Made by a program: the position numbers and the translations under genes
From: Formosa sediminum
GTDB taxonomy: Bacteria; Bacteroidota; Bacteroidia; Flavobacteriales; Flavobacteriaceae
Reading direction: 5' to 3'
Length of the DNA: 64,000 nucleotides
NCBI RefSeq assembly: GCF_007197735.1
Contig: NZ_CP041637.1
Coordinates: 620,001 to 684,000 of the forward strand
In this document: positions 1-64,000 of the stretch, piece after piece
Layout of the letters: the number at the start of each line of letters is the position of its first letter
Numbering within the stretch: position 1 is the stretch's first letter
The notes under the pieces: generated by a model
The model's input: the letters and a program-made list of their open reading frames with translations, nothing else
What the model was told of the DNA's origin: nothing
Databases searched by the model: none

Positions 1-1085
1 ATCGCAATTAATAATGTTGTAAATGTAAAGACTGAACCTAAGAACGGATTCATTCCAGATACAAACATATGGTGTCCCCAAACTATTGTAGATAAAAATG
101 CAATAGCTAAGATTGAAGTAATCATGGCACGGTAACCAAAAATAGGTTTACGTGAGTTTGCAGCCATAATCTCCGATACTAATCCCATAGCTGGTAAAAT
201 AACGATATATACTTCAGGGTGACCTAAGAACCAGAATAAATGTTCAAATAAAACTGGAGATCCACCTTGATAATGTAATACTTCACCTTGAATAAAAATA
301 TCTGATAAGAAGAATGATGTTCCAAAACTTCTATCCATAATTAATAATAATGCAGCAGATAATAATACTGGGAAAGAAACTAAACCAATTATAGCTGTTA
401 CAAAAAGCGCCCAAATTGTAAGGGGTAGTCTCGTCATAGACATACCTTTTGTACGTAAATTAAGTACAGTTACAACATAATTTAAACCTCCAATTAACTG
501 AGAGGCTATAAATAAAGCCATAGACACCAACCAAAGTGTCATTCCCATACCAGAACCACTAGAAGCCATTGGTAAAGCAGATAAAGGCGGATAAATTGTC
601 CAACCTGCTGCTGCAGGTCCTGCTTCAACAAATAACGAACTAATCATTACAATACAAGATACAAAGAATAACCAATAAGATACCATGTTAAGAAATCCTG
701 AGGCCATATCTCGAGCACCTATTTGCAACGGAATTAAAAGGTTACTAAACGTACCACTTAAACCAGCAGTAAGTACAAAAAATACCATTATGGTACCATG
801 AATAGTTACTAATGCTAAATAAATATCTGCATCCATAACACCATCTGGTGCCCATTTACCTAATAAAGCTTCAAATAATACATTAGGCTCTTCTGGCCAA
901 GCGATTTGCATACGGAACATGATAGACATAAGGATTCCTATAATCCCCATAAAAACTCCAGTAATCAAATATTGTTTAGAGATCATTTTGTGATCTGTAC
1001 TAAAAACATATTTGGTTATAAAAGTTTGTTCATGATGATGTCCGTGATCGTCGTCGTGAACGTGAGTATCTGCGTGTGCTGACAT
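1..1085 (-). CDS. Cytochrome c oxidase subunit I, 3' end cut by window edge
   Basis: Catalytic haem-copper subunit of the terminal oxidase, which reduces O2 and pumps protons in the inner membrane. The start is ATG at 1085; 361 codons are present and the C-terminus lies beyond position 1. The sequence shows the subunit I motif HPEVYIVILPAMG, and near the window edge WGHHMF, the paired CuB histidines, followed by SGMNPFLG. Many membrane helices are visible. The first 18 residues contain seven histidines, an N-terminal tail not needed for the core fold. It is last in the minus-strand operon after ACIII and subunit II, with a 37-bp gap from the subunit II gene, so it most likely accepts electrons delivered by ACIII through a cytochrome c domain. 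The family call is certain. The subtype (aa3) is inferred from the presence of a CuA-bearing subunit II. Confidence 0.97.
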   Translation of the reverse strand, partial: MSAHADTHVHDDDHGHHHEQTFITKYVFSTDHKMISKQYLITGVFMGIIGILMSIMFRMQIAWPEEPNVLFEALLGKWAPDGVMDADIYLALVTIHGTIMVFFVLTAGLSGTFSNLLIPLQIGARDMASGFLNMVSYWLFFVSCIVMISSLFVEAGPAAAGWTIYPPLSALPMASSGSGMGMTLWLVSMALFIASQLIGGLNYVVTVLNLRTKGMSMTRLPLTIWALFVTAIIGLVSFPVLLSAALLLIMDRSFGTSFFLSDIFIQGEVLHYQGGSPVLFEHLFWFLGHPEVYIVILPAMGLVSEIMAANSRKPIFGYRAMITSILAIAFLSTIVWGHHMFVSGMNPFLGSVFTFTTLLIA

Positions 1086-1122
1086 AATCTATTTTCGGTT
1101 TTTTAAATCTGTGTTGATAAAA

Positions 1123-2196
1123 CTAGTTTTCTACTAAGGAATTTTTGAACAACTTTTGCTCTTTAATCCAAGCATCATATTCTTCTTGTGTTTCCACGAT
1201 TATTTTCATTTGCATATTGTAGTGAGATTTACCACAAATTTTATTACATAATAATAAATAATCAAATTCATATGGATCTAAAGCAGATTCGCCCTTAGCC
1301 ACTAAGTCTTTACTATTGTCTACTCTAATTTCATTAATGTGTTTTACTTTATCAATGATATCTGGATTCTGACGCATTTCTGCAGTCGTTACTGTTGGTG
1401 TAAATCCAAATTGTGTAACCATACCAGGAACACAGTTCATTTGTGCTCTAAAATGAGGCATGTAAGCAGAGTGCAATACATCCTGAGAACGCATTTTAAA
1501 TAATACAGGCTTTCCTACAGGTAAATGTAATTCAGATGTTATAATATCATCTTGCGCATTTGGATCAGACTCGTCTAAACCTAATATGTTGGCTCTGTCA
1601 ATATCTATTAATCTAACATTTGCTTTACCTAATGTATTATCAGAACCACTATATCTTGCTTTCCAGTTAAATTGTTGAGCATACAATTCAATTACAATAG
1701 GGTCGTCGTCTTCACTAATATTCATAATACTAGTCCAAGTAAATAAACCGTAGATAATTAAACCTGCTAAAGTGATTACCGGAATTATAGTCCATATCGC
1801 TTCTAAAGTATTATTATCTGCAAAGAATAAAGCTTTACGACCTTTTTGTCCTTTATATTTAAATGCAAAATAGTGCAATAAGAACTGTGTAATTATTTGT
1901 ACAATAAAGATTAAAATTAAAGAGATAATCATTAAATTATCTACTTCTGGTCCATGTTCTGATGCAGAGTTAGATAATAAAGGTAAGTCTCCCCATTTAA
2001 CGATACATACTAAAGTAATGATATAGATGAATGCCAAAAACCCCATCATAAGATAAGCATTAATGGTATTATCTTTTTCTGTAGCCACTTGGTCGTTTTC
2101 TGGTAAGCCCGTTTGAGCCAAATCAAAAATCTTAACCATTTGCCAAACGGCTATGGATATAAATACTAAAACTAAAATTATAAATAAAGCAGTCAT
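1123..2196 (-). CDS. Cytochrome c oxidase subunit II (CuA subunit)
   Basis: Accepts electrons from cytochrome c at a binuclear CuA centre and passes them to subunit I. It has 357 residues. Several hydrophobic segments lie in the first 155 residues, more than the usual two-helix hairpin, followed by a periplasmic cupredoxin domain. The CuA ligand motif CNKICGKSHYNM is at residues 317-328 (Cys317, Cys321, His325, Met328), and the upstream ligand His lies in HSAYMPHF near residue 240. No haem-binding CxxCH is fused at the C-terminus, so this is an ordinary CuA subunit and not a caa3 type. It sits between actF and cox1 in one minus-strand operon. Confidence 0.96.
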   Translation of the reverse strand: MTALFIILVLVFISIAVWQMVKIFDLAQTGLPENDQVATEKDNTINAYLMMGFLAFIYIITLVCIVKWGDLPLLSNSASEHGPEVDNLMIISLILIFIVQIITQFLLHYFAFKYKGQKGRKALFFADNNTLEAIWTIIPVITLAGLIIYGLFTWTSIMNISEDDDPIVIELYAQQFNWKARYSGSDNTLGKANVRLIDIDRANILGLDESDPNAQDDIITSELHLPVGKPVLFKMRSQDVLHSAYMPHFRAQMNCVPGMVTQFGFTPTVTTAEMRQNPDIIDKVKHINEIRVDNSKDLVAKGESALDPYEFDYLLLCNKICGKSHYNMQMKIIVETQEEYDAWIKEQKLFKNSLVEN

Positions 2197-2242
2197 ACTT
2201 TGTGTTATTGATCTTTATATGTTACTAGTAATGGATCGTGAA

Positions 2243-3649
2243 TTAATAATGAAAATGTTCACTTTCCTTCATTAAAGGATTACGTTTTGCATGTAATGGT
2301 GCTTTTGTTAAAGCAGTGAACACAACAAATATAAACAATCCTGCAAATAATAATATTGAACTAATTTCTGGAATTCCAACAGACCATCTATCTCCTACAG
2401 TTGCAGGCATAATCATGTTGAAAATATCAATATAATGTCCGAATAAAATTACAACTCCAGCCATGACTACAAACCAAGGCACACGTTTATAATCACTATT
2501 CATTAAAATTAATAATGGGAATAAAAAGTTTAATACAACCATACCAAAGAATGGTAAATTATAGTCTTCTATTCGGGTAATGAAATAAGTTACTTCTTCA
2601 GGAATGTTTGAGTACCAAATTAACATAAATTGTGAGAACCATAAATAAGTCCAAAACACACTAATACCAAACATAAACTTAGCCAAATCATGAATATGGC
2701 TGTCGTTTACTAACTCTAAATATCCTTTAGATTTTAAATAAACAGCTATTAAAGCAATAACGGTAATACCACTAACAAACATACTTGCAAACACATACCA
2801 TCCAAATAATGTAGAGTACCAGTGTGGATCTACACTCATTATCCAGTCCCAAGACATGATAGATTCTGAATAGATAAAGAACACTAAAAATCCAGCAGAA
2901 ATACGGAAATTTTTCTTAAAGTTAGAATTATCATCTGCGTTATCTTGTGCTATACTAAATTTACGTGAAAAATATCTATAAGTGCTCCAACCTGCAATAA
3001 ATACTAATCCTCTAACAGCAAACCAACCAATGTTTAACCATCCTGATTTTCCTTGAATTAACTTATCATCGGCAACTACTTCTGGGTCCATCCATACAAA
3101 TAAATTATAGTGACCAATTGTTCCTGAAGCTACAGCAATTAATAGTACAATTATTGCACCTGGTAGAAGGTAAGCTGTAATTCCTTCCATAACTCTAAAA
3201 AGTACTGGAGACCAACCTGCTTGAGCTGCTATTTGAATTGCGTAAAACGCTAAAACTCCTAACGAAATCATCATAAAGAAAAATGCAGCAACATACAGTG
3301 CAGACCAAGGTCTATTAGCCAATTGATGTTGTACATGTTCTGCATGTGCATCGCCGTGATGTTCGTGAGCATCAGCTTCTGCGTGTGCAGTTTCACCATG
3401 AGCGGCATCGGCATGAGTATCTTCTCCATGAGACATCGCGTTGCCATGACCTTCATGTGGATCTACTTCATGAGTAGCTTGAGCCACTTCGTGAGAACCA
3501 CCACCGTGATGAGCAGCCTCAGTAGCCAACATGGTTTTTACTTCGTCTAAAGATTTATGAGAAGACATAAAACCATATACTACCCCTATAAATCCTAAGA
3601 TTATTAGAGCGAAAGAAAATGTTCTTAATTTATTTGAAAGTGTGTACAT
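2243..3649 (-). CDS. actF: Alternative complex III subunit ActF (membrane quinol:cytochrome c oxidoreductase subunit)
   Basis: Polytopic inner-membrane subunit of alternative complex III, the menaquinol-oxidising complex that replaces cytochrome bc1 in many Bacteroidota. It has 468 residues with about ten hydrophobic helices. Between the first helix (residues about 12-28) and the second (about 115-140) lies a hydrophilic segment, residues 47-108, with 16 histidines among many Ala, Glu and Asp residues. The rest resembles the PsrC/NrfD-like fold of ActC and ActF. It follows actE with a 28-bp gap and precedes cox2. The family assignment rests on operon position and overall similarity. The His-rich loop is unusual and may bind metal, which is an inference. 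Confidence 0.9.
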   Translation of the reverse strand: MYTLSNKLRTFSFALIILGFIGVVYGFMSSHKSLDEVKTMLATEAAHHGGGSHEVAQATHEVDPHEGHGNAMSHGEDTHADAAHGETAHAEADAHEHHGDAHAEHVQHQLANRPWSALYVAAFFFMMISLGVLAFYAIQIAAQAGWSPVLFRVMEGITAYLLPGAIIVLLIAVASGTIGHYNLFVWMDPEVVADDKLIQGKSGWLNIGWFAVRGLVFIAGWSTYRYFSRKFSIAQDNADDNSNFKKNFRISAGFLVFFIYSESIMSWDWIMSVDPHWYSTLFGWYVFASMFVSGITVIALIAVYLKSKGYLELVNDSHIHDLAKFMFGISVFWTYLWFSQFMLIWYSNIPEEVTYFITRIEDYNLPFFGMVVLNFLFPLLILMNSDYKRVPWFVVMAGVVILFGHYIDIFNMIMPATVGDRWSVGIPEISSILLFAGLFIFVVFTALTKAPLHAKRNPLMKESEHFHY

Positions 3650-3677
3650 ATCTATATATAATCTTTATCTAATCGAC

Positions 3678-4235
3678 TTACTTTTCTAAATCTGCTTTAA
3701 GTTGCATAACATAAGCAGCTACTTGCCAACGCTCTTCTTCTAACAATTGGTTTTTATAAGATCCCATGGCGTTCTTTCCATAATAAATAGTGTGATATAC
3801 ACTACCAACAGTAATATTACGTCCAGCATCATCGTATTGAGGAACTCCTAAAATTTTCTCTCTTTTAACCAAGTTTCCTTGTCCGTCTCCTTTTGTACCG
3901 TGACAAATCCCACAGTAAATATCATACAATTCTTTTCCTCTTTTAGAGTCTATTAAAGTAGAATCTAAAGGATTCATTAAATTTAATTTTGCGTCTTCAT
4001 ATCCTTCTAACGTATTAGGAATAGTAAAAGGCATATGTCCTCTAGCTACAGTTCCATCTGCTGGAACTTGAGCTTCAACACCATTTCTAAATGCACTTGT
4101 TTCTGAGTACGTCTCATATCCAACTGATTCGTACATATTAGGCATAAACTGATAGTTTGGTCTACCATTTTCTTGACATGAAACGACAGATATTAAAACT
4201 ACGGCTATTGCAACTATTTTTATTAAGCTTTTCAT
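3678..4235 (-). CDS. actE: Alternative complex III subunit ActE, monohaem cytochrome c lipoprotein
   Basis: Periplasmic monohaem cytochrome c of ACIII. It has 185 residues. The N-terminus is a lipoprotein signal ending in VVSC (Cys20 is the likely lipidated residue), consistent with anchoring at the outer face of the inner membrane. The haem motif CGICH is at residues 108-112, followed by GTKGDGQG typical of class I cytochromes. Met157 in KNAMGSY is a plausible distal ligand. Only 7 bp separate it from actD. In this complex family ActE relays electrons from ActA towards the oxidase. Confidence 0.93.
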   Translation of the reverse strand: MKSLIKIVAIAVVLISVVSCQENGRPNYQFMPNMYESVGYETYSETSAFRNGVEAQVPADGTVARGHMPFTIPNTLEGYEDAKLNLMNPLDSTLIDSKRGKELYDIYCGICHGTKGDGQGNLVKREKILGVPQYDDAGRNITVGSVYHTIYYGKNAMGSYKNQLLEEERWQVAAYVMQLKADLEK

Positions 4236-4242
4236 AAGTCTA

Positions 4243-4776
4243 TTAATGGGCTTTATCTACTAAGTTAATTTCTACTGCACCTGTAGTTTTTAACAACTCG
4301 GTGATAGCGTCTTCATTATCATTGTTTACAGAGATCTCCATTAAGAAGTGATCGTCGGTTGTTCTTGGATCTGGATTTTCTGCATCTTTAAATGGCCAAA
4401 TTTTACTTCTTAAATAAAATGTAATCACCATTAAGTGAGCTGCAAAAAATACTGTAAGTTCAAACATAATTGGTACAAACGCAGGTAAGTTCTCTAAGTA
4501 ACTAAAACTAGGTTTACCACCAATATCTTGAGGCCAGTCTTCAATCATGATAAAATTCATCATAACTGTAGCCACTGTTAAACCAATACAACCGTATATA
4601 AAAGCTGTGATTGCCAAACGTGTTGGAGCTAATCCCATAGCCTTATCTAATCCGTGAACTGGAAAAGGTGTAAATACCTCGTCTATATGATATTTTGCTG
4701 TACGAACGTCTTTAACGGCAGCCATTAAAACGTCGTCATCTGTATAAATAGCGTGAATAACTTTTGAAGATTCCAT
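4243..4776 (-). CDS. actD: Alternative complex III subunit ActD (DUF3341 membrane protein)
   Basis: Small membrane subunit of ACIII belonging to the DUF3341 family. It has 177 residues: an N-terminal soluble part of about 50 residues containing FTPFPVHGLDKAMGL, which is characteristic of the family, then two hydrophobic helices (about 54-77 and 100-125) and a short acidic C-terminal tail. It carries no cofactor-binding motif. It lies between actC and actE with gaps of 9 and 7 bp, so co-transcription is very likely. The role is structural as far as is known for the family. Confidence 0.92.
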   Translation of the reverse strand: MESSKVIHAIYTDDDVLMAAVKDVRTAKYHIDEVFTPFPVHGLDKAMGLAPTRLAITAFIYGCIGLTVATVMMNFIMIEDWPQDIGGKPSFSYLENLPAFVPIMFELTVFFAAHLMVITFYLRSKIWPFKDAENPDPRTTDDHFLMEISVNNDNEDAITELLKTTGAVEINLVDKAH

Positions 4777-4785
4777 ATGCTACTC

Positions 4786-6237
4786 TTAGTTTTTTGAATT
4801 ATTAACTGCGGTTCCAGAAGTTCTTGGGTCTGCACCCGTTCCTACTAAACTATCACCACGTTCTCTAATGTTCTTATAACTCTGTCCGGAAGACTTTAAA
4901 ATAGTCTTAACTTCTGCTTGTGCAATTACAGGGAATGTTCTAGAGTACAATAAGAATAATACAAAGAAGAATCCTATTGTTCCAATAAATATTCCAATAT
5001 CAACAAATGTTGGAGAGAACATTGTCCAAGAAGATGGTAAATAATCTCTGTGTAATGATGTTACAATAATTACAAAACGTTCAAACCACATTCCTATATT
5101 TACTACTATTGAAATAAAGAATGAAAACATTATACTTGTTCTTAATTTTTTGAACCACATAAATTGTGGAGAGAATACGTTACAAGACATCATCATCCAA
5201 TATGCCCATGCATAAGGTCCAGTTGCTCTGTTTAAGAAGGCATATTGTTCGTATTCTACACCAGAATACCAAGCAATAAACAACTCTGTAATATAAGCCA
5301 CACCAACTATAGAACCTGTAATCATGATTACAATGTTCATTAATTCGATATGCTGCACAGTAATGTAGTCTTCTAAATTACACACCTTTCGCATAATAAT
5401 AAGAAGTGTGTTTACCATAGCAAATCCTGAGAATACCGCTCCTGCAACGAAGTAAGGAGGGAAAATGGTAGTATGCCATCCTGGAATTACCGAAGTAGCA
5501 AAGTCAAATGATACAATGGTGTGTACCGAAAGTACAAGTGGTGTTGCTAAACCTGCAAGGACCAAAGAGACTTCTTCAAAACGTTGCCAATCTTTAGCTC
5601 TACCTGACCAACCAAAACTTAATAAACTGTAAATTTTCTTTTGGAAAGGTTTGATAGCACGGTCTCTTAACATCGCAAAATCTGGTAATAAACCTGTCCA
5701 CCAGAATACTAATGATACAGATAAATATGTTGAAATCGCGAATACGTCCCAAAGTAAAGGCGAGTTAAAGTTAACCCATAACGATCCAAATTGGTTTGGT
5801 ATAGGTAATACCCAGTAACCTAACCATGGACGACCCATGTGAATAATAGGGAATAAACCTGCTTGAAAAACCGCGAAAATTGTCATGGCTTCTGCAGATC
5901 TGTTAATTGCCATTCTCCATTTCTGACGGAATAATAAAAGTACTGCAGAAATTAATGTTCCTGCGTGACCGATACCTACCCACCAAACAAAGTTGGTAAT
6001 ATCCCAGGCCCAACCTACGGTTTTATTTAAACCCCAAGTTCCAATACCAGTTGATACTGTGTATAATATACATCCTATTCCCCAAAGGAAAGCTACTAAT
6101 GAAATAGAGAAAACTATCCACCATAACTTGTTTGCTTTGCCTTCTACAGGTCTTGCTACATCGACAGTAACGTCGTGGTAAGACTTTTCTCCTGTAACTA
6201 AGGGTCTTCTTATAGGTGCTTCGTAATGAGACGCCAT
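4786..6237 (-). CDS. actC: Alternative complex III subunit ActC (NrfD/PsrC-like quinol-binding membrane subunit)
   Basis: Inner-membrane subunit of the NrfD/PsrC (DsrP) family. In ACIII this subunit carries the quinol-binding site next to the ActB iron-sulfur domain. It has 483 residues with about ten hydrophobic helices spread from residue 38 to 455. The N-terminal soluble tail contains RRPLVTG, typical of ActC. It sits 31 bp after actB and 9 bp before actD in the same operon. Nothing appears truncated. Confidence 0.94.
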   Translation of the reverse strand: MASHYEAPIRRPLVTGEKSYHDVTVDVARPVEGKANKLWWIVFSISLVAFLWGIGCILYTVSTGIGTWGLNKTVGWAWDITNFVWWVGIGHAGTLISAVLLLFRQKWRMAINRSAEAMTIFAVFQAGLFPIIHMGRPWLGYWVLPIPNQFGSLWVNFNSPLLWDVFAISTYLSVSLVFWWTGLLPDFAMLRDRAIKPFQKKIYSLLSFGWSGRAKDWQRFEEVSLVLAGLATPLVLSVHTIVSFDFATSVIPGWHTTIFPPYFVAGAVFSGFAMVNTLLIIMRKVCNLEDYITVQHIELMNIVIMITGSIVGVAYITELFIAWYSGVEYEQYAFLNRATGPYAWAYWMMMSCNVFSPQFMWFKKLRTSIMFSFFISIVVNIGMWFERFVIIVTSLHRDYLPSSWTMFSPTFVDIGIFIGTIGFFFVLFLLYSRTFPVIAQAEVKTILKSSGQSYKNIRERGDSLVGTGADPRTSGTAVNNSKN

Positions 6238-6268
6238 ATCCTTATCTAATTATTTCTTAATTCGTTAA

Positions 6269-9200
6269 TTATGCTTCTGTTGTATTTCTCACTTTAGTTT
6301 GGTAAATCACATTAGGTTTTGTTCCAATATGTTCTAACAAGTGATACATACGTTTATCTTCTTTAAGGTGTGCTACCTTACTGTCTTTATCGTTAACATC
6401 TCCAAAGACCATTGCTCCACTACTACAAGCTGCAGAACAAGCGGTTTGGAATTCACCATCTTTAATAACACGTCCATCACGTTTTGCGTCTAGAATAGTT
6501 TTCTGTGTCATTTGAATACACATTGAACATTTTTCCATAACACCACGAGAACGAACTACTACGTCTGGGTTTAATACCATACGTCCTAAGTCATCATTCA
6601 TATGGTAATCAAACTCATCATTACCATTGTATAAGAACCAGTTAAAACGACGTACTTTATAAGGACAGTTGTTAGCACAATATCTTGTACCTACACAACG
6701 GTTATATGCCATCTGGTTTTGACCTTGACGACCATGTGATGTTGCCGCAACTGGACAAACTGTTTCACAAGGTGCGTGGTTACAATGCTGACACATTACA
6801 GGTTGGAAAGCCACTTGCGGATTATCTGAAGCATGTTCTAATTGTCCAAATCCTCCTAATGAACCGTTATCTCCAAATAATCCAGAGAACTCCTCTTTCT
6901 TAATATTGTCTTCTTCAAATGTTTCGTCTGAAGAATAGTATCTATCAATACGTAACCAGTGCATATCACGGCTACGACGTATTTCACTCTTACCTACAAC
7001 AGGAACGTTATTTTCTGCATGACATGCAATAACACATGCCCCACAACCTGTACACGCATTTAAGTCAATAGATAAATTAAAGTGATGTCCAACAGTACGA
7101 TCAAATTCATCCCATAAATCTACTTCAGGTGACGTTACAGGAGTCTCAACGTGGTTAAGAGATACAACTGGAATAGAATTCCATTCTTTCTTATCTTTAG
7201 TATTAAAGATTTCTAGAGTCGTTTCTTTAATGATGTCACCGCGTCCCATTAATGTATTTTGCAACTGTACGCAAGCAAATTCATGCTCGCCTTCTACAGC
7301 TGAAACAGACACATTTTGAACAGTATTAAAATCTTGATATAAACCAAAAGCATTTACACCAGTCTTCATTTCGTCTTTTAGTCCTGCATATCTACCATAA
7401 CCAAACGCTAAACCAACAGAACCTTTGGCTTGTCCAGGTTGAATTATAACTGGTACACGCTCTAAAGTCACACCGTTTACTGTAACACTAGCATAACTTC
7501 CGTTTAAACCGCCATTTGCTACATGCTTATTCATTAAGCCAAGTGCATCAGCATCGGCTTTAGAAACAGTTAAATAGTTATCCCAAGATGTTCTTGTAAT
7601 TGGATCTGGAAATTCTTGTAACCATGGGTTATTGGCTTGTTGACCATCTCCCATTCCTGTTTTAGAATATAATACTAGCTCTAATCCTTCTGATTTTGCT
7701 GAACTTACTAAAGCAGAAGCTGCGGCAGCACCAGAAATTTCGTTTACAGTAAAACCATCACTACTTAAAGGACCTGCTCCGTTTGAAACTGTTTTAGATG
7801 TTGTAGTTGTAACATATTCATCTTGATTATTTTTAGCTAAACCAACACCAACAGCAGCATCATGAATTATTTCTCCTGCCCAAGTTCTATCTTTCTTATC
7901 CTTTAGATCTGTTTTCTTTTTTTCAATGGTTTCTTTTGTTATTCCATTTACTAAAGTGCCTGAAATGAATGAACCATCGTGAATGGCTTGATTAAAGGAC
8001 GCACCATTTAAAATATCTGATTCCCAAGTCTCTTTAATATAGTCATGATAAGATGAAGTATTACCTGTCCATGCTAATAAAGCTTCTTGAAATTGTTTTG
8101 TATCAAACAACGGACGAATTGTTGGCTGTGTTAGCGCAAAATGTCCGCGTTTTAATTCTACATCACCCCAAGCTTCTAAATAATGAGGTGCTGCAGCTAA
8201 GTATTCTGTCTGAGAAGCTGTCTCATCTAATTTCATAGAGAAGGTTACAGCTAATTCTGTTTGCTTTAAACCTTCTGCAAAATCTGATGCATTTGGCAAA
8301 CTATATAATGGATTAACACCACTCATAATAAGACCACCAATACGACCAGCTTTCATATCTGCAACTAATTGTGCTACAGCTTTATCGTTCCCTTGTCTAG
8401 TTAAAATTGGAACACTAGGTTTAAACGCTTTACTTTGTAATGCGGCATTAATTTCTAACACCAAGGCTTGTGCATTTACATCTTGTAAACCTGTTACAAC
8501 AACACTATCGCGTCCTGAAGCTTTTAACTGAGCCGCTGCAGTTTTTACAGCTGCATCTATATGCGCTGGTAATGTTCCAGAAACAGAACCACCAACGATA
8601 TAACTATATAATTTAGCTAAAGCTATTTTTTGTTGACTAGGAGTTGAAGGAATTCGTTTATCTGCATTGGCACCAGAAAGTGACATATTTGCTTCAAATT
8701 GAATATGCTTAGACATTTTACCTGCTTTAGGAACACGTCCTGCAGAATACCCAGCATCGAAGCCACCACCTTGCCAATCACCAATAAAATCTGCACCAAA
8801 TGACACGATTGTCTCTGCATGAGCAAAATTATAATCTGCTAAACCACGGCTACCATACTTAGCTTCATAAGCATCTAAAGCTGCAGATTCTGATATAGCA
8901 TCATATACTACATGACGAACCTTACCATATTTTTCTTTAAATGCATTTATTAATCGTTCAGTAGATGGACTTGCAAAAGTTTGTGTTAACAAAACAATTT
9001 CTTTCCCAGCATTACTTAAACCAGATAACTTAGAAGCTATTTCAGCATTAAAATCGCTCCAAGAGATTGGGCTACCACTCTTTAATGGGCCTTGAACTCT
9101 TAAACTATCATACAATCCTAACACCGAAGCATTAACTCTTGCATTGGCACTTCCATTAGTTTTAGCTAAGGAATTGTTCTCAATTTTAATAGGACGACCT

Positions 9201-9544
9201 TCACGTGTTTTTACCAAAACACTAGCAAAATCAAAACCATCTGCGATAGTTGTAGCATAATAATTAGCAACACCAGGAATAATTTGTTCTGGCTGCACTA
9301 CATAAGGAATCGATTTAATTACTGGTCCTTCACAAGCTGCAAGCGATGCGGCTGCTGTACTAAAACCAACATATTTTAAGAAATCTCTTCGAGTTGTAGA
9401 CGATGACTCAAGCGTTGCTTTATCACCTAAAAACTCGTCTGTAGGTATTTCCTCAACAAATTCGTTTTGTTTTAGCGCCTCAACAATAGAGCTATTTTCG
9501 TTAAGCTCTTCAACACTTTTCCAGTATTTCTTGTTTGATGACAT
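6269..9544 (-). CDS. actB: Alternative complex III subunit ActB, Tat-exported iron-sulfur protein
   Basis: Large periplasmic iron-sulfur subunit of ACIII. It has 1091 residues. A Tat-type motif, TTRRDFLKYVGF, is at residues 50-61 (Arg52, Arg53), and a lipobox-like LAAC ends at Cys71, so the protein is probably both Tat-exported and lipidated. Residues about 75-800 form a molybdopterin-oxidoreductase-like (ActB1) region; in this family it lacks the Mo cofactor. The C-terminal ActB2 part holds ferredoxin cysteine clusters: CTGCGACVIAC near 829, CQHCNHAPCETVC near 916, CVGTRYCANNC near 951 and CSMC near 1005. These match the set of Fe-S clusters wiring quinol oxidation to the ActA haems. It is 30 bp from actA. 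Confidence 0.96.
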   Translation of the reverse strand: MSSNKKYWKSVEELNENSSIVEALKQNEFVEEIPTDEFLGDKATLESSSTTRRDFLKYVGFSTAAASLAACEGPVIKSIPYVVQPEQIIPGVANYYATTIADGFDFASVLVKTREGRPIKIENNSLAKTNGSANARVNASVLGLYDSLRVQGPLKSGSPISWSDFNAEIASKLSGLSNAGKEIVLLTQTFASPSTERLINAFKEKYGKVRHVVYDAISESAALDAYEAKYGSRGLADYNFAHAETIVSFGADFIGDWQGGGFDAGYSAGRVPKAGKMSKHIQFEANMSLSGANADKRIPSTPSQQKIALAKLYSYIVGGSVSGTLPAHIDAAVKTAAAQLKASGRDSVVVTGLQDVNAQALVLEINAALQSKAFKPSVPILTRQGNDKAVAQLVADMKAGRIGGLIMSGVNPLYSLPNASDFAEGLKQTELAVTFSMKLDETASQTEYLAAAPHYLEAWGDVELKRGHFALTQPTIRPLFDTKQFQEALLAWTGNTSSYHDYIKETWESDILNGASFNQAIHDGSFISGTLVNGITKETIEKKKTDLKDKKDRTWAGEIIHDAAVGVGLAKNNQDEYVTTTTSKTVSNGAGPLSSDGFTVNEISGAAAASALVSSAKSEGLELVLYSKTGMGDGQQANNPWLQEFPDPITRTSWDNYLTVSKADADALGLMNKHVANGGLNGSYASVTVNGVTLERVPVIIQPGQAKGSVGLAFGYGRYAGLKDEMKTGVNAFGLYQDFNTVQNVSVSAVEGEHEFACVQLQNTLMGRGDIIKETTLEIFNTKDKKEWNSIPVVSLNHVETPVTSPEVDLWDEFDRTVGHHFNLSIDLNACTGCGACVIACHAENNVPVVGKSEIRRSRDMHWLRIDRYYSSDETFEEDNIKKEEFSGLFGDNGSLGGFGQLEHASDNPQVAFQPVMCQHCNHAPCETVCPVAATSHGRQGQNQMAYNRCVGTRYCANNCPYKVRRFNWFLYNGNDEFDYHMNDDLGRMVLNPDVVVRSRGVMEKCSMCIQMTQKTILDAKRDGRVIKDGEFQTACSAACSSGAMVFGDVNDKDSKVAHLKEDKRMYHLLEHIGTKPNVIYQTKVRNTTEA

Positions 9545-9574
9545 ATTGTATAATTGAATTACTTCTTAAATAAA

Positions 9575-10864
9575 TTAATAATGACACTTACCACATTCTA
9601 AAGCACCCATCTGCGCAGCTGTTAGCTCCTCAACACCGTACTTTTTAGATAATTCTTCGTGGATTTTTGTATAGTAATCGTTGTCTTTAACTTTTACATT
9701 TGTTTCTCTGTGACAGTTAATACACCATCCCATTGTTAATGGAGCATCTTGATACATAACCTCCATTTCCTCTACAGGACCATGACACGTCTGACACTCC
9801 ACTCCTGCTACAGTAACGTGTTGTGAGTGATTGAAGTAAACGAAATCTGGTAAATTATGAATTCTAACCCATTTAACAGGTTGTGTTTCTCCTGTATATT
9901 TTTGCTCGGTATCATCCCAGCCTACGGCTTTGTATAACTTCTGAATTTCTCCATCGTAAAACTCTTTACTATGTTCTGGAGTTGCTGTAGATTCAGCTAC
10001 TTCGTATATAGACTTATGACAGTTCATACATACATTTAATGATGGTATTCCTGAAGTTTTACTAACTCGAGCTGAAGAGTGACAATATTTACAATCTATA
10101 CCGTTATCTCCCGCGTGAATTTTATGTGAGTAATGTATTGGCTGTACCGGTTGGTAACCTTGATCCACCCCTACTTGCATTAAATACCCATATGCATAAT
10201 AAGCACCAACCAATAAGAATAGAACTACGGTAACTAAAACTAAAAATTGATTTTGAACAAATGCTTTCCATAAAGGCACACCTTTAGTTTTCTCTACTTC
10301 TACACCTTTAGCCTCAGCAAAACGGTTTAAAGTTTGACGCACTAGTATTAAAGCCATAGCTAACAAACCAAACAATATAACTAAAGCACCTAAGATAATT
10401 TGGTTAGATATACCATCACCTTCTCCACTTGCAGGAGCAGCACCAACAGCATCATCAGCTGCAGCAGCCGGAGTTGTTTTTTCTTGTGCAGTATATGCTA
10501 AAATATTATCAAGATCCTCATCAGATAACTGAGGAAAAGCTGTCATTGGTACATTATTGTACTCACTAAAAATTTTATTCGCATAAGCATCGCCAGACTT
10601 GATTAATCCAGAACTGTTACGAACCCATGAATGAATCCAGTCTTTATCTAATCCTTCTTCACTTAATCTTGCTTCGACATTACGCAACGCTGGTCCTGTC
10701 ATTTTTTTATCTAATTGGTGACATGCGGCACAATTAGAATTAAACAATGCTTTTCCTTTTGCCGGGTCGCCTTGAGCCGATACATAGGTTGTAAACGCAA
10801 GTAAAATAACTAGAGCTAAACGAAAGATGTTTTTGCTGAATTTACGGTGAATCACCTGTTTCAT
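9575..10864 (-). CDS. actA: Alternative complex III subunit ActA, hexahaem (1+5) cytochrome c
   Basis: Membrane-anchored multihaem cytochrome c of ACIII and first gene of the operon. It has 429 residues: an N-terminal hydrophobic leader ending near TYVSAQ, a class I monohaem cytochrome domain with CAACH at 45-49, two membrane helices (about 155-175 and 195-220), then a pentahaem part with CKYCH (near 258), CMNCH, CQTCH, CINCH and CGKCH at 424-428. There are six haem motifs in total. The classical ActA is pentahaem, so this gene is the pentahaem protein plus an extra cytochrome c domain, which may act as the built-in electron carrier to the oxidase. That role is an inference. Confidence 0.94.
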   Translation of the reverse strand: MKQVIHRKFSKNIFRLALVILLAFTTYVSAQGDPAKGKALFNSNCAACHQLDKKMTGPALRNVEARLSEEGLDKDWIHSWVRNSSGLIKSGDAYANKIFSEYNNVPMTAFPQLSDEDLDNILAYTAQEKTTPAAAADDAVGAAPASGEGDGISNQIILGALVILFGLLAMALILVRQTLNRFAEAKGVEVEKTKGVPLWKAFVQNQFLVLVTVVLFLLVGAYYAYGYLMQVGVDQGYQPVQPIHYSHKIHAGDNGIDCKYCHSSARVSKTSGIPSLNVCMNCHKSIYEVAESTATPEHSKEFYDGEIQKLYKAVGWDDTEQKYTGETQPVKWVRIHNLPDFVYFNHSQHVTVAGVECQTCHGPVEEMEVMYQDAPLTMGWCINCHRETNVKVKDNDYYTKIHEELSKKYGVEELTAAQMGALECGKCHY

Positions 10865-10945
10865 ATTATTGTTTGAATTAACTTCTTAACTTTGGTAAAA
10901 TTTTCCCATCTAGAATAGACAAAAAAACAGTCATAAAATATGCAA

Positions 10946-10953
10946 CAAAAATA
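10946..10953 (-). promoter_or_regulatory. Candidate -7 element for the act-cox operon
   Basis: Read on the minus strand this is TATTTTTG, matching the Bacteroidota -7 box TAnnTTTG, 82 nt upstream of the actA start. A TTTT rather than TTTG lies roughly where the -33 element should be. The match is moderate and no transcript data are available. Confidence 0.4.
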
Positions 10954-11348
10954 ACATTTAAAGTGGATTGATAAAACGTTATAGTATTGTTAATGATAAT
11001 TTAGAAAAGGTCTAAATAATAAACGATCATCTGCAGTATACTTTGATTCTTTCAGTATTAATGGGGAAAACAGCATATATAAGCACATAATTTTAATGCC
11101 CTAATTTGGTGTAAAGAGGTGCATTATATACTATTAGTAAAATGACTTTAATCATTTTTTTAAATCATTTTAAAGACTATAAACATGAATGTGCAAACGT
11201 TGACATATCACTAAATTTGTGCATTGTTAGATGTTTAATTATATTCTATTTTTTATAAAAAACTAACTTTTAAAATTTATAGCTTCAATTAAAATATAAG
11301 TGAAAAGAGAATCTATTAATGTTTATTATATCTTTATCTTAATTACTT

Positions 11349-11356
11349 TACATTTG
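11349..11356 (+). promoter_or_regulatory. Promoter -7 element for the SPOR-domain gene
   Basis: TACATTTG matches TAnnTTTG exactly and lies 22 nt upstream of the ATG at 11379. The expected -33 TTTG is weak. Confidence 0.55.
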
Positions 11357-11378
11357 CAAATGCAATAAAATCGATAAA

Positions 11379-11774
11379 ATGAAATTATTAAACATAAAAC
11401 TTATAGCCTTAACTGGTTTTTGTGTTGTTACACTTTCTGCTGTAAGCTATGGGCAGCAAGGCCACATTGAGCTTAATCAAGATCCAAAAATTGATAAGTT
11501 ACTAGAAGTAAAAAAAGAAATGAATAAAGACGAAAACGCTACTAACCGTTTTAAAATTCAAATTTATTCAGGAAGTAGACTTGGTGCCGAGAAAGAATTA
11601 TCTAATTATAACAGTGCTTATGATAATTGGAAGGCAACACTAGTATACGAAACACCAAATTATAAAATTTGGGTTGGAAGTTATAGAAGTAGATTAGAAG
11701 CAGATCGTGCACTAGCAGAAATTAAAGATAACTATCCTAACGGGTTTATTTTTCAACCTAAACCTAAAAGTTAA
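11379..11774 (+). CDS. Secreted SPOR-domain protein
   Basis: It has 131 residues with a signal peptide (about 1-25, ending SYGQQ) and a C-terminal SPOR-like domain (about 57-127). That domain starts with the typical FKIQIYSGSR strand and includes the second-repeat pattern YKIWVGSYRSRLEADRAL. SPOR domains bind glycan strands of peptidoglycan that lack stem peptides, so a periplasmic cell-wall-associated role is likely. It has its own promoter and is convergent with infB across a shared terminator. No catalytic domain is attached. I have no specific function to assign. Confidence 0.85.
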   Translation: MKLLNIKLIALTGFCVVTLSAVSYGQQGHIELNQDPKIDKLLEVKKEMNKDENATNRFKIQIYSGSRLGAEKELSNYNSAYDNWKATLVYETPNYKIWVGSYRSRLEADRALAEIKDNYPNGFIFQPKPKS

Positions 11775-11782
11775 CACTTATA

Positions 11783-11832
11783 TATAGTCATAAAAAAAGG
11801 CAACCGATTGGTTGCCTTTTTTTATGACTATA
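11783..11832. terminator. Bidirectional terminator between the SPOR gene and infB
   Basis: A perfect 23-bp inverted repeat (11783-11805 and 11810-11832) with a 4-nt loop. A G+C-rich core, GGCAACC/GGTTGCC, is flanked by A7 and T7, so it reads as an intrinsic terminator on both strands and serves both convergent genes. Confidence 0.93.
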
Positions 11833-11838
11833 TTAAAC

Positions 11839-14754
11839 TTATTTAAGTTTCTTTTTAACTTCAACTTCATGGAATGATTCGATGACGTCACCTTCTTTAA
11901 TATCATTGTAATTCTTAATTTGCATACCACAATCATAGCCTTTGGTTACTTCCTTAACATCATCTTTAAATCGTTTAAGCGACGCTAATTCTCCTGTATA
12001 TACTACAACACCGTCTCTAATTAAACGTATACCATTAGTTCTTACAACTTTACCGTTAGTAACCATACAACCAGCAATGCTTCCTATTTTAGATACTTTA
12101 AAGATTTCTCTAATTTCTGCTGTACCAGTAATTTCTTCTTTAAGCTCTGGAGACAACATACCTTCCATTGCATCTTTAAGATCATTAATAGCATCGTAAA
12201 TAATAGAGTAGGTACGGATATCTATTTCTTCTTTATCAGCAATAGTTCTTGCATTACCCATTGGTCTTACATTAAATCCAATAATAATTGCATCTGAAGC
12301 AGAAGCCAATAATACATCACTCTCTGTAATGGCACCTACACCTTTATGGATGATGTTAACTTGAATTTCTTCGGTAGATAATTTCTGGAATGAATCTGTT
12401 AAAGCTTCTACAGAACCATCTACATCTCCTTTTAAAATAATGTTTAATTCTTGGAAATCCCCTAATGCTATACGACGTCCAATTTCATCTAAAGTAATAT
12501 GACGTTGTGTACGTACAGATTGTTCACGTTGTAATTGCGTACGTTTTGTAGCAATTTGTTTAGCTTCACGCTCGTCTTCAAAAACATTAAATTTATCTCC
12601 AGCCTGTGGTGCACCATCTAATCCTAAAATAGAGACAGGTGTACTTGGCCCAGCTTCTTTAATTTCATTTCCACGCTCATCATGCATGGCTTTAATTTTA
12701 CCACTGTTTTTACCAGCAAGTACGTAATCTCCAATTTTTAATGTTCCAGCTTGTACTAGAATTGTAGACACATATCCTCTACCTTTATCTAGAAATGCTT
12801 CAACAACAGTTCCTAAGGCTAATTTATTAGGATTTGCTTTAAGCTCTAACAATTCGGCTTCAAGTAATACTTTTTCTAATAATTCTTTAACTCCTGTTCC
12901 TTGTTTAGCTGAAATATCATGAGATTGAATTTTACCTCCCCAATCTTCTACTAATAAGTTCATTTGAGCTAAACCTTCCTTAATACGGTCTGGGTTAGCT
13001 GCGGGTCTATCTATTTTGTTAATTGCAAAAACAATCGGTACCCCTGCTGCTTGTGCATGCGCAATAGCTTCTTTTGTTTGAGGCATGATATCGTCATCGG
13101 CAGCAATAACAATAATTGCTAGATCTGTTACTTGAGCACCACGAGCACGCATAGCTGTAAAGGCTTCGTGACCTGGTGTATCTAAGAACGCTATTTTTTG
13201 TCCGCTTTCTAAGGTTACTCCATATGCACCAATATGTTGTGTAATTCCTCCAGATTCTCCAGCGATTACATTTTCCTTACGGATATAATCTAATAACGAT
13301 GTTTTACCGTGATCTACGTGTCCCATTACAGTAATAATAGGTGCACGTTCTACCAAATCTTCTGGTTTATCCTCTACTACTTCTATGTTTTCTTCAAGGT
13401 CTGAAGTCACAAATTCTACTTGGTAACCAAATTCATCTGCTACAATAGAAAGTGTTTCAGCATCTAAACGCTGGTTCATAGTAACCATCATACCTAACGA
13501 CATACATGCCGAGATAATTTGAGTTACTGAAACATCCATCATAGTAGCAACTTCACTAGCAGTAACAAATTCTGTTACTTTTAAGATTTTGCTTTCTGCT
13601 TCTTGTTGATCAATGTCTTTCTGACTTTGTTCTCTATGTGAATCTCTTTTATCTCTACGATATTTTGCACCTTTACCTTTATTGGATTTACCTTGAAGTT
13701 TTTCTAAAGTTTCTCTAACTTGTTTTTGTACTTCTGCTTCGCTAGGCTCCTCTTTAACTATTGGACGTTTAGATTGACCTGGACCGCCAGCTCTTTTTCC
13801 TTTATAGTTGCTAGGTTTAACCGTTCTTCCTGGTCCGTTAGAATTTCCTCCAGGTTTATTTGTATTATCTCCAGGTTTACTAATACGTCTACGTTTTCTT
13901 TTATTCGCAGAGGCATTATCTCCTGTTTTAGCAACAGGTTTCTTTTTAGGTTTATTAAATTGGGATAAATCTATTTTTTCTCCTGCAATTTTTGGTCCTG
14001 AAAGTTTAGTATATTTAGTTTCAATACGCTCGTCTACAACCGGTTTATCTTCTTCTGCCTTAGGCTCCGTTTTTTTAACGGGTTCTGTTGGTTTTGAAAA
14101 GTTTTTTTTCTTGTCCTCTTGAACAGGTTTTGAAGGCGTTGGTTGTGAAGGTGGTGTTACAGTTTTAGGCTTTTGCTCTACTTTAGGAGTGTGGTGTTGT
14201 ACTTTAGAGTGATCCTTTTGAACTGGTTTTTGTTCTTTATACTCTGGTTTAGTTACGGGTTTCACTATAGGTTTTTCTTCCTGTTTCGCCTCAACTTTAA
14301 CCTTTTTCTCTTCTGAAACAATCTCCTTAGGTTTCTCCTCTTCTGCTTTTGGCTGGACGGGTACTTCCTTTTTCTCTACAGGTTTAGTCGTTTCCTTAGG
14401 TTTAGGATTTAAATCGATTTTACCTACTTGTTTTGGACCTGAGAGATGTGATTTGGCTTTAACTATCTGGTCTCTCTTAGCTTCTTCTTTTTGTTTAGCT
14501 TCAAGTTCGCGCTCGCGCTGTTCACGCAAGGCTTCTTTTTCTTTCAGCTTCGCTTCGCTTACTTCTTGAGAGGCCACCTTCTTACTTGCATCTGTTTGAA
14601 ATTCTCCAGAAAGCACATTGTATACTTCCTGTGAAATTTTTGTAGTAGGACGCTTATCGATTTCCATACCTTTAGACTCTAAAAAATCTACTGCACGGTC
14701 GATAGAGATGTTTAACTCACGTAAAACTTTATTTAATCTTATTGTTTCAGCCAT
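11839..14754 (-). CDS. infB: Translation initiation factor IF-2
   Basis: GTPase that places initiator tRNA on the 30S subunit and promotes subunit joining. It has 971 residues. The N-terminus has an IF2-N helical domain ([18 protein letters not shown]), then a long disordered Lys/Pro/Glu-rich stretch (about 60-390), a second IF2-N domain, and the G domain with P-loop GHVDHGKTS near 478, DTPGHE near 529 and NKID near 578, followed by the beta-barrel and C-terminal domains. The length is typical of Bacteroidota IF-2. It is last in the rimP-nusA-infB operon, 30 bp after nusA. Confidence 0.98.
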
Positions 14755-14784
14755 AAATTGCCTTTAATATACCCCAAATATAAG

Positions 14785-16017
14785 TTATTCTTCAAACTCT
14801 TCTCTAAGAATTCTAATAACTTCGTTAATTGTTTCTTCTTCTAAATCTGTTCTTTTCACCAAATCTTCTACATCTTGGTCTAGAACACTTTTTGCTGTAT
14901 CAAGCCCAGCTTTGCTTAACTCATCAATAATCCAGCTATCAATTTCATCAGAAAACTCGGTTAACTCCACGTCTTCTTCTGCACCTTCTCTAAATACATC
15001 AATCTCATAACCTGTTAATTGACCGGCTAATCTGATGTTGTGACCACCACGTCCAATGGCTTTACTTACTTCTTCAGGTTTTAAAATAACTTCTGCACGT
15101 TTATTTTCTTCATCAATTTTAATTGATGTCACTTTTGCTGGACTTAGCGCTCTAGTGATGTACAATTGCAAGTTACTTGTAAAATTGATAACATCTATAT
15201 TTTCGTTACCTAATTCACGAACTATGCCGTGAATTCTAGATCCTTTCATACCTACACAGGCACCAACTGGATCTATACGATCATCGTAAGAATCTACTGC
15301 TACTTTTGCTTTTTCACCTGGTATTCTTACTACATTTTTAACAGAAATTAATCCATCAAAAACTTCTGGTATTTCTTGTTCGAATAATTTTTCTAAAAAT
15401 AAAGGTGATGTACGCGACATAATAATTGCCGGTTTACTTCCCTTTAATTCTACATTTTCAATTACTCCTCTTACATTATCTCCTTTTCGGAAAAAATCCG
15501 AAGGAATTTGTTTTTCTTTTGGTAAAATGATTTCGTTTCCTTCATCATCTAACAAAATTACAGCTCTATGACGAATATGGTGCACTTCTGCCGTATAAAT
15601 ATCTCCAATTAAGTCTTTAAACTGTTTGTAAATATTTGTATTGTCGTGTTCATGAATTTTAGAAATTAAATTTTGACGCAATGCTAAGATAGCACGACGA
15701 CCTAAATCTATTAACTTCACTTCTTCAGACACATCTTCACCTACTTCAAAATCAGGCTCAATTTTACGAGCTTCACTTAATGAAATCTCTTGATTTGGTT
15801 CTTCAACCTCCCCATCTGCAACTACAATACGGTTTCTCCATATTTCTAAATCGCCTTTATCTGGATTTATAATAATATCAAAATTATCATCATCTCCAAA
15901 TTTTTTCTTTAATGCGTTTCTAAAAACATCTTCTAAAATCGCCATTAACGTTACACGATCTATTAATTTATCGTCCTTAAATTCTGAAAAAGAATCAATT
16001 AACGCAAGATTTTCCAT
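14785..16017 (-). CDS. nusA: Transcription termination/antitermination factor NusA
   Basis: RNA polymerase-binding factor that controls pausing, termination and antitermination. It has 410 residues: N-terminal domain (about 1-125, including LMAILEDVFRNALKKKFG), S1 domain (about 130-200), and two KH domains (about 225-370, with CVGMKGSRIHGIVRELG and KAIGRGGHNIRLAG). A short acidic C-terminal tail replaces the longer repeats of enterobacterial NusA, as is usual for Bacteroidota. It lies 12 bp after rimP. The hairpin in the operon leader may make expression self-regulating. Confidence 0.98.
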   Translation of the reverse strand: MENLALIDSFSEFKDDKLIDRVTLMAILEDVFRNALKKKFGDDDNFDIIINPDKGDLEIWRNRIVVADGEVEEPNQEISLSEARKIEPDFEVGEDVSEEVKLIDLGRRAILALRQNLISKIHEHDNTNIYKQFKDLIGDIYTAEVHHIRHRAVILLDDEGNEIILPKEKQIPSDFFRKGDNVRGVIENVELKGSKPAIIMSRTSPLFLEKLFEQEIPEVFDGLISVKNVVRIPGEKAKVAVDSYDDRIDPVGACVGMKGSRIHGIVRELGNENIDVINFTSNLQLYITRALSPAKVTSIKIDEENKRAEVILKPEEVSKAIGRGGHNIRLAGQLTGYEIDVFREGAEEDVELTEFSDEIDSWIIDELSKAGLDTAKSVLDQDVEDLVKRTDLEEETINEVIRILREEFEE

Positions 16018-16029
16018 AACTCTTTTGAA

Positions 16030-16491
16030 TTAAAATTTAATCATCACTTTAGCTTCTACAATGTCGTTATAAGAAATATTTGCTTTTTTCTGAACAGTAA
16101 CTTTGCCTTTACCTACTGGTTTTGGCTCTCTTGCTTTCCATTCTAAAACTATTTCATCTTCATTAGCATCTACTAAAACAGCTTCAATAGTCTCTGTTTT
16201 GGTCTTAACTTCTAATGTTCTTCCTATATTTTTAGCATATTGCCTGCTTAGTAATAACGGAGATGCTGCTCCTGCAGACATAACTTCTAAAGAAAAATCT
16301 TGTTCTTCTCTGTCTATTCCTGATTCTATAGCCCGACTTACAAACATACAATCCTCTACACTCACACCTTCATCTCCATCAATAATGATTTTAATAGCAT
16401 GCTCTGCGGAAATAGTTAAACTTATCAAAAACAAATCATTTCGTTCTTGTAAGGTCTTTTCTAATAAATCTTCAACAGTTGTTCTAAACAT
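16030..16491 (-). CDS. rimP: Ribosome maturation factor RimP
   Basis: Small factor needed for 30S subunit maturation. It has 153 residues, with the N-terminal alpha/beta domain including ISAEHAIKIIIDGDEGVSVEDC and the pattern LEVMSAGAASPL, close to the family's LEVSSPG. The C-terminal Sm-like barrel follows (about 85-153). It is first in the rimP-nusA-infB operon, a very conserved order. The ATG at 16491 follows a terminator-like hairpin. Confidence 0.95.
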   Translation of the reverse strand: MFRTTVEDLLEKTLQERNDLFLISLTISAEHAIKIIIDGDEGVSVEDCMFVSRAIESGIDREEQDFSLEVMSAGAASPLLLSRQYAKNIGRTLEVKTKTETIEAVLVDANEDEIVLEWKAREPKPVGKGKVTVQKKANISYNDIVEAKVMIKF

Positions 16492-16501
16492 TTTTTAGTA
16501 T

Positions 16502-16525
16502 AAAAAGAGGGGACTCTGTCCCCTC
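16502..16525 (-). promoter_or_regulatory. Terminator-like hairpin in the rimP-nusA-infB leader (possible attenuator)
   Basis: GAGGGGAC and GTCCCCTC form an 8-bp G+C-rich stem with a 3-nt loop (16507-16525). On the minus strand a run of five T (16502-16506) follows at once, 11 nt before the rimP ATG. It has the full form of an intrinsic terminator but lies inside the leader, downstream of the promoter at 16552-16559. Confidence 0.7.
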
Positions 16526-16551
16526 GCATATTCTTTTTTCTTACAACGTGG

Positions 16552-16559
16552 CAAATATA
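16552..16559 (-). promoter_or_regulatory. Promoter -7 element for rimP-nusA-infB
   Basis: On the minus strand this reads TATATTTG, an exact TAnnTTTG match, 61 nt upstream of the rimP start. A TTG-containing sequence lies about 21 nt further upstream. Confidence 0.6.
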
Positions 16560-16651
16560 CAATTTTTTTATTAATTAACGCAAGCTTTCAAATATCAAAT
16601 TTTATCCGTAATTTTATACTGCCGTTTAACCAAAAAAACTAAAACATACTC

Positions 16652-17479
16652 ATGAAAAGAATAATGGTCCCAACAGATTTTTCGGACGAAGCAGAATACG
16701 CTACTAAAGTTGCCGCTAAATTTGCTAAAAAATTTGATTGTGAAATACACTTATTACACATGATAGATCTTCCTGTTGCAGAACTAGATAAAATGCACCC
16801 TACTTATAGCGAAATACCGGAGGCACTTTATTTCATGAAACTTGCAGCAAAAAAATTTAACGAACTCTTAGAGAAAAACTTTTTACAAGACATTACCGTA
16901 CATCACTCTATAAAAACCAACTCTACATTTCAAGGTATAAATGAAACTGCAAGAGAATTAGATATTGATCTTATAGTTATGGGCTCTCATGGCGCAACAG
17001 GTTTTAAAGAAATCTTTATTGGCTCTAACACAGAGAAAGTTGTACGTACTTCTGAAGTCCCAGTTTTAGTTATTAAAAGTTCTATAAACGAATTTAAAGC
17101 AGATGACATGGTGTTTGCCTCAGATTTTAATATTGAAAACAAACATACCTACACAGAAGCCATAAAATTTGCTGAAAAATTTAATTCTAAAATTCACTTA
17201 CTATTAGTAAACACACCTAACACCTTTTCTACAAGTAAAGAATCTCTAGACCGTATTGAAAAATTCATTGAAGGTTCTGATTACAAAAATTACACCATAA
17301 ACATTCAAAACGACGATACTATTGAAAAAGGCATTTTAAACTTTGCTGAAAAAATTAGCGCAGATATTATTGGCATTAGCACCAATGGGAGACAAGGTAT
17401 TGCACATTTCTTTAATGGTAGCATTAGCGAAGACATAGTTAACCACGCCGTAAGACCTGTTATTACTTTTAAAATTTAA
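16652..17479 (+). CDS. Tandem-domain universal stress protein
   Basis: Cytoplasmic UspA-family protein of 275 residues with two Usp domains. Domain 1 (about 1-147) opens with RIMVPTDFSDEAEYA and carries the nucleotide-binding signature GSHGATGFKEIFIGSNTEKV, where the G-x2-G-x9-G-(S/T) pattern suggests ATP binding. Domain 2 (about 150-275) has a weaker form, STNGRQGIAHFFNGSISE, so it may bind less well. It is a single gene, divergent from rimP, and ends at a good terminator. Confidence 0.93.
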   Translation: MKRIMVPTDFSDEAEYATKVAAKFAKKFDCEIHLLHMIDLPVAELDKMHPTYSEIPEALYFMKLAAKKFNELLEKNFLQDITVHHSIKTNSTFQGINETARELDIDLIVMGSHGATGFKEIFIGSNTEKVVRTSEVPVLVIKSSINEFKADDMVFASDFNIENKHTYTEAIKFAEKFNSKIHLLLVNTPNTFSTSKESLDRIEKFIEGSDYKNYTINIQNDDTIEKGILNFAEKISADIIGISTNGRQGIAHFFNGSISEDIVNHAVRPVITFKI

Positions 17480-17537
17480 CACAAACAACATATATATTTT
17501 AAAATCTTAAGAGCTAGTCAATTATTCTCAAGAAAAA

Positions 17538-17570
17538 AAAACCACTTTATTAAGGTGGTTTTTTGTTTTT
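17538..17570 (+). terminator. Terminator after the universal stress protein gene
   Basis: AAACCAC pairs with GTGGTTT and a T-rich tract follows. The flanking A and T tracts extend the stem and may let it work on both strands. Confidence 0.85.
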
Positions 17571-17600
17571 CTTAAGAAAAAAACCTTTACTACTCACCTA

Positions 17601-17838
17601 TCAAAGGTAGCACCTCCTGAACAACGCATCAATTGAGGTTTGCACATAACGTTCAAAAGTATATAACATCATAAATACTCCAAAAATCAGTAGCTTCGAC
17701 AGCTTCTAACTCCAAAAAATCGCTTAGAGTAACTTTCTTTTCTACATTATACAAACCTTCAAACATTTCACGTTCTGTTTCTTATACAGATACAGCAAAA
17801 CTAAACAATACAGCTAATACAATTAAGGTGTTTTCACA
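17601..17838 (-). pseudogene. Decayed gene for a small secreted protein
   Basis: On the minus strand one frame reads a leader-like LIVLAVLFSFAVSV, then a TAA where a Gln would end a flavobacterial signal peptide (positions 17782-17784), then about 40 uninterrupted codons including EREMFEGLYNVEKKV and LELEAVEATDFWSIYD. The next stop in that frame can be bypassed only by a frame change. No intact start codon remains; a GTG TGA replaces the expected ATG region. The sequence resembles a short secreted flavobacterial family that I recall as having a similar FW.IYD pattern, but I cannot name it. The remnant is probably non-functional. Confidence 0.6.
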
Positions 17839-18136
17839 CAGGTTACTTATTCATTAATAATATTTTACAAAACACTTATAAATATATAATATAATTACTT
17901 AAACCCAAACACCCTACTTACACTACTAATTATTAATACATTGATCCACACGATGTAAACAATTAAATTCAAATTTTTTGAACAAAAACAGACCTCTTTC
18001 CATTCGTCTAGAATCTATTTTTTTTCTAGAAAAACAAAAACTATTTTTATATATTTGATAATACCTACTTATAAAACCTTTTAATAATTTAACAAAGGTG
18101 CTTAAAATTTGATTATAATAAATATTTACCCAAATT

Positions 18137-18577
18137 ATGATGCAACAACCTCCTACATTTAACAATGCTATTTTAGACAATACACTTGGTCTTTTAGCTG
18201 CTTACGAAGCCCCTGAATTTAAAGCTATTTTTAAAGAAACAAATCCATGCAAAATTGATATGAACTATATTGCCAAAGCACTACAAAAAGAACATTGGAA
18301 AAACTATACAAAAGAGTATATTAAAAATAAACTTATTAACGACGGCTATATAAAAGAACATGAAAATGGAAACCTATCCATAACGCTATACGGATTAGAG
18401 TTTCAAAAAGAAGGCGGATACTATATACAGGAACTCAACAAAAATCAAATAAACACAACCGCAACTACTTTTAGTAGAATAAAACAAAAATTTAATTGGG
18501 AGTTTTTTTTAATTGGTTCGGCATTATTTATAATCCAATTGTTATCCATTAATTTTATTAAAGATTTTTTTAAATAA
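18137..18577 (+). CDS. Hypothetical protein with a winged-helix-like domain and C-terminal membrane anchor
   Basis: It has 146 residues and I do not recognise the family. Residues about 37-90 (YIAKALQKEHWKNYTKEYIK and INDGYIKEHENGNLSITLYG) look like a winged-helix fold: two helices followed by a beta hairpin. Residues about 122-142 are one hydrophobic helix, so the protein is probably tail-anchored with its soluble part in the cytoplasm. It starts MMQQPP; either Met could be used. It is a single gene between a decayed gene and tRNA-Gln. Confidence 0.7.
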   Translation: MMQQPPTFNNAILDNTLGLLAAYEAPEFKAIFKETNPCKIDMNYIAKALQKEHWKNYTKEYIKNKLINDGYIKEHENGNLSITLYGLEFQKEGGYYIQELNKNQINTTATTFSRIKQKFNWEFFLIGSALFIIQLLSINFIKDFFK

Positions 18578-18610
18578 AACACCGTAAATCACAATTAATC
18601 TATAAAATAA

Positions 18611-18643
18611 CAAAACCCCAACCTTTTTCAAGATTGGGGTTTG
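18611..18643. terminator. Terminator between the anchored protein gene and tRNA-Gln
   Basis: AAACCCCAA pairs with TTGGGGTTT around a 12-nt loop. It lies between convergent transcription units and could serve both, although the T tracts are short. Confidence 0.7.
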
Positions 18644-18646
18644 TTG

Positions 18647-18719
18647 TTGGCCCACTAGGGCTCGAACCTAGACTCTTTGGTACCAAAAACCAACGTGTTG
18701 CCAGTTACACCATAGGCCA
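18647..18719 (-). tRNA. tRNA-Gln (anticodon UUG)
   Basis: It folds as a complete 73-nt cloverleaf: acceptor TGGCCTA/TGGGCCA, D stem GTGT/ACAC, anticodon stem TTGGT/ACCAA with loop TTTTGGT (anticodon TTG), and T arm CTAGG-TTCGAGC-CCTAG. The U1-A72 start fits glutamine tRNA. No CCA is encoded. Confidence 0.96.
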
Positions 18720-18872
18720 TCAATAATTTGAGAGTGCAAATATAGAACATTTTATAATACACACAAACTTTTTTTTAAAAAAAATTAATCTAATTATTAA
18801 GGTTTACATAAAACGCTTCACTGTTACATATTTATTATTAAATTCGCCCTACCGAATAAATAACAAAATTTC

Positions 18873-21800
18873 ATGACACAATTCAACTTTAAAAAGTGGA
18901 ATACCATCTTAGGTTGGTTTGCTTTTGCTATTGCTTTAGTAACCTATGGACTAACTGTCGAACCTACTGTAAGCTACTGGGATGCGGGAGAATATATTTT
19001 AACCTCTGCCAAACTCCAAGTTGGTCACCCTCCAGGGGCACCTCTATTTCAAATGCTAGGTGCATTTTTCTCAATGTTTGCCTTAAAACCATCACAAATA
19101 GGTGTCATGTTAAACTTAATGAGTGCTGTAGCTAGTGCATTCACTATTTTATTCATGTTTTGGACCATTACTTTATTATTAAAGAATATAATTTACACAG
19201 GAAAACCGTTAAGTAAATCTAAAGCTATGGCTATTCTTGGCAGTGGTTTAGTAGGGAGTTTAGCATTTACATTTACAGATTCGTTTTGGTTTAATGCTGT
19301 AGAAACGGAAGTTTACGCTATGGCCACTTTAATTATGGCTGTTATGTTTTGGCTAGGCTTACGTTGGGAACAGGATATGAATACCCCACGTGGAAATCGT
19401 TGGTTAGTTTTAATTTCTTTTATTATTGGGTTATCTTTTGGGGTACATTTTATGGGACTATTAACCATTCCTGGTATTGCACTTGTTTATTATTTTAAAA
19501 ATTACAAGACCATAACTATTAAAAATTTTATAATAGCTAATGTGGTTGCTGTTGCCATCTTACTTTTTATTTTTAAATTACTACTTCCTAATACACTAAA
19601 ATTCTTTAGTACTTCAGAGATATTTTTCATTAATTCTATTGGATTACCTTTTAATTCCGGAACAATAATCGCTGCTTTAATTGTAATAGCAGCATTCTAT
19701 TTTGGATTAAAATATACACGACAAAAAAGTTACGTACACTTAAACACTTTAACACTGTGTTTACTATTTATATTTATAGGATTTTCGTCTTGGATGATGC
19801 TACCTATTCGTTCTAACGCAAACGTAGTGGTAAATGAAAATGCACCTTCAGATGCACGTGAACTTTTGGCGTACTACAATTTAGAACAATACCCAGAAAC
19901 ACACTTGTTTTACGGACCTCAATTCACAGATCAATATGCTGGCTTAGATGATAACAACCCGTATATAGACGATAAACCTAATTACGAAAAGGATGAAGCT
20001 CTAGGTAAATACATTATTGTGAACGATTACGAACGAGCTAAACAAAATTACAATTCTAAACATGCATCTATACTACCAAGAATGTGGAGTGCAGAACATG
20101 CACAAAACTATATGTTATTTACAGGCTATTTAGATTTTAAGCTAAAACCTGAGTACCAAATGGAAAACCAATTACGCACATCGGTTTCAAATTTTAAAAA
20201 CGATGTTGCTCAAGGTAATGTGGATTTTGAAGATTACAATAGTTTCTTAACTCAATTTGGTCAGTACTTAGATATTGAAAAACCTTCATTAGCAAGTAAT
20301 ATTATTTACATGTTTCAATATCAATTAGGTTATATGTATTGGCGTTATTTTATGTGGAACTATGTAGGTAGACAAGATGATATCCAAGGTAGATATGATA
20401 ACCATGGAAATTGGTTAAGCGGCATAAACTTTATAGACGAATGGCACTTAGATATGCCACAAACTAACTTACCAAGCGACGTTAAAAACAATAAAGCTAG
20501 AAATACCTATTATTTCTTACCATTTATTTTAGGCCTTATTGGACTATTCTTTTTATTCAATAAAGACAAAAAAATGTTTTGGGTACTTTTTGTATTTTTC
20601 CTCTTTACTGGAGTTGCCATACAAGTATACACCAACGTAAGACCTTTTGAACCAAGAGAACGTGACTACTCTGTAGTAGGATCTTTCTATGTATTTGCCC
20701 TCTGGATCGGTTTTGGAGTCTATGCCATTTTCGATACGCTTAAAAAGCATGTAAAATCTCCGTTATTAGCTCCAGCAATTACGTTAGCATGCCTAGTTCT
20801 TGTTCCAGGAATAATGGCTGCAAATAACTGGGATGATCATGACAGATCAGACAAATACACGGCGCGCTCTATGGCAAAAATGTATTTAGACTCCTGTGCA
20901 GAAAACGCCATCTTATTTACTATTGGAGACAACGATACCTTTGCCCTTTGGTACGCTCAAGAAATTGAAGGTTACCGTACCGATGTACGTATTGTAAACA
21001 CCAGTTTATTCCAAACAGACTGGTATATAGATCAAATGAAACGTAAAGCTTACGAAAGCGACCCTATACCTTCTCAGTTAACACATGAACAATACCGCTA
21101 CGGTACACGTGATTATATTATGAAACGTATAGTCTCACAAGATACCATGAACATTAAAGATTTTATAAATTTTGTAAGTAGTGATAATCCTAAAACAAAA
21201 TTTAAATACATCTTAGAAATGCAAGGTGAAGATCCGAACGACTATCCTAAACAGTTACAAAATTCTAATTATTTCCCTGTAGAGAATATAACAATAAATG
21301 TAGATAAGCAAACAGTATTAGACAATGGGATTGTAGCACCTAAAGATGCCGATAAAATTGTAGATGAAATTAATTTAAAAATCAGTAATAGTGCTTTATT
21401 GAAAAACCGATTGTTAATGTTAGATATAATAGCTAATAACGATTGGAAGCGTCCGATTTACTTTACTGGAGGTAGTTTTGGAGACGACGATTATTTATGG
21501 ATGAAAGACTACCTGCAATTAGATGGTATGTGTTATAAATTAGTACCAATAAAAACACCGGTAAGCAGAAGTAATCCTTTTGATATGGGACGTGTAGATG
21601 CCGACTTGATGTATAAAAAAGTTAAATCTTGGGATTGGGGTAATAGCGGAAGCCCAGATATTTACCATGATCCTGAAACACGCAAAAACTCTATCTCATA
21701 CAGAGGGAATTTAGCCCGATTAATGGAACAATTAATCAATGAAAATAAATTAGACAAAGCTGAAGATGTAGCCGATATTGCCATGAAAAATATGCCTATA

Positions 21801-22184
21801 GACTATTTTGGTTATTACACCCTTTTAGAACCATATATTGCAGGATATTACGAAGTAGGCGCTACAGAAAAAGCGAGACAATTATTTAAAGAAGTGGCTA
21901 CAAAGTACCAAGAGAACCTAAATTATTACAGTACACTAAAAGTTGAGAAACAATACGACATGGCTGAAGATATTGTAACTAATATTGAACGTTATAAATC
22001 GTTAGTAGATGTTTTATTGAGACATGATGAAGCCTTTGCTAAAACCGAAATGCAAACGTTTAATAATCACTTAAAACTCTTTGAACATTTTTACGGCGGT
22101 AGTGGTCCTGACCCAGAAACACCTGAACCTGCAGACATAGATCTGCAATCAATACCTGATAGTGCTTTAATGCCAGCAGAATAA
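18873..22184 (+). CDS. DUF2723 (GT117) membrane glycosyltransferase
   Basis: Large inner-membrane protein of 1103 residues. The N-terminal half has many hydrophobic helices and the DUF2723 signature: YWDAGEY (Asp37, Glu40) followed by QVGHPPGAPLFQMLG. This is the arrangement of GT-C fold enzymes that transfer a sugar from a lipid carrier, related to protein O-mannosyltransferases. The C-terminal soluble half (about 640-1103) includes an IGDNDTFALWYAQE region and a tetratricopeptide-like stretch. In Bacteroidota these proteins are linked to glycosylation of exported proteins; the acceptor here is unknown. It is followed 5 bp later by a polysaccharide deacetylase gene, probably co-transcribed. 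Confidence 0.9.
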   Translation: MTQFNFKKWNTILGWFAFAIALVTYGLTVEPTVSYWDAGEYILTSAKLQVGHPPGAPLFQMLGAFFSMFALKPSQIGVMLNLMSAVASAFTILFMFWTITLLLKNIIYTGKPLSKSKAMAILGSGLVGSLAFTFTDSFWFNAVETEVYAMATLIMAVMFWLGLRWEQDMNTPRGNRWLVLISFIIGLSFGVHFMGLLTIPGIALVYYFKNYKTITIKNFIIANVVAVAILLFIFKLLLPNTLKFFSTSEIFFINSIGLPFNSGTIIAALIVIAAFYFGLKYTRQKSYVHLNTLTLCLLFIFIGFSSWMMLPIRSNANVVVNENAPSDARELLAYYNLEQYPETHLFYGPQFTDQYAGLDDNNPYIDDKPNYEKDEALGKYIIVNDYERAKQNYNSKHASILPRMWSAEHAQNYMLFTGYLDFKLKPEYQMENQLRTSVSNFKNDVAQGNVDFEDYNSFLTQFGQYLDIEKPSLASNIIYMFQYQLGYMYWRYFMWNYVGRQDDIQGRYDNHGNWLSGINFIDEWHLDMPQTNLPSDVKNNKARNTYYFLPFILGLIGLFFLFNKDKKMFWVLFVFFLFTGVAIQVYTNVRPFEPRERDYSVVGSFYVFALWIGFGVYAIFDTLKKHVKSPLLAPAITLACLVLVPGIMAANNWDDHDRSDKYTARSMAKMYLDSCAENAILFTIGDNDTFALWYAQEIEGYRTDVRIVNTSLFQTDWYIDQMKRKAYESDPIPSQLTHEQYRYGTRDYIMKRIVSQDTMNIKDFINFVSSDNPKTKFKYILEMQGEDPNDYPKQLQNSNYFPVENITINVDKQTVLDNGIVAPKDADKIVDEINLKISNSALLKNRLLMLDIIANNDWKRPIYFTGGSFGDDDYLWMKDYLQLDGMCYKLVPIKTPVSRSNPFDMGRVDADLMYKKVKSWDWGNSGSPDIYHDPETRKNSISYRGNLARLMEQLINENKLDKAEDVADIAMKNMPIDYFGYYTLLEPYIAGYYEVGATEKARQLFKEVATKYQENLNYYSTLKVEKQYDMAEDIVTNIERYKSLVDVLLRHDEAFAKTEMQTFNNHLKLFEHFYGGSGPDPETPEPADIDLQSIPDSALMPAE

Positions 22185-22189
22185 ATACT

Positions 22190-22816
22190 ATGGGTTTAAT
22201 TCCTGTAAAAACACCTAAACTAATAAAAGGCATATTTCCAAACTACGTTTGGGATATGCCTTTATTAGATAACAAAACCATCTATTTAACTTTTGACGAT
22301 GGTCCCCACCCAGAGATTACACCTTGGGTTTTAAAAACTTTAGCTTGTTATAATGCTAAAGCTACTTTTTTTTGCATAGGCGATAATGTTAGAAAATACC
22401 CAGAGACATTTACTAACACTATTAATGCGGGTCATAGCATAGGGAACCACACCTTTAACCATTTAAATGGCTGGCATACAAACACTAATGAATATGTTAA
22501 AAATGTAGAAAAAGCAGCCCAATTAATTCCATCTAAACTGTTTAGGCCTCCTTATGGCAAAATTAAAAATAAGCAAGCCAACATATTAAGACAACACGGG
22601 TACAAGATTATCATGTGGAGCATAATTTCGTTTGATTGGGATAAAAATTTAAAAGCAGAGCAGTGTTTAAACCATGTAATAAAACATGCAGAAGACGGAC
22701 ATATCATTGTATTTCACGACAGCTTAAAAGCAGCTAAAAATATGCAATTTGCCCTACCAAAGGTGCTAGCATATTTCAGTGAAAAGGGCTATCAGTTTAA
22801 GGGACTATCAGTTTAG
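22190..22816 (+). CDS. Polysaccharide deacetylase (NodB domain, CE4)
   Basis: It has 208 residues, all of one NodB domain. The CE4 motifs are present: TFDDGPH with catalytic and metal Asp36-Asp37, HTFNH with the metal-binding His87 and His91, RPPYGK, and the C-terminal FHDS. Family members remove N- or O-acetyl groups from peptidoglycan or other glycans. There is no clear signal peptide, which is unusual for an envelope enzyme. Its last 4 bp overlap the convergent thioredoxin-like gene. Confidence 0.92.
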   Translation: MGLIPVKTPKLIKGIFPNYVWDMPLLDNKTIYLTFDDGPHPEITPWVLKTLACYNAKATFFCIGDNVRKYPETFTNTINAGHSIGNHTFNHLNGWHTNTNEYVKNVEKAAQLIPSKLFRPPYGKIKNKQANILRQHGYKIIMWSIISFDWDKNLKAEQCLNHVIKHAEDGHIIVFHDSLKAAKNMQFALPKVLAYFSEKGYQFKGLSV

Positions 22817-23109
22817 ATATATTGTCTTACAATACCTATAAGAGTATTGGCATCTTGTTCCCCACTATATCTCCATTTCATTTCACCATGCTTATAAATA
22901 ATTAATGTAGGCAAGCCTTTTACACGAAGTGCTTCAACTAATTCTTTGTTTTTTTCTACATCAATTTTAATCACTTTAGCTTTATCTCCTAAAGCAGCTG
23001 CTACATCTCTTAAGATAGGATGCATGGCTGTAGATTGTTCATTCCACTCTGTAAAGAAGTTTAATAATACCGGAATGCTAACATCTATTAATTCCCCGAA
23101 TTTTGACAT
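22813..23109 (-). CDS. Thioredoxin-fold protein without redox cysteines
   Basis: It has 98 residues, the length of a single thioredoxin domain. The fold markers are clear: a beta strand and EW before the active-site position, the KIDVEKNKEL strand, and the cis-proline GLPTL. Where thioredoxin has WCGPC, this protein has WNEQS, and the whole protein contains no cysteine. It cannot perform dithiol exchange and is more likely a binding or scaffold protein. The ATG start gives a normal N-terminus. It is transcribed alone. Confidence 0.88.
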   Translation of the reverse strand: MSKFGELIDVSIPVLLNFFTEWNEQSTAMHPILRDVAAALGDKAKVIKIDVEKNKELVEALRVKGLPTLIIYKHGEMKWRYSGEQDANTLIGIVRQYI

Positions 23110-23251
23110 ATTTTAATGTTTAAGAGCACTACTGTTGTTTTAAATAATATTATTCATCAAAGCTTCAAAGAAGCTATAAAATAAGGCTTTTGCTCGTGTT
23201 ATATCACATAAAAATAAGCATTTCTAAATTAATAATAACATTTCGGTTAAA

Positions 23252-24487
23252 TTAAGCGTTTTCGGGTCCTTTTTTGAATTCTATAACCGTTATTTCTGGC
23301 CAAATTCCAACACGACCGGGATATCCTAAGTATCCAAAACCTCGATTTACATTAATTAGCTGTCCTTTTTCTTTATAAACACCTGCCCAATATTTGTAAC
23401 GCCATTTTATCGGACTCCATTTTACCCAACCTGGAATTTCAATACCAAACTGCATGCCATGGGTGTGTCCGCTTAACGTTAAATGGTAATGGTATGCATC
23501 ATCTAAAACTTGATCTTCCCAATGAGAAGGGTCATGACTCATAAGAATTTTAAAATCGTTTGCGTCTATTTTAGACACTGCCTGTTTTAAATCGCCTGCT
23601 TTCTTAAAGTGACCTCTACCCCAGTTTTCAACTCCAATAATAGCAATGCGTTCTCCGTCTTTTTCTAAATATCGGCTATCATTTAAAATAAGATCAAAAC
23701 CCATTTCTTTTTGTATGGTCTTTAAATCTTCTAAATTTTGTGCCTTTTTAGCTTCAGAATCCCAAGTTACATAATCGCCATAATCGTGATTTCCCAATAC
23801 TGAAAATATACCATCTTTAGCCGTTAAGCGACTAAACGTTGTTTTCCAAGGTATCATTTCTGAAGCTAAATTATTTACCAAGTCTCCAGTAAATAAAATG
23901 GCATCAGACTGCTGTTCGTTAATTAAATCTACAGCATATTCTATTTTTTCTCGATTATCAAAACTTCCACTATGTATATCACTTATTTGTGTAATTCTAT
24001 ACCCATCGAAAGCTGTTGGCAAATCTTCAAAATGCAAGGTGTATTTTAACACTCTAAAATCGTATTTCCCTTTAAACATACCATACAACAAACCAGCAAA
24101 TGGTATAGCAGCCAAACCAACAGCAAGCTTGCTAATAAAAGCACGGCGTTCTGGAAAATATCCAAACTCTTGTTTTTCTTTTTTAAAGTAACGAAATACA
24201 CCTTGAGGGAATCGCGTAAGATCTTCGAGCCCTAAAATAACTAGCAAAATTAATTTTGGAGCTAACACCGCTAATAAAAACCCAAAAGCATAACTTTTAG
24301 CATGGGTTAAGACTTTTAAATGACTTGGGTTAAGAACCATTTCGTAAATAAAGTTTCCTAATACCAAAGCACTTAAAATCCAATACACCCAATACACAAA
24401 ACGCTGTTTAGTTATTGATTTAAAGGCTTGAAACGCATACCAATCTAAAAGTATGTAAAGGGTAAAAAATAAAATCCAACGAAGCAT
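23252..24487 (-). CDS. Membrane-anchored metallophosphoesterase
   Basis: It has 411 residues. The N-terminal third has hydrophobic helices (about 3-20, 32-52, 65-87) and another near 118-135. The calcineurin-like domain then runs from about 155 with all metal-binding motifs: DIHSG, GDLVNN, GNHDYG, a SHDP His and SGHTHG. Related proteins such as YaeI-type enzymes act on lipid-linked phosphates (for example UDP-diacylglucosamine); the substrate here is not shown by the sequence. It is a single gene. Confidence 0.9.
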   Translation of the reverse strand: MLRWILFFTLYILLDWYAFQAFKSITKQRFVYWVYWILSALVLGNFIYEMVLNPSHLKVLTHAKSYAFGFLLAVLAPKLILLVILGLEDLTRFPQGVFRYFKKEKQEFGYFPERRAFISKLAVGLAAIPFAGLLYGMFKGKYDFRVLKYTLHFEDLPTAFDGYRITQISDIHSGSFDNREKIEYAVDLINEQQSDAILFTGDLVNNLASEMIPWKTTFSRLTAKDGIFSVLGNHDYGDYVTWDSEAKKAQNLEDLKTIQKEMGFDLILNDSRYLEKDGERIAIIGVENWGRGHFKKAGDLKQAVSKIDANDFKILMSHDPSHWEDQVLDDAYHYHLTLSGHTHGMQFGIEIPGWVKWSPIKWRYKYWAGVYKEKGQLINVNRGFGYLGYPGRVGIWPEITVIEFKKGPENA

Positions 24488-24588
24488 ACGAGCTTTTTTA
24501 AGTGTTAAAATTAAAATTTAACAGTGTAATTTAGTCCTAGTAAAATGTTAAACATACAGTTTTGACGGTGCGCAAACCTATAAATACT

Positions 24589-25992
24589 TTAAAACCACTT
24601 TAAGGTGAAATCGACTAATTTTTGTTTTAAACTAGTATAAGGCGGAAATAAAAATTCAATCCCACTCTTGGTATGTTGTTTTAAAACAGAACGCATATTT
24701 GAGAATTCCTGAAAGCCAAAAATACCATGTGCCTTACCAAGCCCACTATTATTACTGCCTCCAAAAGGTAAATTATGGTTACTGTATTGCAACACATTGG
24801 TATTTATACATGTACTTCCAGCCCGGGTATGATCTATAATAAACTGGATTTGCTTTTTATTTTTACTATATATGTAAAGTGCTAGAGGCTTTTCTTTTGA
24901 ATTGATATAATTTATAGCCTCTTCTATATTAGTATAAGTTTTAATTGGCAGAATAGGACCAAATATTTCCTCTTCTAGTAATGAAGCTTCTTCAGCTAAA
25001 TTAGAGATTACTGTTGGCGCTATATAATTTTCGGAATCCTGAACCTGACCACCCAACTCTATCGTTGCTTGATGTTGTTTTGCATTTTCTATATGTCCCT
25101 GAAGGCGCTTAAAATGTTTGTCGTTTACAACTCTAGAATACGACTTAGATTGCGATGCATCTGCACCGTAATACAAACTAACCACTGTTTTAAATGCCTC
25201 TAAAAACTCCTCTTTTACGCGTTCGTCTATTAAAACATAATCCGGAGCAATACAGGTTTGTCCATTATTTACAAATTTCCCCCAAGCAATTCTGGTAGCA
25301 GCAGCTTTTAAATTAGCCGTCTCATCTATAATTGTTGGCGACTTACCACCCAATTCTAACGTGACTGAGGTTAAATGCTTCGAGGCTGCTTTCATAACTA
25401 TTTTCCCGACTTGCGGAGAACCTGTAAAAAAGATATGATTAAAAGGCAACTCTAACAAAGCTGTAGATACCTCTACTTCGCCTTGAACCAATGTTATTTC
25501 ATTCTCCGGAAACAATTTCGCTATAATTTCACCCATAACTTTAGACGTATGCGGCGTGAGCTCAGAAGGTTTTAAAACAACCGTATTTCCTGCTGCAATA
25601 GCAGACACTAAAGGACCAAAGGTTAAATTAAGCGGAAAATTCCATGGCGAAATAATTAAACACACACCTTTAGGCTCGTATTTATACCAAGACGACGAAC
25701 CTAGTAACGCCAATGGAGTTTGCACCTTTTGGTGTTTCAACCATTCTTTTAACTCCGATTTTACATGTTTTATCTCTCCTAGAATAGGATAAATTTCGGT
25801 TAAATCGGTTTCTAAAAAAGGCTTTTTAAAATCTGCATAAATGGCATCTCTAATCGCTTGCTTATAATCGACTTCTATAGCGTGTTGTAATGCATTCAAT
25901 TTGGCTATACGTACTTTATAGGTTGTATTGCCAACAGCAAACTGATTTGCTTTTTGTGCATCAAAAATACTTTGAAACCGATTAGTCTTCAT
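24589..25992 (-). CDS. Aldehyde dehydrogenase (class 3-like)
   Basis: NAD(P)-dependent oxidation of an aldehyde to a carboxylate. It has 467 residues, shorter than typical 490-500 residue ALDHs, as in the class 3/fatty-aldehyde branch. Visible motifs are LIISPWNFPLNLTFGPL, FTGSPQVGK, the general-base LELGGKSP (near 213) and the catalytic Cys in NNGQTCIAP (near 247). The C-terminal tail is hydrophobic and aromatic (FPPYTSLKQKLVDFTLKWF), which could bind membrane. It follows a TetR gene by 11 bp, so aldehyde- or lipid-responsive control is likely but inferred. Confidence 0.95.
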   Translation of the reverse strand: MKTNRFQSIFDAQKANQFAVGNTTYKVRIAKLNALQHAIEVDYKQAIRDAIYADFKKPFLETDLTEIYPILGEIKHVKSELKEWLKHQKVQTPLALLGSSSWYKYEPKGVCLIISPWNFPLNLTFGPLVSAIAAGNTVVLKPSELTPHTSKVMGEIIAKLFPENEITLVQGEVEVSTALLELPFNHIFFTGSPQVGKIVMKAASKHLTSVTLELGGKSPTIIDETANLKAAATRIAWGKFVNNGQTCIAPDYVLIDERVKEEFLEAFKTVVSLYYGADASQSKSYSRVVNDKHFKRLQGHIENAKQHQATIELGGQVQDSENYIAPTVISNLAEEASLLEEEIFGPILPIKTYTNIEEAINYINSKEKPLALYIYSKNKKQIQFIIDHTRAGSTCINTNVLQYSNHNLPFGGSNNSGLGKAHGIFGFQEFSNMRSVLKQHTKSGIEFLFPPYTSLKQKLVDFTLKWF

Positions 25993-26003
25993 ACAAATTA
26001 GTT

Positions 26004-26600
26004 TTAGGAGGAGGCCGAATAATTTTTTAAACCATTTACAAATACATTTGCTAAAAAGTGTGCCATCTCTTCTTTAGAAGCATCAAAATAATTGTGATGC
26101 AAACAAACAAATAATTCTGAAGCCGAAGATATGGCAATCAAGCTAAACATTTTAAAATATTTTTTATCTGCAAATGCAACTTCGGGAAATCGTTTTAAAT
26201 CTTCTTGCATATTAAGCACCAAACTTAATATACTCTCACTACCATATGAAATGCTTCTAATTTGATTCTGATTATTTTTATGAAAAAGCATCATATCCTC
26301 GGTACTCACCAAATCTAAATACGCTTTAAAAGAGGCATACAAAAACTCGTACGCGGTCTTTAGTCCAACTTGAGCTTGTTTTACTTCGAAATTAATTTTG
26401 CAATTCAATTCATCTAAAATCTCACAAAATACATCTTTAGGTGTTTTAAAATAATTGTAAAAAGTACCGCGGCCAATATCACTTTTTTCAACAATATCAC
26501 TAATAGATGTGTTTTCTAAACCCTGTTCTGAAAACAAACTTAGTGATGCTTTAATTATACGTTCACGTTTCTCTTTTTTATTTAACTCTCGCCTGCTCAT
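26004..26600 (-). CDS. TetR-family transcriptional repressor upstream of the aldehyde dehydrogenase gene
   Basis: It has 198 residues. The N-terminal helix-turn-helix (about 10-58) has the family pattern RIIKASLSLFSEQGLENTSI followed by DIGRGTFYNYFKTPKD. The remainder is a variable helical ligand-binding domain. It is the first gene of a two-gene unit with aldehyde dehydrogenase, which it probably regulates together with itself. I did not find a clear operator palindrome upstream. Confidence 0.93.
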   Translation of the reverse strand: MSRRELNKKEKRERIIKASLSLFSEQGLENTSISDIVEKSDIGRGTFYNYFKTPKDVFCEILDELNCKINFEVKQAQVGLKTAYEFLYASFKAYLDLVSTEDMMLFHKNNQNQIRSISYGSESILSLVLNMQEDLKRFPEVAFADKKYFKMFSLIAISSASELFVCLHHNYFDASKEEMAHFLANVFVNGLKNYSASS

Positions 26601-26773
26601 TTACGCGTTTCTACTTTAATATTTGAAAAAAATAAAAATACATAATAAAGCGTAAAAGCATCGGACTTAAATTTAATAAATATAGAAAAGAGTTAATTTT
26701 TAATACATTATATAAATTCTCATTTAAAACTATTGGTTCTCTATTTTAATTCTAATTAACACACCTTTTTTTG

Positions 26774-26781
26774 TAGTTTTG
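26774..26781 (+). promoter_or_regulatory. Promoter -7 element for polA
   Basis: TAGTTTTG is an exact TAnnTTTG match 22 nt before the ATG at 26804. The -33 region is A+T-rich without a clear TTTG. Confidence 0.5.
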
Positions 26782-26803
26782 ACATTCTAGTAAAATCAAA
26801 ATC

Positions 26804-29644
26804 ATGTCAGAACAAAAACGTCTATTTTTAGTTGATGCATACGCCCTTATTTTTCGTGGCTATTATGCTTTTATAAAAAACCCAAGAATTAATTCTAAAG
26901 GTCTTGATACCTCAGCCATTTTAGGGTTTACAAACTCTTTATTAGACGTGATTAAACGTGAACGCCCAGACCATTTGGCTGTATGTTTTGATAAAGGCGG
27001 TAGTACCGAACGCACCGAAATGTTCGAGGCTTATAAGGCCAATCGCGATGCTACACCAGAAGCTATAAAAATTGCCATTCCCTATATTTGCAATATTTTA
27101 GAAGCCATGCACATTCCTATCATGGTTAAAGAAGGATACGAAGCAGACGATGTTATTGGAACGCTTGCTAAAAAAGCAGAACTGGAAGGCTACCAAACCT
27201 TTATGGTAACCCCAGATAAGGATTTTGCCCAATTGGTCTCTGAAAATATTTTTATGTATCGTCCTGTGTTTGGTGGTGGGTACGAAACTTGGGGGATACC
27301 AGAAGTTTTGAAAAAATTTGAAATAGAACGCCCAGAACAAGTTATAGATTACTTAGGAATGATGGGAGATTCATCAGACAATATTCCTGGTCTTCCTGGT
27401 GTAGGCGAAAAAACAGCCAAAAAATTCCTTGCCCAATACGGTAGTATGGAAAATCTTTTAGCCAATACCCACGAGCTAAAAGGAAAAATGAAAGAGAAAG
27501 TAGAGGCTGCTAAAGAACTTGGATTATTATCTAAGAAATTAGCCACTATTATGTTAGATGTTCCTGTAGAGTTTGATGCTGAAGATTTCGAGATGTCGCA
27601 TCCTGATATCGAGGCGGTAAAAAACATTTTTCAAGATTTAGAATTTAGACGCCTTGCAGATAGTTTTGAAAAAATATTTACAGTGCAAACCGAAACTTCA
27701 AATGCACAAACTGCATCTCAAGCTGCACCTGCAACGACAGAAACATCTACTGCTGGCGCCGGACAATTTTCTTTATTTGGCGCAGACCCAGCAACACAAA
27801 CAGACACAACTTCAGAATACCCTAATCAAAGAAAAACGGCAGAAACTACACCTCATTTTTACCAAAGCGTAGCAACTGGCATGGCAACAAAACTCTTCAT
27901 TAAAAATCTAATGAAGCAAAACAGTGTATGTTTCGATACAGAAACTACGGGTTTAGATCCGCTTACTGCAGAATTAGTAGGAATTGCTTTTTCTTGGGAA
28001 ACCGGAAAAGGATTTTACTTACCATGTCCAGAAGATAAAACCGAAGCTCAAGAGCTTATCGAACAATTACGACCGTTTTTCGAGTCGGAAGACATTCAAA
28101 AAATTGGTCAGAATTTAAAATACGATATCAAAGTTTTAGCCAAATACAACATAGAGGTTAAAGGTAAACTCTTCGATACCATGTTAGCGCATTATCTTAT
28201 TAATCCGGATATGCGACACAATATGGATGTTTTAGCAGAAACCTATTTAAATTATACGCCAATAACCATTACAGAACTTATTGGTAAAAAAGGAAAAAAT
28301 CAGTTATCTATGCGACAAGTGCCTCTAGATAAACAAACGGAATACGCGGTTGAAGATGCTGATATTACCTTACAACTCAAAGAGCATTTTGAAAATGAAT
28401 TGGGCCAGGCTAATACCCAAAAATTATTTGATGATATCGAAATACCTCTACTTCGCGTGCTTGCCGACATGGAATTGGAAGGTATTAATTTAGATGTGCC
28501 TTTTTTAAACGAGTTAGCTACAGCCTTAAACAACGATATTGCAACCCTGCAAGACAACATATTTACCGCGGCTGGCGAAGAGTTCAATATCGCATCGCCT
28601 AAACAATTGGGTGATATTTTATTTGGCAAAATGAAACTGGTAGACAAACCTAAAAAAACCAAATCTGGACAGTTTGCGACTTCCGAAGATATTTTATCGT
28701 ACTTAGCAAAAGACCACGATATTATTCAGCATATATTAGATTACCGCGGACTCGCTAAATTAAAAAGCACTTATGTAGACGCTTTACCGTTACAAGTAGA
28801 ACCGTCTACTGGTCGCGTGCATACAGATTATATGCAAACCGTTGCCGCTACCGGACGTTTAAGTAGTAACAACCCGAATTTACAGAATATTCCAATTCGT
28901 ACCGAACGTGGTCGGCAAGTGCGTAAAGCCTTTATCCCTAGAAATGAAGACTATACGTTATTAGCTGCCGATTATTCCCAAATAGAACTTCGTATTATTG
29001 CCGCATTGAGTCAGGAAGAAACCATGATTGAAGCCTTTAAAAATGGCGAAGACATTCATGCCTCGACTGCAGCCAAAGTTTTTGGTGTCAATTTAAAAGA
29101 CGTAACAAGAGAGCAACGTAGCAATGCTAAAACGGTTAACTTCGGGATTGTATATGGCGTATCGGCTTTCGGATTAAGCAACCAAACCAATCTGTCGCGA
29201 AGCGAATCTAAAGACCTTATTGATACCTATTACAAAACCTACCCAAAACTGAGAACCTATATGAGTGAGTTGGTCGATTTTGCACGCGATAACGGCTACG
29301 TACAAACCGTACTAGGCCGCCGACGTTATTTAAAAGACATCAACTCCAGAAATGCAGTAGTTCGTGGAGCCGCAGAACGAAATGCCGTAAATGCCCCTAT
29401 TCAAGGAAGTGCTGCCGATATTATAAAACTAGCCATGATTAATATTCATGAAAAATTAAAGGCAGGTCAGTTTAAAACCAAAATGCTATTACAAGTGCAT
29501 GATGAATTGGTGTTCGACGTATATAAACCAGAATTAGAAACCATTAAAACACTGGTTAAAACAGAAATGGAAAATGCGTTTAAACTCGATGTCCCTTTAG
29601 ATGTTGAATTAGACACAGGCGATAACTGGTTGGAGGCACATTAA
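26804..29644 (+). CDS. polA: DNA polymerase I
   Basis: DNA repair and Okazaki-fragment processing polymerase. It has 946 residues. The N-terminal 5'-3' exonuclease/FEN domain (about 1-290) has LVDAYALIFRGYYAF and GLPGVGEKTA. A Gln/Thr/Ala-rich linker follows (about 295-345). The 3'-5' exonuclease domain carries FDTETTGLD near 378, keeping its metal-binding Asp and Glu, so proofreading appears intact. The polymerase domain has ADYSQIELR near 722 and VHDELVFDV near 899. It stands alone with its own promoter. Confidence 0.98.
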   Translation: MSEQKRLFLVDAYALIFRGYYAFIKNPRINSKGLDTSAILGFTNSLLDVIKRERPDHLAVCFDKGGSTERTEMFEAYKANRDATPEAIKIAIPYICNILEAMHIPIMVKEGYEADDVIGTLAKKAELEGYQTFMVTPDKDFAQLVSENIFMYRPVFGGGYETWGIPEVLKKFEIERPEQVIDYLGMMGDSSDNIPGLPGVGEKTAKKFLAQYGSMENLLANTHELKGKMKEKVEAAKELGLLSKKLATIMLDVPVEFDAEDFEMSHPDIEAVKNIFQDLEFRRLADSFEKIFTVQTETSNAQTASQAAPATTETSTAGAGQFSLFGADPATQTDTTSEYPNQRKTAETTPHFYQSVATGMATKLFIKNLMKQNSVCFDTETTGLDPLTAELVGIAFSWETGKGFYLPCPEDKTEAQELIEQLRPFFESEDIQKIGQNLKYDIKVLAKYNIEVKGKLFDTMLAHYLINPDMRHNMDVLAETYLNYTPITITELIGKKGKNQLSMRQVPLDKQTEYAVEDADITLQLKEHFENELGQANTQKLFDDIEIPLLRVLADMELEGINLDVPFLNELATALNNDIATLQDNIFTAAGEEFNIASPKQLGDILFGKMKLVDKPKKTKSGQFATSEDILSYLAKDHDIIQHILDYRGLAKLKSTYVDALPLQVEPSTGRVHTDYMQTVAATGRLSSNNPNLQNIPIRTERGRQVRKAFIPRNEDYTLLAADYSQIELRIIAALSQEETMIEAFKNGEDIHASTAAKVFGVNLKDVTREQRSNAKTVNFGIVYGVSAFGLSNQTNLSRSESKDLIDTYYKTYPKLRTYMSELVDFARDNGYVQTVLGRRRYLKDINSRNAVVRGAAERNAVNAPIQGSAADIIKLAMINIHEKLKAGQFKTKMLLQVHDELVFDVYKPELETIKTLVKTEMENAFKLDVPLDVELDTGDNWLEAH

Positions 29645-29699
29645 ACAGAACAAAACATACTTTAGTTATATCGAGATTAAATAATATATTTTTAAAAAC

Positions 29700-29749
29700 A
29701 AATATTAATAAACCTTAAAGAAATTACCCTTTAAGGTTTATTAATATTT
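29700..29749. repeat. Perfect 21-bp inverted repeat downstream of polA
   Basis: 29700-29720 and 29729-29749 are exact reverse complements around an 8-nt loop. The stem is mostly A+T with core AACCTTAAAG. It lacks the G+C-rich core and T run of a normal terminator, but could still end polA and TspO transcripts, which converge here. Confidence 0.85.
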
Positions 29750-29830
29750 ACAATAGCCTCGAGATATTATTCAATAATATTTAACTATACCGTTAATATT
29801 TTTTACTTAAAAATAAAAAAAATCTACCTA

Positions 29831-30631
29831 TTAAAAAAAGACTTTAAGTTTTGATATCGGGTTTGTCTCTCTATGTTTATACCCATGATACAAGCTACTT
29901 AGCACTAAAAGTATTGCTGCACCTAAGGCTGTATTGGCGACAATAGCATTTGTATTGGTGTTAGCCACATAAATAGCCACTAATGCCCAAGCTCCTACTA
30001 AAGCAAATTCCCTCATATTACGTGTCCAAGTCACGATTAAATTTATAGCTGTAGCAATAGCAATAACACTCAATGCCCAAAAGGTTGGAGAGAGTCCAAA
30101 GCCATCCCAATTGTATTTTACGAGCACGGCAGATACATTGGCTATGCTCGCTACTGTAATCCAACCGCTATACATTACAAAAGGCCACCACAAAAAAGCA
30201 ATTACAGAAATTGGAGCGTCGTACAATTCCATTTTATTTTTTAAAACAATTTGGATTAACGCAAAGAGTAATACAAAAATAAATACAGAAGATAACAAGG
30301 TATATTCATAAATCCATGCCACAATCCATAAACAATTAGCAATACACGATAACACAAACCACCAACCTGTTTGTAACACAAAATCATCGTCTCTTACTGT
30401 GGTAAACAATCCTCGCCCTTGATAAATAATAAACCCCAGTACTAACAAGTAAATTATACCCCAAATAGTAAACGCGTAACTAGCAGGAGTAAATAAAGTC
30501 GTGTAATGTTTAGAAACTTCACCAATTGTAGTATTATTTAATATGCCTGTATTAGAGAGATAGTTTAAAATAACCATACCTGTAAAACTAAATGCATTTG
30601 CTATTTGTAGTTGTGTTTTCATACCTATCAA
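29831..30631 (-). CDS. TspO/MBR-like tryptophan-rich membrane protein
   Basis: It has 266 residues with about seven hydrophobic helices and many tryptophans. The pattern FTPASYAFTIWGIIYLLVLG near the N-terminus is typical of the extended TspO/MBR-related family in Bacteroidota. TspO proteins bind porphyrins and are linked to stress and light responses in other bacteria; this longer branch is uncharacterised. Translation could also start at Met4. It is a single gene, convergent with polA. Confidence 0.75.
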   Translation of the reverse strand: MIGMKTQLQIANAFSFTGMVILNYLSNTGILNNTTIGEVSKHYTTLFTPASYAFTIWGIIYLLVLGFIIYQGRGLFTTVRDDDFVLQTGWWFVLSCIANCLWIVAWIYEYTLLSSVFIFVLLFALIQIVLKNKMELYDAPISVIAFLWWPFVMYSGWITVASIANVSAVLVKYNWDGFGLSPTFWALSVIAIATAINLIVTWTRNMREFALVGAWALVAIYVANTNTNAIVANTALGAAILLVLSSLYHGYKHRETNPISKLKVFF

Positions 30632-30751
30632 TTTATAATATAAAACTATTATAATCTCACTTAATATTTATCTTCTTGTAATTGTATAGTAAAAAGGATT
30701 AGACCTTATAAAATCTAACCCTTTAAGTTATTGTACTAAGAGCACTTTGCT

Positions 30752-31312
30752 TTAGGCGGTTTGCGTCTCGTGCTTACCTTCTTTAATTTCTTCTATAAGT
30801 TTTGCATTAAAAGCTGGTAAATCTTCTGGCGAACGACTAGTTACTAAACCTTGATCTACAACAACTTCTTTATCTACCCACTCTGCACCAGCATTAATAA
30901 TGTCGGTTTTTATAGAATGGAAAGAGGTTACTTTTCGGCCTTGTAACACATCTGCTTCTGCCAATAACCACGGTCCATGGCAAATAGCAGCTACCGGTTT
31001 ATGGTTTTCAAAAAACGACTTTACAAAACTAACAGCCTTATCTTCTCGACGTAGTAAATCTGGATTTATTACACCACCAGGTAGAACAAGAGCGTTATAA
31101 TCAGATTGCGATACTTGATCTAAGGTTTTATCAACTTTATAACTGTCTCCCCAATTACCATCTGCCCATGCTTTAATATCTCCAGACTCTAAAGATACGA
31201 TATGTACTTCTACCCCTGCTTCTAACAAAGCATCTTTAGGCGATTTTAATTCACTTTCTTCAAATCCGTTCGTTGCTAAAATAGCAACAGTCTTATCTTT
31301 TAAATTTTCCAT
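30752..31312 (-). CDS. DJ-1/PfpI family protein
   Basis: It has 186 residues and is a complete DJ-1/PfpI domain. The nucleophile-elbow motif AAICHGPWLLAEA places Cys111 and His112, and the acidic partner is in NGFEESEL (Glu18/Glu19). LVTSRSPEDLPAF at the C-terminus is typical of the PfpI branch. Members are reported as peptidases, chaperones or deglycases, and the sequence cannot tell these apart. It is a single gene. Confidence 0.93.
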   Translation of the reverse strand: MENLKDKTVAILATNGFEESELKSPKDALLEAGVEVHIVSLESGDIKAWADGNWGDSYKVDKTLDQVSQSDYNALVLPGGVINPDLLRREDKAVSFVKSFFENHKPVAAICHGPWLLAEADVLQGRKVTSFHSIKTDIINAGAEWVDKEVVVDQGLVTSRSPEDLPAFNAKLIEEIKEGKHETQTA

Positions 31313-31780
31313 TTTAATTCTTTCTAATATGTATTAAACTTTACGATAGGGAGTATTTATTTAGGAGTACTAAAAAACAATTCGACCATATAATCCTTTC
31401 GTTTTGTGTATTACAAAGGTCAAAAACATGACGCGCTTGCATTGATGCGTTTGATAAAAAAGTGAACGCAAATAAAAAAGTCACTCCATAAAATGACTAT
31501 TTCTATATACCGACAACTCTAAACCTATACTTATCAATATTTAAGCAGAAAAAGTTATGGTAATTGTAGATATAAACACATTCAGAAAAAATAAAATGCA
31601 AATTTTACTAATTAGAATTTAAAACAAAAACCCCATAAGCTAGACTAACATGGATGTCTTTAAATATAGAAGCGAAAACGACATATTGTAAGTTTATAAT
31701 AGGTTACATAAATCTAAATTCCATACAGCTAATGAGCTCGTAAATAATTATCTTTAGGGACAAACTAACCCAAATTTAAA
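31313..31780. other. 468-bp intergenic region with a weak hairpin
   Basis: No coding frame is credible. On the minus strand AGTCA and TGACT (31476-31496) form a short stem followed by a T run, like a weak terminator, but no minus-strand gene lies upstream of it. TATCTTTA at 31749-31756 is close to TAnnTTTG and may be the -7 box of the following gene. Confidence 0.45.
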
Positions 31781-33031
31781 ATGAAAACACCTATATTCAA
31801 ATTCATCCTTTTACCCCTGTCCTTTTTTCTGTTTTTTAATATATCTTCAGCTCAAGAAAATTTCTTATCTGGCTACGTCGTTTCAACTACAGGAGACACG
31901 ATTTCTGGTTATATCGATATTAAAGATTGGAAAACAAACCCTAAAGAAATAACCTTTAAAAAGGAATTAAATCAAAATCCAATTATATACGACACTTCGT
32001 CTATAAAATATTTTAACGCGCAAGACAATGCATATATAAGCGCAATTGTAGATATAGAAATAAGCTCTAGAGATATTCAAAATTTAAAAAATGATGCAAA
32101 TTTAAAATTAGAAAAAAGAGACGTGTTTCTAAAAGTTTTAATAAACGGGAACAAGAGCCTTTATTACTATAAAGATGAGCACAATAAAACTAATTTTTAT
32201 ATCAAAGAGAATGATAAATTTATACTCCTAACACATAAAACCTACTTAAAGGAAACTATTAATATTGTAGAAAATAACCAATACAAAGGGCAACTAATTT
32301 TTTATCTTAATGATTGTAAAAACATCCAATCACAAATTAATAATGCAACTTACACACAAGAAAGCTTAACCTCTGTTTTTGAAAAATATTATAAATGTAT
32401 AGGTTCAGAAATAGACTTTAAAAGTACGAAGGAAAAAACAGCGCTAGAATTTGGTATTGTTGCAGGAATTACGAACACTAATCTAAAGTTTAATAATGAA
32501 AAACACAGTATCTATTTAAATGGAGATTATGCCTCATCTACCAATTTAGCAGCAGGATTATTTCTAGATATTGTCTTTCCTAAAAACAATAACAAATGGT
32601 CTATCCATAACGAATTATTATACACGTCTTACAGCACGAAAAACACCTATATAGATTACGATACCACAGACACGTATTCCTCATACAATTCTGAAATTGG
32701 ACATACATTTATAGAATTAAATAACCTTTTACGTTACACGCAACCGTTAGGTAAATTATCTGTATTTTTAAACGGTGGAATATCTAGTGGTTTTGTAATA
32801 AGTGATGAAAACTATTTAAAAGCAGAACGCCACAACTACTCTAATGTAATTATAACAGAAGCTGAAGCAACACCAAACTCAAGTACTTTTGAATTTGGAT
32901 TTTCACTAGGAACAGGAATAACCTACCAAAACATAGGATTAGATATAAGATACAAATTTTCTAAAGGAGTCTTTTCTCAATTTGATTCTAAAATCAATAG
33001 ATTATACGTACTCTTGAGTTATAAAATATAA
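31781..33031 (+). CDS. Secreted hypothetical protein with a putative C-terminal outer-membrane barrel
   Basis: It has 416 residues with a signal peptide ending near ISSAQ (about residue 24). The N-terminal part has the pattern GYVVSTTGDTISGYIDIKDWK, common in Bacteroidota surface proteins. The C-terminal half, from about 220, has alternating strands with Gly and aromatic residues (FGIVAGITNTNLKF, AGLFLDIVFP, FGFSLGTGITYQNIGLDIRY) and ends in LLSYKI, consistent with an outer-membrane beta-barrel. I do not know its function. It is a single gene. Confidence 0.7.
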   Translation: MKTPIFKFILLPLSFFLFFNISSAQENFLSGYVVSTTGDTISGYIDIKDWKTNPKEITFKKELNQNPIIYDTSSIKYFNAQDNAYISAIVDIEISSRDIQNLKNDANLKLEKRDVFLKVLINGNKSLYYYKDEHNKTNFYIKENDKFILLTHKTYLKETINIVENNQYKGQLIFYLNDCKNIQSQINNATYTQESLTSVFEKYYKCIGSEIDFKSTKEKTALEFGIVAGITNTNLKFNNEKHSIYLNGDYASSTNLAAGLFLDIVFPKNNNKWSIHNELLYTSYSTKNTYIDYDTTDTYSSYNSEIGHTFIELNNLLRYTQPLGKLSVFLNGGISSGFVISDENYLKAERHNYSNVIITEAEATPNSSTFEFGFSLGTGITYQNIGLDIRYKFSKGVFSQFDSKINRLYVLLSYKI

Positions 33032-33122
33032 TAGTAAAAAAAAACACAGCCGCTTTTAATTCAGAATACTAAAAGAAAATCAGATTAATAGTGTACCATA
33101 CATAAATAGAATTAAGAATATC

Positions 33123-34031
33123 ATGTTAAAAAAAATAATAGGAATAGAACCCTTAGGATTAATTCCATCTGCCAATAAGAAACTAGAATCGTTTTCAGAA
33201 ACCCTAACACTGTACACAGACAAACCAACTAGCGATACCGAGATTGTAAAACGCATTGGTAATGCAGATGCTGTGCTATTAAGCTATACTACAACACTTA
33301 CTAAAGACATCCTAGAACAATGCCCCAATATTAAATACATTGGTATGTGTTGTTCGTTATACACTCCAGAAAGTGCCAATGTAGATATTAACTATGCCAA
33401 TTCGCAAGGAATTACTGTAACAGGTATTCGGGATTACGGAGACGAAGGTGTTGTAGAGTATGTGATTAGCGAGCTGGTACGTTGTTTACATGGTTTTGGC
33501 ACAACCGCTAACGGTGTACAAAGACAACCTTGGAGTGGCATACCTCGTGAAATTACAGGATTAAAAGTTGGCATTGTAGGTTTGGGCAAATCTGGAGGTA
33601 TGATTGCAGACGGTTTACATTTTTTTGGTGCTAAAATTTCTTATTATTCAAGAAGCGAAAAACTAGAGGCTAAAGCTAAAGGTTATACGTTTTTACCATT
33701 AGACCACTTGTTAGAAACTAACGAAGTTATTATAACTTGTCTGAACAAAAACACCATTTTATTACACGACTATGAATTTTCTAAATTAGGAAACCATAAA
33801 ATATTATTCAATACCGGACTATCTCCTGCTTGGGATGACAACCCTTTTATAAAATGGTTAGAAGCAGATAACGCATTTTTTTGTGATACTTTTGAAGCCT
33901 TAGGTAATCAGGATCTTTTAAAATTACCTAATGTAAATTGCTTTGGAGTATCATCTGGAAGAACGCAACAAGCTTTTGTAAGATTGAGTGAAAAAGTTTT
34001 AGCAAATATTGATTCGTATTTAAATACCTAA
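33123..34031 (+). CDS. D-2-hydroxyacid dehydrogenase-like protein with altered catalytic residues
   Basis: It has 302 residues. The Rossmann segment VGIVGLGKSGG (about 150-160) and the general order match NAD-dependent D-isomer 2-hydroxyacid dehydrogenases. The catalytic positions differ: the usual N-T-A-R-G segment reads NTGLS, so the Arg is replaced, and the usual T-P-H segment reads GVSSGRTQQA, so the His is missing. The Glu in DTFEALG may be kept. It may bind NAD(P) but catalyse something else, or nothing. It ends at a strong terminator. Confidence 0.8.
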   Translation: MLKKIIGIEPLGLIPSANKKLESFSETLTLYTDKPTSDTEIVKRIGNADAVLLSYTTTLTKDILEQCPNIKYIGMCCSLYTPESANVDINYANSQGITVTGIRDYGDEGVVEYVISELVRCLHGFGTTANGVQRQPWSGIPREITGLKVGIVGLGKSGGMIADGLHFFGAKISYYSRSEKLEAKAKGYTFLPLDHLLETNEVIITCLNKNTILLHDYEFSKLGNHKILFNTGLSPAWDDNPFIKWLEADNAFFCDTFEALGNQDLLKLPNVNCFGVSSGRTQQAFVRLSEKVLANIDSYLNT

Positions 34032-34040
34032 CTAAAAACA

Positions 34041-34065
34041 AAAGCCATCCTTTTAGGATGGCTTT
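34041..34065. terminator. Bidirectional terminator between the dehydrogenase-like and DUF2853 genes
   Basis: AAAGCCATCC pairs with GGATGGCTTT around a 5-nt loop. It lies between convergent genes. Confidence 0.88.
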
Positions 34066-34087
34066 ATACTTATATAAAAATGTAAAA

Positions 34088-34420
34088 TTAACTCAACGCT
34101 TCAGATACTAAGTAATAAAATGCTGGCCTACTTTTCATTTTAATAGCCGACATTTTTTCTGCCACACTAGCAATTGCAGCCATTGCTTTTTCCTTATCCT
34201 TAATGCCTAATTTTTTTTCTACAAAATTACGACGAACAGTTTCTAGTTCAGAAGCATCTGTACCAGATACTAAAACAGCATCTTTATTGTTCACCATAGT
34301 TTTTAAACTATTAACATATACTTCTAGTTTTTCTTCATCTATGTTACTTACTCCACAATCGGTTAATTGTTTTAAAGCTGTTTCTTTTAATTGAGCTAAT
34401 TTTGATTTAAGATCACTCAT
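34088..34420 (-). CDS. DUF2853 family protein
   Basis: It has 110 residues, small and soluble, with no signal peptide or membrane segment. The sequence is mainly helical and ends KMKSRPAFYYLVSEAL, characteristic of DUF2853. The function of the family is unknown to me. It is a single gene, convergent with the dehydrogenase-like gene. Confidence 0.85.
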   Translation of the reverse strand: MSDLKSKLAQLKETALKQLTDCGVSNIDEEKLEVYVNSLKTMVNNKDAVLVSGTDASELETVRRNFVEKKLGIKDKEKAMAAIASVAEKMSAIKMKSRPAFYYLVSEALS

Positions 34421-34555
34421 GGTTTAAATTTTAAAAAATTATTGATTCATTAAATTATTATGTCAGTAAGTTAAAAAAATATTTATTAAAGTGCTTTATA
34501 TTCGTCTAAATTAATTATAAAAAATACTATTTAAGAAAACTTATATTTGTGTTTC

Positions 34556-36009
34556 ATGAAACTCATAACCTATTAAAACATAAGCGAATTGCTTTTAAAC
34601 CGTAATAACCTTTCAACTGTTTTATATATTGGATATACACTACTAGTGTTTCAAAACATAAGTTTTGGACAACAAGCTAGTTATAAGTTTAACAATTTTG
34701 GTAACCGCTCCATGCTACTTTCCGGAAATGTAACCGGAAGTGTTACAGATTTAGGTTTAGCATATTATAATCCGGCAAGACTTACAGAATTAGAAAATAC
34801 AGGGTTTGCTATAAATGCCAAAGCTTATCAGTTTACTTCAATATCATTAACTAATACATTTGGAGAATCGTCTAAAGTATCTAATAACGATTTTGATGGT
34901 GTACCGTCCATGGCCGGTGCAACGTTTAATTTATTCGGAACCCGTTTTGCCTATTCATTTCTTACTCGTATAGACACAAATTCAGATATTAATTACACTA
35001 CAAATACCCCAGGTAACAATTTAAATATAAGCTATCCAAACAACCAATATTATTTAGGAGCTTATAATTTAAAATCTAAAATTAGAGACGAATGGATGGG
35101 ATTAACTTGGGCTAAAAAATTTGGAGACAGATTAAGCATTGGAATATCTATGTTTGGATCGGCCTACAAGTTTACAGAAGGAAGCACTTTAAGTCATACA
35201 CTTAAATTAGAAGATGATAGTACTGCCTTATATCAAAAAATAGTGGGCTTCACCCAACAGTCTTATGGATTTATTTTTAAACTAGGAGCCAATTACAATT
35301 TAAAAAAAGCAGATATTGGTTTAAACATTAGTTAACCTTATTTAGAAATTTTTAATGATGCACGCTTTACATATAAAGATGCTGTTTCCGGCTTAGGTGC
35401 AGGACAAGATCGTTTTATTATTACGATATAGAACAATTAAATGCCAAACGAAAAGAACCTTTGTCTATTTCTATAGGCACAGGAATTCCGCTAGATAAAA
35501 ATAAAATCCATATAAATATAGACTATGTAAGTGGCATATCTACATATAAGCGTATTGCTTTACCTTCACTAGATTTAGGAGCAGATCAATTAACTGTTAT
35601 GCATTTTAATGAAAGCAGAAAATCCGTATTTAACTTTGGTGCAGGTTCAGAACTTTTTATAAATGAAACACTAAAATCGTTTGCAGCATTTTCTACAGAC
35701 TTTAACGGATTTAAAACTAACGCAAACATTTTAGATTTATCTAATCCCGATTACGAAGGTTCTAGTATAGGCGACGACTTTTTACATTTTAGTTTTGGAG
35801 TAGACTGGAAATTAAAGTGGGCAAACACCATATTGGGTGTCACTTACGCCGGAGGATCTGGTCCCGCATCAAATCCATTAGAATTTAATACCAATACTAT
35901 TGGAACTACTACACACTTAGATTCTAAGGCTAAATTTACACGCTGGCAATTTGTAATAGGCATAGAAGTTCCGTTCTCTAACGAAAAAATAAAGACCGTT
36001 ATTAAGTAA
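34556..36009 (+). pseudogene. Outer-membrane barrel protein gene broken by two stops and a frameshift
   Basis: From the ATG at 34556 the frame reads six codons, then TAA at 34574-34576. It then continues in the same frame through a signal-like segment (VLYIGYTLLVFQNISFGQQ) and mature sequence with GSVTDLGLAYYNPARL to a second TAA at 35333-35335. Homologous-looking sequence continues past that stop (PYLEIFNDARFTYKDAVSGL) until about 35417, where the frame shifts by -1 and resumes as YDIEQLNAKRKEPLSISIGT through to 36009. The product was a beta-barrel outer-membrane protein of about 480 residues with an OmpP1/FadL-like N-terminus. Three independent lesions make it a pseudogene unless the sequence contains errors. 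Confidence 0.88.
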
Positions 36010-36147
36010 TCTAAAATTTACTTACAACTCTTAATATTACAAAAAAGTATAGGTTGTAAATTATAATTTAGATCACATTACAAACTGTTAATTTTTAAAC
36101 ACAAATTAAATAACTGACGCTCAGTAAATAAAATTTACGTCATACTA

Positions 36148-36178
36148 TTTGGTAATCAAATAGATTATCGTAAATTTG
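36148..36178 (+). promoter_or_regulatory. Promoter of the rplM-rpsI operon
   Basis: TTTG at 36148-36151, then 19 nt, then TAAATTTG at 36171-36178. This is an exact Bacteroidota -33/-7 promoter. The leader of about 40 nt contains a small hairpin CTCTT-TTT-AAGAG (36183-36195). Confidence 0.85.
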
Positions 36179-36225
36179 CAAACTCTTTTTAAGAGAGGAA
36201 TGTTTAATAAATAAAATTAATTAGT

Positions 36226-36681
36226 GTGGATACATTAAGCTACAAAACGATTTCAGCCAACAAAGCTACTGTTACTAAAGAGTGGGTTTTAGTTGATGCT
36301 GAAGGTCAAAGTTTAGGTCGTTTAGCTTCTAAAGTTGCAAAACTTATTAGAGGTAAACACAAACCTAATTTCACACCACACGTTGATTGCGGAGATAACG
36401 TAATAGTTATTAATGCAGAAAAAATCAACTTAACAGGAAACAAGTGGAATGACAAAACGTACATTCGTCACACAGGTTATCCAGGTGGTCAAAGAAGTTT
36501 AACTGCTACAGAATTGTTTGGAAAAGATCCAGCAAGGTTAGTAGAAAAATCAGTAAAAGGAATGTTACCTAAAAACAAATTAGGTGCAAGTTTATTCCGT
36601 AATCTAACTGTTGTTTCTGGTACAGCTCATGCTCATGAAGCTCAAAAACCAAAAACAATCAACTTAAACGAATTCAAATAA
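36226..36681 (+). CDS. rplM: 50S ribosomal protein L13 (uL13)
   Basis: Component of the large ribosomal subunit. It has 151 residues and starts with GTG at 36226, giving the usual flavobacterial N-terminus (M)[15 protein letters not shown]. Conserved L13 segments are visible: [33 protein letters not shown] and GMLPKNKLG. It overlaps rpsI by one base (TAATG), so the two are translationally coupled. Confidence 0.98.
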
Positions 36682-37067
36682 TGGAAGTAATTCACAAAAT
36701 TGGCCGTAGAAAGACGGCTGTTGCTCGTGTTTATGTTGCCCAAGGAGAAGGTAAGATAACAGTGAACAAAAAAGACGTGGCGGATTATTTTAGTACTGCA
36801 ACTTTACAGTACAAAATAAACCAACCTTTAACCATGACTAACAATGATGGCAACTTTGATATTACAGTAAATGTATATGGAGGTGGTATTACTGGTCAAG
36901 CAGAAGCAATCCGTTTAGCAATTTCTCGTGCTATGTGCGAATTAGATGCAGAAAACAGATTAATTCTTAAGCCAGAAGGTTTATTAACTAGAGACCCTAG
37001 AATGGTTGAACGTAAGAAATTCGGTCAGAAGAAAGCGCGTAAGAAATTCCAATTCTCGAAACGTTAA
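36681..37067 (+). CDS. rpsI: 30S ribosomal protein S9 (uS9)
   Basis: Small-subunit protein of 128 residues whose C-terminal tail reaches the P site. Visible features are the N-terminal IGRRKTAVARVYV, the central VYGGGITGQAEAIRLAISRA, and the basic tail RKKFGQKKARKKFQFSKR ending in the conserved Lys-Arg. It is coupled to rplM. Two hairpins follow before rpsB. Confidence 0.98.
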   Translation: MEVIHKIGRRKTAVARVYVAQGEGKITVNKKDVADYFSTATLQYKINQPLTMTNNDGNFDITVNVYGGGITGQAEAIRLAISRAMCELDAENRLILKPEGLLTRDPRMVERKKFGQKKARKKFQFSKR

Positions 37068-37085
37068 TATTATCATCCTCAACTC

Positions 37086-37116
37086 GATTGAGAATCGCTT
37101 GTTAGCACTCTCAATC
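37086..37116 (+). promoter_or_regulatory. Hairpin in the rpsI-rpsB spacer, candidate S2 leader element
   Basis: GATTGAG (37086-37092) pairs with CTCAATC (37110-37116). A second short stem, TCCG with CGGA, lies about 40 nt further on. Neither has a T run, so they are not plain terminators. They may be a leader controlling rpsB, which is an inference. Confidence 0.35.
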
Positions 37117-37269
37117 TGGTTGAATGTTTTAAAATTTAAAAATAAGTTATTGTTGTCCGAGTGTAAAAACCGGATTTAGTTTAGCATCTAAATGCAGCCA
37201 ACAGCCCAAAGCATAATGCTTAAGCCCAATGGAACATTGCTAATTCAACAGAACGTAAACTATTACAAA

Positions 37270-38043
37270 ATGGCAAAAGTAGAAGTAAAAGAATTACTAG
37301 AAGCAGGTGTACACTTTGGTCACTTGACTCGTAAGTGGGATCCAAACATGGCTCCTTACGTATATATGGAACGTAATGGTATCCATATTATCAATTTATA
37401 CAAAACTGCAGCAAAAATTGATGAAGCTGGTGAAGCTTTAAGCAAAATCGCTGCTTCAGGACGTAAAATCCTTTTTGTTGCAACAAAAAAACAAGCTAAA
37501 GACATCGTATCAGAAAAAGCTGGCGCAATTAACATGCCTTACATTACTGAAAGATGGCCTGGTGGAATGTTAACTAACTTTGTAACTATTAGAAAAGCTG
37601 TTAAAAAAATGGCTTCTATTGATAGAATGAAGAAAGATGGTACATTCATGACCTTATCTAAAAAAGAACGTTTACAAGTAGATCGTTTAAGAGCTAAGTT
37701 AGAGAAAAACTTAGGTTCTATTAGCGACATGACGCGTTTACCAGGAGCTTTATTTGTAGTAGACATTAAGCGTGAGCATATCGCGATTAAAGAAGCACAA
37801 AAATTAAACATTCCAATCTTTGCAATGGTAGATACTAACTCTGACCCACGTCAGGTTGATTTCGTGATCCCTGCAAACGACGATGCTTCTAAATCTATCG
37901 ATAAAGTATTATCTCACGTAACTGGTGCTATTGCAGATGGTTTAGCTGAGCGTAAAGCTGATAAAGATTCTAAAGATGCAGCGAAAGCTGACAAACCTTC
38001 TGCTGCTAAAGCGAAAGCAACTAGTACTGAAGAAGAGGAATAA
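37270..38043 (+). CDS. rpsB: 30S ribosomal protein S2 (uS2)
   Basis: Small-subunit protein of 257 residues with start ATG at 37270 (MAKVEVKELLEAGVHFGH). The frame stays open upstream to 37192, but that extension has no S2 similarity. Conserved segments include GHLTRKWDPNMAPYVYMERN, ERWPGGMLTNF and PGALFVVDIKRE. The C-terminal tail is rich in Lys, Ala and Asp. It is followed by a terminator and then tsf, the usual order. Confidence 0.97.
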   Translation: MAKVEVKELLEAGVHFGHLTRKWDPNMAPYVYMERNGIHIINLYKTAAKIDEAGEALSKIAASGRKILFVATKKQAKDIVSEKAGAINMPYITERWPGGMLTNFVTIRKAVKKMASIDRMKKDGTFMTLSKKERLQVDRLRAKLEKNLGSISDMTRLPGALFVVDIKREHIAIKEAQKLNIPIFAMVDTNSDPRQVDFVIPANDDASKSIDKVLSHVTGAIADGLAERKADKDSKDAAKADKPSAAKAKATSTEEEE

Positions 38044-38072
38044 ACAACAAATAATCATTACATAACATAAAT

Positions 38073-38122
38073 AAGTCGTTTAGTTCTTTTCTTTGCAGAA
38101 AAATAATTGAACGACTTTTTTT
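38073..38122 (+). terminator. Terminator-like hairpin between rpsB and tsf
   Basis: AAGTCGTT (38073-38080) pairs with AACGACTT (38110-38117), followed by a T run to 38122. The large loop may hold further structure. It is placed so as to reduce tsf expression relative to rpsB. Confidence 0.75.
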
Positions 38123-38143
38123 AACTCATATTACTTAGAAATT

Positions 38144-39109
38144 ATGGTAAAAGTAACAGCCGCAGAGGTAAACAAACTAAGACAAGCTACTGGAGCAGGA
38201 ATGATGGACTGTAAAAAAGCGTTAGTTGAAGCTGAAGGAGATTTCGATAAAGCGATCGATGTATTACGTAAAAAAGGACAGAAAGTTGCTGCAAACAGAG
38301 CAGATAGAGATTCTAGTGAAGGTGCTGCTGTAGCAAAAGTAAACGATACTAACACTGTAGGTGTATCTATAGTATTAGGTTGTGAAACTGACTTTGTTGG
38401 TAAAAACGAAAACTTCGTTGCATTAGCAAATAAAATTGCTGATATCGCATTGACTGTTAACACTAAAGAAGAACTTTTAGCTGCAGATATCGATGGTCTT
38501 ACTGTTGCCGATAAATTAGTTGAACAAACTGGTGTTATTGGTGAAAAATTAGAGATTAAAGATTACTCTAAATTAGAAGCTCCTTACGTAGGTTCTTATG
38601 TACATATTAACAAAATCGCTGCTTTAGTAGGACTTTCTGCTGCTACTGATAAAAGCGAAGTATTAGCTAAAGATTTAGCAATGCAAGTAGCTTCTATGGG
38701 AGCTTCAACTTTATCTTACAAAGATTTCGATCCTGCTTTCGTAGCTTCAGAAACAGAAGCTAGAATTGCTGTAATCGAAAAAGATAATATCGAATTAGCA
38801 CGTTTAGGTAAAACATTAAAAAATGTACCTAAATACATCTCTATGGCTCAAATTACACCTGAAGTATTAGCGCAAGCTGAAGAAGATGCTAAAGCAGAAT
38901 TAAAAGCTGAAGGTAAACCAGAACAAATTTGGGATAAAATTATTCCAGGTAAAATGGAGCGTTTCATTTCAGACAACACTACTTTAGACCAAGAACAATG
39001 TCTATTAGACCAAAACTTTATCAAAGACGAAAAAGTTAAAGTTGGTAAATATGTAGAGTCTTTCGACGGTATTTCTGTAACAGGATTTACACGTGTTGCT
39101 TTAGGATAA
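38144..39109 (+). CDS. tsf: Elongation factor Ts
   Basis: Nucleotide exchange factor for EF-Tu. It has 321 residues. The N-terminal UBA-like domain reads VNKLRQATGAGMMDCKKALVEAEGDFDKAI, and the core contains ETDFVGKNENFVALA with the conserved TDFV segment. The length is typical of Bacteroidota, longer than E. coli EF-Ts. It lies between the rpsB terminator and its own strong terminator. Confidence 0.98.
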   Translation: MVKVTAAEVNKLRQATGAGMMDCKKALVEAEGDFDKAIDVLRKKGQKVAANRADRDSSEGAAVAKVNDTNTVGVSIVLGCETDFVGKNENFVALANKIADIALTVNTKEELLAADIDGLTVADKLVEQTGVIGEKLEIKDYSKLEAPYVGSYVHINKIAALVGLSAATDKSEVLAKDLAMQVASMGASTLSYKDFDPAFVASETEARIAVIEKDNIELARLGKTLKNVPKYISMAQITPEVLAQAEEDAKAELKAEGKPEQIWDKIIPGKMERFISDNTTLDQEQCLLDQNFIKDEKVKVGKYVESFDGISVTGFTRVALG

Positions 39110-39146
39110 TATAAAATATACTGATATCTTTTCAGTAAAAACATTA

Positions 39147-39187
39147 AAAGTCATTACTCTACTCTAGAGCTAATGACTTTTTTTTTT
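39147..39187 (+). terminator. Terminator after tsf
   Basis: AAAGTCATTA (39147-39156) pairs with TAATGACTTT (39171-39180), with T residues to 39187. Confidence 0.92.
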
Positions 39188-39245
39188 GAGTAATTCTCAA
39201 CAATTACGAAAGTAAATTTTAATCATAGATTTTAAAAAATTTATG

Positions 39246-39253
39246 TAATTTTG
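39246..39253 (+). promoter_or_regulatory. Promoter -7 element for pyrH-frr
   Basis: TAATTTTG, an exact TAnnTTTG match, 22 nt before the pyrH ATG. It lies downstream of the tsf terminator, which supports a new transcription unit. Confidence 0.65.
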
Positions 39254-39275
39254 CACAACTTCTATAAAACAGACT

Positions 39276-39983
39276 ATGAAATTTAAACGCATCCTTTTAA
39301 AATTATCAGGCGAGGCTTTAATGGGCGAACGTCAATACGGTATAGACCCTTTACGCTTGGCCGAATATGCTAAAGACATAAAAACCATTACAGACTCTGG
39401 TGTAGAAGTCGCCATTGTAATTGGAGGCGGAAATATTTTTAGAGGTGTTGCCGGAGCAAGTAACGGTATGGATCGTGTACAAGGCGACCATATGGGTATG
39501 TTAGCTACAGTAATTAATGGGTTAGCCTTACAAAGTGCCTTAGAAGATGCAGGAATTCCTACACGTCTGCAAACCGCTATAAAAATTAACGAAGTTGCAG
39601 AACCTTTTATACGACGTAAAGCCATGCGCCATTTAGAAAAAGGTCGCGTAGTTATTTTTGGTGGAGGAACAGGAAATCCGTATTTTACTACAGATTCTGC
39701 TGCTGTACTTAGAGCTATAGAAATTGAAGCCGATGTTATTTTAAAAGGGACACGTGTAGATGGTATTTACACTGCAGACCCTGAAAAAGATAGTAATGCC
39801 GTTAAATTTGACACCATCTCTTTCGACGACGTTTTAAAGAAAGGGCTTAAAGTTATGGATACTACAGCATTTACTCTTAGTCAAGAAAATAGCCTACCAA
39901 TTGTTGTTTTTGATATGAACACCAAGGGAAATTTACTAAAAGTGGTTTCTGGAGAAAATATCGGGACAGAAGTAAATGTTTAA
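39276..39983 (+). CDS. pyrH: UMP kinase
   Basis: Phosphorylates UMP to UDP in pyrimidine nucleotide synthesis. It has 235 residues and belongs to the amino-acid kinase fold. Visible motifs are [13 protein letters not shown], the glycine loop [23 protein letters not shown] and the C-terminal [14 protein letters not shown]. It is followed after 43 bp by frr, the standard pairing. Confidence 0.98.
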
Positions 39984-40026
39984 TTTAGTTTTTTGTTAAA
40001 ATTATATCACAGTAAAGTTTAAAACC

Positions 40027-40584
40027 ATGAATGAAGATATTCAATTTATTATAGATTCTACCAAAGAAGCCATGGACGCTGCCGTTAGACATCTTGAAAA
40101 ACAATTTGTAAATATACGCGCAGGTAAAGCAAGTCCTGCTATGCTTGGTAGTGTAATGGTAGATTACTACGGATCGCAAACCCCTTTAAGTCAGGTAGCC
40201 AATGTAAATACACCAGATGGTAGAACCATTTCTGTACAACCATGGGAAAAAAACATGCTTCATGAAATTGAAAAAGCTATTATGATTGCCAACTTAGGAT
40301 TTAATCCTATGAATAATGGTGATATGATTATAATAAATGTTCCGCCATTAACTGAAGAACGCAGACGTGATTTAGCAAAACAAGCTAAAGCAGAATCTGA
40401 AGATGGTAAAATTGGGGTTAGAAACGCTAGAAAAGAGGCTAACAACGATATTAAAAAGTTAGATGATGTCTCTGAAGACGAAAAGAAAATCGCTGAAGTA
40501 GAGGTGCAGAAACTTACCGATATATATGTCAAGAAAATTGACGATGTGCTTGCAGTCAAGGAAAAAGAAATTATGACTGTTTAA
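40027..40584 (+). CDS. frr: Ribosome recycling factor
   Basis: Acts with EF-G to split post-termination ribosomes. It has 185 residues, the normal length. The triple-helix bundle sequence includes NIRAGKASPAMLGSVMVDYYG, ISVQPWEKNML and NVPPLTEERRRDLAKQAK. It is last in the pyrH-frr unit and ends at a clear terminator. Confidence 0.98.
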   Translation: MNEDIQFIIDSTKEAMDAAVRHLEKQFVNIRAGKASPAMLGSVMVDYYGSQTPLSQVANVNTPDGRTISVQPWEKNMLHEIEKAIMIANLGFNPMNNGDMIIINVPPLTEERRRDLAKQAKAESEDGKIGVRNARKEANNDIKKLDDVSEDEKKIAEVEVQKLTDIYVKKIDDVLAVKEKEIMTV

Positions 40585-40588
40585 AAAT

Positions 40589-40614
40589 AAAGCGACAACT
40601 AAGTCGCTTTTTTT
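40589..40614 (+). terminator. Terminator after frr
   Basis: AAAGCGAC pairs with GTCGCTTT, with T residues to 40614. Confidence 0.92.
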
Positions 40615-40687
40615 ATTCTAATGCCATATTACTTCACTGTTTTAATGACTTAATTTTATGAGCGTTTAATTTACCCCCATTCCTTAT

Positions 40688-41965
40688 ATGCTTAAATTTT
40701 ATCTAAGTTTAATACTTTTATGCTCTATTTATTTAAGTAGAGCTCAAGTTATTGCTCAAGATATTAGTGAAGCAAAAGACAGTATAAAAGCAGCAAAAAA
40801 AGCAGAATTTGTACACCATATTGGTAACGGATATATCCCCTTGAAATATTTTAATTTAGATTTAAGATATCTGGTCAAATATAACCAATACGAAGGCTTC
40901 AGAACCGGTTTAGGAGGCACCACAAGTAATGCTTTATCAGATAAATTTAGAATTAACGGTTATGCGGTATACGGATTTAAAGATGCACAATACAAGTATA
41001 GCATTGGTACGGGTTTACGCTTAAATAAATTACATAATACCTGGTTTAATGCATCGTACACAGACGATTTGCAAGAAACAGCTAGCACACATTTTTTAAC
41101 AGATAAACGCATCTTCCAGTTCTTCGAACCCCGTTTACTTAATATTAGTTTATTTTATCATCATAAAACCAAATCAGCATCTCTTCAACACGATTTCGGC
41201 CCCAAATTAAATTCAGAAATACAATACTCTTCGAGTGAGATAAATCCAAAATTTGATTATCGGTTTATAACAGATGAGGGCATATACACCAATTACAACC
41301 TTAGCATGGCCAAGGTTGCCTTGTATTGGAGTCCGTTTGACATTTATAAACCTACCGAAAACGAGCATAAAAAAACTCATAATGGTTACCCCAAATTAAC
41401 GTTACAATACACGCAAGGTTTTAATGGCCCTGAGTTTGGAGATTTCAGTTTTCATAAAGTAGATTTTAAATCTACCTACCACTTTATTTATAATAAAGAA
41501 TCTCATAGCGAAATAGATTTGGTTACAGGAATTGCTATTGGGGATGCACCGCTTACACATTTATATCACGCCTATCCAAACAATATTAATAAGGCTACCA
41601 TAATGCAACGTTTTTCTGTTGCTGGTCTTAATAGTTTTGAAACCATGTACTTTAACGAGTTTTTTTCAGACATGTTTTCAGTCGTACAATTTAAACATTA
41701 CTTTAAACCTTTTTACTATTCAACATTTTCAAGACCCCAATTGGTTTTACTCTCCCGCTTTGCAATTGGCGACATGAAAAACAAATACAGACACCAAGGT
41801 ATAGAGTTTGATACCTTAGATAAAGGATACCTAGAGTCTGGATTTGAATTAAATCAATTAATATTTGGTTTCGGACTTAGCTTAACATACCGTTATGGTG
41901 CTTATCATTTACCAGAACTAGAAGATAATTTTGCCTTAAAGTTTACATTTAACGTTACATTATAA
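40688..41965 (+). CDS. DUF5686-like outer-membrane barrel, short form lacking the N-terminal domain
   Basis: It has 425 residues with a signal peptide (about 1-19, ending SRAQ). The sequence from GYIPLKYFNLDLRYLVKYN onwards matches what I know of the C-terminal barrel part of DUF5686 proteins, including GPEFGDFSFHKVDF, FETMYFNEFFSD and LDKGYLESGFELN, and it ends in a barrel strand, KFTFNVTL. Full DUF5686 proteins are about 800 residues with a carboxypeptidase-regulatory-like N-terminal domain, which is absent here. The signal peptide shows that this is a true short form rather than a fragment. Function unknown. Confidence 0.8.
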   Translation: MLKFYLSLILLCSIYLSRAQVIAQDISEAKDSIKAAKKAEFVHHIGNGYIPLKYFNLDLRYLVKYNQYEGFRTGLGGTTSNALSDKFRINGYAVYGFKDAQYKYSIGTGLRLNKLHNTWFNASYTDDLQETASTHFLTDKRIFQFFEPRLLNISLFYHHKTKSASLQHDFGPKLNSEIQYSSSEINPKFDYRFITDEGIYTNYNLSMAKVALYWSPFDIYKPTENEHKKTHNGYPKLTLQYTQGFNGPEFGDFSFHKVDFKSTYHFIYNKESHSEIDLVTGIAIGDAPLTHLYHAYPNNINKATIMQRFSVAGLNSFETMYFNEFFSDMFSVVQFKHYFKPFYYSTFSRPQLVLLSRFAIGDMKNKYRHQGIEFDTLDKGYLESGFELNQLIFGFGLSLTYRYGAYHLPELEDNFALKFTFNVTL

Positions 41966-41998
41966 TAGTTTAGGTTAAAGTAATACGTAGCTTTTTTC

Positions 41999-42006
41999 TA
42001 CATTTG
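41999..42006 (+). promoter_or_regulatory. Promoter -7 element for the MMPL transporter gene
   Basis: TACATTTG is an exact TAnnTTTG match, 18 nt before the ATG at 42025. It overlaps a possible TTG start at 42004, which argues that ATG 42025 is the real start. Confidence 0.6.
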
Positions 42007-42024
42007 CGGTTCTTTAATATACTT

Positions 42025-44442
42025 ATGCTTAAACTATTCACAACAGGCTTCTGGGAGCGCATTGCGAGATTAATTTTACGTAATAAGATTACCATTTTAG
42101 TTCTTATTATTCTAGCTACTATTTTTTTAAGTACGCAATGGAAATACATGCGCTTTACCTATACAGAAGCTAATTTATTACCAGACCATCACGAAGTAAA
42201 TAAAACGTATAACACATTCTTAGATATTTTTGGTGAAGAAGGAAATCTTATTGTTTTAGGAATAAAAGACAGTACTTTTTTTACAGTTGATAAACTTAAT
42301 GCATGGAATAAACTTTCGGAAAGTTTTAAGTCATCTTCAGAAGTAGATGCTGTTATCTCTATAAAAGATTTACAAAAATTAATTAAAAATGATAGTCTTA
42401 AAAAATTTACATTAAAGCCTTTTATATCCGATTCTTTAACGACATCCCAACAAGTAGATACGTTACAAACTGAGTTGTTTGAAAACTATCCATTTTACGA
42501 TAATTTCTTATTCAACAAAAAAACAAAAACTATTCGTACAGCAATCTACATGAATAAAGATGTAGTAAACACACCTGCACGAAAAGATTTTGTGATGAAT
42601 AAACTTATCCCTAAAATCGAAACGTTTGAAAAAGAAACAGGCTTAGACGTCCATATTTCTGGAATGCCTTATGTAAGAACATTAAATGCACAAAATATAG
42701 TAGATGAAATTGGTCTTTTTGTAGGCGCGGCATTATTAGTAACCTCACTTATTTTCTTCTTCTTTTTTAGATCGTTTAGAGCGACGTTTATTTCCCTTAT
42801 AGTTGTGTGTATTGGAGTAATGTGGACTCTTGGTTTACTTGGTCTTTTAAAATATGAAATAACAGTATTAACGGCTTTAATTCCGCCATTAATTATTGTT
42901 ATAGGTATACCAAACTGTATTTTTTTAATCAACAAATATCAGCAAGAAGTTAAATCTCATGGTAATAAAGTAAAATCCTTACAACGTGTCATTACCAAAG
43001 TAGGTAATGCTACTTTAATGACAAATATTACCACAGCTTCTGGTTTTGGAACTTTTATTTTAACCGAAAGTAAATTGCTTAAAGAATTTGGGATTGTAGC
43101 GTCCTTAAGTATCATTGCCATTTTTATATTGTGTTTACTTATTATTCCTATACTATATACATTCTTACCTTTCCCTAAAGAACGCCATCTAGAACATTTA
43201 AACAAGCGTTGGATAGGTGCTTTTGTGGGTTGGATGGAACAAATGGTTAGACACAGACGCATTTCTATTTACATGTCTGCAGTTGTATTATTAGCCGTGA
43301 GTATTATTGGTATTTATCAAATTAAAATCTCCGGGAGTCTACTAGAGGATATGCCTCAAAAAGCACCTTTCTTTAAAGATATAGAGTTTTTTGAACAAGA
43401 ATTTGATGGTATAATGCCTTTAGAATTAATGGTAGATACGCAACGTAAAAAGGGCGTCATGAAACTAAGTACCTTAAAACGAATAGACGAACTTGAAGAA
43501 GCCATTATAGATATACCCGAATTATCCAGACCTATTTCAATTGTTAGTTTAGTAAAATATTCTAAACAAGCATACTATAACGGAAATCCAAAATATTACC
43601 AACTACCAACTTCTCAAGAGAGTAGTTTTATTATGTCTTACGCCAAAAACTCTTCTAACGATACCGATCTGCTAGAAAGTTTTGTAGATAGCACAGGGCG
43701 ATATGCGCGTATTACAACTTTTATGAAAGACATTGGTACAGACAAGATGCAAGGTATAGAAGATCAGTTACAAACTAAAATAGACAAGTTATTTCCAGAC
43801 GATCGTTATAAAGTTGTCATGACTGGAAAGGCTTTAGTTTTCCAGAAAGGAACCACATACTTAGTTAAAAATTTAGCCATCTCATTAACCTTAGCCATCT
43901 TACTAATAGCCTTATTTATGGCTTATATGTTTAGATCGTTTAAAATGATTTTAATCTCATTAATTCCTAACTTATTACCTTTACTTATTACCGCTGGTCT
44001 TATGGGCTATTTAGGCGTACCTATAAAACCATCTACTATACTCGTATTTAGTATTGCATTTGGAATTTCTGTAGACGATACCATTCACTTTTTAGCTAAA
44101 TACAGACAAGAATTACAAGCTAATAATTGGAAAATTAAACGTTCCGTTTATGGTGCCTTACGCGAAACTGGAGTAAGTATGTTTTATACTTCTACGGTCT
44201 TATTTTTTGGATTTTCTGTATTTATGATTTCAAGTTTTGGTGGTACTGTAGCCTTAGGCGGATTGGTATCTGTTACGTTATTATTTGCTATGCTATCTAA
44301 TTTACTACTCTTACCATCTTTATTATTATCATTAGAACGTAATATTGCCAATAAGGAAGTCTTAAAAAAACCTACAATTAATATTATCCCAGAAGATAAT
44401 GACAAAACCGAAGATGAAGACGAAGATGAAGAAAAACTATAA
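42025..44442 (+). CDS. MMPL/RND-family transporter
   Basis: Inner-membrane exporter of 805 residues from ATG 42025. It shows the duplicated RND layout: one helix, a periplasmic loop (about 50-220), a block of helices (about 220-395), a helix near 415, a second periplasmic loop (about 440-615) and a final block of helices. The motif VFSIAFGISVDDTIHFLAKYR carries the paired Asp used in proton coupling. The C-terminus is very acidic (DNDKTEDEDEDEEKL). The short loops and two six-helix halves fit the MMPL/HAE3 branch, which moves hydrophobic or lipid substrates. No adaptor or TolC gene is adjacent. Confidence 0.9.
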   Translation: MLKLFTTGFWERIARLILRNKITILVLIILATIFLSTQWKYMRFTYTEANLLPDHHEVNKTYNTFLDIFGEEGNLIVLGIKDSTFFTVDKLNAWNKLSESFKSSSEVDAVISIKDLQKLIKNDSLKKFTLKPFISDSLTTSQQVDTLQTELFENYPFYDNFLFNKKTKTIRTAIYMNKDVVNTPARKDFVMNKLIPKIETFEKETGLDVHISGMPYVRTLNAQNIVDEIGLFVGAALLVTSLIFFFFFRSFRATFISLIVVCIGVMWTLGLLGLLKYEITVLTALIPPLIIVIGIPNCIFLINKYQQEVKSHGNKVKSLQRVITKVGNATLMTNITTASGFGTFILTESKLLKEFGIVASLSIIAIFILCLLIIPILYTFLPFPKERHLEHLNKRWIGAFVGWMEQMVRHRRISIYMSAVVLLAVSIIGIYQIKISGSLLEDMPQKAPFFKDIEFFEQEFDGIMPLELMVDTQRKKGVMKLSTLKRIDELEEAIIDIPELSRPISIVSLVKYSKQAYYNGNPKYYQLPTSQESSFIMSYAKNSSNDTDLLESFVDSTGRYARITTFMKDIGTDKMQGIEDQLQTKIDKLFPDDRYKVVMTGKALVFQKGTTYLVKNLAISLTLAILLIALFMAYMFRSFKMILISLIPNLLPLLITAGLMGYLGVPIKPSTILVFSIAFGISVDDTIHFLAKYRQELQANNWKIKRSVYGALRETGVSMFYTSTVLFFGFSVFMISSFGGTVALGGLVSVTLLFAMLSNLLLLPSLLLSLERNIANKEVLKKPTINIIPEDNDKTEDEDEDEEKL

Positions 44443-44473
44443 CAACAATTAAACCATGCTGTGTATAAAGAAT

Positions 44474-44481
44474 TATATTTG
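44474..44481 (+). promoter_or_regulatory. Promoter -7 element for asnS
   Basis: TATATTTG is an exact TAnnTTTG match, 20 nt before the ATG at 44502. Confidence 0.6.
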
Positions 44482-44501
44482 CATGTTTAAAAATATTTAA
44501 A

Positions 44502-45935
44502 ATGAAACCAAGTACAATTTCAGAATTATTAAAACAAGACTTTACTTTACAAGAAGTAGACATTAAAGGTTGGGTAAGAACATTTAGAGCTAACCGTTTT
44601 ATTGCTTTAAACGATGGTTCTTCATTACAAAACATTCAATGTGTAGTCGATTTCGAAAATACAGACGAAAACATACTAAAGCGCATCACAACTGGTGCAG
44701 CTGTACATATAAAAGGAGAATTAGCAGAAAGCCAAGGTAAAGGACAGTCTGTAGAGATTAAAGTATCATCTATAGAGATATTAGGCGATTCAGACCCTGA
44801 AACTTATCCTATACAGCCAAAAAAACACTCTTTCGAATTTTTAAGAGAAAATGCACACCTACGTACCAGAACCAGTACATTTAGTGCTGTAATGCGTTTA
44901 CGTTCTGCCCTATCTTATGCCATTCACAAATATTTCAACGAAAACGGTTTCTTTTATGTACACACTCCAATTATAACAGGAAGTGATGCAGAAGGTGCTG
45001 GAGAAATGTTTCGTGTCACTAATTTAGATGCTAAAAACCCACCACTTACAGAAGATGGAAATGTAAATTTTGCTGAAGATTTTTTTGGTAAAGAAACAAA
45101 TCTTACTGTATCGGGACAATTAGAAGCAGAAACCTATGCGATGTCTTTAGGTAAAGTATACACTTTTGGACCAACATTTAGGGCAGAAAACTCTAATACT
45201 TCTAGACACTTGTCTGAATTCTGGATGATAGAACCTGAAGTTGCATTTATGGATCTTGCTGGAAATATGGATTTAGCAGAAGATTTTATGAAATCTGTAA
45301 TTAACTATGTTCTTGAAAACAACTTTGAAGATTTAGAATTCTTAGATCAACGTTTACAAGACGAGGATAAAAAGAAACCGCAAGCAGAACGTAGTGAATT
45401 AACTTTAATCGAAAAATTACGCTTTGTTGTAGATAATAACTTTAAACGTGTTAGCTATACAGAGGCTATAGATATTTTACGTAATAGTAAACCAAATAAA
45501 AAGAAAAAGTTTAAATATATCATTAACGAATGGGGTGCAGATTTACAAAGTGAACACGAACGTTTTCTTGTCGAAAAACACTTTAAATGCCCAGTAATTT
45601 TATTTGATTATCCTGCAAATATTAAAGCCTTTTACATGCGTTTAAACGAAGATGGTAAAACTGTTCGTGCCATGGATATCTTATTCCCTGGAATTGGTGA
45701 AATTGTTGGAGGTGCACAACGTGAAGAACGTTTAGAGGTTTTAAAACAAAAAATGGCTGTTTTAGGATTAGATGAAGAAGAACTTTGGTGGTACTTAGAT
45801 CTTAGAAAATATGGTAGTGCAGTACACTCTGGATTTGGATTAGGTTTTGAGCGTTTAGTAATGTTCGCTACAGGAATGTCTAACATTCGTGATGTCATTC
45901 CGTTTCCAAGAACACCGCAAAACGCAGAATTTTAA
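44502..45935 (+). CDS. asnS: Asparaginyl-tRNA synthetase
   Basis: Charges tRNA-Asn with asparagine. It has 477 residues: an N-terminal OB-fold anticodon-binding domain (about 15-110, VDIKGWVRTFRANRFIALND) and the class II catalytic domain with motif 2 (FGPTFRAENSNTSRHLSEFW) and motif 3 (GFGLGFERLVMF). SGQLEAETYAMSLGKVY is typical of AsnRS rather than AspRS. It ends at a strong terminator before rpoN. Confidence 0.98.
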   Translation: MKPSTISELLKQDFTLQEVDIKGWVRTFRANRFIALNDGSSLQNIQCVVDFENTDENILKRITTGAAVHIKGELAESQGKGQSVEIKVSSIEILGDSDPETYPIQPKKHSFEFLRENAHLRTRTSTFSAVMRLRSALSYAIHKYFNENGFFYVHTPIITGSDAEGAGEMFRVTNLDAKNPPLTEDGNVNFAEDFFGKETNLTVSGQLEAETYAMSLGKVYTFGPTFRAENSNTSRHLSEFWMIEPEVAFMDLAGNMDLAEDFMKSVINYVLENNFEDLEFLDQRLQDEDKKKPQAERSELTLIEKLRFVVDNNFKRVSYTEAIDILRNSKPNKKKKFKYIINEWGADLQSEHERFLVEKHFKCPVILFDYPANIKAFYMRLNEDGKTVRAMDILFPGIGEIVGGAQREERLEVLKQKMAVLGLDEEELWWYLDLRKYGSAVHSGFGLGFERLVMFATGMSNIRDVIPFPRTPQNAEF

Positions 45936-45954
45936 TATTATAAAATACTCATAA

Positions 45955-45993
45955 AAACAATCTATGTACCTGCGTATGTAGATTGTTTTTTTT
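45955..45993 (+). terminator. Terminator after asnS
   Basis: AAACAATCTA pairs with TAGATTGTTT around a 14-nt loop, followed by a T run. Confidence 0.9.
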
Positions 45994-46023
45994 ATTTTTA
46001 TTGTATAACGCATCAAAACTTTT

Positions 46024-47484
46024 ATGCTTAAGCAAAATTTACAGTTTAAATTATCGCAAAAATTATCTCCGCAGCAAATTCAATTAATGAAATTGATACA
46101 GTTGCCTACGCAAGCATTTGAACAACGCCTAAAGCAAGAAATTGAAGAAAACCCAGCACTAGATAGTGGTAAGGAAGAAACAGTAAATGAATTTGATGAT
46201 TTCGATAATACAGCCGATGATTATAGTGACGACTCTGAAACAATAAATTCAGAAGATATTAATGTTGATGAGTATTTGAGCGACGATGAAATCCCAGATT
46301 ACAGAACACAAGCCAACAACTACAGTAGCGACGATGAAGAAAAAACTATGCCTTATGCAGCAGGCACATCGTTTACGCAACATTTAATCTCTCAATTAAA
46401 CACTTTTAGATTAACTGAAGAAGAACGAGATATTGCCGAGTTTTTAGTAGGTAGTGTAGACGAAAGTGGTTACATACGTAGATCGACTTCAGACATTATG
46501 GACGATTTAGCATTTACTCAAAACGTATATACTACAGAAGACACTATAGAAAAAGTATTTCATACAGTACATCAATTAGATCCAGCAGGTGTTGGTGCTC
46601 GCAATTTACAAGAATGTTTAAGTATTCAATTACACCGAAAAGAAAAGTTTGCTGATATTGTTTTAGCAACCCAAATTATTGATGATGCTTTTGAACAATT
46701 TACAAAAAAGCATTACCAAAAACTAATGCAAAAATTTGATGTTAGTGAAGATCAATTAAAAGACGCTATTGAAGAAATTGAGCGTTTAAACCCAAAACCA
46801 GGAGGCTCATATTCTGGAAATAATAGAATAATAGAACATGTTGTACCTGATTTTGCCATACGAATTGTTGATGGCGAATTAGAACTTACATTAAACGGAA
46901 GAAATGCACCTGAATTACATGTCTCTCGCGAATATAACGACATGCTAAAAGGATATAAAGACACCAAAGACAAGTCCAAATCTCAAAAGGATGCTGTATC
47001 GTTCATCAAGCAAAAGTTAGACGCTGCAAAATGGTTTATAGAAGCCATTAAACAACGCCAACAAACTCTGTTTGTAACTATGAGTGCAATTATGCAGTAT
47101 CAGAAAGATTATTTTTTAACTGGAGATGAACGTAATTTAAAACCAATGATTTTAAAAGACATTGCCGATGAGATTAATATGGATGTTTCAACCGTTTCTA
47201 GAGTTGCTAACAGCAAATATGTCGATACGCCTTACGGTACTAAGCTTATCAAAGAATTCTTCTCAGAATCCATGAAAAACGACCAAGGAGAAGATGTGTC
47301 TACACGTGAAATTAAGATGATTTTAGGTACTGTTATAGATCAAGAAGATAAAAGAAAACCATTAACAGATGAAAATCTAGCAACTATTTTAAAAGAAAAA
47401 GGATATCCGATTGCTAGACGTACTGTTGCTAAGTACAGAGAACAATTAGATGTACCTGTTGCAAGACTTAGAAAACAATTGTAA
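46024..47484 (+). CDS. rpoN: RNA polymerase sigma-54 factor
   Basis: Alternative sigma factor that needs an AAA+ activator to open promoters. It has 486 residues. Region I is Gln/Leu-rich (LSPQQIQLMKLIQLPTQAFE), region II is very acidic (about 52-100), then come the core-binding domain and the C-terminal DNA-binding domain with the RpoN box ARRTVAKYRE at 464-473. All parts are present. No sigma-54 activator gene lies in this window. It is followed after 84 bp by a membrane protein gene. Confidence 0.97.
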   Translation: MLKQNLQFKLSQKLSPQQIQLMKLIQLPTQAFEQRLKQEIEENPALDSGKEETVNEFDDFDNTADDYSDDSETINSEDINVDEYLSDDEIPDYRTQANNYSSDDEEKTMPYAAGTSFTQHLISQLNTFRLTEEERDIAEFLVGSVDESGYIRRSTSDIMDDLAFTQNVYTTEDTIEKVFHTVHQLDPAGVGARNLQECLSIQLHRKEKFADIVLATQIIDDAFEQFTKKHYQKLMQKFDVSEDQLKDAIEEIERLNPKPGGSYSGNNRIIEHVVPDFAIRIVDGELELTLNGRNAPELHVSREYNDMLKGYKDTKDKSKSQKDAVSFIKQKLDAAKWFIEAIKQRQQTLFVTMSAIMQYQKDYFLTGDERNLKPMILKDIADEINMDVSTVSRVANSKYVDTPYGTKLIKEFFSESMKNDQGEDVSTREIKMILGTVIDQEDKRKPLTDENLATILKEKGYPIARRTVAKYREQLDVPVARLRKQL

Positions 47485-47568
47485 AAAAAAATATTGGTTT
47501 AGAAGAGAGTTTAAGTGATGCGCATTATTTCGCTTTACGCATTTATAATTTAAAGTATATAAAATACT

Positions 47569-48165
47569 ATGCTAAAAAGCATTTCTTATATTTTTCACCC
47601 CGTATTTATGCCGCTCTTGGGTGTACTCTTTTATTTTACAAAGTCGCCTAGATTTATACCTCAAGCAGTTATTGAGACAAAGTTAGTCTCACTAACCATA
47701 CTTACCGTTGTGCTGCCCTTGCTTTCAATACTTTTATTAAAAATGTTAGGCAAAGTTAACTCCATAAATTTACCTCAAGCAAAAGAGCGTATACTCCCTT
47801 TAATAATTTTTAGTATAATACTATTAATTGTAATTAAACGGATAATAACACCATATGATTTTATAGAATTATACTATTTTTTTGTTGCAATTCTAGCATC
47901 TACAATGAGTACATTAATGTTAAACATTTTAAACTTTAAAAGTAGTATTCACATGATGGCAATCTGTGGGGTTTGTATGTTTTTTATAGGCTTAAGCATA
48001 CATTTTAGTATAAATATATTAATGAGTTTGGCGATCATTTTCTTTATTATGGGCGCAGTAGCAACATCGAGACTAAGTTTAAAAGCACATAACTATCCTG
48101 AGCTGTTAATTGGCTGTGCAACAGGTGTGATTCCGCAACTAATATTAATACCAAATTGGTTATAA
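47569..48165 (+). CDS. Polytopic membrane protein of unknown function
   Basis: It has 198 residues, almost all hydrophobic, with about six helices. The sequence begins LKSISYIFHPVFMPLLGVLFY, and LPQAKERILPL is a polar break after the second or third helix. The pattern faintly resembles PAP2-type phosphatase folds, but the phosphatase motifs are not clear, so I leave it unassigned. It probably lies in one unit with rpoN. Its last 6 bp overlap the convergent PorT-like gene. Confidence 0.75.
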   Translation: MLKSISYIFHPVFMPLLGVLFYFTKSPRFIPQAVIETKLVSLTILTVVLPLLSILLLKMLGKVNSINLPQAKERILPLIIFSIILLIVIKRIITPYDFIELYYFFVAILASTMSTLMLNILNFKSSIHMMAICGVCMFFIGLSIHFSINILMSLAIIFFIMGAVATSRLSLKAHNYPELLIGCATGVIPQLILIPNWL

Positions 48166-48888
48166 CATATAAAAAATTAAACCTAGTTTAATTGCATTCA
48201 TTTCTATACGTTCTTGAGAGATTAATGTTGTTACATCATCTTTAAATATCGGGTTTAATGCATAATACACATAAAAGTTCCATGTGTTATACCCCACACT
48301 TAAAGTTAATCCATATTGTAAATCGTTAAAACCATCGACATCTGTATATCTAACTTCTGCTACTTCACCTTTAAAGTTACTTATATGTGAAAACACATAA
48401 CCTAACTTAAAACCTGTATATATACGCCAAAAACGGTAATCTGTTGGGGTAGATGTACGCCATCTAAATTCAATAGGCAATTCAACCATATGTAAGTAAA
48501 AATTGTTTTTACTGTAGTCAAACTCATACGTATCGTCTAAAACTACATAATTCACCGTATGGTCTTCACCTTCTATAATCCCTAAATTTTGATTATAAGA
48601 ATTGTAAGAATAGCCAAGCCCTACTCCTATAGCAATATTTCTTCGTTTATTAATAGGCATGTCTTTAATAAAGCCCGCATGTAACCCTAAAGAAAATCCT
48701 GTTTGATCTACACCTGAAGGGAGTTTAGATAAAATGTTATATGTTGCAGAAAAATAAAATTGATCTTCTTTATACAAAGAATCTATAACTGTTAAAGCGT
48801 CATCATTAACACTTACTTGACTTTGTGCAAAACTTGTATTATGAATACCAAAATATATAATACATAATAAGACGTATAAATTTTTCAT
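48160..48888 (-). CDS. PorT-like outer-membrane beta-barrel protein
   Basis: It has 242 residues with a signal peptide (about 1-21, ending TSFAQ). The mature part consists of repeated amphipathic strands: SLGLHAGFIKDMPI, IAIGVGLGYSYNSYN, FYLHMVELPIEFRWRT, TGFKLGYVFSH and YGLTLSVGYNTWNFYVYY, ending in KLGLIFYML. ELPIEFRWRT is typical of the PorT/outer_membrane_beta-barrel family. PorT proper is a type IX secretion component, but this family has many paralogues, so that role is not proven. It lies downstream of the exb genes, separated by a terminator. Confidence 0.78.
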   Translation of the reverse strand: MKNLYVLLCIIYFGIHNTSFAQSQVSVNDDALTVIDSLYKEDQFYFSATYNILSKLPSGVDQTGFSLGLHAGFIKDMPINKRRNIAIGVGLGYSYNSYNQNLGIIEGEDHTVNYVVLDDTYEFDYSKNNFYLHMVELPIEFRWRTSTPTDYRFWRIYTGFKLGYVFSHISNFKGEVAEVRYTDVDGFNDLQYGLTLSVGYNTWNFYVYYALNPIFKDDVTTLISQERIEMNAIKLGLIFYML

Positions 48889-48944
48889 AGCAAAATAAGC
48901 TTAGACTAAAATTAAAACAATAAAATTAATAAACACTACTATAT

Positions 48945-48980
48945 AAAAAAGGTGCTTTGATTAAATCAAAACACCTTTTA
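48945..48980 (-). terminator. Terminator of the exbB-exbD-exbD operon
   Basis: On the minus strand AAAAGGTG and TTTTGATT pair with their complements around a short turn and run into a T tract. It lies between the end of the last exbD and the start of the PorT-like gene. Confidence 0.82.
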
Positions 48981-49002
48981 TAATATAAAATTAAGAGTAA
49001 AC

Positions 49003-49488
49003 TTAGTTCTTTAAACCAGAGAGTGCATCACCTTTTCTAGTTGTATAATTTATTTTTAACGCATTTACTTTACGTAATTCCTGCTTAATATCAGATACTA
49101 ATCCCATATTGGCTTTACTATCTACCTTAAGTGCAGTTGTTAAAAATGGTACTAATTCTTCACGTTTAGAAGCTCTTTCAGCAGCAATAAAAGCAGCGAT
49201 CTCAGACACATCTGCAAATTTATCGTTTAACTGAATTCTAGACTCTGTACCGTATTGACTTTCGTATCTCTGACTAGGTTTACCTGCATAGATATACATT
49301 ACCAAATCTTTCTTATCAAGTTTTTCAACTTGATCTGCAGCAGGTAATTTATTCTCAATCATTAAGGTGTTTTGTCTCATTACAGTAGCCACCATAAAGA
49401 AGAATAATAACATAAATACAATATCCGGTAATGATGCGGTAGATATTGCAGGTAAATCTCCTCCTTTTTTCTTTTTAAATTTAGACAT
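49003..49488 (-). CDS. ExbD/TolR-family protein 1
   Basis: It has 161 residues: a short basic cytoplasmic tail, one membrane helix (about 21-39) containing Asp22 in LPDIVFMLLFFFMVATV, and a periplasmic domain of about 120 residues. This membrane Asp is the proton-carrying residue in ExbD/TolR. It pairs with ExbB to turn proton flow into mechanical work on the outer membrane. It is 16 bp after a second ExbD-type gene. Confidence 0.93.
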   Translation of the reverse strand: MSKFKKKKGGDLPAISTASLPDIVFMLLFFFMVATVMRQNTLMIENKLPAADQVEKLDKKDLVMYIYAGKPSQRYESQYGTESRIQLNDKFADVSEIAAFIAAERASKREELVPFLTTALKVDSKANMGLVSDIKQELRKVNALKINYTTRKGDALSGLKN

Positions 49489-49504
49489 AGATTTTTGTGT
49501 TTAT

Positions 49505-50143
49505 CTAATTAGACTTTTTAGGCTCTGCTTCAGAGAATTTTTGAGGAACCAATATTTTGATAGCCTCTAACTTCTCTTTTAAACTTTCTTTCTCAGAAGA
49601 AGATGTTCTTGGATCTGAATACTTTTGGTCTGCTTCTACAAAATTCATATTTAAATTAGGATAAGCTTTTACAAACTCTCTATTTCTAATTTGATTATAA
49701 GCAGCTAATATTTCATTCTGTACTGCAATGTACACATCATATTTAGTTGCTCTGTCATTTTGTAAAGACACAATTGCTTTATCAAAGTTATCCGATGATT
49801 TAGGATTTCTTTTACCCTGACAATTTTTACAAGCATCAGAGCCAGTTCCACCACCATTATCTAAGAAATCGACTGCGGCTTTACGCAAATCTTTAATTTC
49901 AATCACTTTCTCTTCGCCTCCTGTTTTCAATAACAAGTCGTTATTTTTATTAACCTGTAATTGGAAAATATTTTTTTCCTTGATAATTACATCTTGTTCT
50001 TGATTTTCATCAAGAGGTGGAAGTTTTCTACTCAAACCAGAATCGGTTTCAATAGTTGTTGTTACTAAGAAAAATATTAAAAGTAAGAAAGCGATGTCAG
50101 CCATAGAGCCTGCATTAACTTCTGGTGCTGATCTTTTTGCCAT
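49505..50143 (-). CDS. ExbD/TolR-family protein 2 with periplasmic CxxC
   Basis: It has 212 residues, longer than ExbD 1. One membrane helix (about 14-30) holds Asp16 in MADIAFLLLIFFLVTT. The periplasmic part has an insertion with a CKNC pair at 105-108 and a basic KRNPK segment, then a helical C-terminus rich in Lys and Glu. The Cys pair is not part of the ExbD core and could form a disulfide in the periplasm. It lies between the four-helix protein gene (6 bp) and ExbD 1. Confidence 0.92.
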   Translation of the reverse strand: MAKRSAPEVNAGSMADIAFLLLIFFLVTTTIETDSGLSRKLPPLDENQEQDVIIKEKNIFQLQVNKNNDLLLKTGGEEKVIEIKDLRKAAVDFLDNGGGTGSDACKNCQGKRNPKSSDNFDKAIVSLQNDRATKYDVYIAVQNEILAAYNQIRNREFVKAYPNLNMNFVEADQKYSDPRTSSSEKESLKEKLEAIKILVPQKFSEAEPKKSN

Positions 50144-50149
50144 AATTAC

Positions 50150-50566
50150 TTAGTTTAGTATTTTTTTAATGTTTGCATACACCATTGATAAAACAGCGAT
50201 TGCTGCTAAGAAATAAAATGCATATAATCCAGCACCAACATATTTTGAAGTTGCTTCGCTAACATCCATTCCTTTATTAGTAAAAGGTGTTAAATCTAAA
50301 TCTGTTCCTGAAGACATTGCATAAGCGACAAATAGAATCACTAAAAATGCTCCCACAGACATTAAAGTCTTTTTTATGTCACCTTCAAACAATCCTTTTA
50401 TCACAAATATTAACACTAAAGCTAATATTAAAGCAAGGGTTGCATAAGTAACATATAGCATGTTGTCTATCATACTTTCACTTCCAGAAATAATCATCAA
50501 ACCGAAAATTATTCCTATCACTGATAGTACTCCAACAATAATTGTTATTATTTTATGTAAACTCAT
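50150..50566 (-). CDS. Small membrane protein within the exb operon
   Basis: It has 138 residues with four hydrophobic helices (about 7-27, 36-58, 69-86, 113-133). Between helices 3 and 4 is a short polar loop, SSGTDLDLTPFTNKG. I recognise no domain. It sits between exbB (21-bp gap) and exbD2 (6-bp gap), so it is co-transcribed and may be an accessory part of the motor complex. That role is an inference from position. Confidence 0.8.
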   Translation of the reverse strand: MSLHKIITIIVGVLSVIGIIFGLMIISGSESMIDNMLYVTYATLALILALVLIFVIKGLFEGDIKKTLMSVGAFLVILFVAYAMSSGTDLDLTPFTNKGMDVSEATSKYVGAGLYAFYFLAAIAVLSMVYANIKKILN

Positions 50567-50587
50567 CGTTTAATGTGTTTTAAATTA

Positions 50588-51361
50588 TTACTTCTTGTAT
50601 CTGATTAACAAGTCCATTAATGTAATTGAAGCATCTTCCATATCGTTAACGATACTATCAATTTTAGCAATAATGTAGTTGTAAAAGATTTGAAGAATAA
50701 TTGCAACAATTAATCCAAATACTGTTGTTAATAAGGCTACTTTAATACCTCCAGCAACAAGTGATGGTTGCATATCTCCAGCTGCTTCAATTTTATCGAA
50801 AGCTTGAATCATCCCTATTACCGTACCCATGAATCCTAACATTGGAGCTAAGGCGATAAATAATGAAATCCAAGATACGTTTTTCTCAAGTTGTCCCATT
50901 TGTACACCACCGTAAGCTACAACAGCTTTTTCAGCAGCTTCTAAACCTTCATCAGTTCTGTCCAATCCTTGATAGAATATAGAAGCAACAGGTCCTTTTG
51001 TATTTCTACAAACTTCCTTTGCAGCTTCAACACCACCTGATTGTAATGCGTCTTCTACTTTTTGAGTTAATTTTTTTGTATTTGTTGAAGATAAATTTAA
51101 AAAGATAATTCTCTCAATAGCAATAGCTAAACCTAGAATTAAACATAATAATACGATTCCCATGAATCCAGCGCCCCCTTCTATAAAACGCTTTTTTAAT
51201 TCTTGGTGAAAACCTAAATCTTCAGTTGCAGTTGCGGCTGCATCATCTTGAATTGAAGAAACTACGGTAGTTGCTACAGCAGCAGCGCTTGTTGTAGTTG
51301 CATTAACAGTTCCGAATGCCACCATAAATGTAATGGCTAGGATAGAAAATAATCTTTTCAT
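50588..51361 (-). CDS. exbB: MotA/TolQ/ExbB proton-channel family protein
   Basis: It has 257 residues. An N-terminal signal-like hydrophobic segment (about 1-22) is followed by an Ala-rich periplasmic stretch, then the three-helix ExbB core: a helix near 65-87 and the long pair near 165-240, with the family motif LFIALAPMLGFMGTVIGMIQAF. It forms the pentameric channel around the ExbD dimer. It is first in the exb operon. The closest -7 box is a near match, TATCTTTA, at 51395-51402 on the minus strand. Confidence 0.94.
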   Translation of the reverse strand: MKRLFSILAITFMVAFGTVNATTTSAAAVATTVVSSIQDDAAATATEDLGFHQELKKRFIEGGAGFMGIVLLCLILGLAIAIERIIFLNLSSTNTKKLTQKVEDALQSGGVEAAKEVCRNTKGPVASIFYQGLDRTDEGLEAAEKAVVAYGGVQMGQLEKNVSWISLFIALAPMLGFMGTVIGMIQAFDKIEAAGDMQPSLVAGGIKVALLTTVFGLIVAIILQIFYNYIIAKIDSIVNDMEDASITLMDLLIRYKK

Positions 51362-51449
51362 TGTTCTTGATCTTAATTTTATTAGTTAAAGTGTTAAAGA
51401 TATAAAAAAAATGTAATTAAAAAACAAAAAACATCATCAGAATTATCTG

Positions 51450-51537
51450 CAGAGAGGAAGGGATTCGAACCCTCGATACCCTTTTGGAGTATACACACTT
51501 TCCAGGCGTGCGCCTTCGACCACTCGGCCACCTCTCT
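51450..51537 (-). tRNA. tRNA-Ser (anticodon GGA)
   Basis: An 88-nt cloverleaf with a long variable arm as expected for serine. Acceptor AGAGAGG/CCTCTCT, anticodon loop CTGGAAA (GGA), T arm GAGGG-TTCGAAT-CCCTT, discriminator G. No CCA is encoded. Confidence 0.96.
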
Positions 51538-51609
51538 GTTTTTCATTTTTAAATAACATATGGCAAATAACAAAAAATCTTTAAGACATGAAAGTTTTAT
51601 CAGTTAATT

Positions 51610-52641
51610 TTAAGTCATTTCTCCCCGTAAAGATGTTTCATATATGGTTTTGAATACTTTAGCTGAAACATGCTGTCCTAACAAATACATTAATTTACAG
51701 ATCGCGGCTTCTGAAGTAATGTCTTTTCCGGAAATTACGCCTATAGCTTTCAATTTTTCGCTTGTTTCATATTGTCCCATAAGCACACTTCCTCCAGAAC
51801 ATTGGGTGATGTTAATTATATGTATTCCTTTAGAAATAGCTGATTTTAAAATTGTATAAAACCAGTGTTCTGTAGTACAATTTCCTGATCCATAAGTTTC
51901 TAAGACCACACCTTTTAAACCCGGTGTATTGAAAACACTTTTTAATATCCCTTGAGAAATTCCTGGATATAATTTTACCAAAGCAATATTTATATCTAAT
52001 TTTTTATGAACCTTGAATTTTTTGTTAAGGTTAGGCTTAAATAAATATTCTTGGTTAACTTTTAAGTGCACTCCAGATGTAACTAGTGCAGGGTAATTTA
52101 AAGAGGCAAAGGCTTCAAAATGTTCGGCATTTATTTTAGTAGTTCTATTAGCTCGATATAATTTATATTCAAAATATAAAGTCACCTCTTTTATTACAGG
52201 CTTATTAAAACGCTGCAGTGAGGCCACATGTATGGATGTTATTAAATTTTCTTTTGCATCTGTACGTAAATCGCCAATAGGTAATTGCGATCCTGTAAAC
52301 ACGATTGGTTTTGCTAAATGTTCTAGCATGAAGCTTAATGCTGAAGCCGTGTAACTCATAGTATCACTACCATGTAAAACTACAAAACCATCATATACAT
52401 CGTAATTGGTCTCTATAATTTCGGCAATATCTATCCAATATTTCGGATTCATATTACTGGAGTCTATAGGCTCTTTAAAAGAAAAGGTATCTATACCGCA
52501 GTCCAATTGTTTTAACTCCGGAATTTTATCTAATAAATTTTTAAAATCAAAAGCTCTTAGAGCTCCTGTTTCAAAATCTTTAACCATCCCAATTGTTCCA
52601 CCTGTATATATTAGCAGTATGTTAGTTTTAGTTTTTGTCAT
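51610..52641 (-). CDS. ansA: Type I L-asparaginase
   Basis: Hydrolyses asparagine to aspartate and ammonia in the cytoplasm. It has 343 residues with no signal peptide. Both asparaginase motifs are present: IYTGGTIGM near the N-terminus with the nucleophilic Thr, and VLHGSDTMSYTASALSFM near 90-105. The absence of an export signal and the overall length fit the low-affinity cytoplasmic type. It lies 3 bp after tatD, so the two are co-transcribed. Confidence 0.94.
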   Translation of the reverse strand: MTKTKTNILLIYTGGTIGMVKDFETGALRAFDFKNLLDKIPELKQLDCGIDTFSFKEPIDSSNMNPKYWIDIAEIIETNYDVYDGFVVLHGSDTMSYTASALSFMLEHLAKPIVFTGSQLPIGDLRTDAKENLITSIHVASLQRFNKPVIKEVTLYFEYKLYRANRTTKINAEHFEAFASLNYPALVTSGVHLKVNQEYLFKPNLNKKFKVHKKLDINIALVKLYPGISQGILKSVFNTPGLKGVVLETYGSGNCTTEHWFYTILKSAISKGIHIINITQCSGGSVLMGQYETSEKLKAIGVISGKDITSEAAICKLMYLLGQHVSAKVFKTIYETSLRGEMT

Positions 52642-52644
52642 CTA

Positions 52645-53412
52645 TTATATACTAAATATATCTTTAGAATTTTGTGTGGTAATTTTGGCGATTTCAGATT
52701 CTGAACATTCGTAAATATCGGAAAGTTTTTCTAATACTTTTAATATATAGAAGCTTTCGTTACGTTTTCCGCGGTAGGGTGTAGGAGCTAAATACGGTGA
52801 ATCTGTTTCTAATACAATATGTTTTAAATCTATATTTTTTAAAAATGTATCTATTTTTCCATTTTTAAAGGTTACAACACCTCCAATCCCTAACTTCATA
52901 TTGTATGATATGGCTTTTTCTGCCTGCTCTAAACTACCCGTAAAACAATGAAAAACACCGAAGAGATCTTCTCCTTTCTCTTCTTCTAAAATATTAAACA
53001 CCTCATCGAAAGCCTCTCTACAATGAATAACTATAGGTAATTTATTTGCTTTTGCAAGTTTAATTTGTTGCCTAAACGCGTCTTCTTGAATGGCAAGCGT
53101 AGATTTATCCCAATACAGATCAATACCAATTTCTCCAATTGCGTAATACGTATGGGATTTAAGGAGCTGTTCTACATGAATCAACTCGTCTTTATAATTT
53201 TCTTTTACATGTGTTGGATGCAAACCCGACATTAAAAACATATGCTCTGGAAAATCCTGTTTTAACTGAAGCATTTGTGCTGTATAGGTAGAATCTATAG
53301 CCGGGATAAAAAACCTAGAAATTCCTGCCTTAATAGCACGTGTTATGATATCTTGTCTATCATCATCAAAAGCTTCACTGTATAAATGTGTATGGGTATC
53401 TGTTATAATCAT
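52645..53412 (-). CDS. tatD: TatD-family metal-dependent hydrolase
   Basis: It has 255 residues and a TIM-barrel hydrolase fold. Metal ligands are visible in DTHTHLYSEAFDDDR, GEIGIDLY, VIHCREA, HCFTGS and ETDSPYLAP. Family members have DNase or D-aminoacyl-tRNA deacylase activity. The start ATG at 53412 gives the standard MIITDTHTHLY N-terminus and lies only 4 nt after a -7 promoter box, so the mRNA may be leaderless. ansA follows directly. Confidence 0.94.
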   Translation of the reverse strand: MIITDTHTHLYSEAFDDDRQDIITRAIKAGISRFFIPAIDSTYTAQMLQLKQDFPEHMFLMSGLHPTHVKENYKDELIHVEQLLKSHTYYAIGEIGIDLYWDKSTLAIQEDAFRQQIKLAKANKLPIVIHCREAFDEVFNILEEEKGEDLFGVFHCFTGSLEQAEKAISYNMKLGIGGVVTFKNGKIDTFLKNIDLKHIVLETDSPYLAPTPYRGKRNESFYILKVLEKLSDIYECSESEIAKITTQNSKDIFSI

Positions 53413-53416
53413 TCTG

Positions 53417-53424
53417 CAAAATTA
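53417..53424 (-). promoter_or_regulatory. -7 element immediately before tatD (possible leaderless promoter)
   Basis: Minus-strand TAATTTTG, an exact TAnnTTTG match, with only CAGA between it and the ATG. The expected start of transcription falls on or next to the start codon. Confidence 0.5.
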
Positions 53425-53439
53425 ATGGTTTTACATTAG

Positions 53440-53447
53440 TATATTTG
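53440..53447 (+). promoter_or_regulatory. -7 element for the retropepsin-like gene
   Basis: TATATTTG, an exact TAnnTTTG match, 19 nt before the ATG at 53467. It is divergent from the tatD promoter and within 16 bp of it, so the two polymerase sites overlap. Confidence 0.55.
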
Positions 53448-53466
53448 TCTAAATTAATTTTTTAAA

Positions 53467-53925
53467 ATGGCATCACTCCAAGAATTTCTATTAAATAAAG
53501 ATTACGTTAAAATAAAACTCAAACTTACAAAAACCAATCATTTTGAAATTCTAGCAACCATAAATGGCGAAAAGGGCTTGTTTATACTAGATACAGGAGC
53601 TTCAAGTTCGTGTGTTGGATTTGGAGCTACAGAACGGTTTCATTTAAAGGTTAAAGACTCTACAGTTAAAGCTGCAGGTGCGGGAGCAACAAATATGATT
53701 ACACAGCTTTCTAAAAACAATAGTATTAAAATAGGGAAATGGAAGAAAGGTAAACTGAGTTTAATTTTATTTGATTTAACCCATGTTAACACCGCTCTAA
53801 TAAATCACAATTCTACACCTGTAGATGGTATTATTGGTGCAGATATTCTTAAAAAAGGAAAAGGGATAATTGACTACGACAAAAAATATCTCTATTTAAA
53901 AAAAACCTCTTTAGCCAAGAAATAG
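53467..53925 (+). CDS. Retropepsin-like aspartic protease domain protein
   Basis: It has 152 residues, one copy of the retropepsin-like fold. The catalytic motif is FILDTGASSS, and the second half has the flap and DGIIGADILKKG, a known pattern in this family. A dimer would be needed to form a full active site. No signal peptide is visible, so it appears cytoplasmic. No substrate is known. It is followed after 34 bp by a response regulator gene on the same strand. Confidence 0.85.
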   Translation: MASLQEFLLNKDYVKIKLKLTKTNHFEILATINGEKGLFILDTGASSSCVGFGATERFHLKVKDSTVKAAGAGATNMITQLSKNNSIKIGKWKKGKLSLILFDLTHVNTALINHNSTPVDGIIGADILKKGKGIIDYDKKYLYLKKTSLAKK

Positions 53926-53959
53926 TATATTTAATATATAATATAAGAATTCTCCCTCT

Positions 53960-54592
53960 ATGAAATCTTCAATTGTGATTGCTGATGATCATCCTTTAAT
54001 GTTAAAAGGGATGACAAATTACTTGACGTCTATAAATTATAATATTATAGGAAGTGCTACAGATGGACAATCGGCATACAATCTTATTGTTAAACTTAAA
54101 CCTGAAATTGCCATACTAGATATAAGAATGCCCAATAGATCTGGGATAGAGATTGCCGAAGATTGCAAAAAAAACAATATTTCTACAAAAATTATTTTAA
54201 TCACTTTTGATAAACGCGAAGATGTGTATTACAAAGCAAAGGAATTAAATATTTATGGATATATTTTAAAAGAGTTTGCTGTTGAAGAAATTGAAAATTG
54301 CATTGAAAGCGTAATTACCAACACGCCATACTTTAGTCAAGAGATTATTCCCAACCTAGAAAAATCAAAAAACAACAACGATTTAACGGTTCTAAACAAA
54401 TTAACCAGGACAGAAATTAAAATATTAAAACTTATTGCCAAAAACAAAACTAGTCCAGAAATAGCAGATAATTTATGTGTCTCTTCTAGAACTGTAGATA
54501 AGCATAGAAGCAACATTGTGAACAAGCTCAAACTCGAAGGAAAACACAATGCATTATTTATTTGGGCAAATAATCATAAAGACATTCTGTAA
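53960..54592 (+). CDS. NarL/LuxR-type response regulator
   Basis: It has 210 residues. The receiver domain (1-120) has the acidic pair Asp9-Asp10, the phospho-acceptor Asp54 in AILDIRMP, and a conserved Lys in YILKEF. The LuxR-type helix-turn-helix (about 145-205) has LTRTEIKILKLIAKNKTSPE and LCVSSRTVDKHRSNIVNKLK. There is no histidine kinase next to it, so it is an orphan here. A terminator lies about 90 bp downstream. Confidence 0.95.
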   Translation: MKSSIVIADDHPLMLKGMTNYLTSINYNIIGSATDGQSAYNLIVKLKPEIAILDIRMPNRSGIEIAEDCKKNNISTKIILITFDKREDVYYKAKELNIYGYILKEFAVEEIENCIESVITNTPYFSQEIIPNLEKSKNNNDLTVLNKLTRTEIKILKLIAKNKTSPEIADNLCVSSRTVDKHRSNIVNKLKLEGKHNALFIWANNHKDIL

Positions 54593-54682
54593 GAATACGT
54601 ATAAACACGTATTTCATACCACATACAAATAAAATACCTTTACAGTGCTATTAATTAGTTCTTAGGGAGGATTATTAATTTT

Positions 54683-54714
54683 AACTCTGCATTATAATAG
54701 TGCAGAGTTTTTAA
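54683..54714 (+). terminator. Terminator downstream of the response regulator
   Basis: AACTCTGCA (54683-54691) pairs with TGCAGAGTT (54701-54709), followed by T residues. About 90 bp of non-coding sequence separates it from the gene, including a small stem at 54594-54613. Confidence 0.85.
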
Positions 54715-54820
54715 TTTAAGATGACTTTTACACAAATAATCAAAATCTTAGATTAAGACATTCAAACCATCTTACTTTACAATTAGTGTGCTCTCTAATT
54801 ACGTAAACAATTTAAGTGAT

Positions 54821-54925
54821 ATGGAAAACCAAACCAGCATTCAGAATATTATACTTATTTCAAGTATAATTATTTTCGCATTATTTACCATTGCATTGAA
54901 CCTTATAGTGTATTATTCACACTAA
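54821..54925 (+). CDS. Small membrane peptide (34 residues)
   Basis: ATG at 54821 to TAA at 54923-54925 encodes MENQTSIQNI, then a hydrophobic stretch of about 22 residues, then VYYSH. It would be a single-span membrane peptide. Support: it stands between a terminator upstream and a strong terminator 8 bp after its stop, and the hydrophobic pattern is clean. Against: it is short, and I found no exact promoter box. Function unknown. Confidence 0.5.
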   Translation: MENQTSIQNIILISSIIIFALFTIALNLIVYYSH

Positions 54926-54932
54926 CCACAAC

Positions 54933-54967
54933 AAAAAAGGACAATCAAATATGATTGTCCTTTTTTT
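54933..54967. terminator. Bidirectional terminator between the small peptide and odhB
   Basis: AAAAAAGGACAATCA pairs exactly with TGATTGTCCTTTTTT around a 4-nt loop. It serves transcripts from both sides. Confidence 0.93.
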
Positions 54968-54990
54968 ATTATCTAAACATTAAGTGCTTA

Positions 54991-56211
54991 CTATAATTCT
55001 AAAGCTTTCTTAACGTCATTATTCATTAAAAATTCTTGTGGATTTTCTAAAGCTTCTTTAACAGCGACTAAAAATCCAACACTTTCTTTACCATCAATAA
55101 TTCTATGATCGTAAGACAATGCTACATACATAATTGGTCTAATAACCACTTGACCATCTACAGCAACTGGACGCTCTACAATGTTATGCATACCTAAAAT
55201 ACCACTTTGAGGTGGGTTAATAATTGGAGTAGATAACATACTTCCAAACACTCCACCATTAGTAATAGTAAATGTACCGCCTGTCATTTCATCAACAGTA
55301 ATTTGTCCATCTCTTGCACGAAGTGCTAAACGCTTAACTTCTGCTTCTACACCTCTAAATGTTAAGTTCTCTGCATTTCTAATAACAGGAACCATTAAAC
55401 CTTTTGGTCCAGAAACCGCAATACTAATGTCACAGAAATCATAAGAAATCATTTCTTTTCCATCCATCATAGAGTTTACAGCAGGATACATTTCTAAAGC
55501 TCTAACTACTGCCAAAGTAAAGAAACTCATAAATCCTAAACCAACACCATGTTTTGCTTTAAACGCCTCTTTATGCTCATTCCTTAACGCAAAGATAGGA
55601 GACATATCTACCTCATTAAAGGTAGTAAGCATAGCTGTTTCATTTTTTACACTTACCAAACGCTCTGCAACTTTACGACGTAACATAGACAATTTAGAAC
55701 GAGACTCGCCACGAGATCCACCTGTTGGTGTTCCCATAGACGGTTTTGCTTGAATGGCATCATCTTTAGTTACCCTACCCGCTTTTCCTGTACCAACAAT
55801 ACTAGCTGCATCTATTCCTTTTTCTGCTAAAATCTTTTTAGCTGCAGGACTAGCTGTACCAGATGCATATGTTTTTTCTGCTGCAGGAGCAGCAGCTTTA
55901 GGCGCCTCTGCTTTTGGTTCAGGAGCTTCTTCTTTTTTATCTTCTTTTGCTGGTGCATCGCCTTCTGGCTTAGCAGCACTTGTATCTATTAAACATACAA
56001 CCTCACCAACAGCAACAGCATCACCTTCTTCTGCTTTTAGCGTAATAATTCCGCTTACTTCTGCAGGAAGTTCTAGAGTAGCTTTATCACTATCTACTTC
56101 AGCAATTGCTTGGTCTTTTTCTACATAATCACCATCCTGAACTAACCATGTTGCTATTTCTACTTCTGTAATAGATTCTCCCGGAGAAGGTACTTTCATT
56201 TCTAAAATCAT
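54991..56211 (-). CDS. odhB: 2-oxoglutarate dehydrogenase E2, dihydrolipoyl succinyltransferase
   Basis: Core of the 2-oxoglutarate dehydrogenase complex (TCA cycle), which transfers succinyl groups to CoA. It has 406 residues: lipoyl domain (1-76) with the lipoylated Lys43 in [11 protein letters not shown], an Ala/Pro/Glu/Lys-rich linker (about 77-115), the peripheral-subunit-binding domain (about 118-152, [14 protein letters not shown]), and the catalytic domain ending with [16 protein letters not shown], which holds the active-site His and Asp. It lies 33 bp after odhA in the same unit. Confidence 0.97.
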
Positions 56212-56244
56212 CGTTCAATATTTTAGTTTAATCTTATTTTTAAA

Positions 56245-59004
56245 TTATCGTTGGTTGTTTTTTGTTTTATCGAAAACATAGTCGATTACTTCTTTGTGGC
56301 GGCGTTTTGATCGCGTTGAACTACCGGCAGCAGGAGCACCATAAGGTCGTCTTGATGCTATTCTAAATGATTTTGCTTCATCTAAATGCATTAACATATG
56401 TGCATAAGCTCCCATGTTTCTAGGTTCTTCTTGGGCCCACACCACTTCTTCTGCATTACTATATTTGGCAATAATATCTCTAATAGCTGTTGCAGGTAAT
56501 GGGAATAATTGTTCAATACGTACTAAGGCCACATCGTCTCTACCTGTTTCTTCTTTTACTTCTAATAAATCGTAATAGAATTTACCTGTTACAAACACAA
56601 GTGATTTTACTTTATCTGTTTCTGCAGTAGCATCATCTATTACCATTTGGAAACTTCCGTTAGCAAACTCTTCTACAGTAGACACTACTTTAGGATGACG
56701 TAATAAACTCTTAGGAGTAAAAACTATTAATGGTTTTCTAAAATTCGATTTCATTTGTTTACGCAACAAATGATAGATATTTGCAGGTGTTGTACAGTCT
56801 GCTACAAACATATTATCTTTTGCACACAATTGTAGATAACGTTCCATACGTGCCGATGAATGCTCTGCTCCTTGACCTTCATAACCGTGTGGCAACAACA
56901 TTACCAACCCGTTTTGCAGTTTCCATTTATCTTCGGCAGCAGAAATATATTGATCTAGCATGATTTGAGCACCGTTACTAAAGTCTCCAAATTGAGCTTC
57001 CCAAATGGTTAATGTTTTAGGACTTGCCATAGCATAACCATAATCGAAACCTACCACACCGTATTCTGATAATAAGGAATTATAAATAAAGAATTTTCCT
57101 TGTGTATTGCTTAAATTATTTAACAATACGACTTCTTCTTCACTATCTTCTACTTTAATCACGGCATGACGGTGAGAGAATGTACCACGCTCTACATCTT
57201 GTCCAGACATTCTAACATCGAAACCTTCTTCTAAAAGCGTTCCGTAAGCTAAATGTTCTGCCATTGCCCAGTCTAATTTATCCTCTTCAAACATTGTTTT
57301 TCTAGTTTGCACTAGACGTTCAATTTTACGGATGAATTTTTTATCTGAAGGTAATTCTGAAATTACGCTTGCTATTTGAGCTAATTTGTCTTTAGACACA
57401 GTTGTATCTATTGGCATCATCATATCTTGTTCGGTAACGCGAACAAAATCTTGCCACTCATCTTGCATGAATGGTGTTATTACTGTTTTCTCTTCTTTAC
57501 GAGAATCTTCTAATTTTTCTTCTAGACTTGCTTTATAAGCTTCCTCTAAGCCTTTAACAAAGTCCTTATCTATAACACCTTCCTTAATTAATTTTTCAGC
57601 ATAAATATCTCTAGGATTTTTGTGCTTCGCAATAGCTTTGTATAATTTAGGTTGTGTAAAACGTGGTTCGTCTCCTTCGTTATGGCCATATTTTCTATAA
57701 CCTAATAAATCTATAAAAACATCACGTTTAAAATGCATTCTAAAATCTAAAGCAAAAAGTGTTGCATGCACAACAGCTTCTACATCGTCTGCATTAACGT
57801 GTAATACAGGTGATAGTGTAACTTTAGCAACATCTGTACAATAAGTACTAGATCGCGCATCTAAATAATTAGTTGTAAATCCAATTTGGTTGTTTACAAC
57901 AATATGAAGTGTTCCGTTAGTTTTATACCCGTCTAATTGGGCCATTTGAACAATTTCGTAAACCAAACCTTGACCTGCGATAGCGGCATCTCCATGCACT
58001 ACAATTGGTAGCACTTGCGAGGGATCGTCTGCATATTTATCGTCTTGTTTAGCACGAACTATACCTTCTACTACTGCTCCAACCGTTTCTAAATGCGATG
58101 GATTGGGAGCAATATTAAGATTGATTTTCTTTCCGTTATCAGTTAGTCGATTACACGTCCAACCTAAGTGATATTTTACATCACCATCAAAAATTTCTTC
58201 TTCGTAATCTTTACCATCAAACTCACTAAAGATATCTTTAGCAGATTTACCAAAAATATTTGTAAGTGTACTTAAACGACCACGGTGTGCCATACCCATT
58301 ACAAATTCCTTAACACCATAGTCGGCTGCTTTTTCAATTACAGCATCTAATGCAGGAATTAAAGACTCTCCACCTTCTAATGAAAATCGTTTTTGTCCAA
58401 CATATTTAGTGTGTAAAAAACTTTCGAAAGAAACAGCTTCATTTAATTTTTTAAGAATATGCTTCTTTTGATCTGTATTAAAATTAGGCTGATTATCGTT
58501 TACGTTAAGCTTTTGTTGAATCCATGCCTTTCGGTCTGGATTTCTAACATACATATATTCTATACCTATAGAATCACAATATATTTTTTCAAGATGTTTA
58601 ACAATTTCTTTTAGAGTTTGAGATCCAATACCCAAGATTTCTCCAGCCGAAAACACGGTATCTAAATCTTTATTAGATAATCCAAAATTCTCTAAGGCCA
58701 ATGTTGGCGAATACGTTCTACGATCGCGTACAGGATTTGTTTTTGTAAACAAATGCCCTCTGGTACGGTAACCGGCTATCAATTGAACAACTTGGAATTC
58801 TTTAGTTAAGTTTTCCGAAACATGATCACAAGAGAAGTTTTCTACTTGTTCTTGATCTACGATATCGTTTTCGCTACCGAAATCATAACCTTGAAAGAAT
58901 GCTCTCCAACTTGGCTCAATTGAATCTGGGTTTTGTAAATATTGATCGTATAATTCAGCAAAATATGCTGTATGTGCTGCGTTTAAAAAGGAATATTTAT
59001 CCAT
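56245..59004 (-). CDS. odhA: 2-oxoglutarate dehydrogenase E1
   Basis: Thiamine-diphosphate-dependent decarboxylase of the 2-oxoglutarate dehydrogenase complex. From ATG 59004 (MDKYSFLNAAHTAYFAELYDQY) it has 919 residues; the frame stays open for 14 codons upstream but that part has no family similarity. Motifs: FLHTKYVGQKRFSLEGGES, FVMGMAHRGRLSTL, the ThDP-binding GDAAIAGQG and VVNNQIGFTTN, and LLPHGYEGQGAEHSSAR near the C-terminal third. It is first of the odhA-odhB unit. Confidence 0.97.
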   Translation of the reverse strand: MDKYSFLNAAHTAYFAELYDQYLQNPDSIEPSWRAFFQGYDFGSENDIVDQEQVENFSCDHVSENLTKEFQVVQLIAGYRTRGHLFTKTNPVRDRRTYSPTLALENFGLSNKDLDTVFSAGEILGIGSQTLKEIVKHLEKIYCDSIGIEYMYVRNPDRKAWIQQKLNVNDNQPNFNTDQKKHILKKLNEAVSFESFLHTKYVGQKRFSLEGGESLIPALDAVIEKAADYGVKEFVMGMAHRGRLSTLTNIFGKSAKDIFSEFDGKDYEEEIFDGDVKYHLGWTCNRLTDNGKKINLNIAPNPSHLETVGAVVEGIVRAKQDDKYADDPSQVLPIVVHGDAAIAGQGLVYEIVQMAQLDGYKTNGTLHIVVNNQIGFTTNYLDARSSTYCTDVAKVTLSPVLHVNADDVEAVVHATLFALDFRMHFKRDVFIDLLGYRKYGHNEGDEPRFTQPKLYKAIAKHKNPRDIYAEKLIKEGVIDKDFVKGLEEAYKASLEEKLEDSRKEEKTVITPFMQDEWQDFVRVTEQDMMMPIDTTVSKDKLAQIASVISELPSDKKFIRKIERLVQTRKTMFEEDKLDWAMAEHLAYGTLLEEGFDVRMSGQDVERGTFSHRHAVIKVEDSEEEVVLLNNLSNTQGKFFIYNSLLSEYGVVGFDYGYAMASPKTLTIWEAQFGDFSNGAQIMLDQYISAAEDKWKLQNGLVMLLPHGYEGQGAEHSSARMERYLQLCAKDNMFVADCTTPANIYHLLRKQMKSNFRKPLIVFTPKSLLRHPKVVSTVEEFANGSFQMVIDDATAETDKVKSLVFVTGKFYYDLLEVKEETGRDDVALVRIEQLFPLPATAIRDIIAKYSNAEEVVWAQEEPRNMGAYAHMLMHLDEAKSFRIASRRPYGAPAAGSSTRSKRRHKEVIDYVFDKTKNNQR

Positions 59005-59043
59005 TATATTATTTGAGAAATTCTCGCTTTGACAAATTTTATT

Positions 59044-59051
59044 CAAAAGTA
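59044..59051 (-). promoter_or_regulatory. -7 element for odhA-odhB
   Basis: Minus-strand TACTTTTG matches TAnnTTTG exactly, 39 nt upstream of the ATG at 59004. Because transcription would start inside the open upstream extension, it supports the shorter start. Confidence 0.6.
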
Positions 59052-59122
59052 CAACTTTTACTAAACTTAGATACCTTTTTCTTATATTTATAAAGGAATT
59101 TTAACGAAATTTTATCCCTAAC

Positions 59123-59650
59123 ATGAAAAAAAACAACGAATACTTTATCAAGACTACAATCTTAATACTATTTTTTTCTCTAAGTTTTAAGAATATTACT
59201 GCACAAAATTCAAGCTTTAATGAAAATGTTAGATTTGGAGGCGGTATAGGTCTTGGTTTTAGTAACAATTTTTTTAGCGCAACCTTAGAGCCCTCTGCAC
59301 TCTATCAATTCAATTCCCAATGGGCTTTAGGTGTAGGATTAAATTTTACTTATAATTCTCAAAAAGACTTTTATAAATCTACTATTATTGGAGGTACATT
59401 AACAGGTTTATATACGCCCATACCAAACATTCAACTCTCAGGAGAATTTCAGCAACTTCATGTAAACAGAAAATACGACAATGCAGCCGTTTTTTATAGA
59501 GACGAAAAGTATTGGTTTCCAGCTTTACTGCTCGGAGTTGGTTACCAAACTAATAACGTAACTGTTGGTGTGCGCTACGATGTACTATATGATGATGATA
59601 AAAGTATTTACGGCTCGCCCTGGTCTCCTTTTTTAAGAGTATATTTTTAA
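59123..59650 (+). CDS. Small outer-membrane beta-barrel protein
   Basis: It has 175 residues with a signal peptide (about 1-28, ending NITAQ). The mature part is a series of barrel strands: VRFGGGIGLGFSNNFFSATL, WALGVGLNFTYNS, IQLSGEFQQLHVN, ALLLGVGYQTNNVTVGVRYD, ending in PFLRVYF with the terminal Phe typical of outer-membrane barrels. I recall relatives labelled alpha-ketoglutarate decarboxylase in some annotations, probably copied from the neighbouring odhA; nothing in this protein supports that activity. Confidence 0.8.
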   Translation: MKKNNEYFIKTTILILFFSLSFKNITAQNSSFNENVRFGGGIGLGFSNNFFSATLEPSALYQFNSQWALGVGLNFTYNSQKDFYKSTIIGGTLTGLYTPIPNIQLSGEFQQLHVNRKYDNAAVFYRDEKYWFPALLLGVGYQTNNVTVGVRYDVLYDDDKSIYGSPWSPFLRVYF

Positions 59651-59705
59651 GCGATTGCGTTAAGCCACACATACAAATAAGCCTACATTTCAGAAAAAAA
59701 ATAAA

Positions 59706-59843
59706 ATGGAAAAACTGTTAAGAATTATTGGTGCAGCTTGGGGCGCAAAAAAAATTGGTGGTGGCAAATGCGGGTGCATAGGCACATTTGTAGTATTTAT
59801 AATATTATATTGGCTACTTGGTTTTGTATTTAACCTATTTTAA
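59706..59843 (+). CDS. Small membrane protein (45 residues) with Cys-Gly-Cys
   Basis: ATG at 59706 to TAA at 59841-59843 encodes 45 residues: MEKLLRIIGAAWGAKKIGGG, then KCGCIG, then a hydrophobic helix of about 20 residues ending FNLF. The layout (amphipathic start, glycine-rich turn with two Cys, membrane span) is orderly and not random-looking. It lies 55 bp after the barrel gene on the same strand and could share its transcript. I do not recognise the family. Confidence 0.6.
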   Translation: MEKLLRIIGAAWGAKKIGGGKCGCIGTFVVFIILYWLLGFVFNLF

Positions 59844-59857
59844 ACACAACTTTTGCC

Positions 59858-60205
59858 TTATTTATATTGATGTTTAAACCATACTTTTTGCCATTCGCGT
59901 TTTAAAATTAAAAACGCAACCTGCTCAGAAAGTTTTAAAGTATCACTACCATCTAACGCTTTTATTTCTCGCTCAGGCACATCTATAATATATAGTAGAT
60001 TTAAATATTCTGCAAAATTATGTTGTATAAGCTGGTACACGGCTTCATGCAATTGCACTTTTAAATCTTTAGGTAAAATAGAAGTTGCTACATCAATATC
60101 TATATTAGCTAATCTAAAATCTTTATTAAGTTGAAACACTAAATTTCCATACAATTCGTATTGTAAAGAAGTGTCCAATACATCTTGTATGGTTTCTATT
60201 TGCAT
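59858..60205 (-). CDS. Conserved hypothetical protein next to polyprenyl synthetase
   Basis: It has 115 residues, soluble and mostly helical, with no signal or membrane segment. Conserved-looking parts are LPKDLKVQLHEAVYQLIQHNF and VPEREIKALDGSDTLKLSEQVAFLILKREWQKVWF. It starts 16 bp after the polyprenyl synthetase stop on the same strand and is probably co-transcribed with it. No function can be assigned from the sequence. Confidence 0.78.
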   Translation of the reverse strand: MQIETIQDVLDTSLQYELYGNLVFQLNKDFRLANIDIDVATSILPKDLKVQLHEAVYQLIQHNFAEYLNLLYIIDVPEREIKALDGSDTLKLSEQVAFLILKREWQKVWFKHQYK

Positions 60206-60221
60206 TACAATTTAATAAGGG

Positions 60222-61196
60222 TTATACTTTTCTAGTCATTAAATTTTCTCCAAAATGCTTTAGCATACTTTTTTTATCGTCACTTATTTTTAAAGTTTCA
60301 AGGATAGAGAATGCCTTAGCTGTATATTCTTTAATTGCGTGTGTAGTTGCATCTGCAGCTCCTCTACTTAAAAACAATTGTTTTACAGACTGCACTTTAT
60401 CACTACTATCTGTTGGACTTATGCTAAACAGATGTTGTAGTTCACGTTGCTCCTCTTCTTTAGAAAACTCCAAAGCTTTTAAATACAAAAATGTTTTTTT
60501 GTTTTCAATAATATCTCCACCCACTTGTTTTCCAAATGTTTTAGGATCTCCAAACGCATCCAGATAATCGTCTTGTAACTGAAAAGCAATACCTAAATTT
60601 ATTCCAAAATTATAAATACCTTCTTGCTCAGCTTTTGAAGCCTGCGCAACAATAGCTCCCATTTGCATTGCAGCACCAACCAATACAGCTGTTTTATATT
60701 CAATCATTTTTAAATATTCTGGAATGGTAACGTCGTCCCTATTTTCAAAATCTACATCGTACTGCTGCCCTTCACAGACCTCTAAAGCCGTTTTACTAAA
60801 CAGCTTTGCCAAATCTCTAAAAGTCTTTGGTTCGTAATTTTCAAATAATTGATACGCCATAATTAACATAGCGTCTCCAGATAATATGCCTGTATTTACA
60901 TCCCATTTTTCATGAACTGTTTGATTTCCGCGACGTAATGGCGCATCATCCATAATATCATCATGAACCAAGGAAAAATTATGAAATACCTCAATACTTA
61001 ATGCCGCATCTAAAGCTATTTTATAGTCTGCATTAAAAATTTCTGCAGCCATTAATGTTAATACGGGTCTTAATCGTTTGCCTCCTAAGTTTAAAATATA
61101 ATCTATTGGGGCGTATAACGATTGTGGCTCTCGGTCTGTTTTAAATTCTTTTAAATAACTTGTAAAAGCCTCTTGATAGGTTAAAATATTTTGCAT
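60222..61196 (-). CDS. Polyprenyl diphosphate synthase
   Basis: Trans-prenyltransferase that lengthens isoprenoid chains, for example for the menaquinone side chain. It has 324 residues. It shows GGKRLRP, the first Asp-rich motif HDDIMDD (Asp79, Asp80, Asp83, Asp84) followed by RRG, and the second Asp-rich motif QDDYLD near 212. Residues before the first motif that set chain length are Phe-His-Asn-Phe, which does not settle the product length. It starts 4 nt after a -7 box. Confidence 0.95.
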   Translation of the reverse strand: MQNILTYQEAFTSYLKEFKTDREPQSLYAPIDYILNLGGKRLRPVLTLMAAEIFNADYKIALDAALSIEVFHNFSLVHDDIMDDAPLRRGNQTVHEKWDVNTGILSGDAMLIMAYQLFENYEPKTFRDLAKLFSKTALEVCEGQQYDVDFENRDDVTIPEYLKMIEYKTAVLVGAAMQMGAIVAQASKAEQEGIYNFGINLGIAFQLQDDYLDAFGDPKTFGKQVGGDIIENKKTFLYLKALEFSKEEEQRELQHLFSISPTDSSDKVQSVKQLFLSRGAADATTHAIKEYTAKAFSILETLKISDDKKSMLKHFGENLMTRKV

Positions 61197-61200
61197 CCCA

Positions 61201-61208
61201 CAAAAATA
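61201..61208 (-). promoter_or_regulatory. -7 element immediately before the polyprenyl synthetase gene (possible leaderless promoter)
   Basis: Minus-strand TATTTTTG is an exact TAnnTTTG match with only TGGG between it and the ATG at 61196. Confidence 0.5.
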
Positions 61209-61310
61209 GCAGAATAAACGTAAATATCACATAGCAATTTCTAATGTTAACAAACAATTAAAACTACGGAAACTTTAATTGTTTTTTAAGTTTCCTTGAT
61301 TATCTTTGCT

Positions 61311-61318
61311 CCTGAATA
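61311..61318 (+). promoter_or_regulatory. Promoter -7 element for the TetR-efflux operon
   Basis: TATCTTTG is an exact TAnnTTTG match, 9 nt before the TetR ATG at 61328, giving a very short leader. Confidence 0.55.
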
Positions 61319-61327
61319 TTAATACGA

Positions 61328-61963
61328 ATGAAAGAAAAAATTATTATAAAATCGGCCGAGTTATTTCTAAACCTAGGATACAAAAGCGTAACCATGGACG
61401 ATATTGCAGCAGAAATGGGTATTTCCAAAAAAACGATTTATCAATATTTTGACACCAAAACAAAATTAATTGAAGCAACTGCTATTTATAAATTTGAACG
61501 TGTTTCTGAGTCTATAGATGCCATATTTAACCTTAACGCAAATCCTATAGAAGAACTTTTTAAAATTAAAGAGTTTATTACCAGCTATATGGGCAACCAA
61601 AAGAAATCGCCAGAATTTCAATTAAAAAAATATTACCCAAGAATATATAACATCTTAAAACAAAAACAATTTGAAGTCATGCAACACTGCGTAATAGACA
61701 ACTTAAATCGCGGTATGTCTGCAGGCTTATATAGATCTAATTTAAATGTAGAGTTTATTTCGAGACTCTATTTTAATGCCATAGGATCTCTTAAAGACAA
61801 CGAATTATTTCCTACAAAACACTTTACATTATATGAATTATTAGATTATTACTTAGAATACCATTTACGCGGTATATGCACGCCATCCGGACTACTCCTT
61901 TTAAATAAAAAAAACACAATAATCAACCAAAAGAATGAAAACAAAATTAATCCTGCTCTTTAG
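61328..61963 (+). CDS. TetR-family regulator of the efflux operon
   Basis: It has 211 residues. The N-terminal DNA-binding domain reads IIIKSAELFLNLGYKSVTMDDI and GISKKTIYQYFDTKTKLIEA. The rest is a helical ligand-binding domain. The gene overlaps the start of the TolC-like gene by 29 bp in another frame, so it is co-transcribed with the efflux genes and probably represses them, including itself. The ligand is unknown. Confidence 0.93.
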   Translation: MKEKIIIKSAELFLNLGYKSVTMDDIAAEMGISKKTIYQYFDTKTKLIEATAIYKFERVSESIDAIFNLNANPIEELFKIKEFITSYMGNQKKSPEFQLKKYYPRIYNILKQKQFEVMQHCVIDNLNRGMSAGLYRSNLNVEFISRLYFNAIGSLKDNELFPTKHFTLYELLDYYLEYHLRGICTPSGLLLLNKKNTIINQKNENKINPAL

Positions 61964-63278
61964 TTTATGCTTATGCATTAAGTCATTTGCTCAAGAAGAA
62001 TCTGTTTCATTTACCTTACAAGAAGCCATAGATTACGCTTTGGTAAATAATAGAAATGTGAAAAATGCAATGCGAGATATAGAGATTGCTAAAAAAGAAA
62101 AATGGGAAACAACTGCTACAGGTTTACCACAAATTAATGCTAATGTAGATTATCAAAATTGGTTAAAGCAACAAGTATCTTTACTACCTGCAGAGCTTTT
62201 TGGCGGCGAAGCCGGCACGTTTATCCCTGTAGAATTTAGCACCAAACAAAATATTGGAGCTACCGCAACACTCTCTCAGTTATTATTTGACGGATCGTAC
62301 TTAGTGGGTTTACAAGCCGCTAAAGTATATTTAGAAATTTCTGAAAACTCTAAAGTCAAAACCGATCTTGAAATACGAAAAGCTGTTATTAATGCTTATG
62401 GTAACGTATTACTTACAGAAGAAAGTTTAAAAATATTAGAGAGCAACAGAGATATTCTTGAATCTAATTTAAATGAAGTTCAAAAAACTTTTGAAAACGG
62501 ATTAGAAGAAGAAGAAAGTGTAGAACAAATTAAAATTACGCTTTCTGGACTTATTAGTGATTTAAACAACGTAAAACGCTTAAATATCTTATCGTATCAA
62601 ATGCTTAATATTACTTTAGGTATAGATTTAAACTCAGACACCACACTAACAGATAACCTTGAAACATTGGCACTACAATACACGTCTCTAGACGCTTTAA
62701 ACGCAGATGAGAGCGTTGAAAACACTATAGATTATCGCATTGCAGAAAACGATGTAGAGAGCAACGCTTTGTTAGTTAAATTAGCTATGAGTCAAGGCAT
62801 GCCAACTTTAAGCGCCTTTATTAATGGAGGTTATAATGCTTACGGAGAAACATTTGCTTTTTTTAACAATAACCAAAAATGGTTTGGATCTTCTTTATTT
62901 GGCGTCTCTTTAAATATTCCTATTTTTAGTTCTTTAGGGCGATCTGCCGCTACACAAATAGCAAAAATAAATTTAGAAAAATCTAATGAAAATCTTGAAG
63001 AAACAGAACAGCAACTTAAGTTACAAATTGCTACAGCTAAAAGCGATTATCAATATGCTATTGAAGATTACACAAATAAAAAATTAAACCTAGACTTGGC
63101 AGAGCGTATAGAACAAAAAAATGAAATTAAATTTTTCGAGGGAATTTCATCAAGTTTCGATTTAAGACAAGCTCAAACACAGTTATATGCTGCACAACAA
63201 GAATACCTACAAGCTATGCTTGATATTATCAATAAAAAAGCAGAATTAGATGCTATTTTAAGCACATTAAACAATTAA
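61935..63278 (+). CDS. TolC-family outer-membrane efflux protein
   Basis: It has 447 residues with a signal peptide (about 1-20, ending KSFAQ). The body has the two-repeat TolC pattern with long coiled-coil helices: ALVNNRNVKNAMRDIEIAKKE near the start and the second-repeat region with SLFGVSLNIPIFSSLGRSAAT. It forms the outer-membrane channel of a tripartite pump with the adaptor encoded next. The start lies inside the end of the TetR gene. Confidence 0.94.
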   Translation: MKTKLILLFSLCLCIKSFAQEESVSFTLQEAIDYALVNNRNVKNAMRDIEIAKKEKWETTATGLPQINANVDYQNWLKQQVSLLPAELFGGEAGTFIPVEFSTKQNIGATATLSQLLFDGSYLVGLQAAKVYLEISENSKVKTDLEIRKAVINAYGNVLLTEESLKILESNRDILESNLNEVQKTFENGLEEEESVEQIKITLSGLISDLNNVKRLNILSYQMLNITLGIDLNSDTTLTDNLETLALQYTSLDALNADESVENTIDYRIAENDVESNALLVKLAMSQGMPTLSAFINGGYNAYGETFAFFNNNQKWFGSSLFGVSLNIPIFSSLGRSAATQIAKINLEKSNENLEETEQQLKLQIATAKSDYQYAIEDYTNKKLNLDLAERIEQKNEIKFFEGISSSFDLRQAQTQLYAAQQEYLQAMLDIINKKAELDAILSTLNN

Positions 63279-63289
63279 CAAACATCACT

Positions 63290-64000
63290 ATGAAAAACAT
63301 ATATATTATCACAGCGTTTACTTTTCTTTTAATTTCTTGCGGTGGAAAAGAGCAATCTATAGATGAAGTATTAGCAAAGGGCAACCTAGAATCTATTCGA
63401 GCTAAACGTACAGAAATTGAAGCGCAACAGGTAACTATAAGCCAACAATTAAAACGCATAGACGAAAAAATAGCAGAATTAGACGACACAAAAAAACTGC
63501 CTTTAGTGACTACAGTTAAAGCTAAAACAGAACACTTTGTACATTATTTAGAATTACAAGGTAGTGTACAAACCAAACAAAACATTGTAATTTATCCTGA
63601 AACATCTGGAATTTTACAACAGGTTTATGTTAAAGAAGGGCAACACGTCACTAAAGGACAAGCCTTAGCTAAAATAGACGATGGTGGTTTAGAACAACAA
63701 GTTTCTCAGACAGAAATACAATTGGCTTTAGCCGAAACCACTTTTAAACGTCAAAAAAGACTATGGGAACAAGAAATAGGAAGCGAAATACAGTACCTAC
63801 AAGCTAAATCTAATTTTGAAGCTCAAGAACAAGCCGTTAATCAACTAAAAACACAATTAGCAAAAACAACTATAGTAGCACCTTTTTCTGGTGTAATAGA
63901 CGATATTATTACAGATCAAGGAAGCGTTGTAATGCCAGGACAATCTCAATTAATTAGAATTGTAAACCTTAAAGACATGTTTATTGAAACCGAAGTTCCT
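63290..64000 (+). CDS. RND efflux periplasmic adaptor, 3' end cut by window edge
   Basis: ATG at 63290; 237 codons are present to the window end. The N-terminus is a lipoprotein signal with LLISCGG (Cys17 lipidated). A helical stretch (about 22-65) is followed by the barrel-sandwich hybrid domain (VIYPETSGILQQVYVKEGQHV and APFSGVIDDIITDQGSVV), the lipoyl-like halves typical of MFP/HlyD-type adaptors, with a helical hairpin between. An RND pump gene is expected just beyond the window. It lies 11 bp after the TolC-like gene. Confidence 0.93.
   Translation, partial: MKNIYIITAFTFLLISCGGKEQSIDEVLAKGNLESIRAKRTEIEAQQVTISQQLKRIDEKIAELDDTKKLPLVTTVKAKTEHFVHYLELQGSVQTKQNIVIYPETSGILQQVYVKEGQHVTKGQALAKIDDGGLEQQVSQTEIQLALAETTFKRQKRLWEQEIGSEIQYLQAKSNFEAQEQAVNQLKTQLAKTTIVAPFSGVIDDIITDQGSVVMPGQSQLIRIVNLKDMFIETEVP

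Follow-up and report, generated by a model that had tools for sequence, protein, structure and literature searches.

The locus described here raises the question of what a complete terminator signal does between the promoter of the rimP-nusA-infB operon and its first gene. The window, that is, the whole stretch of DNA analysed, comprises 64,000 nt of Formosa sediminum (GCF_007197735.1, NZ_CP041637.1, positions 620,001-684,000, forward strand), and positions below are those of the window. On its minus strand lie rimP (16030..16491, ATG at 16491; Pfam RimP), nusA (14785..16017; Pfam NusA_N and KH domains), which is the proposed source of feedback, and infB, encoding IF-2 (11839..14754; Pfam IF-2), in this order. 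A universal stress protein gene (16652..17479, plus strand; Pfam) is divergent from rimP, and promoter, hairpin and U-tract all sit in the gap between these two genes. Downstream of the operon, a hairpin with T-runs on both strands (11784-11831) stands between infB and a convergent gene (11379-11774, plus strand); it is likely the operon's bidirectional terminator.

Read on the minus strand, the leader can be divided into a few short parts. A TTG at 16581..16583 is the probable -33 region of the promoter, as judged by its distance to the -7 box and by the -33 consensus. The -7 box itself, TATATTTG (16552..16559), agrees with the sigma-A consensus TAnnTTTG, which occupies positions -12 to -5 (PMC9723704), so that transcription is predicted to start at 16547. 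Next come an A-rich leader of 22 nt (16526..16547), weakly structured in folding predictions, and a hairpin of 19 nt, GAGGGGAC AGA GTCCCCTC (16507..16525, about +23 to +41), which was picked out by the terminator scan as well as by folding, conservation and covariation. The hairpin has a G-rich 5' arm, a loop of 3 and eight perfect pairs, six of them G-C, and is followed by a U-tract of five U with A at position 6 (16502..16506, about +42 to +46), whose TTTTT ends 10 nt 5' of the rimP ATG. Counted from the predicted start, the stopped RNA would be ~46-49 nt long and the full leader ~56 nt. The original prediction had placed a G+C-rich hairpin of 8 bp and five U between the -7 box and the rimP ATG, and direct reading of the sequence bears this out.

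Given that terminator-like signals are common in this region, a hairpin of this kind might have arisen by chance or might serve as the terminator of the upstream gene. Specifically, the terminator scan found 10 sites in 14 kb where 5.7 were expected, the rimP-leader hairpin being among them and also being scored on the plus strand, where its tail is poor. On the other hand, the minimum free energy of the 46-nt leader RNA was -15 kcal/mol, whereas shuffled sequences averaged -6.15 (z -3.86) and 1 in 200 of them folded as well, and the motif GGGGACN{3,8}GTCCCC occurred at a single place in the 3.93-Mb genome, namely in the rimP leader. We also examined the other genes of the window as a control (60 ORFs of at least 100 aa, reduced to 53 by dropping 7 overlapping ones, of which 43 are preceded by 25 nt or more of intergenic DNA). 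A terminator-like signal was present upstream of 5 of the 43 genes, rimP included. The other four are preceded by a co-directional gene, whose terminator the signal may be; rimP is the only one of the five without such a gene, and since the universal stress protein gene is divergent, the hairpin is not the terminator of the gene upstream. Elsewhere in the window, a terminator-like hairpin of 13 pairs (18642-18613, minus strand) lies directly 3' of tRNA-Gln (18719-18646, minus strand); its 5' arm is C-rich, a polarity opposite to that of the rimP leader.

Conservation of the stem in related genomes had been named beforehand among the tests on which the prediction could fail, and the stem is conserved. 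The best 80 of 117 relatives gave 79 loci and, together with the window, 80 leaders. Under a strict criterion, hairpin and U-tract were present in 80 of the 80 leaders, compared with 0.05 of 80 after dinucleotide shuffling; the opposite strand also qualified in 35 of the 80, probably because the leader is A-rich. In a profile search, RimP was found at E 1e-8 in 93 of 100 genomes of the family. The pattern GGGGACN{3,8}GTCCCCTC occurred in 71 of these 100 genomes, at one place per genome and each time at most 60 nt upstream of the RimP match (71/71), and a reversed control pattern occurred in 3 of 100, indicating, with the single place in the F. sediminum genome, that the motif is specific to rimP. 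The 22 rimP-bearing genomes of the family without the exact motif all keep the hairpin, its purine-rich 5' arm and the U-run, as judged by eye, with a mismatch, bulge or short stem in five of them (L220, L221, L222, L224 and L225). L215 and L218, where rimP starts ~100 nt farther on, are no exceptions, since their hairpin still adjoins the promoter. The conservation in 80 of 80 leaders and the linkage to rimP at 71 of 71 places, together with the uniqueness of the motif and the divergent upstream gene, refute a chance hairpin or a terminator of the upstream gene, an explanation that we find hardly credible.

The stem is also kept by compensatory change. All eight pairs, G-U included, are retained in 65 of 65 unique rows, a figure that leans upward because similar, well-paired registers were preferred in choosing among them. 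Across 14 distinct stem types, every one of the eight pairs changes on both sides. When these 14 types were shuffled, eight pairs were reached in 1 of 500 trials (21 cells compared with 3.2), a comparison that is flattered since the types were hand-picked as perfectly paired and hence pair at 100% by choice. The covariation score was 0.648, compared with 0.189 for shuffled and at most 0.209 for slid controls. These data bear on the idea of a DNA operator, in which a dimeric repressor would bind the inverted repeat over the transcription start. A perfect inverted repeat just past the promoter, found at one place in the F. sediminum genome and in each of the 71 family genomes, would suit such an operator. 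However, the arm spacing varies from 3 to 9 nt in the unique rows and reaches 12 in L194, which would shift the half-sites; furthermore, the arm sequence drifts while pairing is kept, and the U-run stands on the 3' side. The operator idea was dropped on account of the varying loop length, and we regard it as very improbable.

The position of the hairpin is fixed with respect to the promoter rather than the gene. In 55 Flavobacteriaceae-like rows, the -7 box and the hairpin were 26.3 ± 1.5 nt apart (24-29), while the hairpin and the RimP match were 21.7 ± 21.4 nt apart (10-111). Note that L017, L036 and L038, where the finder had picked a farther hairpin, were left out of the spacing and folding calculations, and loci from L059 on out of the spacing as well. 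The fixed promoter distance and free gene distance point to an event in early transcription and argue against a ribosome-binding-site role. Class-wide, the spacing as measured by script is looser (5 to 30 nt).

RimP was present in 144 of 159 class Bacteroidia genomes, and we drew 60 of the 144 by hand, about one per family. Under a relaxed criterion, 55 of the 60 leaders had a hairpin with U-run, compared with 1.15 for mononucleotide shuffles and 19 of 60 for the opposite strand. Within the 55, the finder took a farther hairpin in L159, L186 and L202, although the canonical one is present nearer the gene, and L196, ambiguous by eye, perhaps belongs with them. The five misses comprise L154 and L155, where a poor U-run follows the hairpin, and L167, L181 and L187, where no such hairpin was found by script or by eye. 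A draw from the GTDB phylum, where RimP was found in 243 of 247 genomes, comprised 60 of the 243 leaders, hand-chosen among the matches listed, 35 of the 60 being in class Bacteroidia. Under the strict criterion, 44 of these 60 among the matches listed were positive (dinucleotide shuffles, 0.35; opposite strand, 8); under the relaxed one, 52 were, compared with 1.1 after shuffling, namely 32 of 35 within the class and 20 of 25 outside it. Outside the class, the stem sequence differs (e.g., AGUGGG...CCCACU). As a separate observation, three loci of one family of the same order (L090, L091 and L092, family f5) have a different rimP-leader hairpin, near GGCCTTCGG...AAGCCTTTTTTCG, in a similar place; it passes the relaxed finder in L091 only.

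The U-run is less uniform than the hairpin in the class. The longest run within ten tail bases was shorter than 4 in 12 of 55 class leaders of one set and in 7 of 32 of another, and termination may be weak or factor-dependent in these. In L154, L155, L159 and L202, the GGGGAC/GTCCCC hairpin is intact and followed by a poor U-run, e.g., TTGCATTT or CTTCATTC, which hints that the hairpin may serve there as a pause or factor-dependent terminator. Leaders of this kind would also be expected if the hairpin were mainly a 5' mRNA element, acting in stability, processing or the binding of RimP, NusA or IF-2, and termination came second or did not occur. However, the other leaders keep the U-run directly 3' of the stem, and the hairpin has no set distance from the gene (10-111 nt), so that we consider a role as mRNA element improbable.

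An attenuator at this place has precedents. The rimP-leader of Naville and Gautheret (2010) was described as the attenuator with the widest occurrence among 302 genomes, found in "the majority of species", with NusA named as best candidate regulator (PMC2965389). The element described here resembles it in having, in the leader of rimP-nusA-infB, a hairpin with G-rich 5' and C-rich 3' arm before a T-stretch, in lacking a visible antiterminator, and in being absent from other terminators (PMC2965389). The published element stands 4-130 nt before the gene and follows GGGc(...)gCCC (PMC2965389), whereas the family of Formosa has mostly GGGGAC(...)GUCCCC, ~26 nt after the -7 box. The GGG/CCC core is kept in most unique rows, and the next pairs are mostly G-C, A-U and C-G. 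The main text of that paper names Firmicutes and Gammaproteobacteria and does not contain "Bacteroid" or "Flavobact", while its supplementary species lists may include Bacteroidota (PMC2965389). In Flavobacterium psychrophilum, a structured 5' element upstream of rimP, also found in other Flavobacteriaceae genera, was reported in 2021 with no Rfam hit and, in the part of the article that treats it, no mechanism (PMC9723704); it is very probably the same element. The main text on the Bacteroides thetaiotaomicron map mentions neither rimP nor nusA (PMC7366714), and in the main text of open-access articles we found no other treatment of the element in Bacteroidota.

Rfam covers the rimP leader with RF01770 (102 positions, gathering cut-off 47 bits). 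Searching the window leader against Rfam, at the gathering cut-off and at E up to 10, returned only matches below the cut-off and none to rimP. In 14 control genomes, RF01770 matched in E. coli only, and in 20 genomes (that of F. sediminum and relatives) it gave no match over the cut-off and seven weak places in five genomes, those of G005 and G007 not being at their rimP. We built a covariance model, R1, from a MAFFT alignment in which the 5' arm is misplaced in some rows; the pairs reported above were counted by script and on the arms only. Of the 8 matches that R1 gave at E up to 1 in the F. sediminum genome, the rimP-leader site was the best, with 47.5 bits. R1 matched in 181 of 247 phylum genomes, and since it also scores generic terminators, these matches were kept out of our counts. 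The kind of attenuator is thus known, as rimP-leader, and the present leaders extend it across class Bacteroidia, beyond the reach of the Rfam rimP model. This brings the rimP-nusA leader attenuator to bacteria whose promoters differ from those of the usual model organisms.

We next consider how such an attenuator could be regulated. Folding was predicted for 77 leaders (the 79 loci from the best 80 of 117 relatives plus the window, less the three named above). The hairpin formed with a mean pair probability of at least 0.919 (median 0.996). Upstream of it stand a median of 20 nt, whose bases pair with a mean probability of 0.30, or 0.24 in the window, suggesting that they are weakly structured rather than bare. 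In none of the 77 folded leaders was an antiterminator or competing stem predicted, in agreement with the initial remark that no competing upstream stem was obvious. A leader-peptide attenuator was also rejected: an ATG lies between the predicted start and the hairpin in only 33 of 77 leaders, and the leader reading frames differ among the window, L009 and L016, the three rows compared by eye.

The original prediction read the leader as an attenuator, and for this its conservation and covariation, the U-tract, the promoter anchoring and the rimP specificity give strong support. We favour, with a probability of roughly two in three, a promoter-proximal intrinsic terminator that acts as attenuator of rimP-nusA-infB and in which NusA-stimulated termination provides the feedback. 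RNA polymerase would start near 16547 and make ~22 nt of weakly structured, A-rich RNA, whereupon the hairpin would fold, the polymerase would stop in the short U-tract near 16502, and an RNA of ~46-49 nt would be released. Some polymerases would read through into rimP. Since the leader has no competing stem, no conserved ORF and no room for a riboswitch, it is most probably an elongation factor working at the hairpin, and NusA in particular, that would determine the read-through fraction, so that more NusA would give more termination and less operon mRNA. The leader sequences themselves establish the hairpin and the U-tract, with their conservation, covariation, position and link to rimP; from these we infer the start site, the termination event, its efficiency and the part of NusA as sensor.

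The original work on B. subtilis nusA autoregulation is reportedly that of Mondal et al. in 2016. According to a review, termination in the 5' leader is the means by which NusA of B. subtilis controls its own gene, a system that is alike in that NusA stimulates an intrinsic terminator ahead of the same operon (PMC12288461); the B. subtilis rimP leader has 180 nt (PMC2965389), compared with the ~56 nt predicted in Formosa. In E. coli, NusA regulates the rimP-nusA-infB operon (PMC6511841), and in S. agalactiae a predicted terminator in the rimP-nusA leader, for which NusA feedback was suggested, halts transcription 31 nt from the start (PMC4448216). The S. agalactiae leader RNA, likened here by its description and from another phylum, is similar to that of Formosa but shorter (PMC4448216), and a claim that ours is the shortest known leader was dropped for this reason. 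NusA is favoured because nusA lies in the operon and because of these three precedents, and the absence of a competing structure fits NusA feedback. The NusA feedback that the original prediction also suggested is proposed by analogy with other phyla, and an attenuator of fixed strength would look alike in sequence. In addition, a rimP fusion was lower in a Rho mutant of E. coli (PMC7815308), which we counted against attenuation with NusA feedback.

The polarity of the stem distinguishes the leader from other terminator-like sites. In the family set, G outnumbers C in the upstream arm of 57 of 57 leaders. Among 50 other terminator-like sites, taken from 36 of these loci, this holds for 6, while 36 have more C and 8 equal G and C; the related loci are not independent, and the 50 sites include both strands of some hairpins. 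Among 95 class Bacteroidia leaders, 87 hairpins were found and 86 had a G-rich upstream arm. Outside the class, in the phylum draw among the matches listed, this polarity holds in 11 of 20 and fails in 9 of 20. Non-leader DNA of the class loci yielded three hairpins, all with more G than C, too few to use as a control.

Terminators that are stimulated by NusA are typically suboptimal, with a weak hairpin or an interrupted U-tract. In the family set, position 6 of the tail is U in 21% of the 57 leaders and A in 79%, compared with U in 70% of the 50 other sites. This interruption fits NusA-stimulated termination. However, position 6 is U in 82% of 55 and 84% of 32 class leaders, so that the interruption belongs to the family set and is no class-wide mark, which slightly lowered our confidence in an attenuator with NusA feedback. 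The stem in the window is strong (-15 kcal/mol). These results bear on another explanation, in which a fixed share of polymerases is stopped at the terminator whatever the level of NusA. The same sequence evidence fits a fixed share, the leader has no sensor domain, and a U-tract mark of NusA dependence is missing class-wide. However, a fixed share needs no particular polarity, whereas the G-rich polarity is kept in 86 of 87 class hairpins as against 6 of 50 other sites at the family loci, and NusA feedback on the operon is reported in B. subtilis (PMC12288461) and E. coli (PMC6511841). We therefore regard constitutive attenuation as unlikely and favour attenuation with NusA feedback.

A more specific reading, possible but doubtful in our view, is that the leaders form a class-wide Bacteroidia RNA family with a minimal leader of ~46 nt, in which NusA, or NusA together with NusG, reads the G-rich ascending arm and polarity itself is the sensor. 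Recognition of the G-rich arm would then take place while it emerges from the polymerase, which would have reached a fixed point past promoter escape. Since the polarity is not kept outside the class, reading of polarity would be a solution of class Bacteroidia; if so, feedback at the level of the operon would be shared with other phyla, while polarity reading would be class-specific. The G-rich polarity, opposite to that of most terminator-like sites at the family loci, offers a testable clue to how elongation factors read intrinsic terminators, and the minimal leader is a setting for testing NusA sensing free of competing structures.

Finally, the profile searches for RimP gave two minor observations. 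In the class set, a RimP match at E 1e-8 was missing from 4 of 4 genomes of family f64 and 3 of 4 of family f89, all seven being 95-100% complete, and loss or strong divergence of RimP is possible there. In another genome (G446:C9:56723-57242), the RimP match falls into two pieces, covering profile positions 2-60 and 61-152 with ~67 nt between them, suggesting that rimP may be an interrupted or split gene at this locus.
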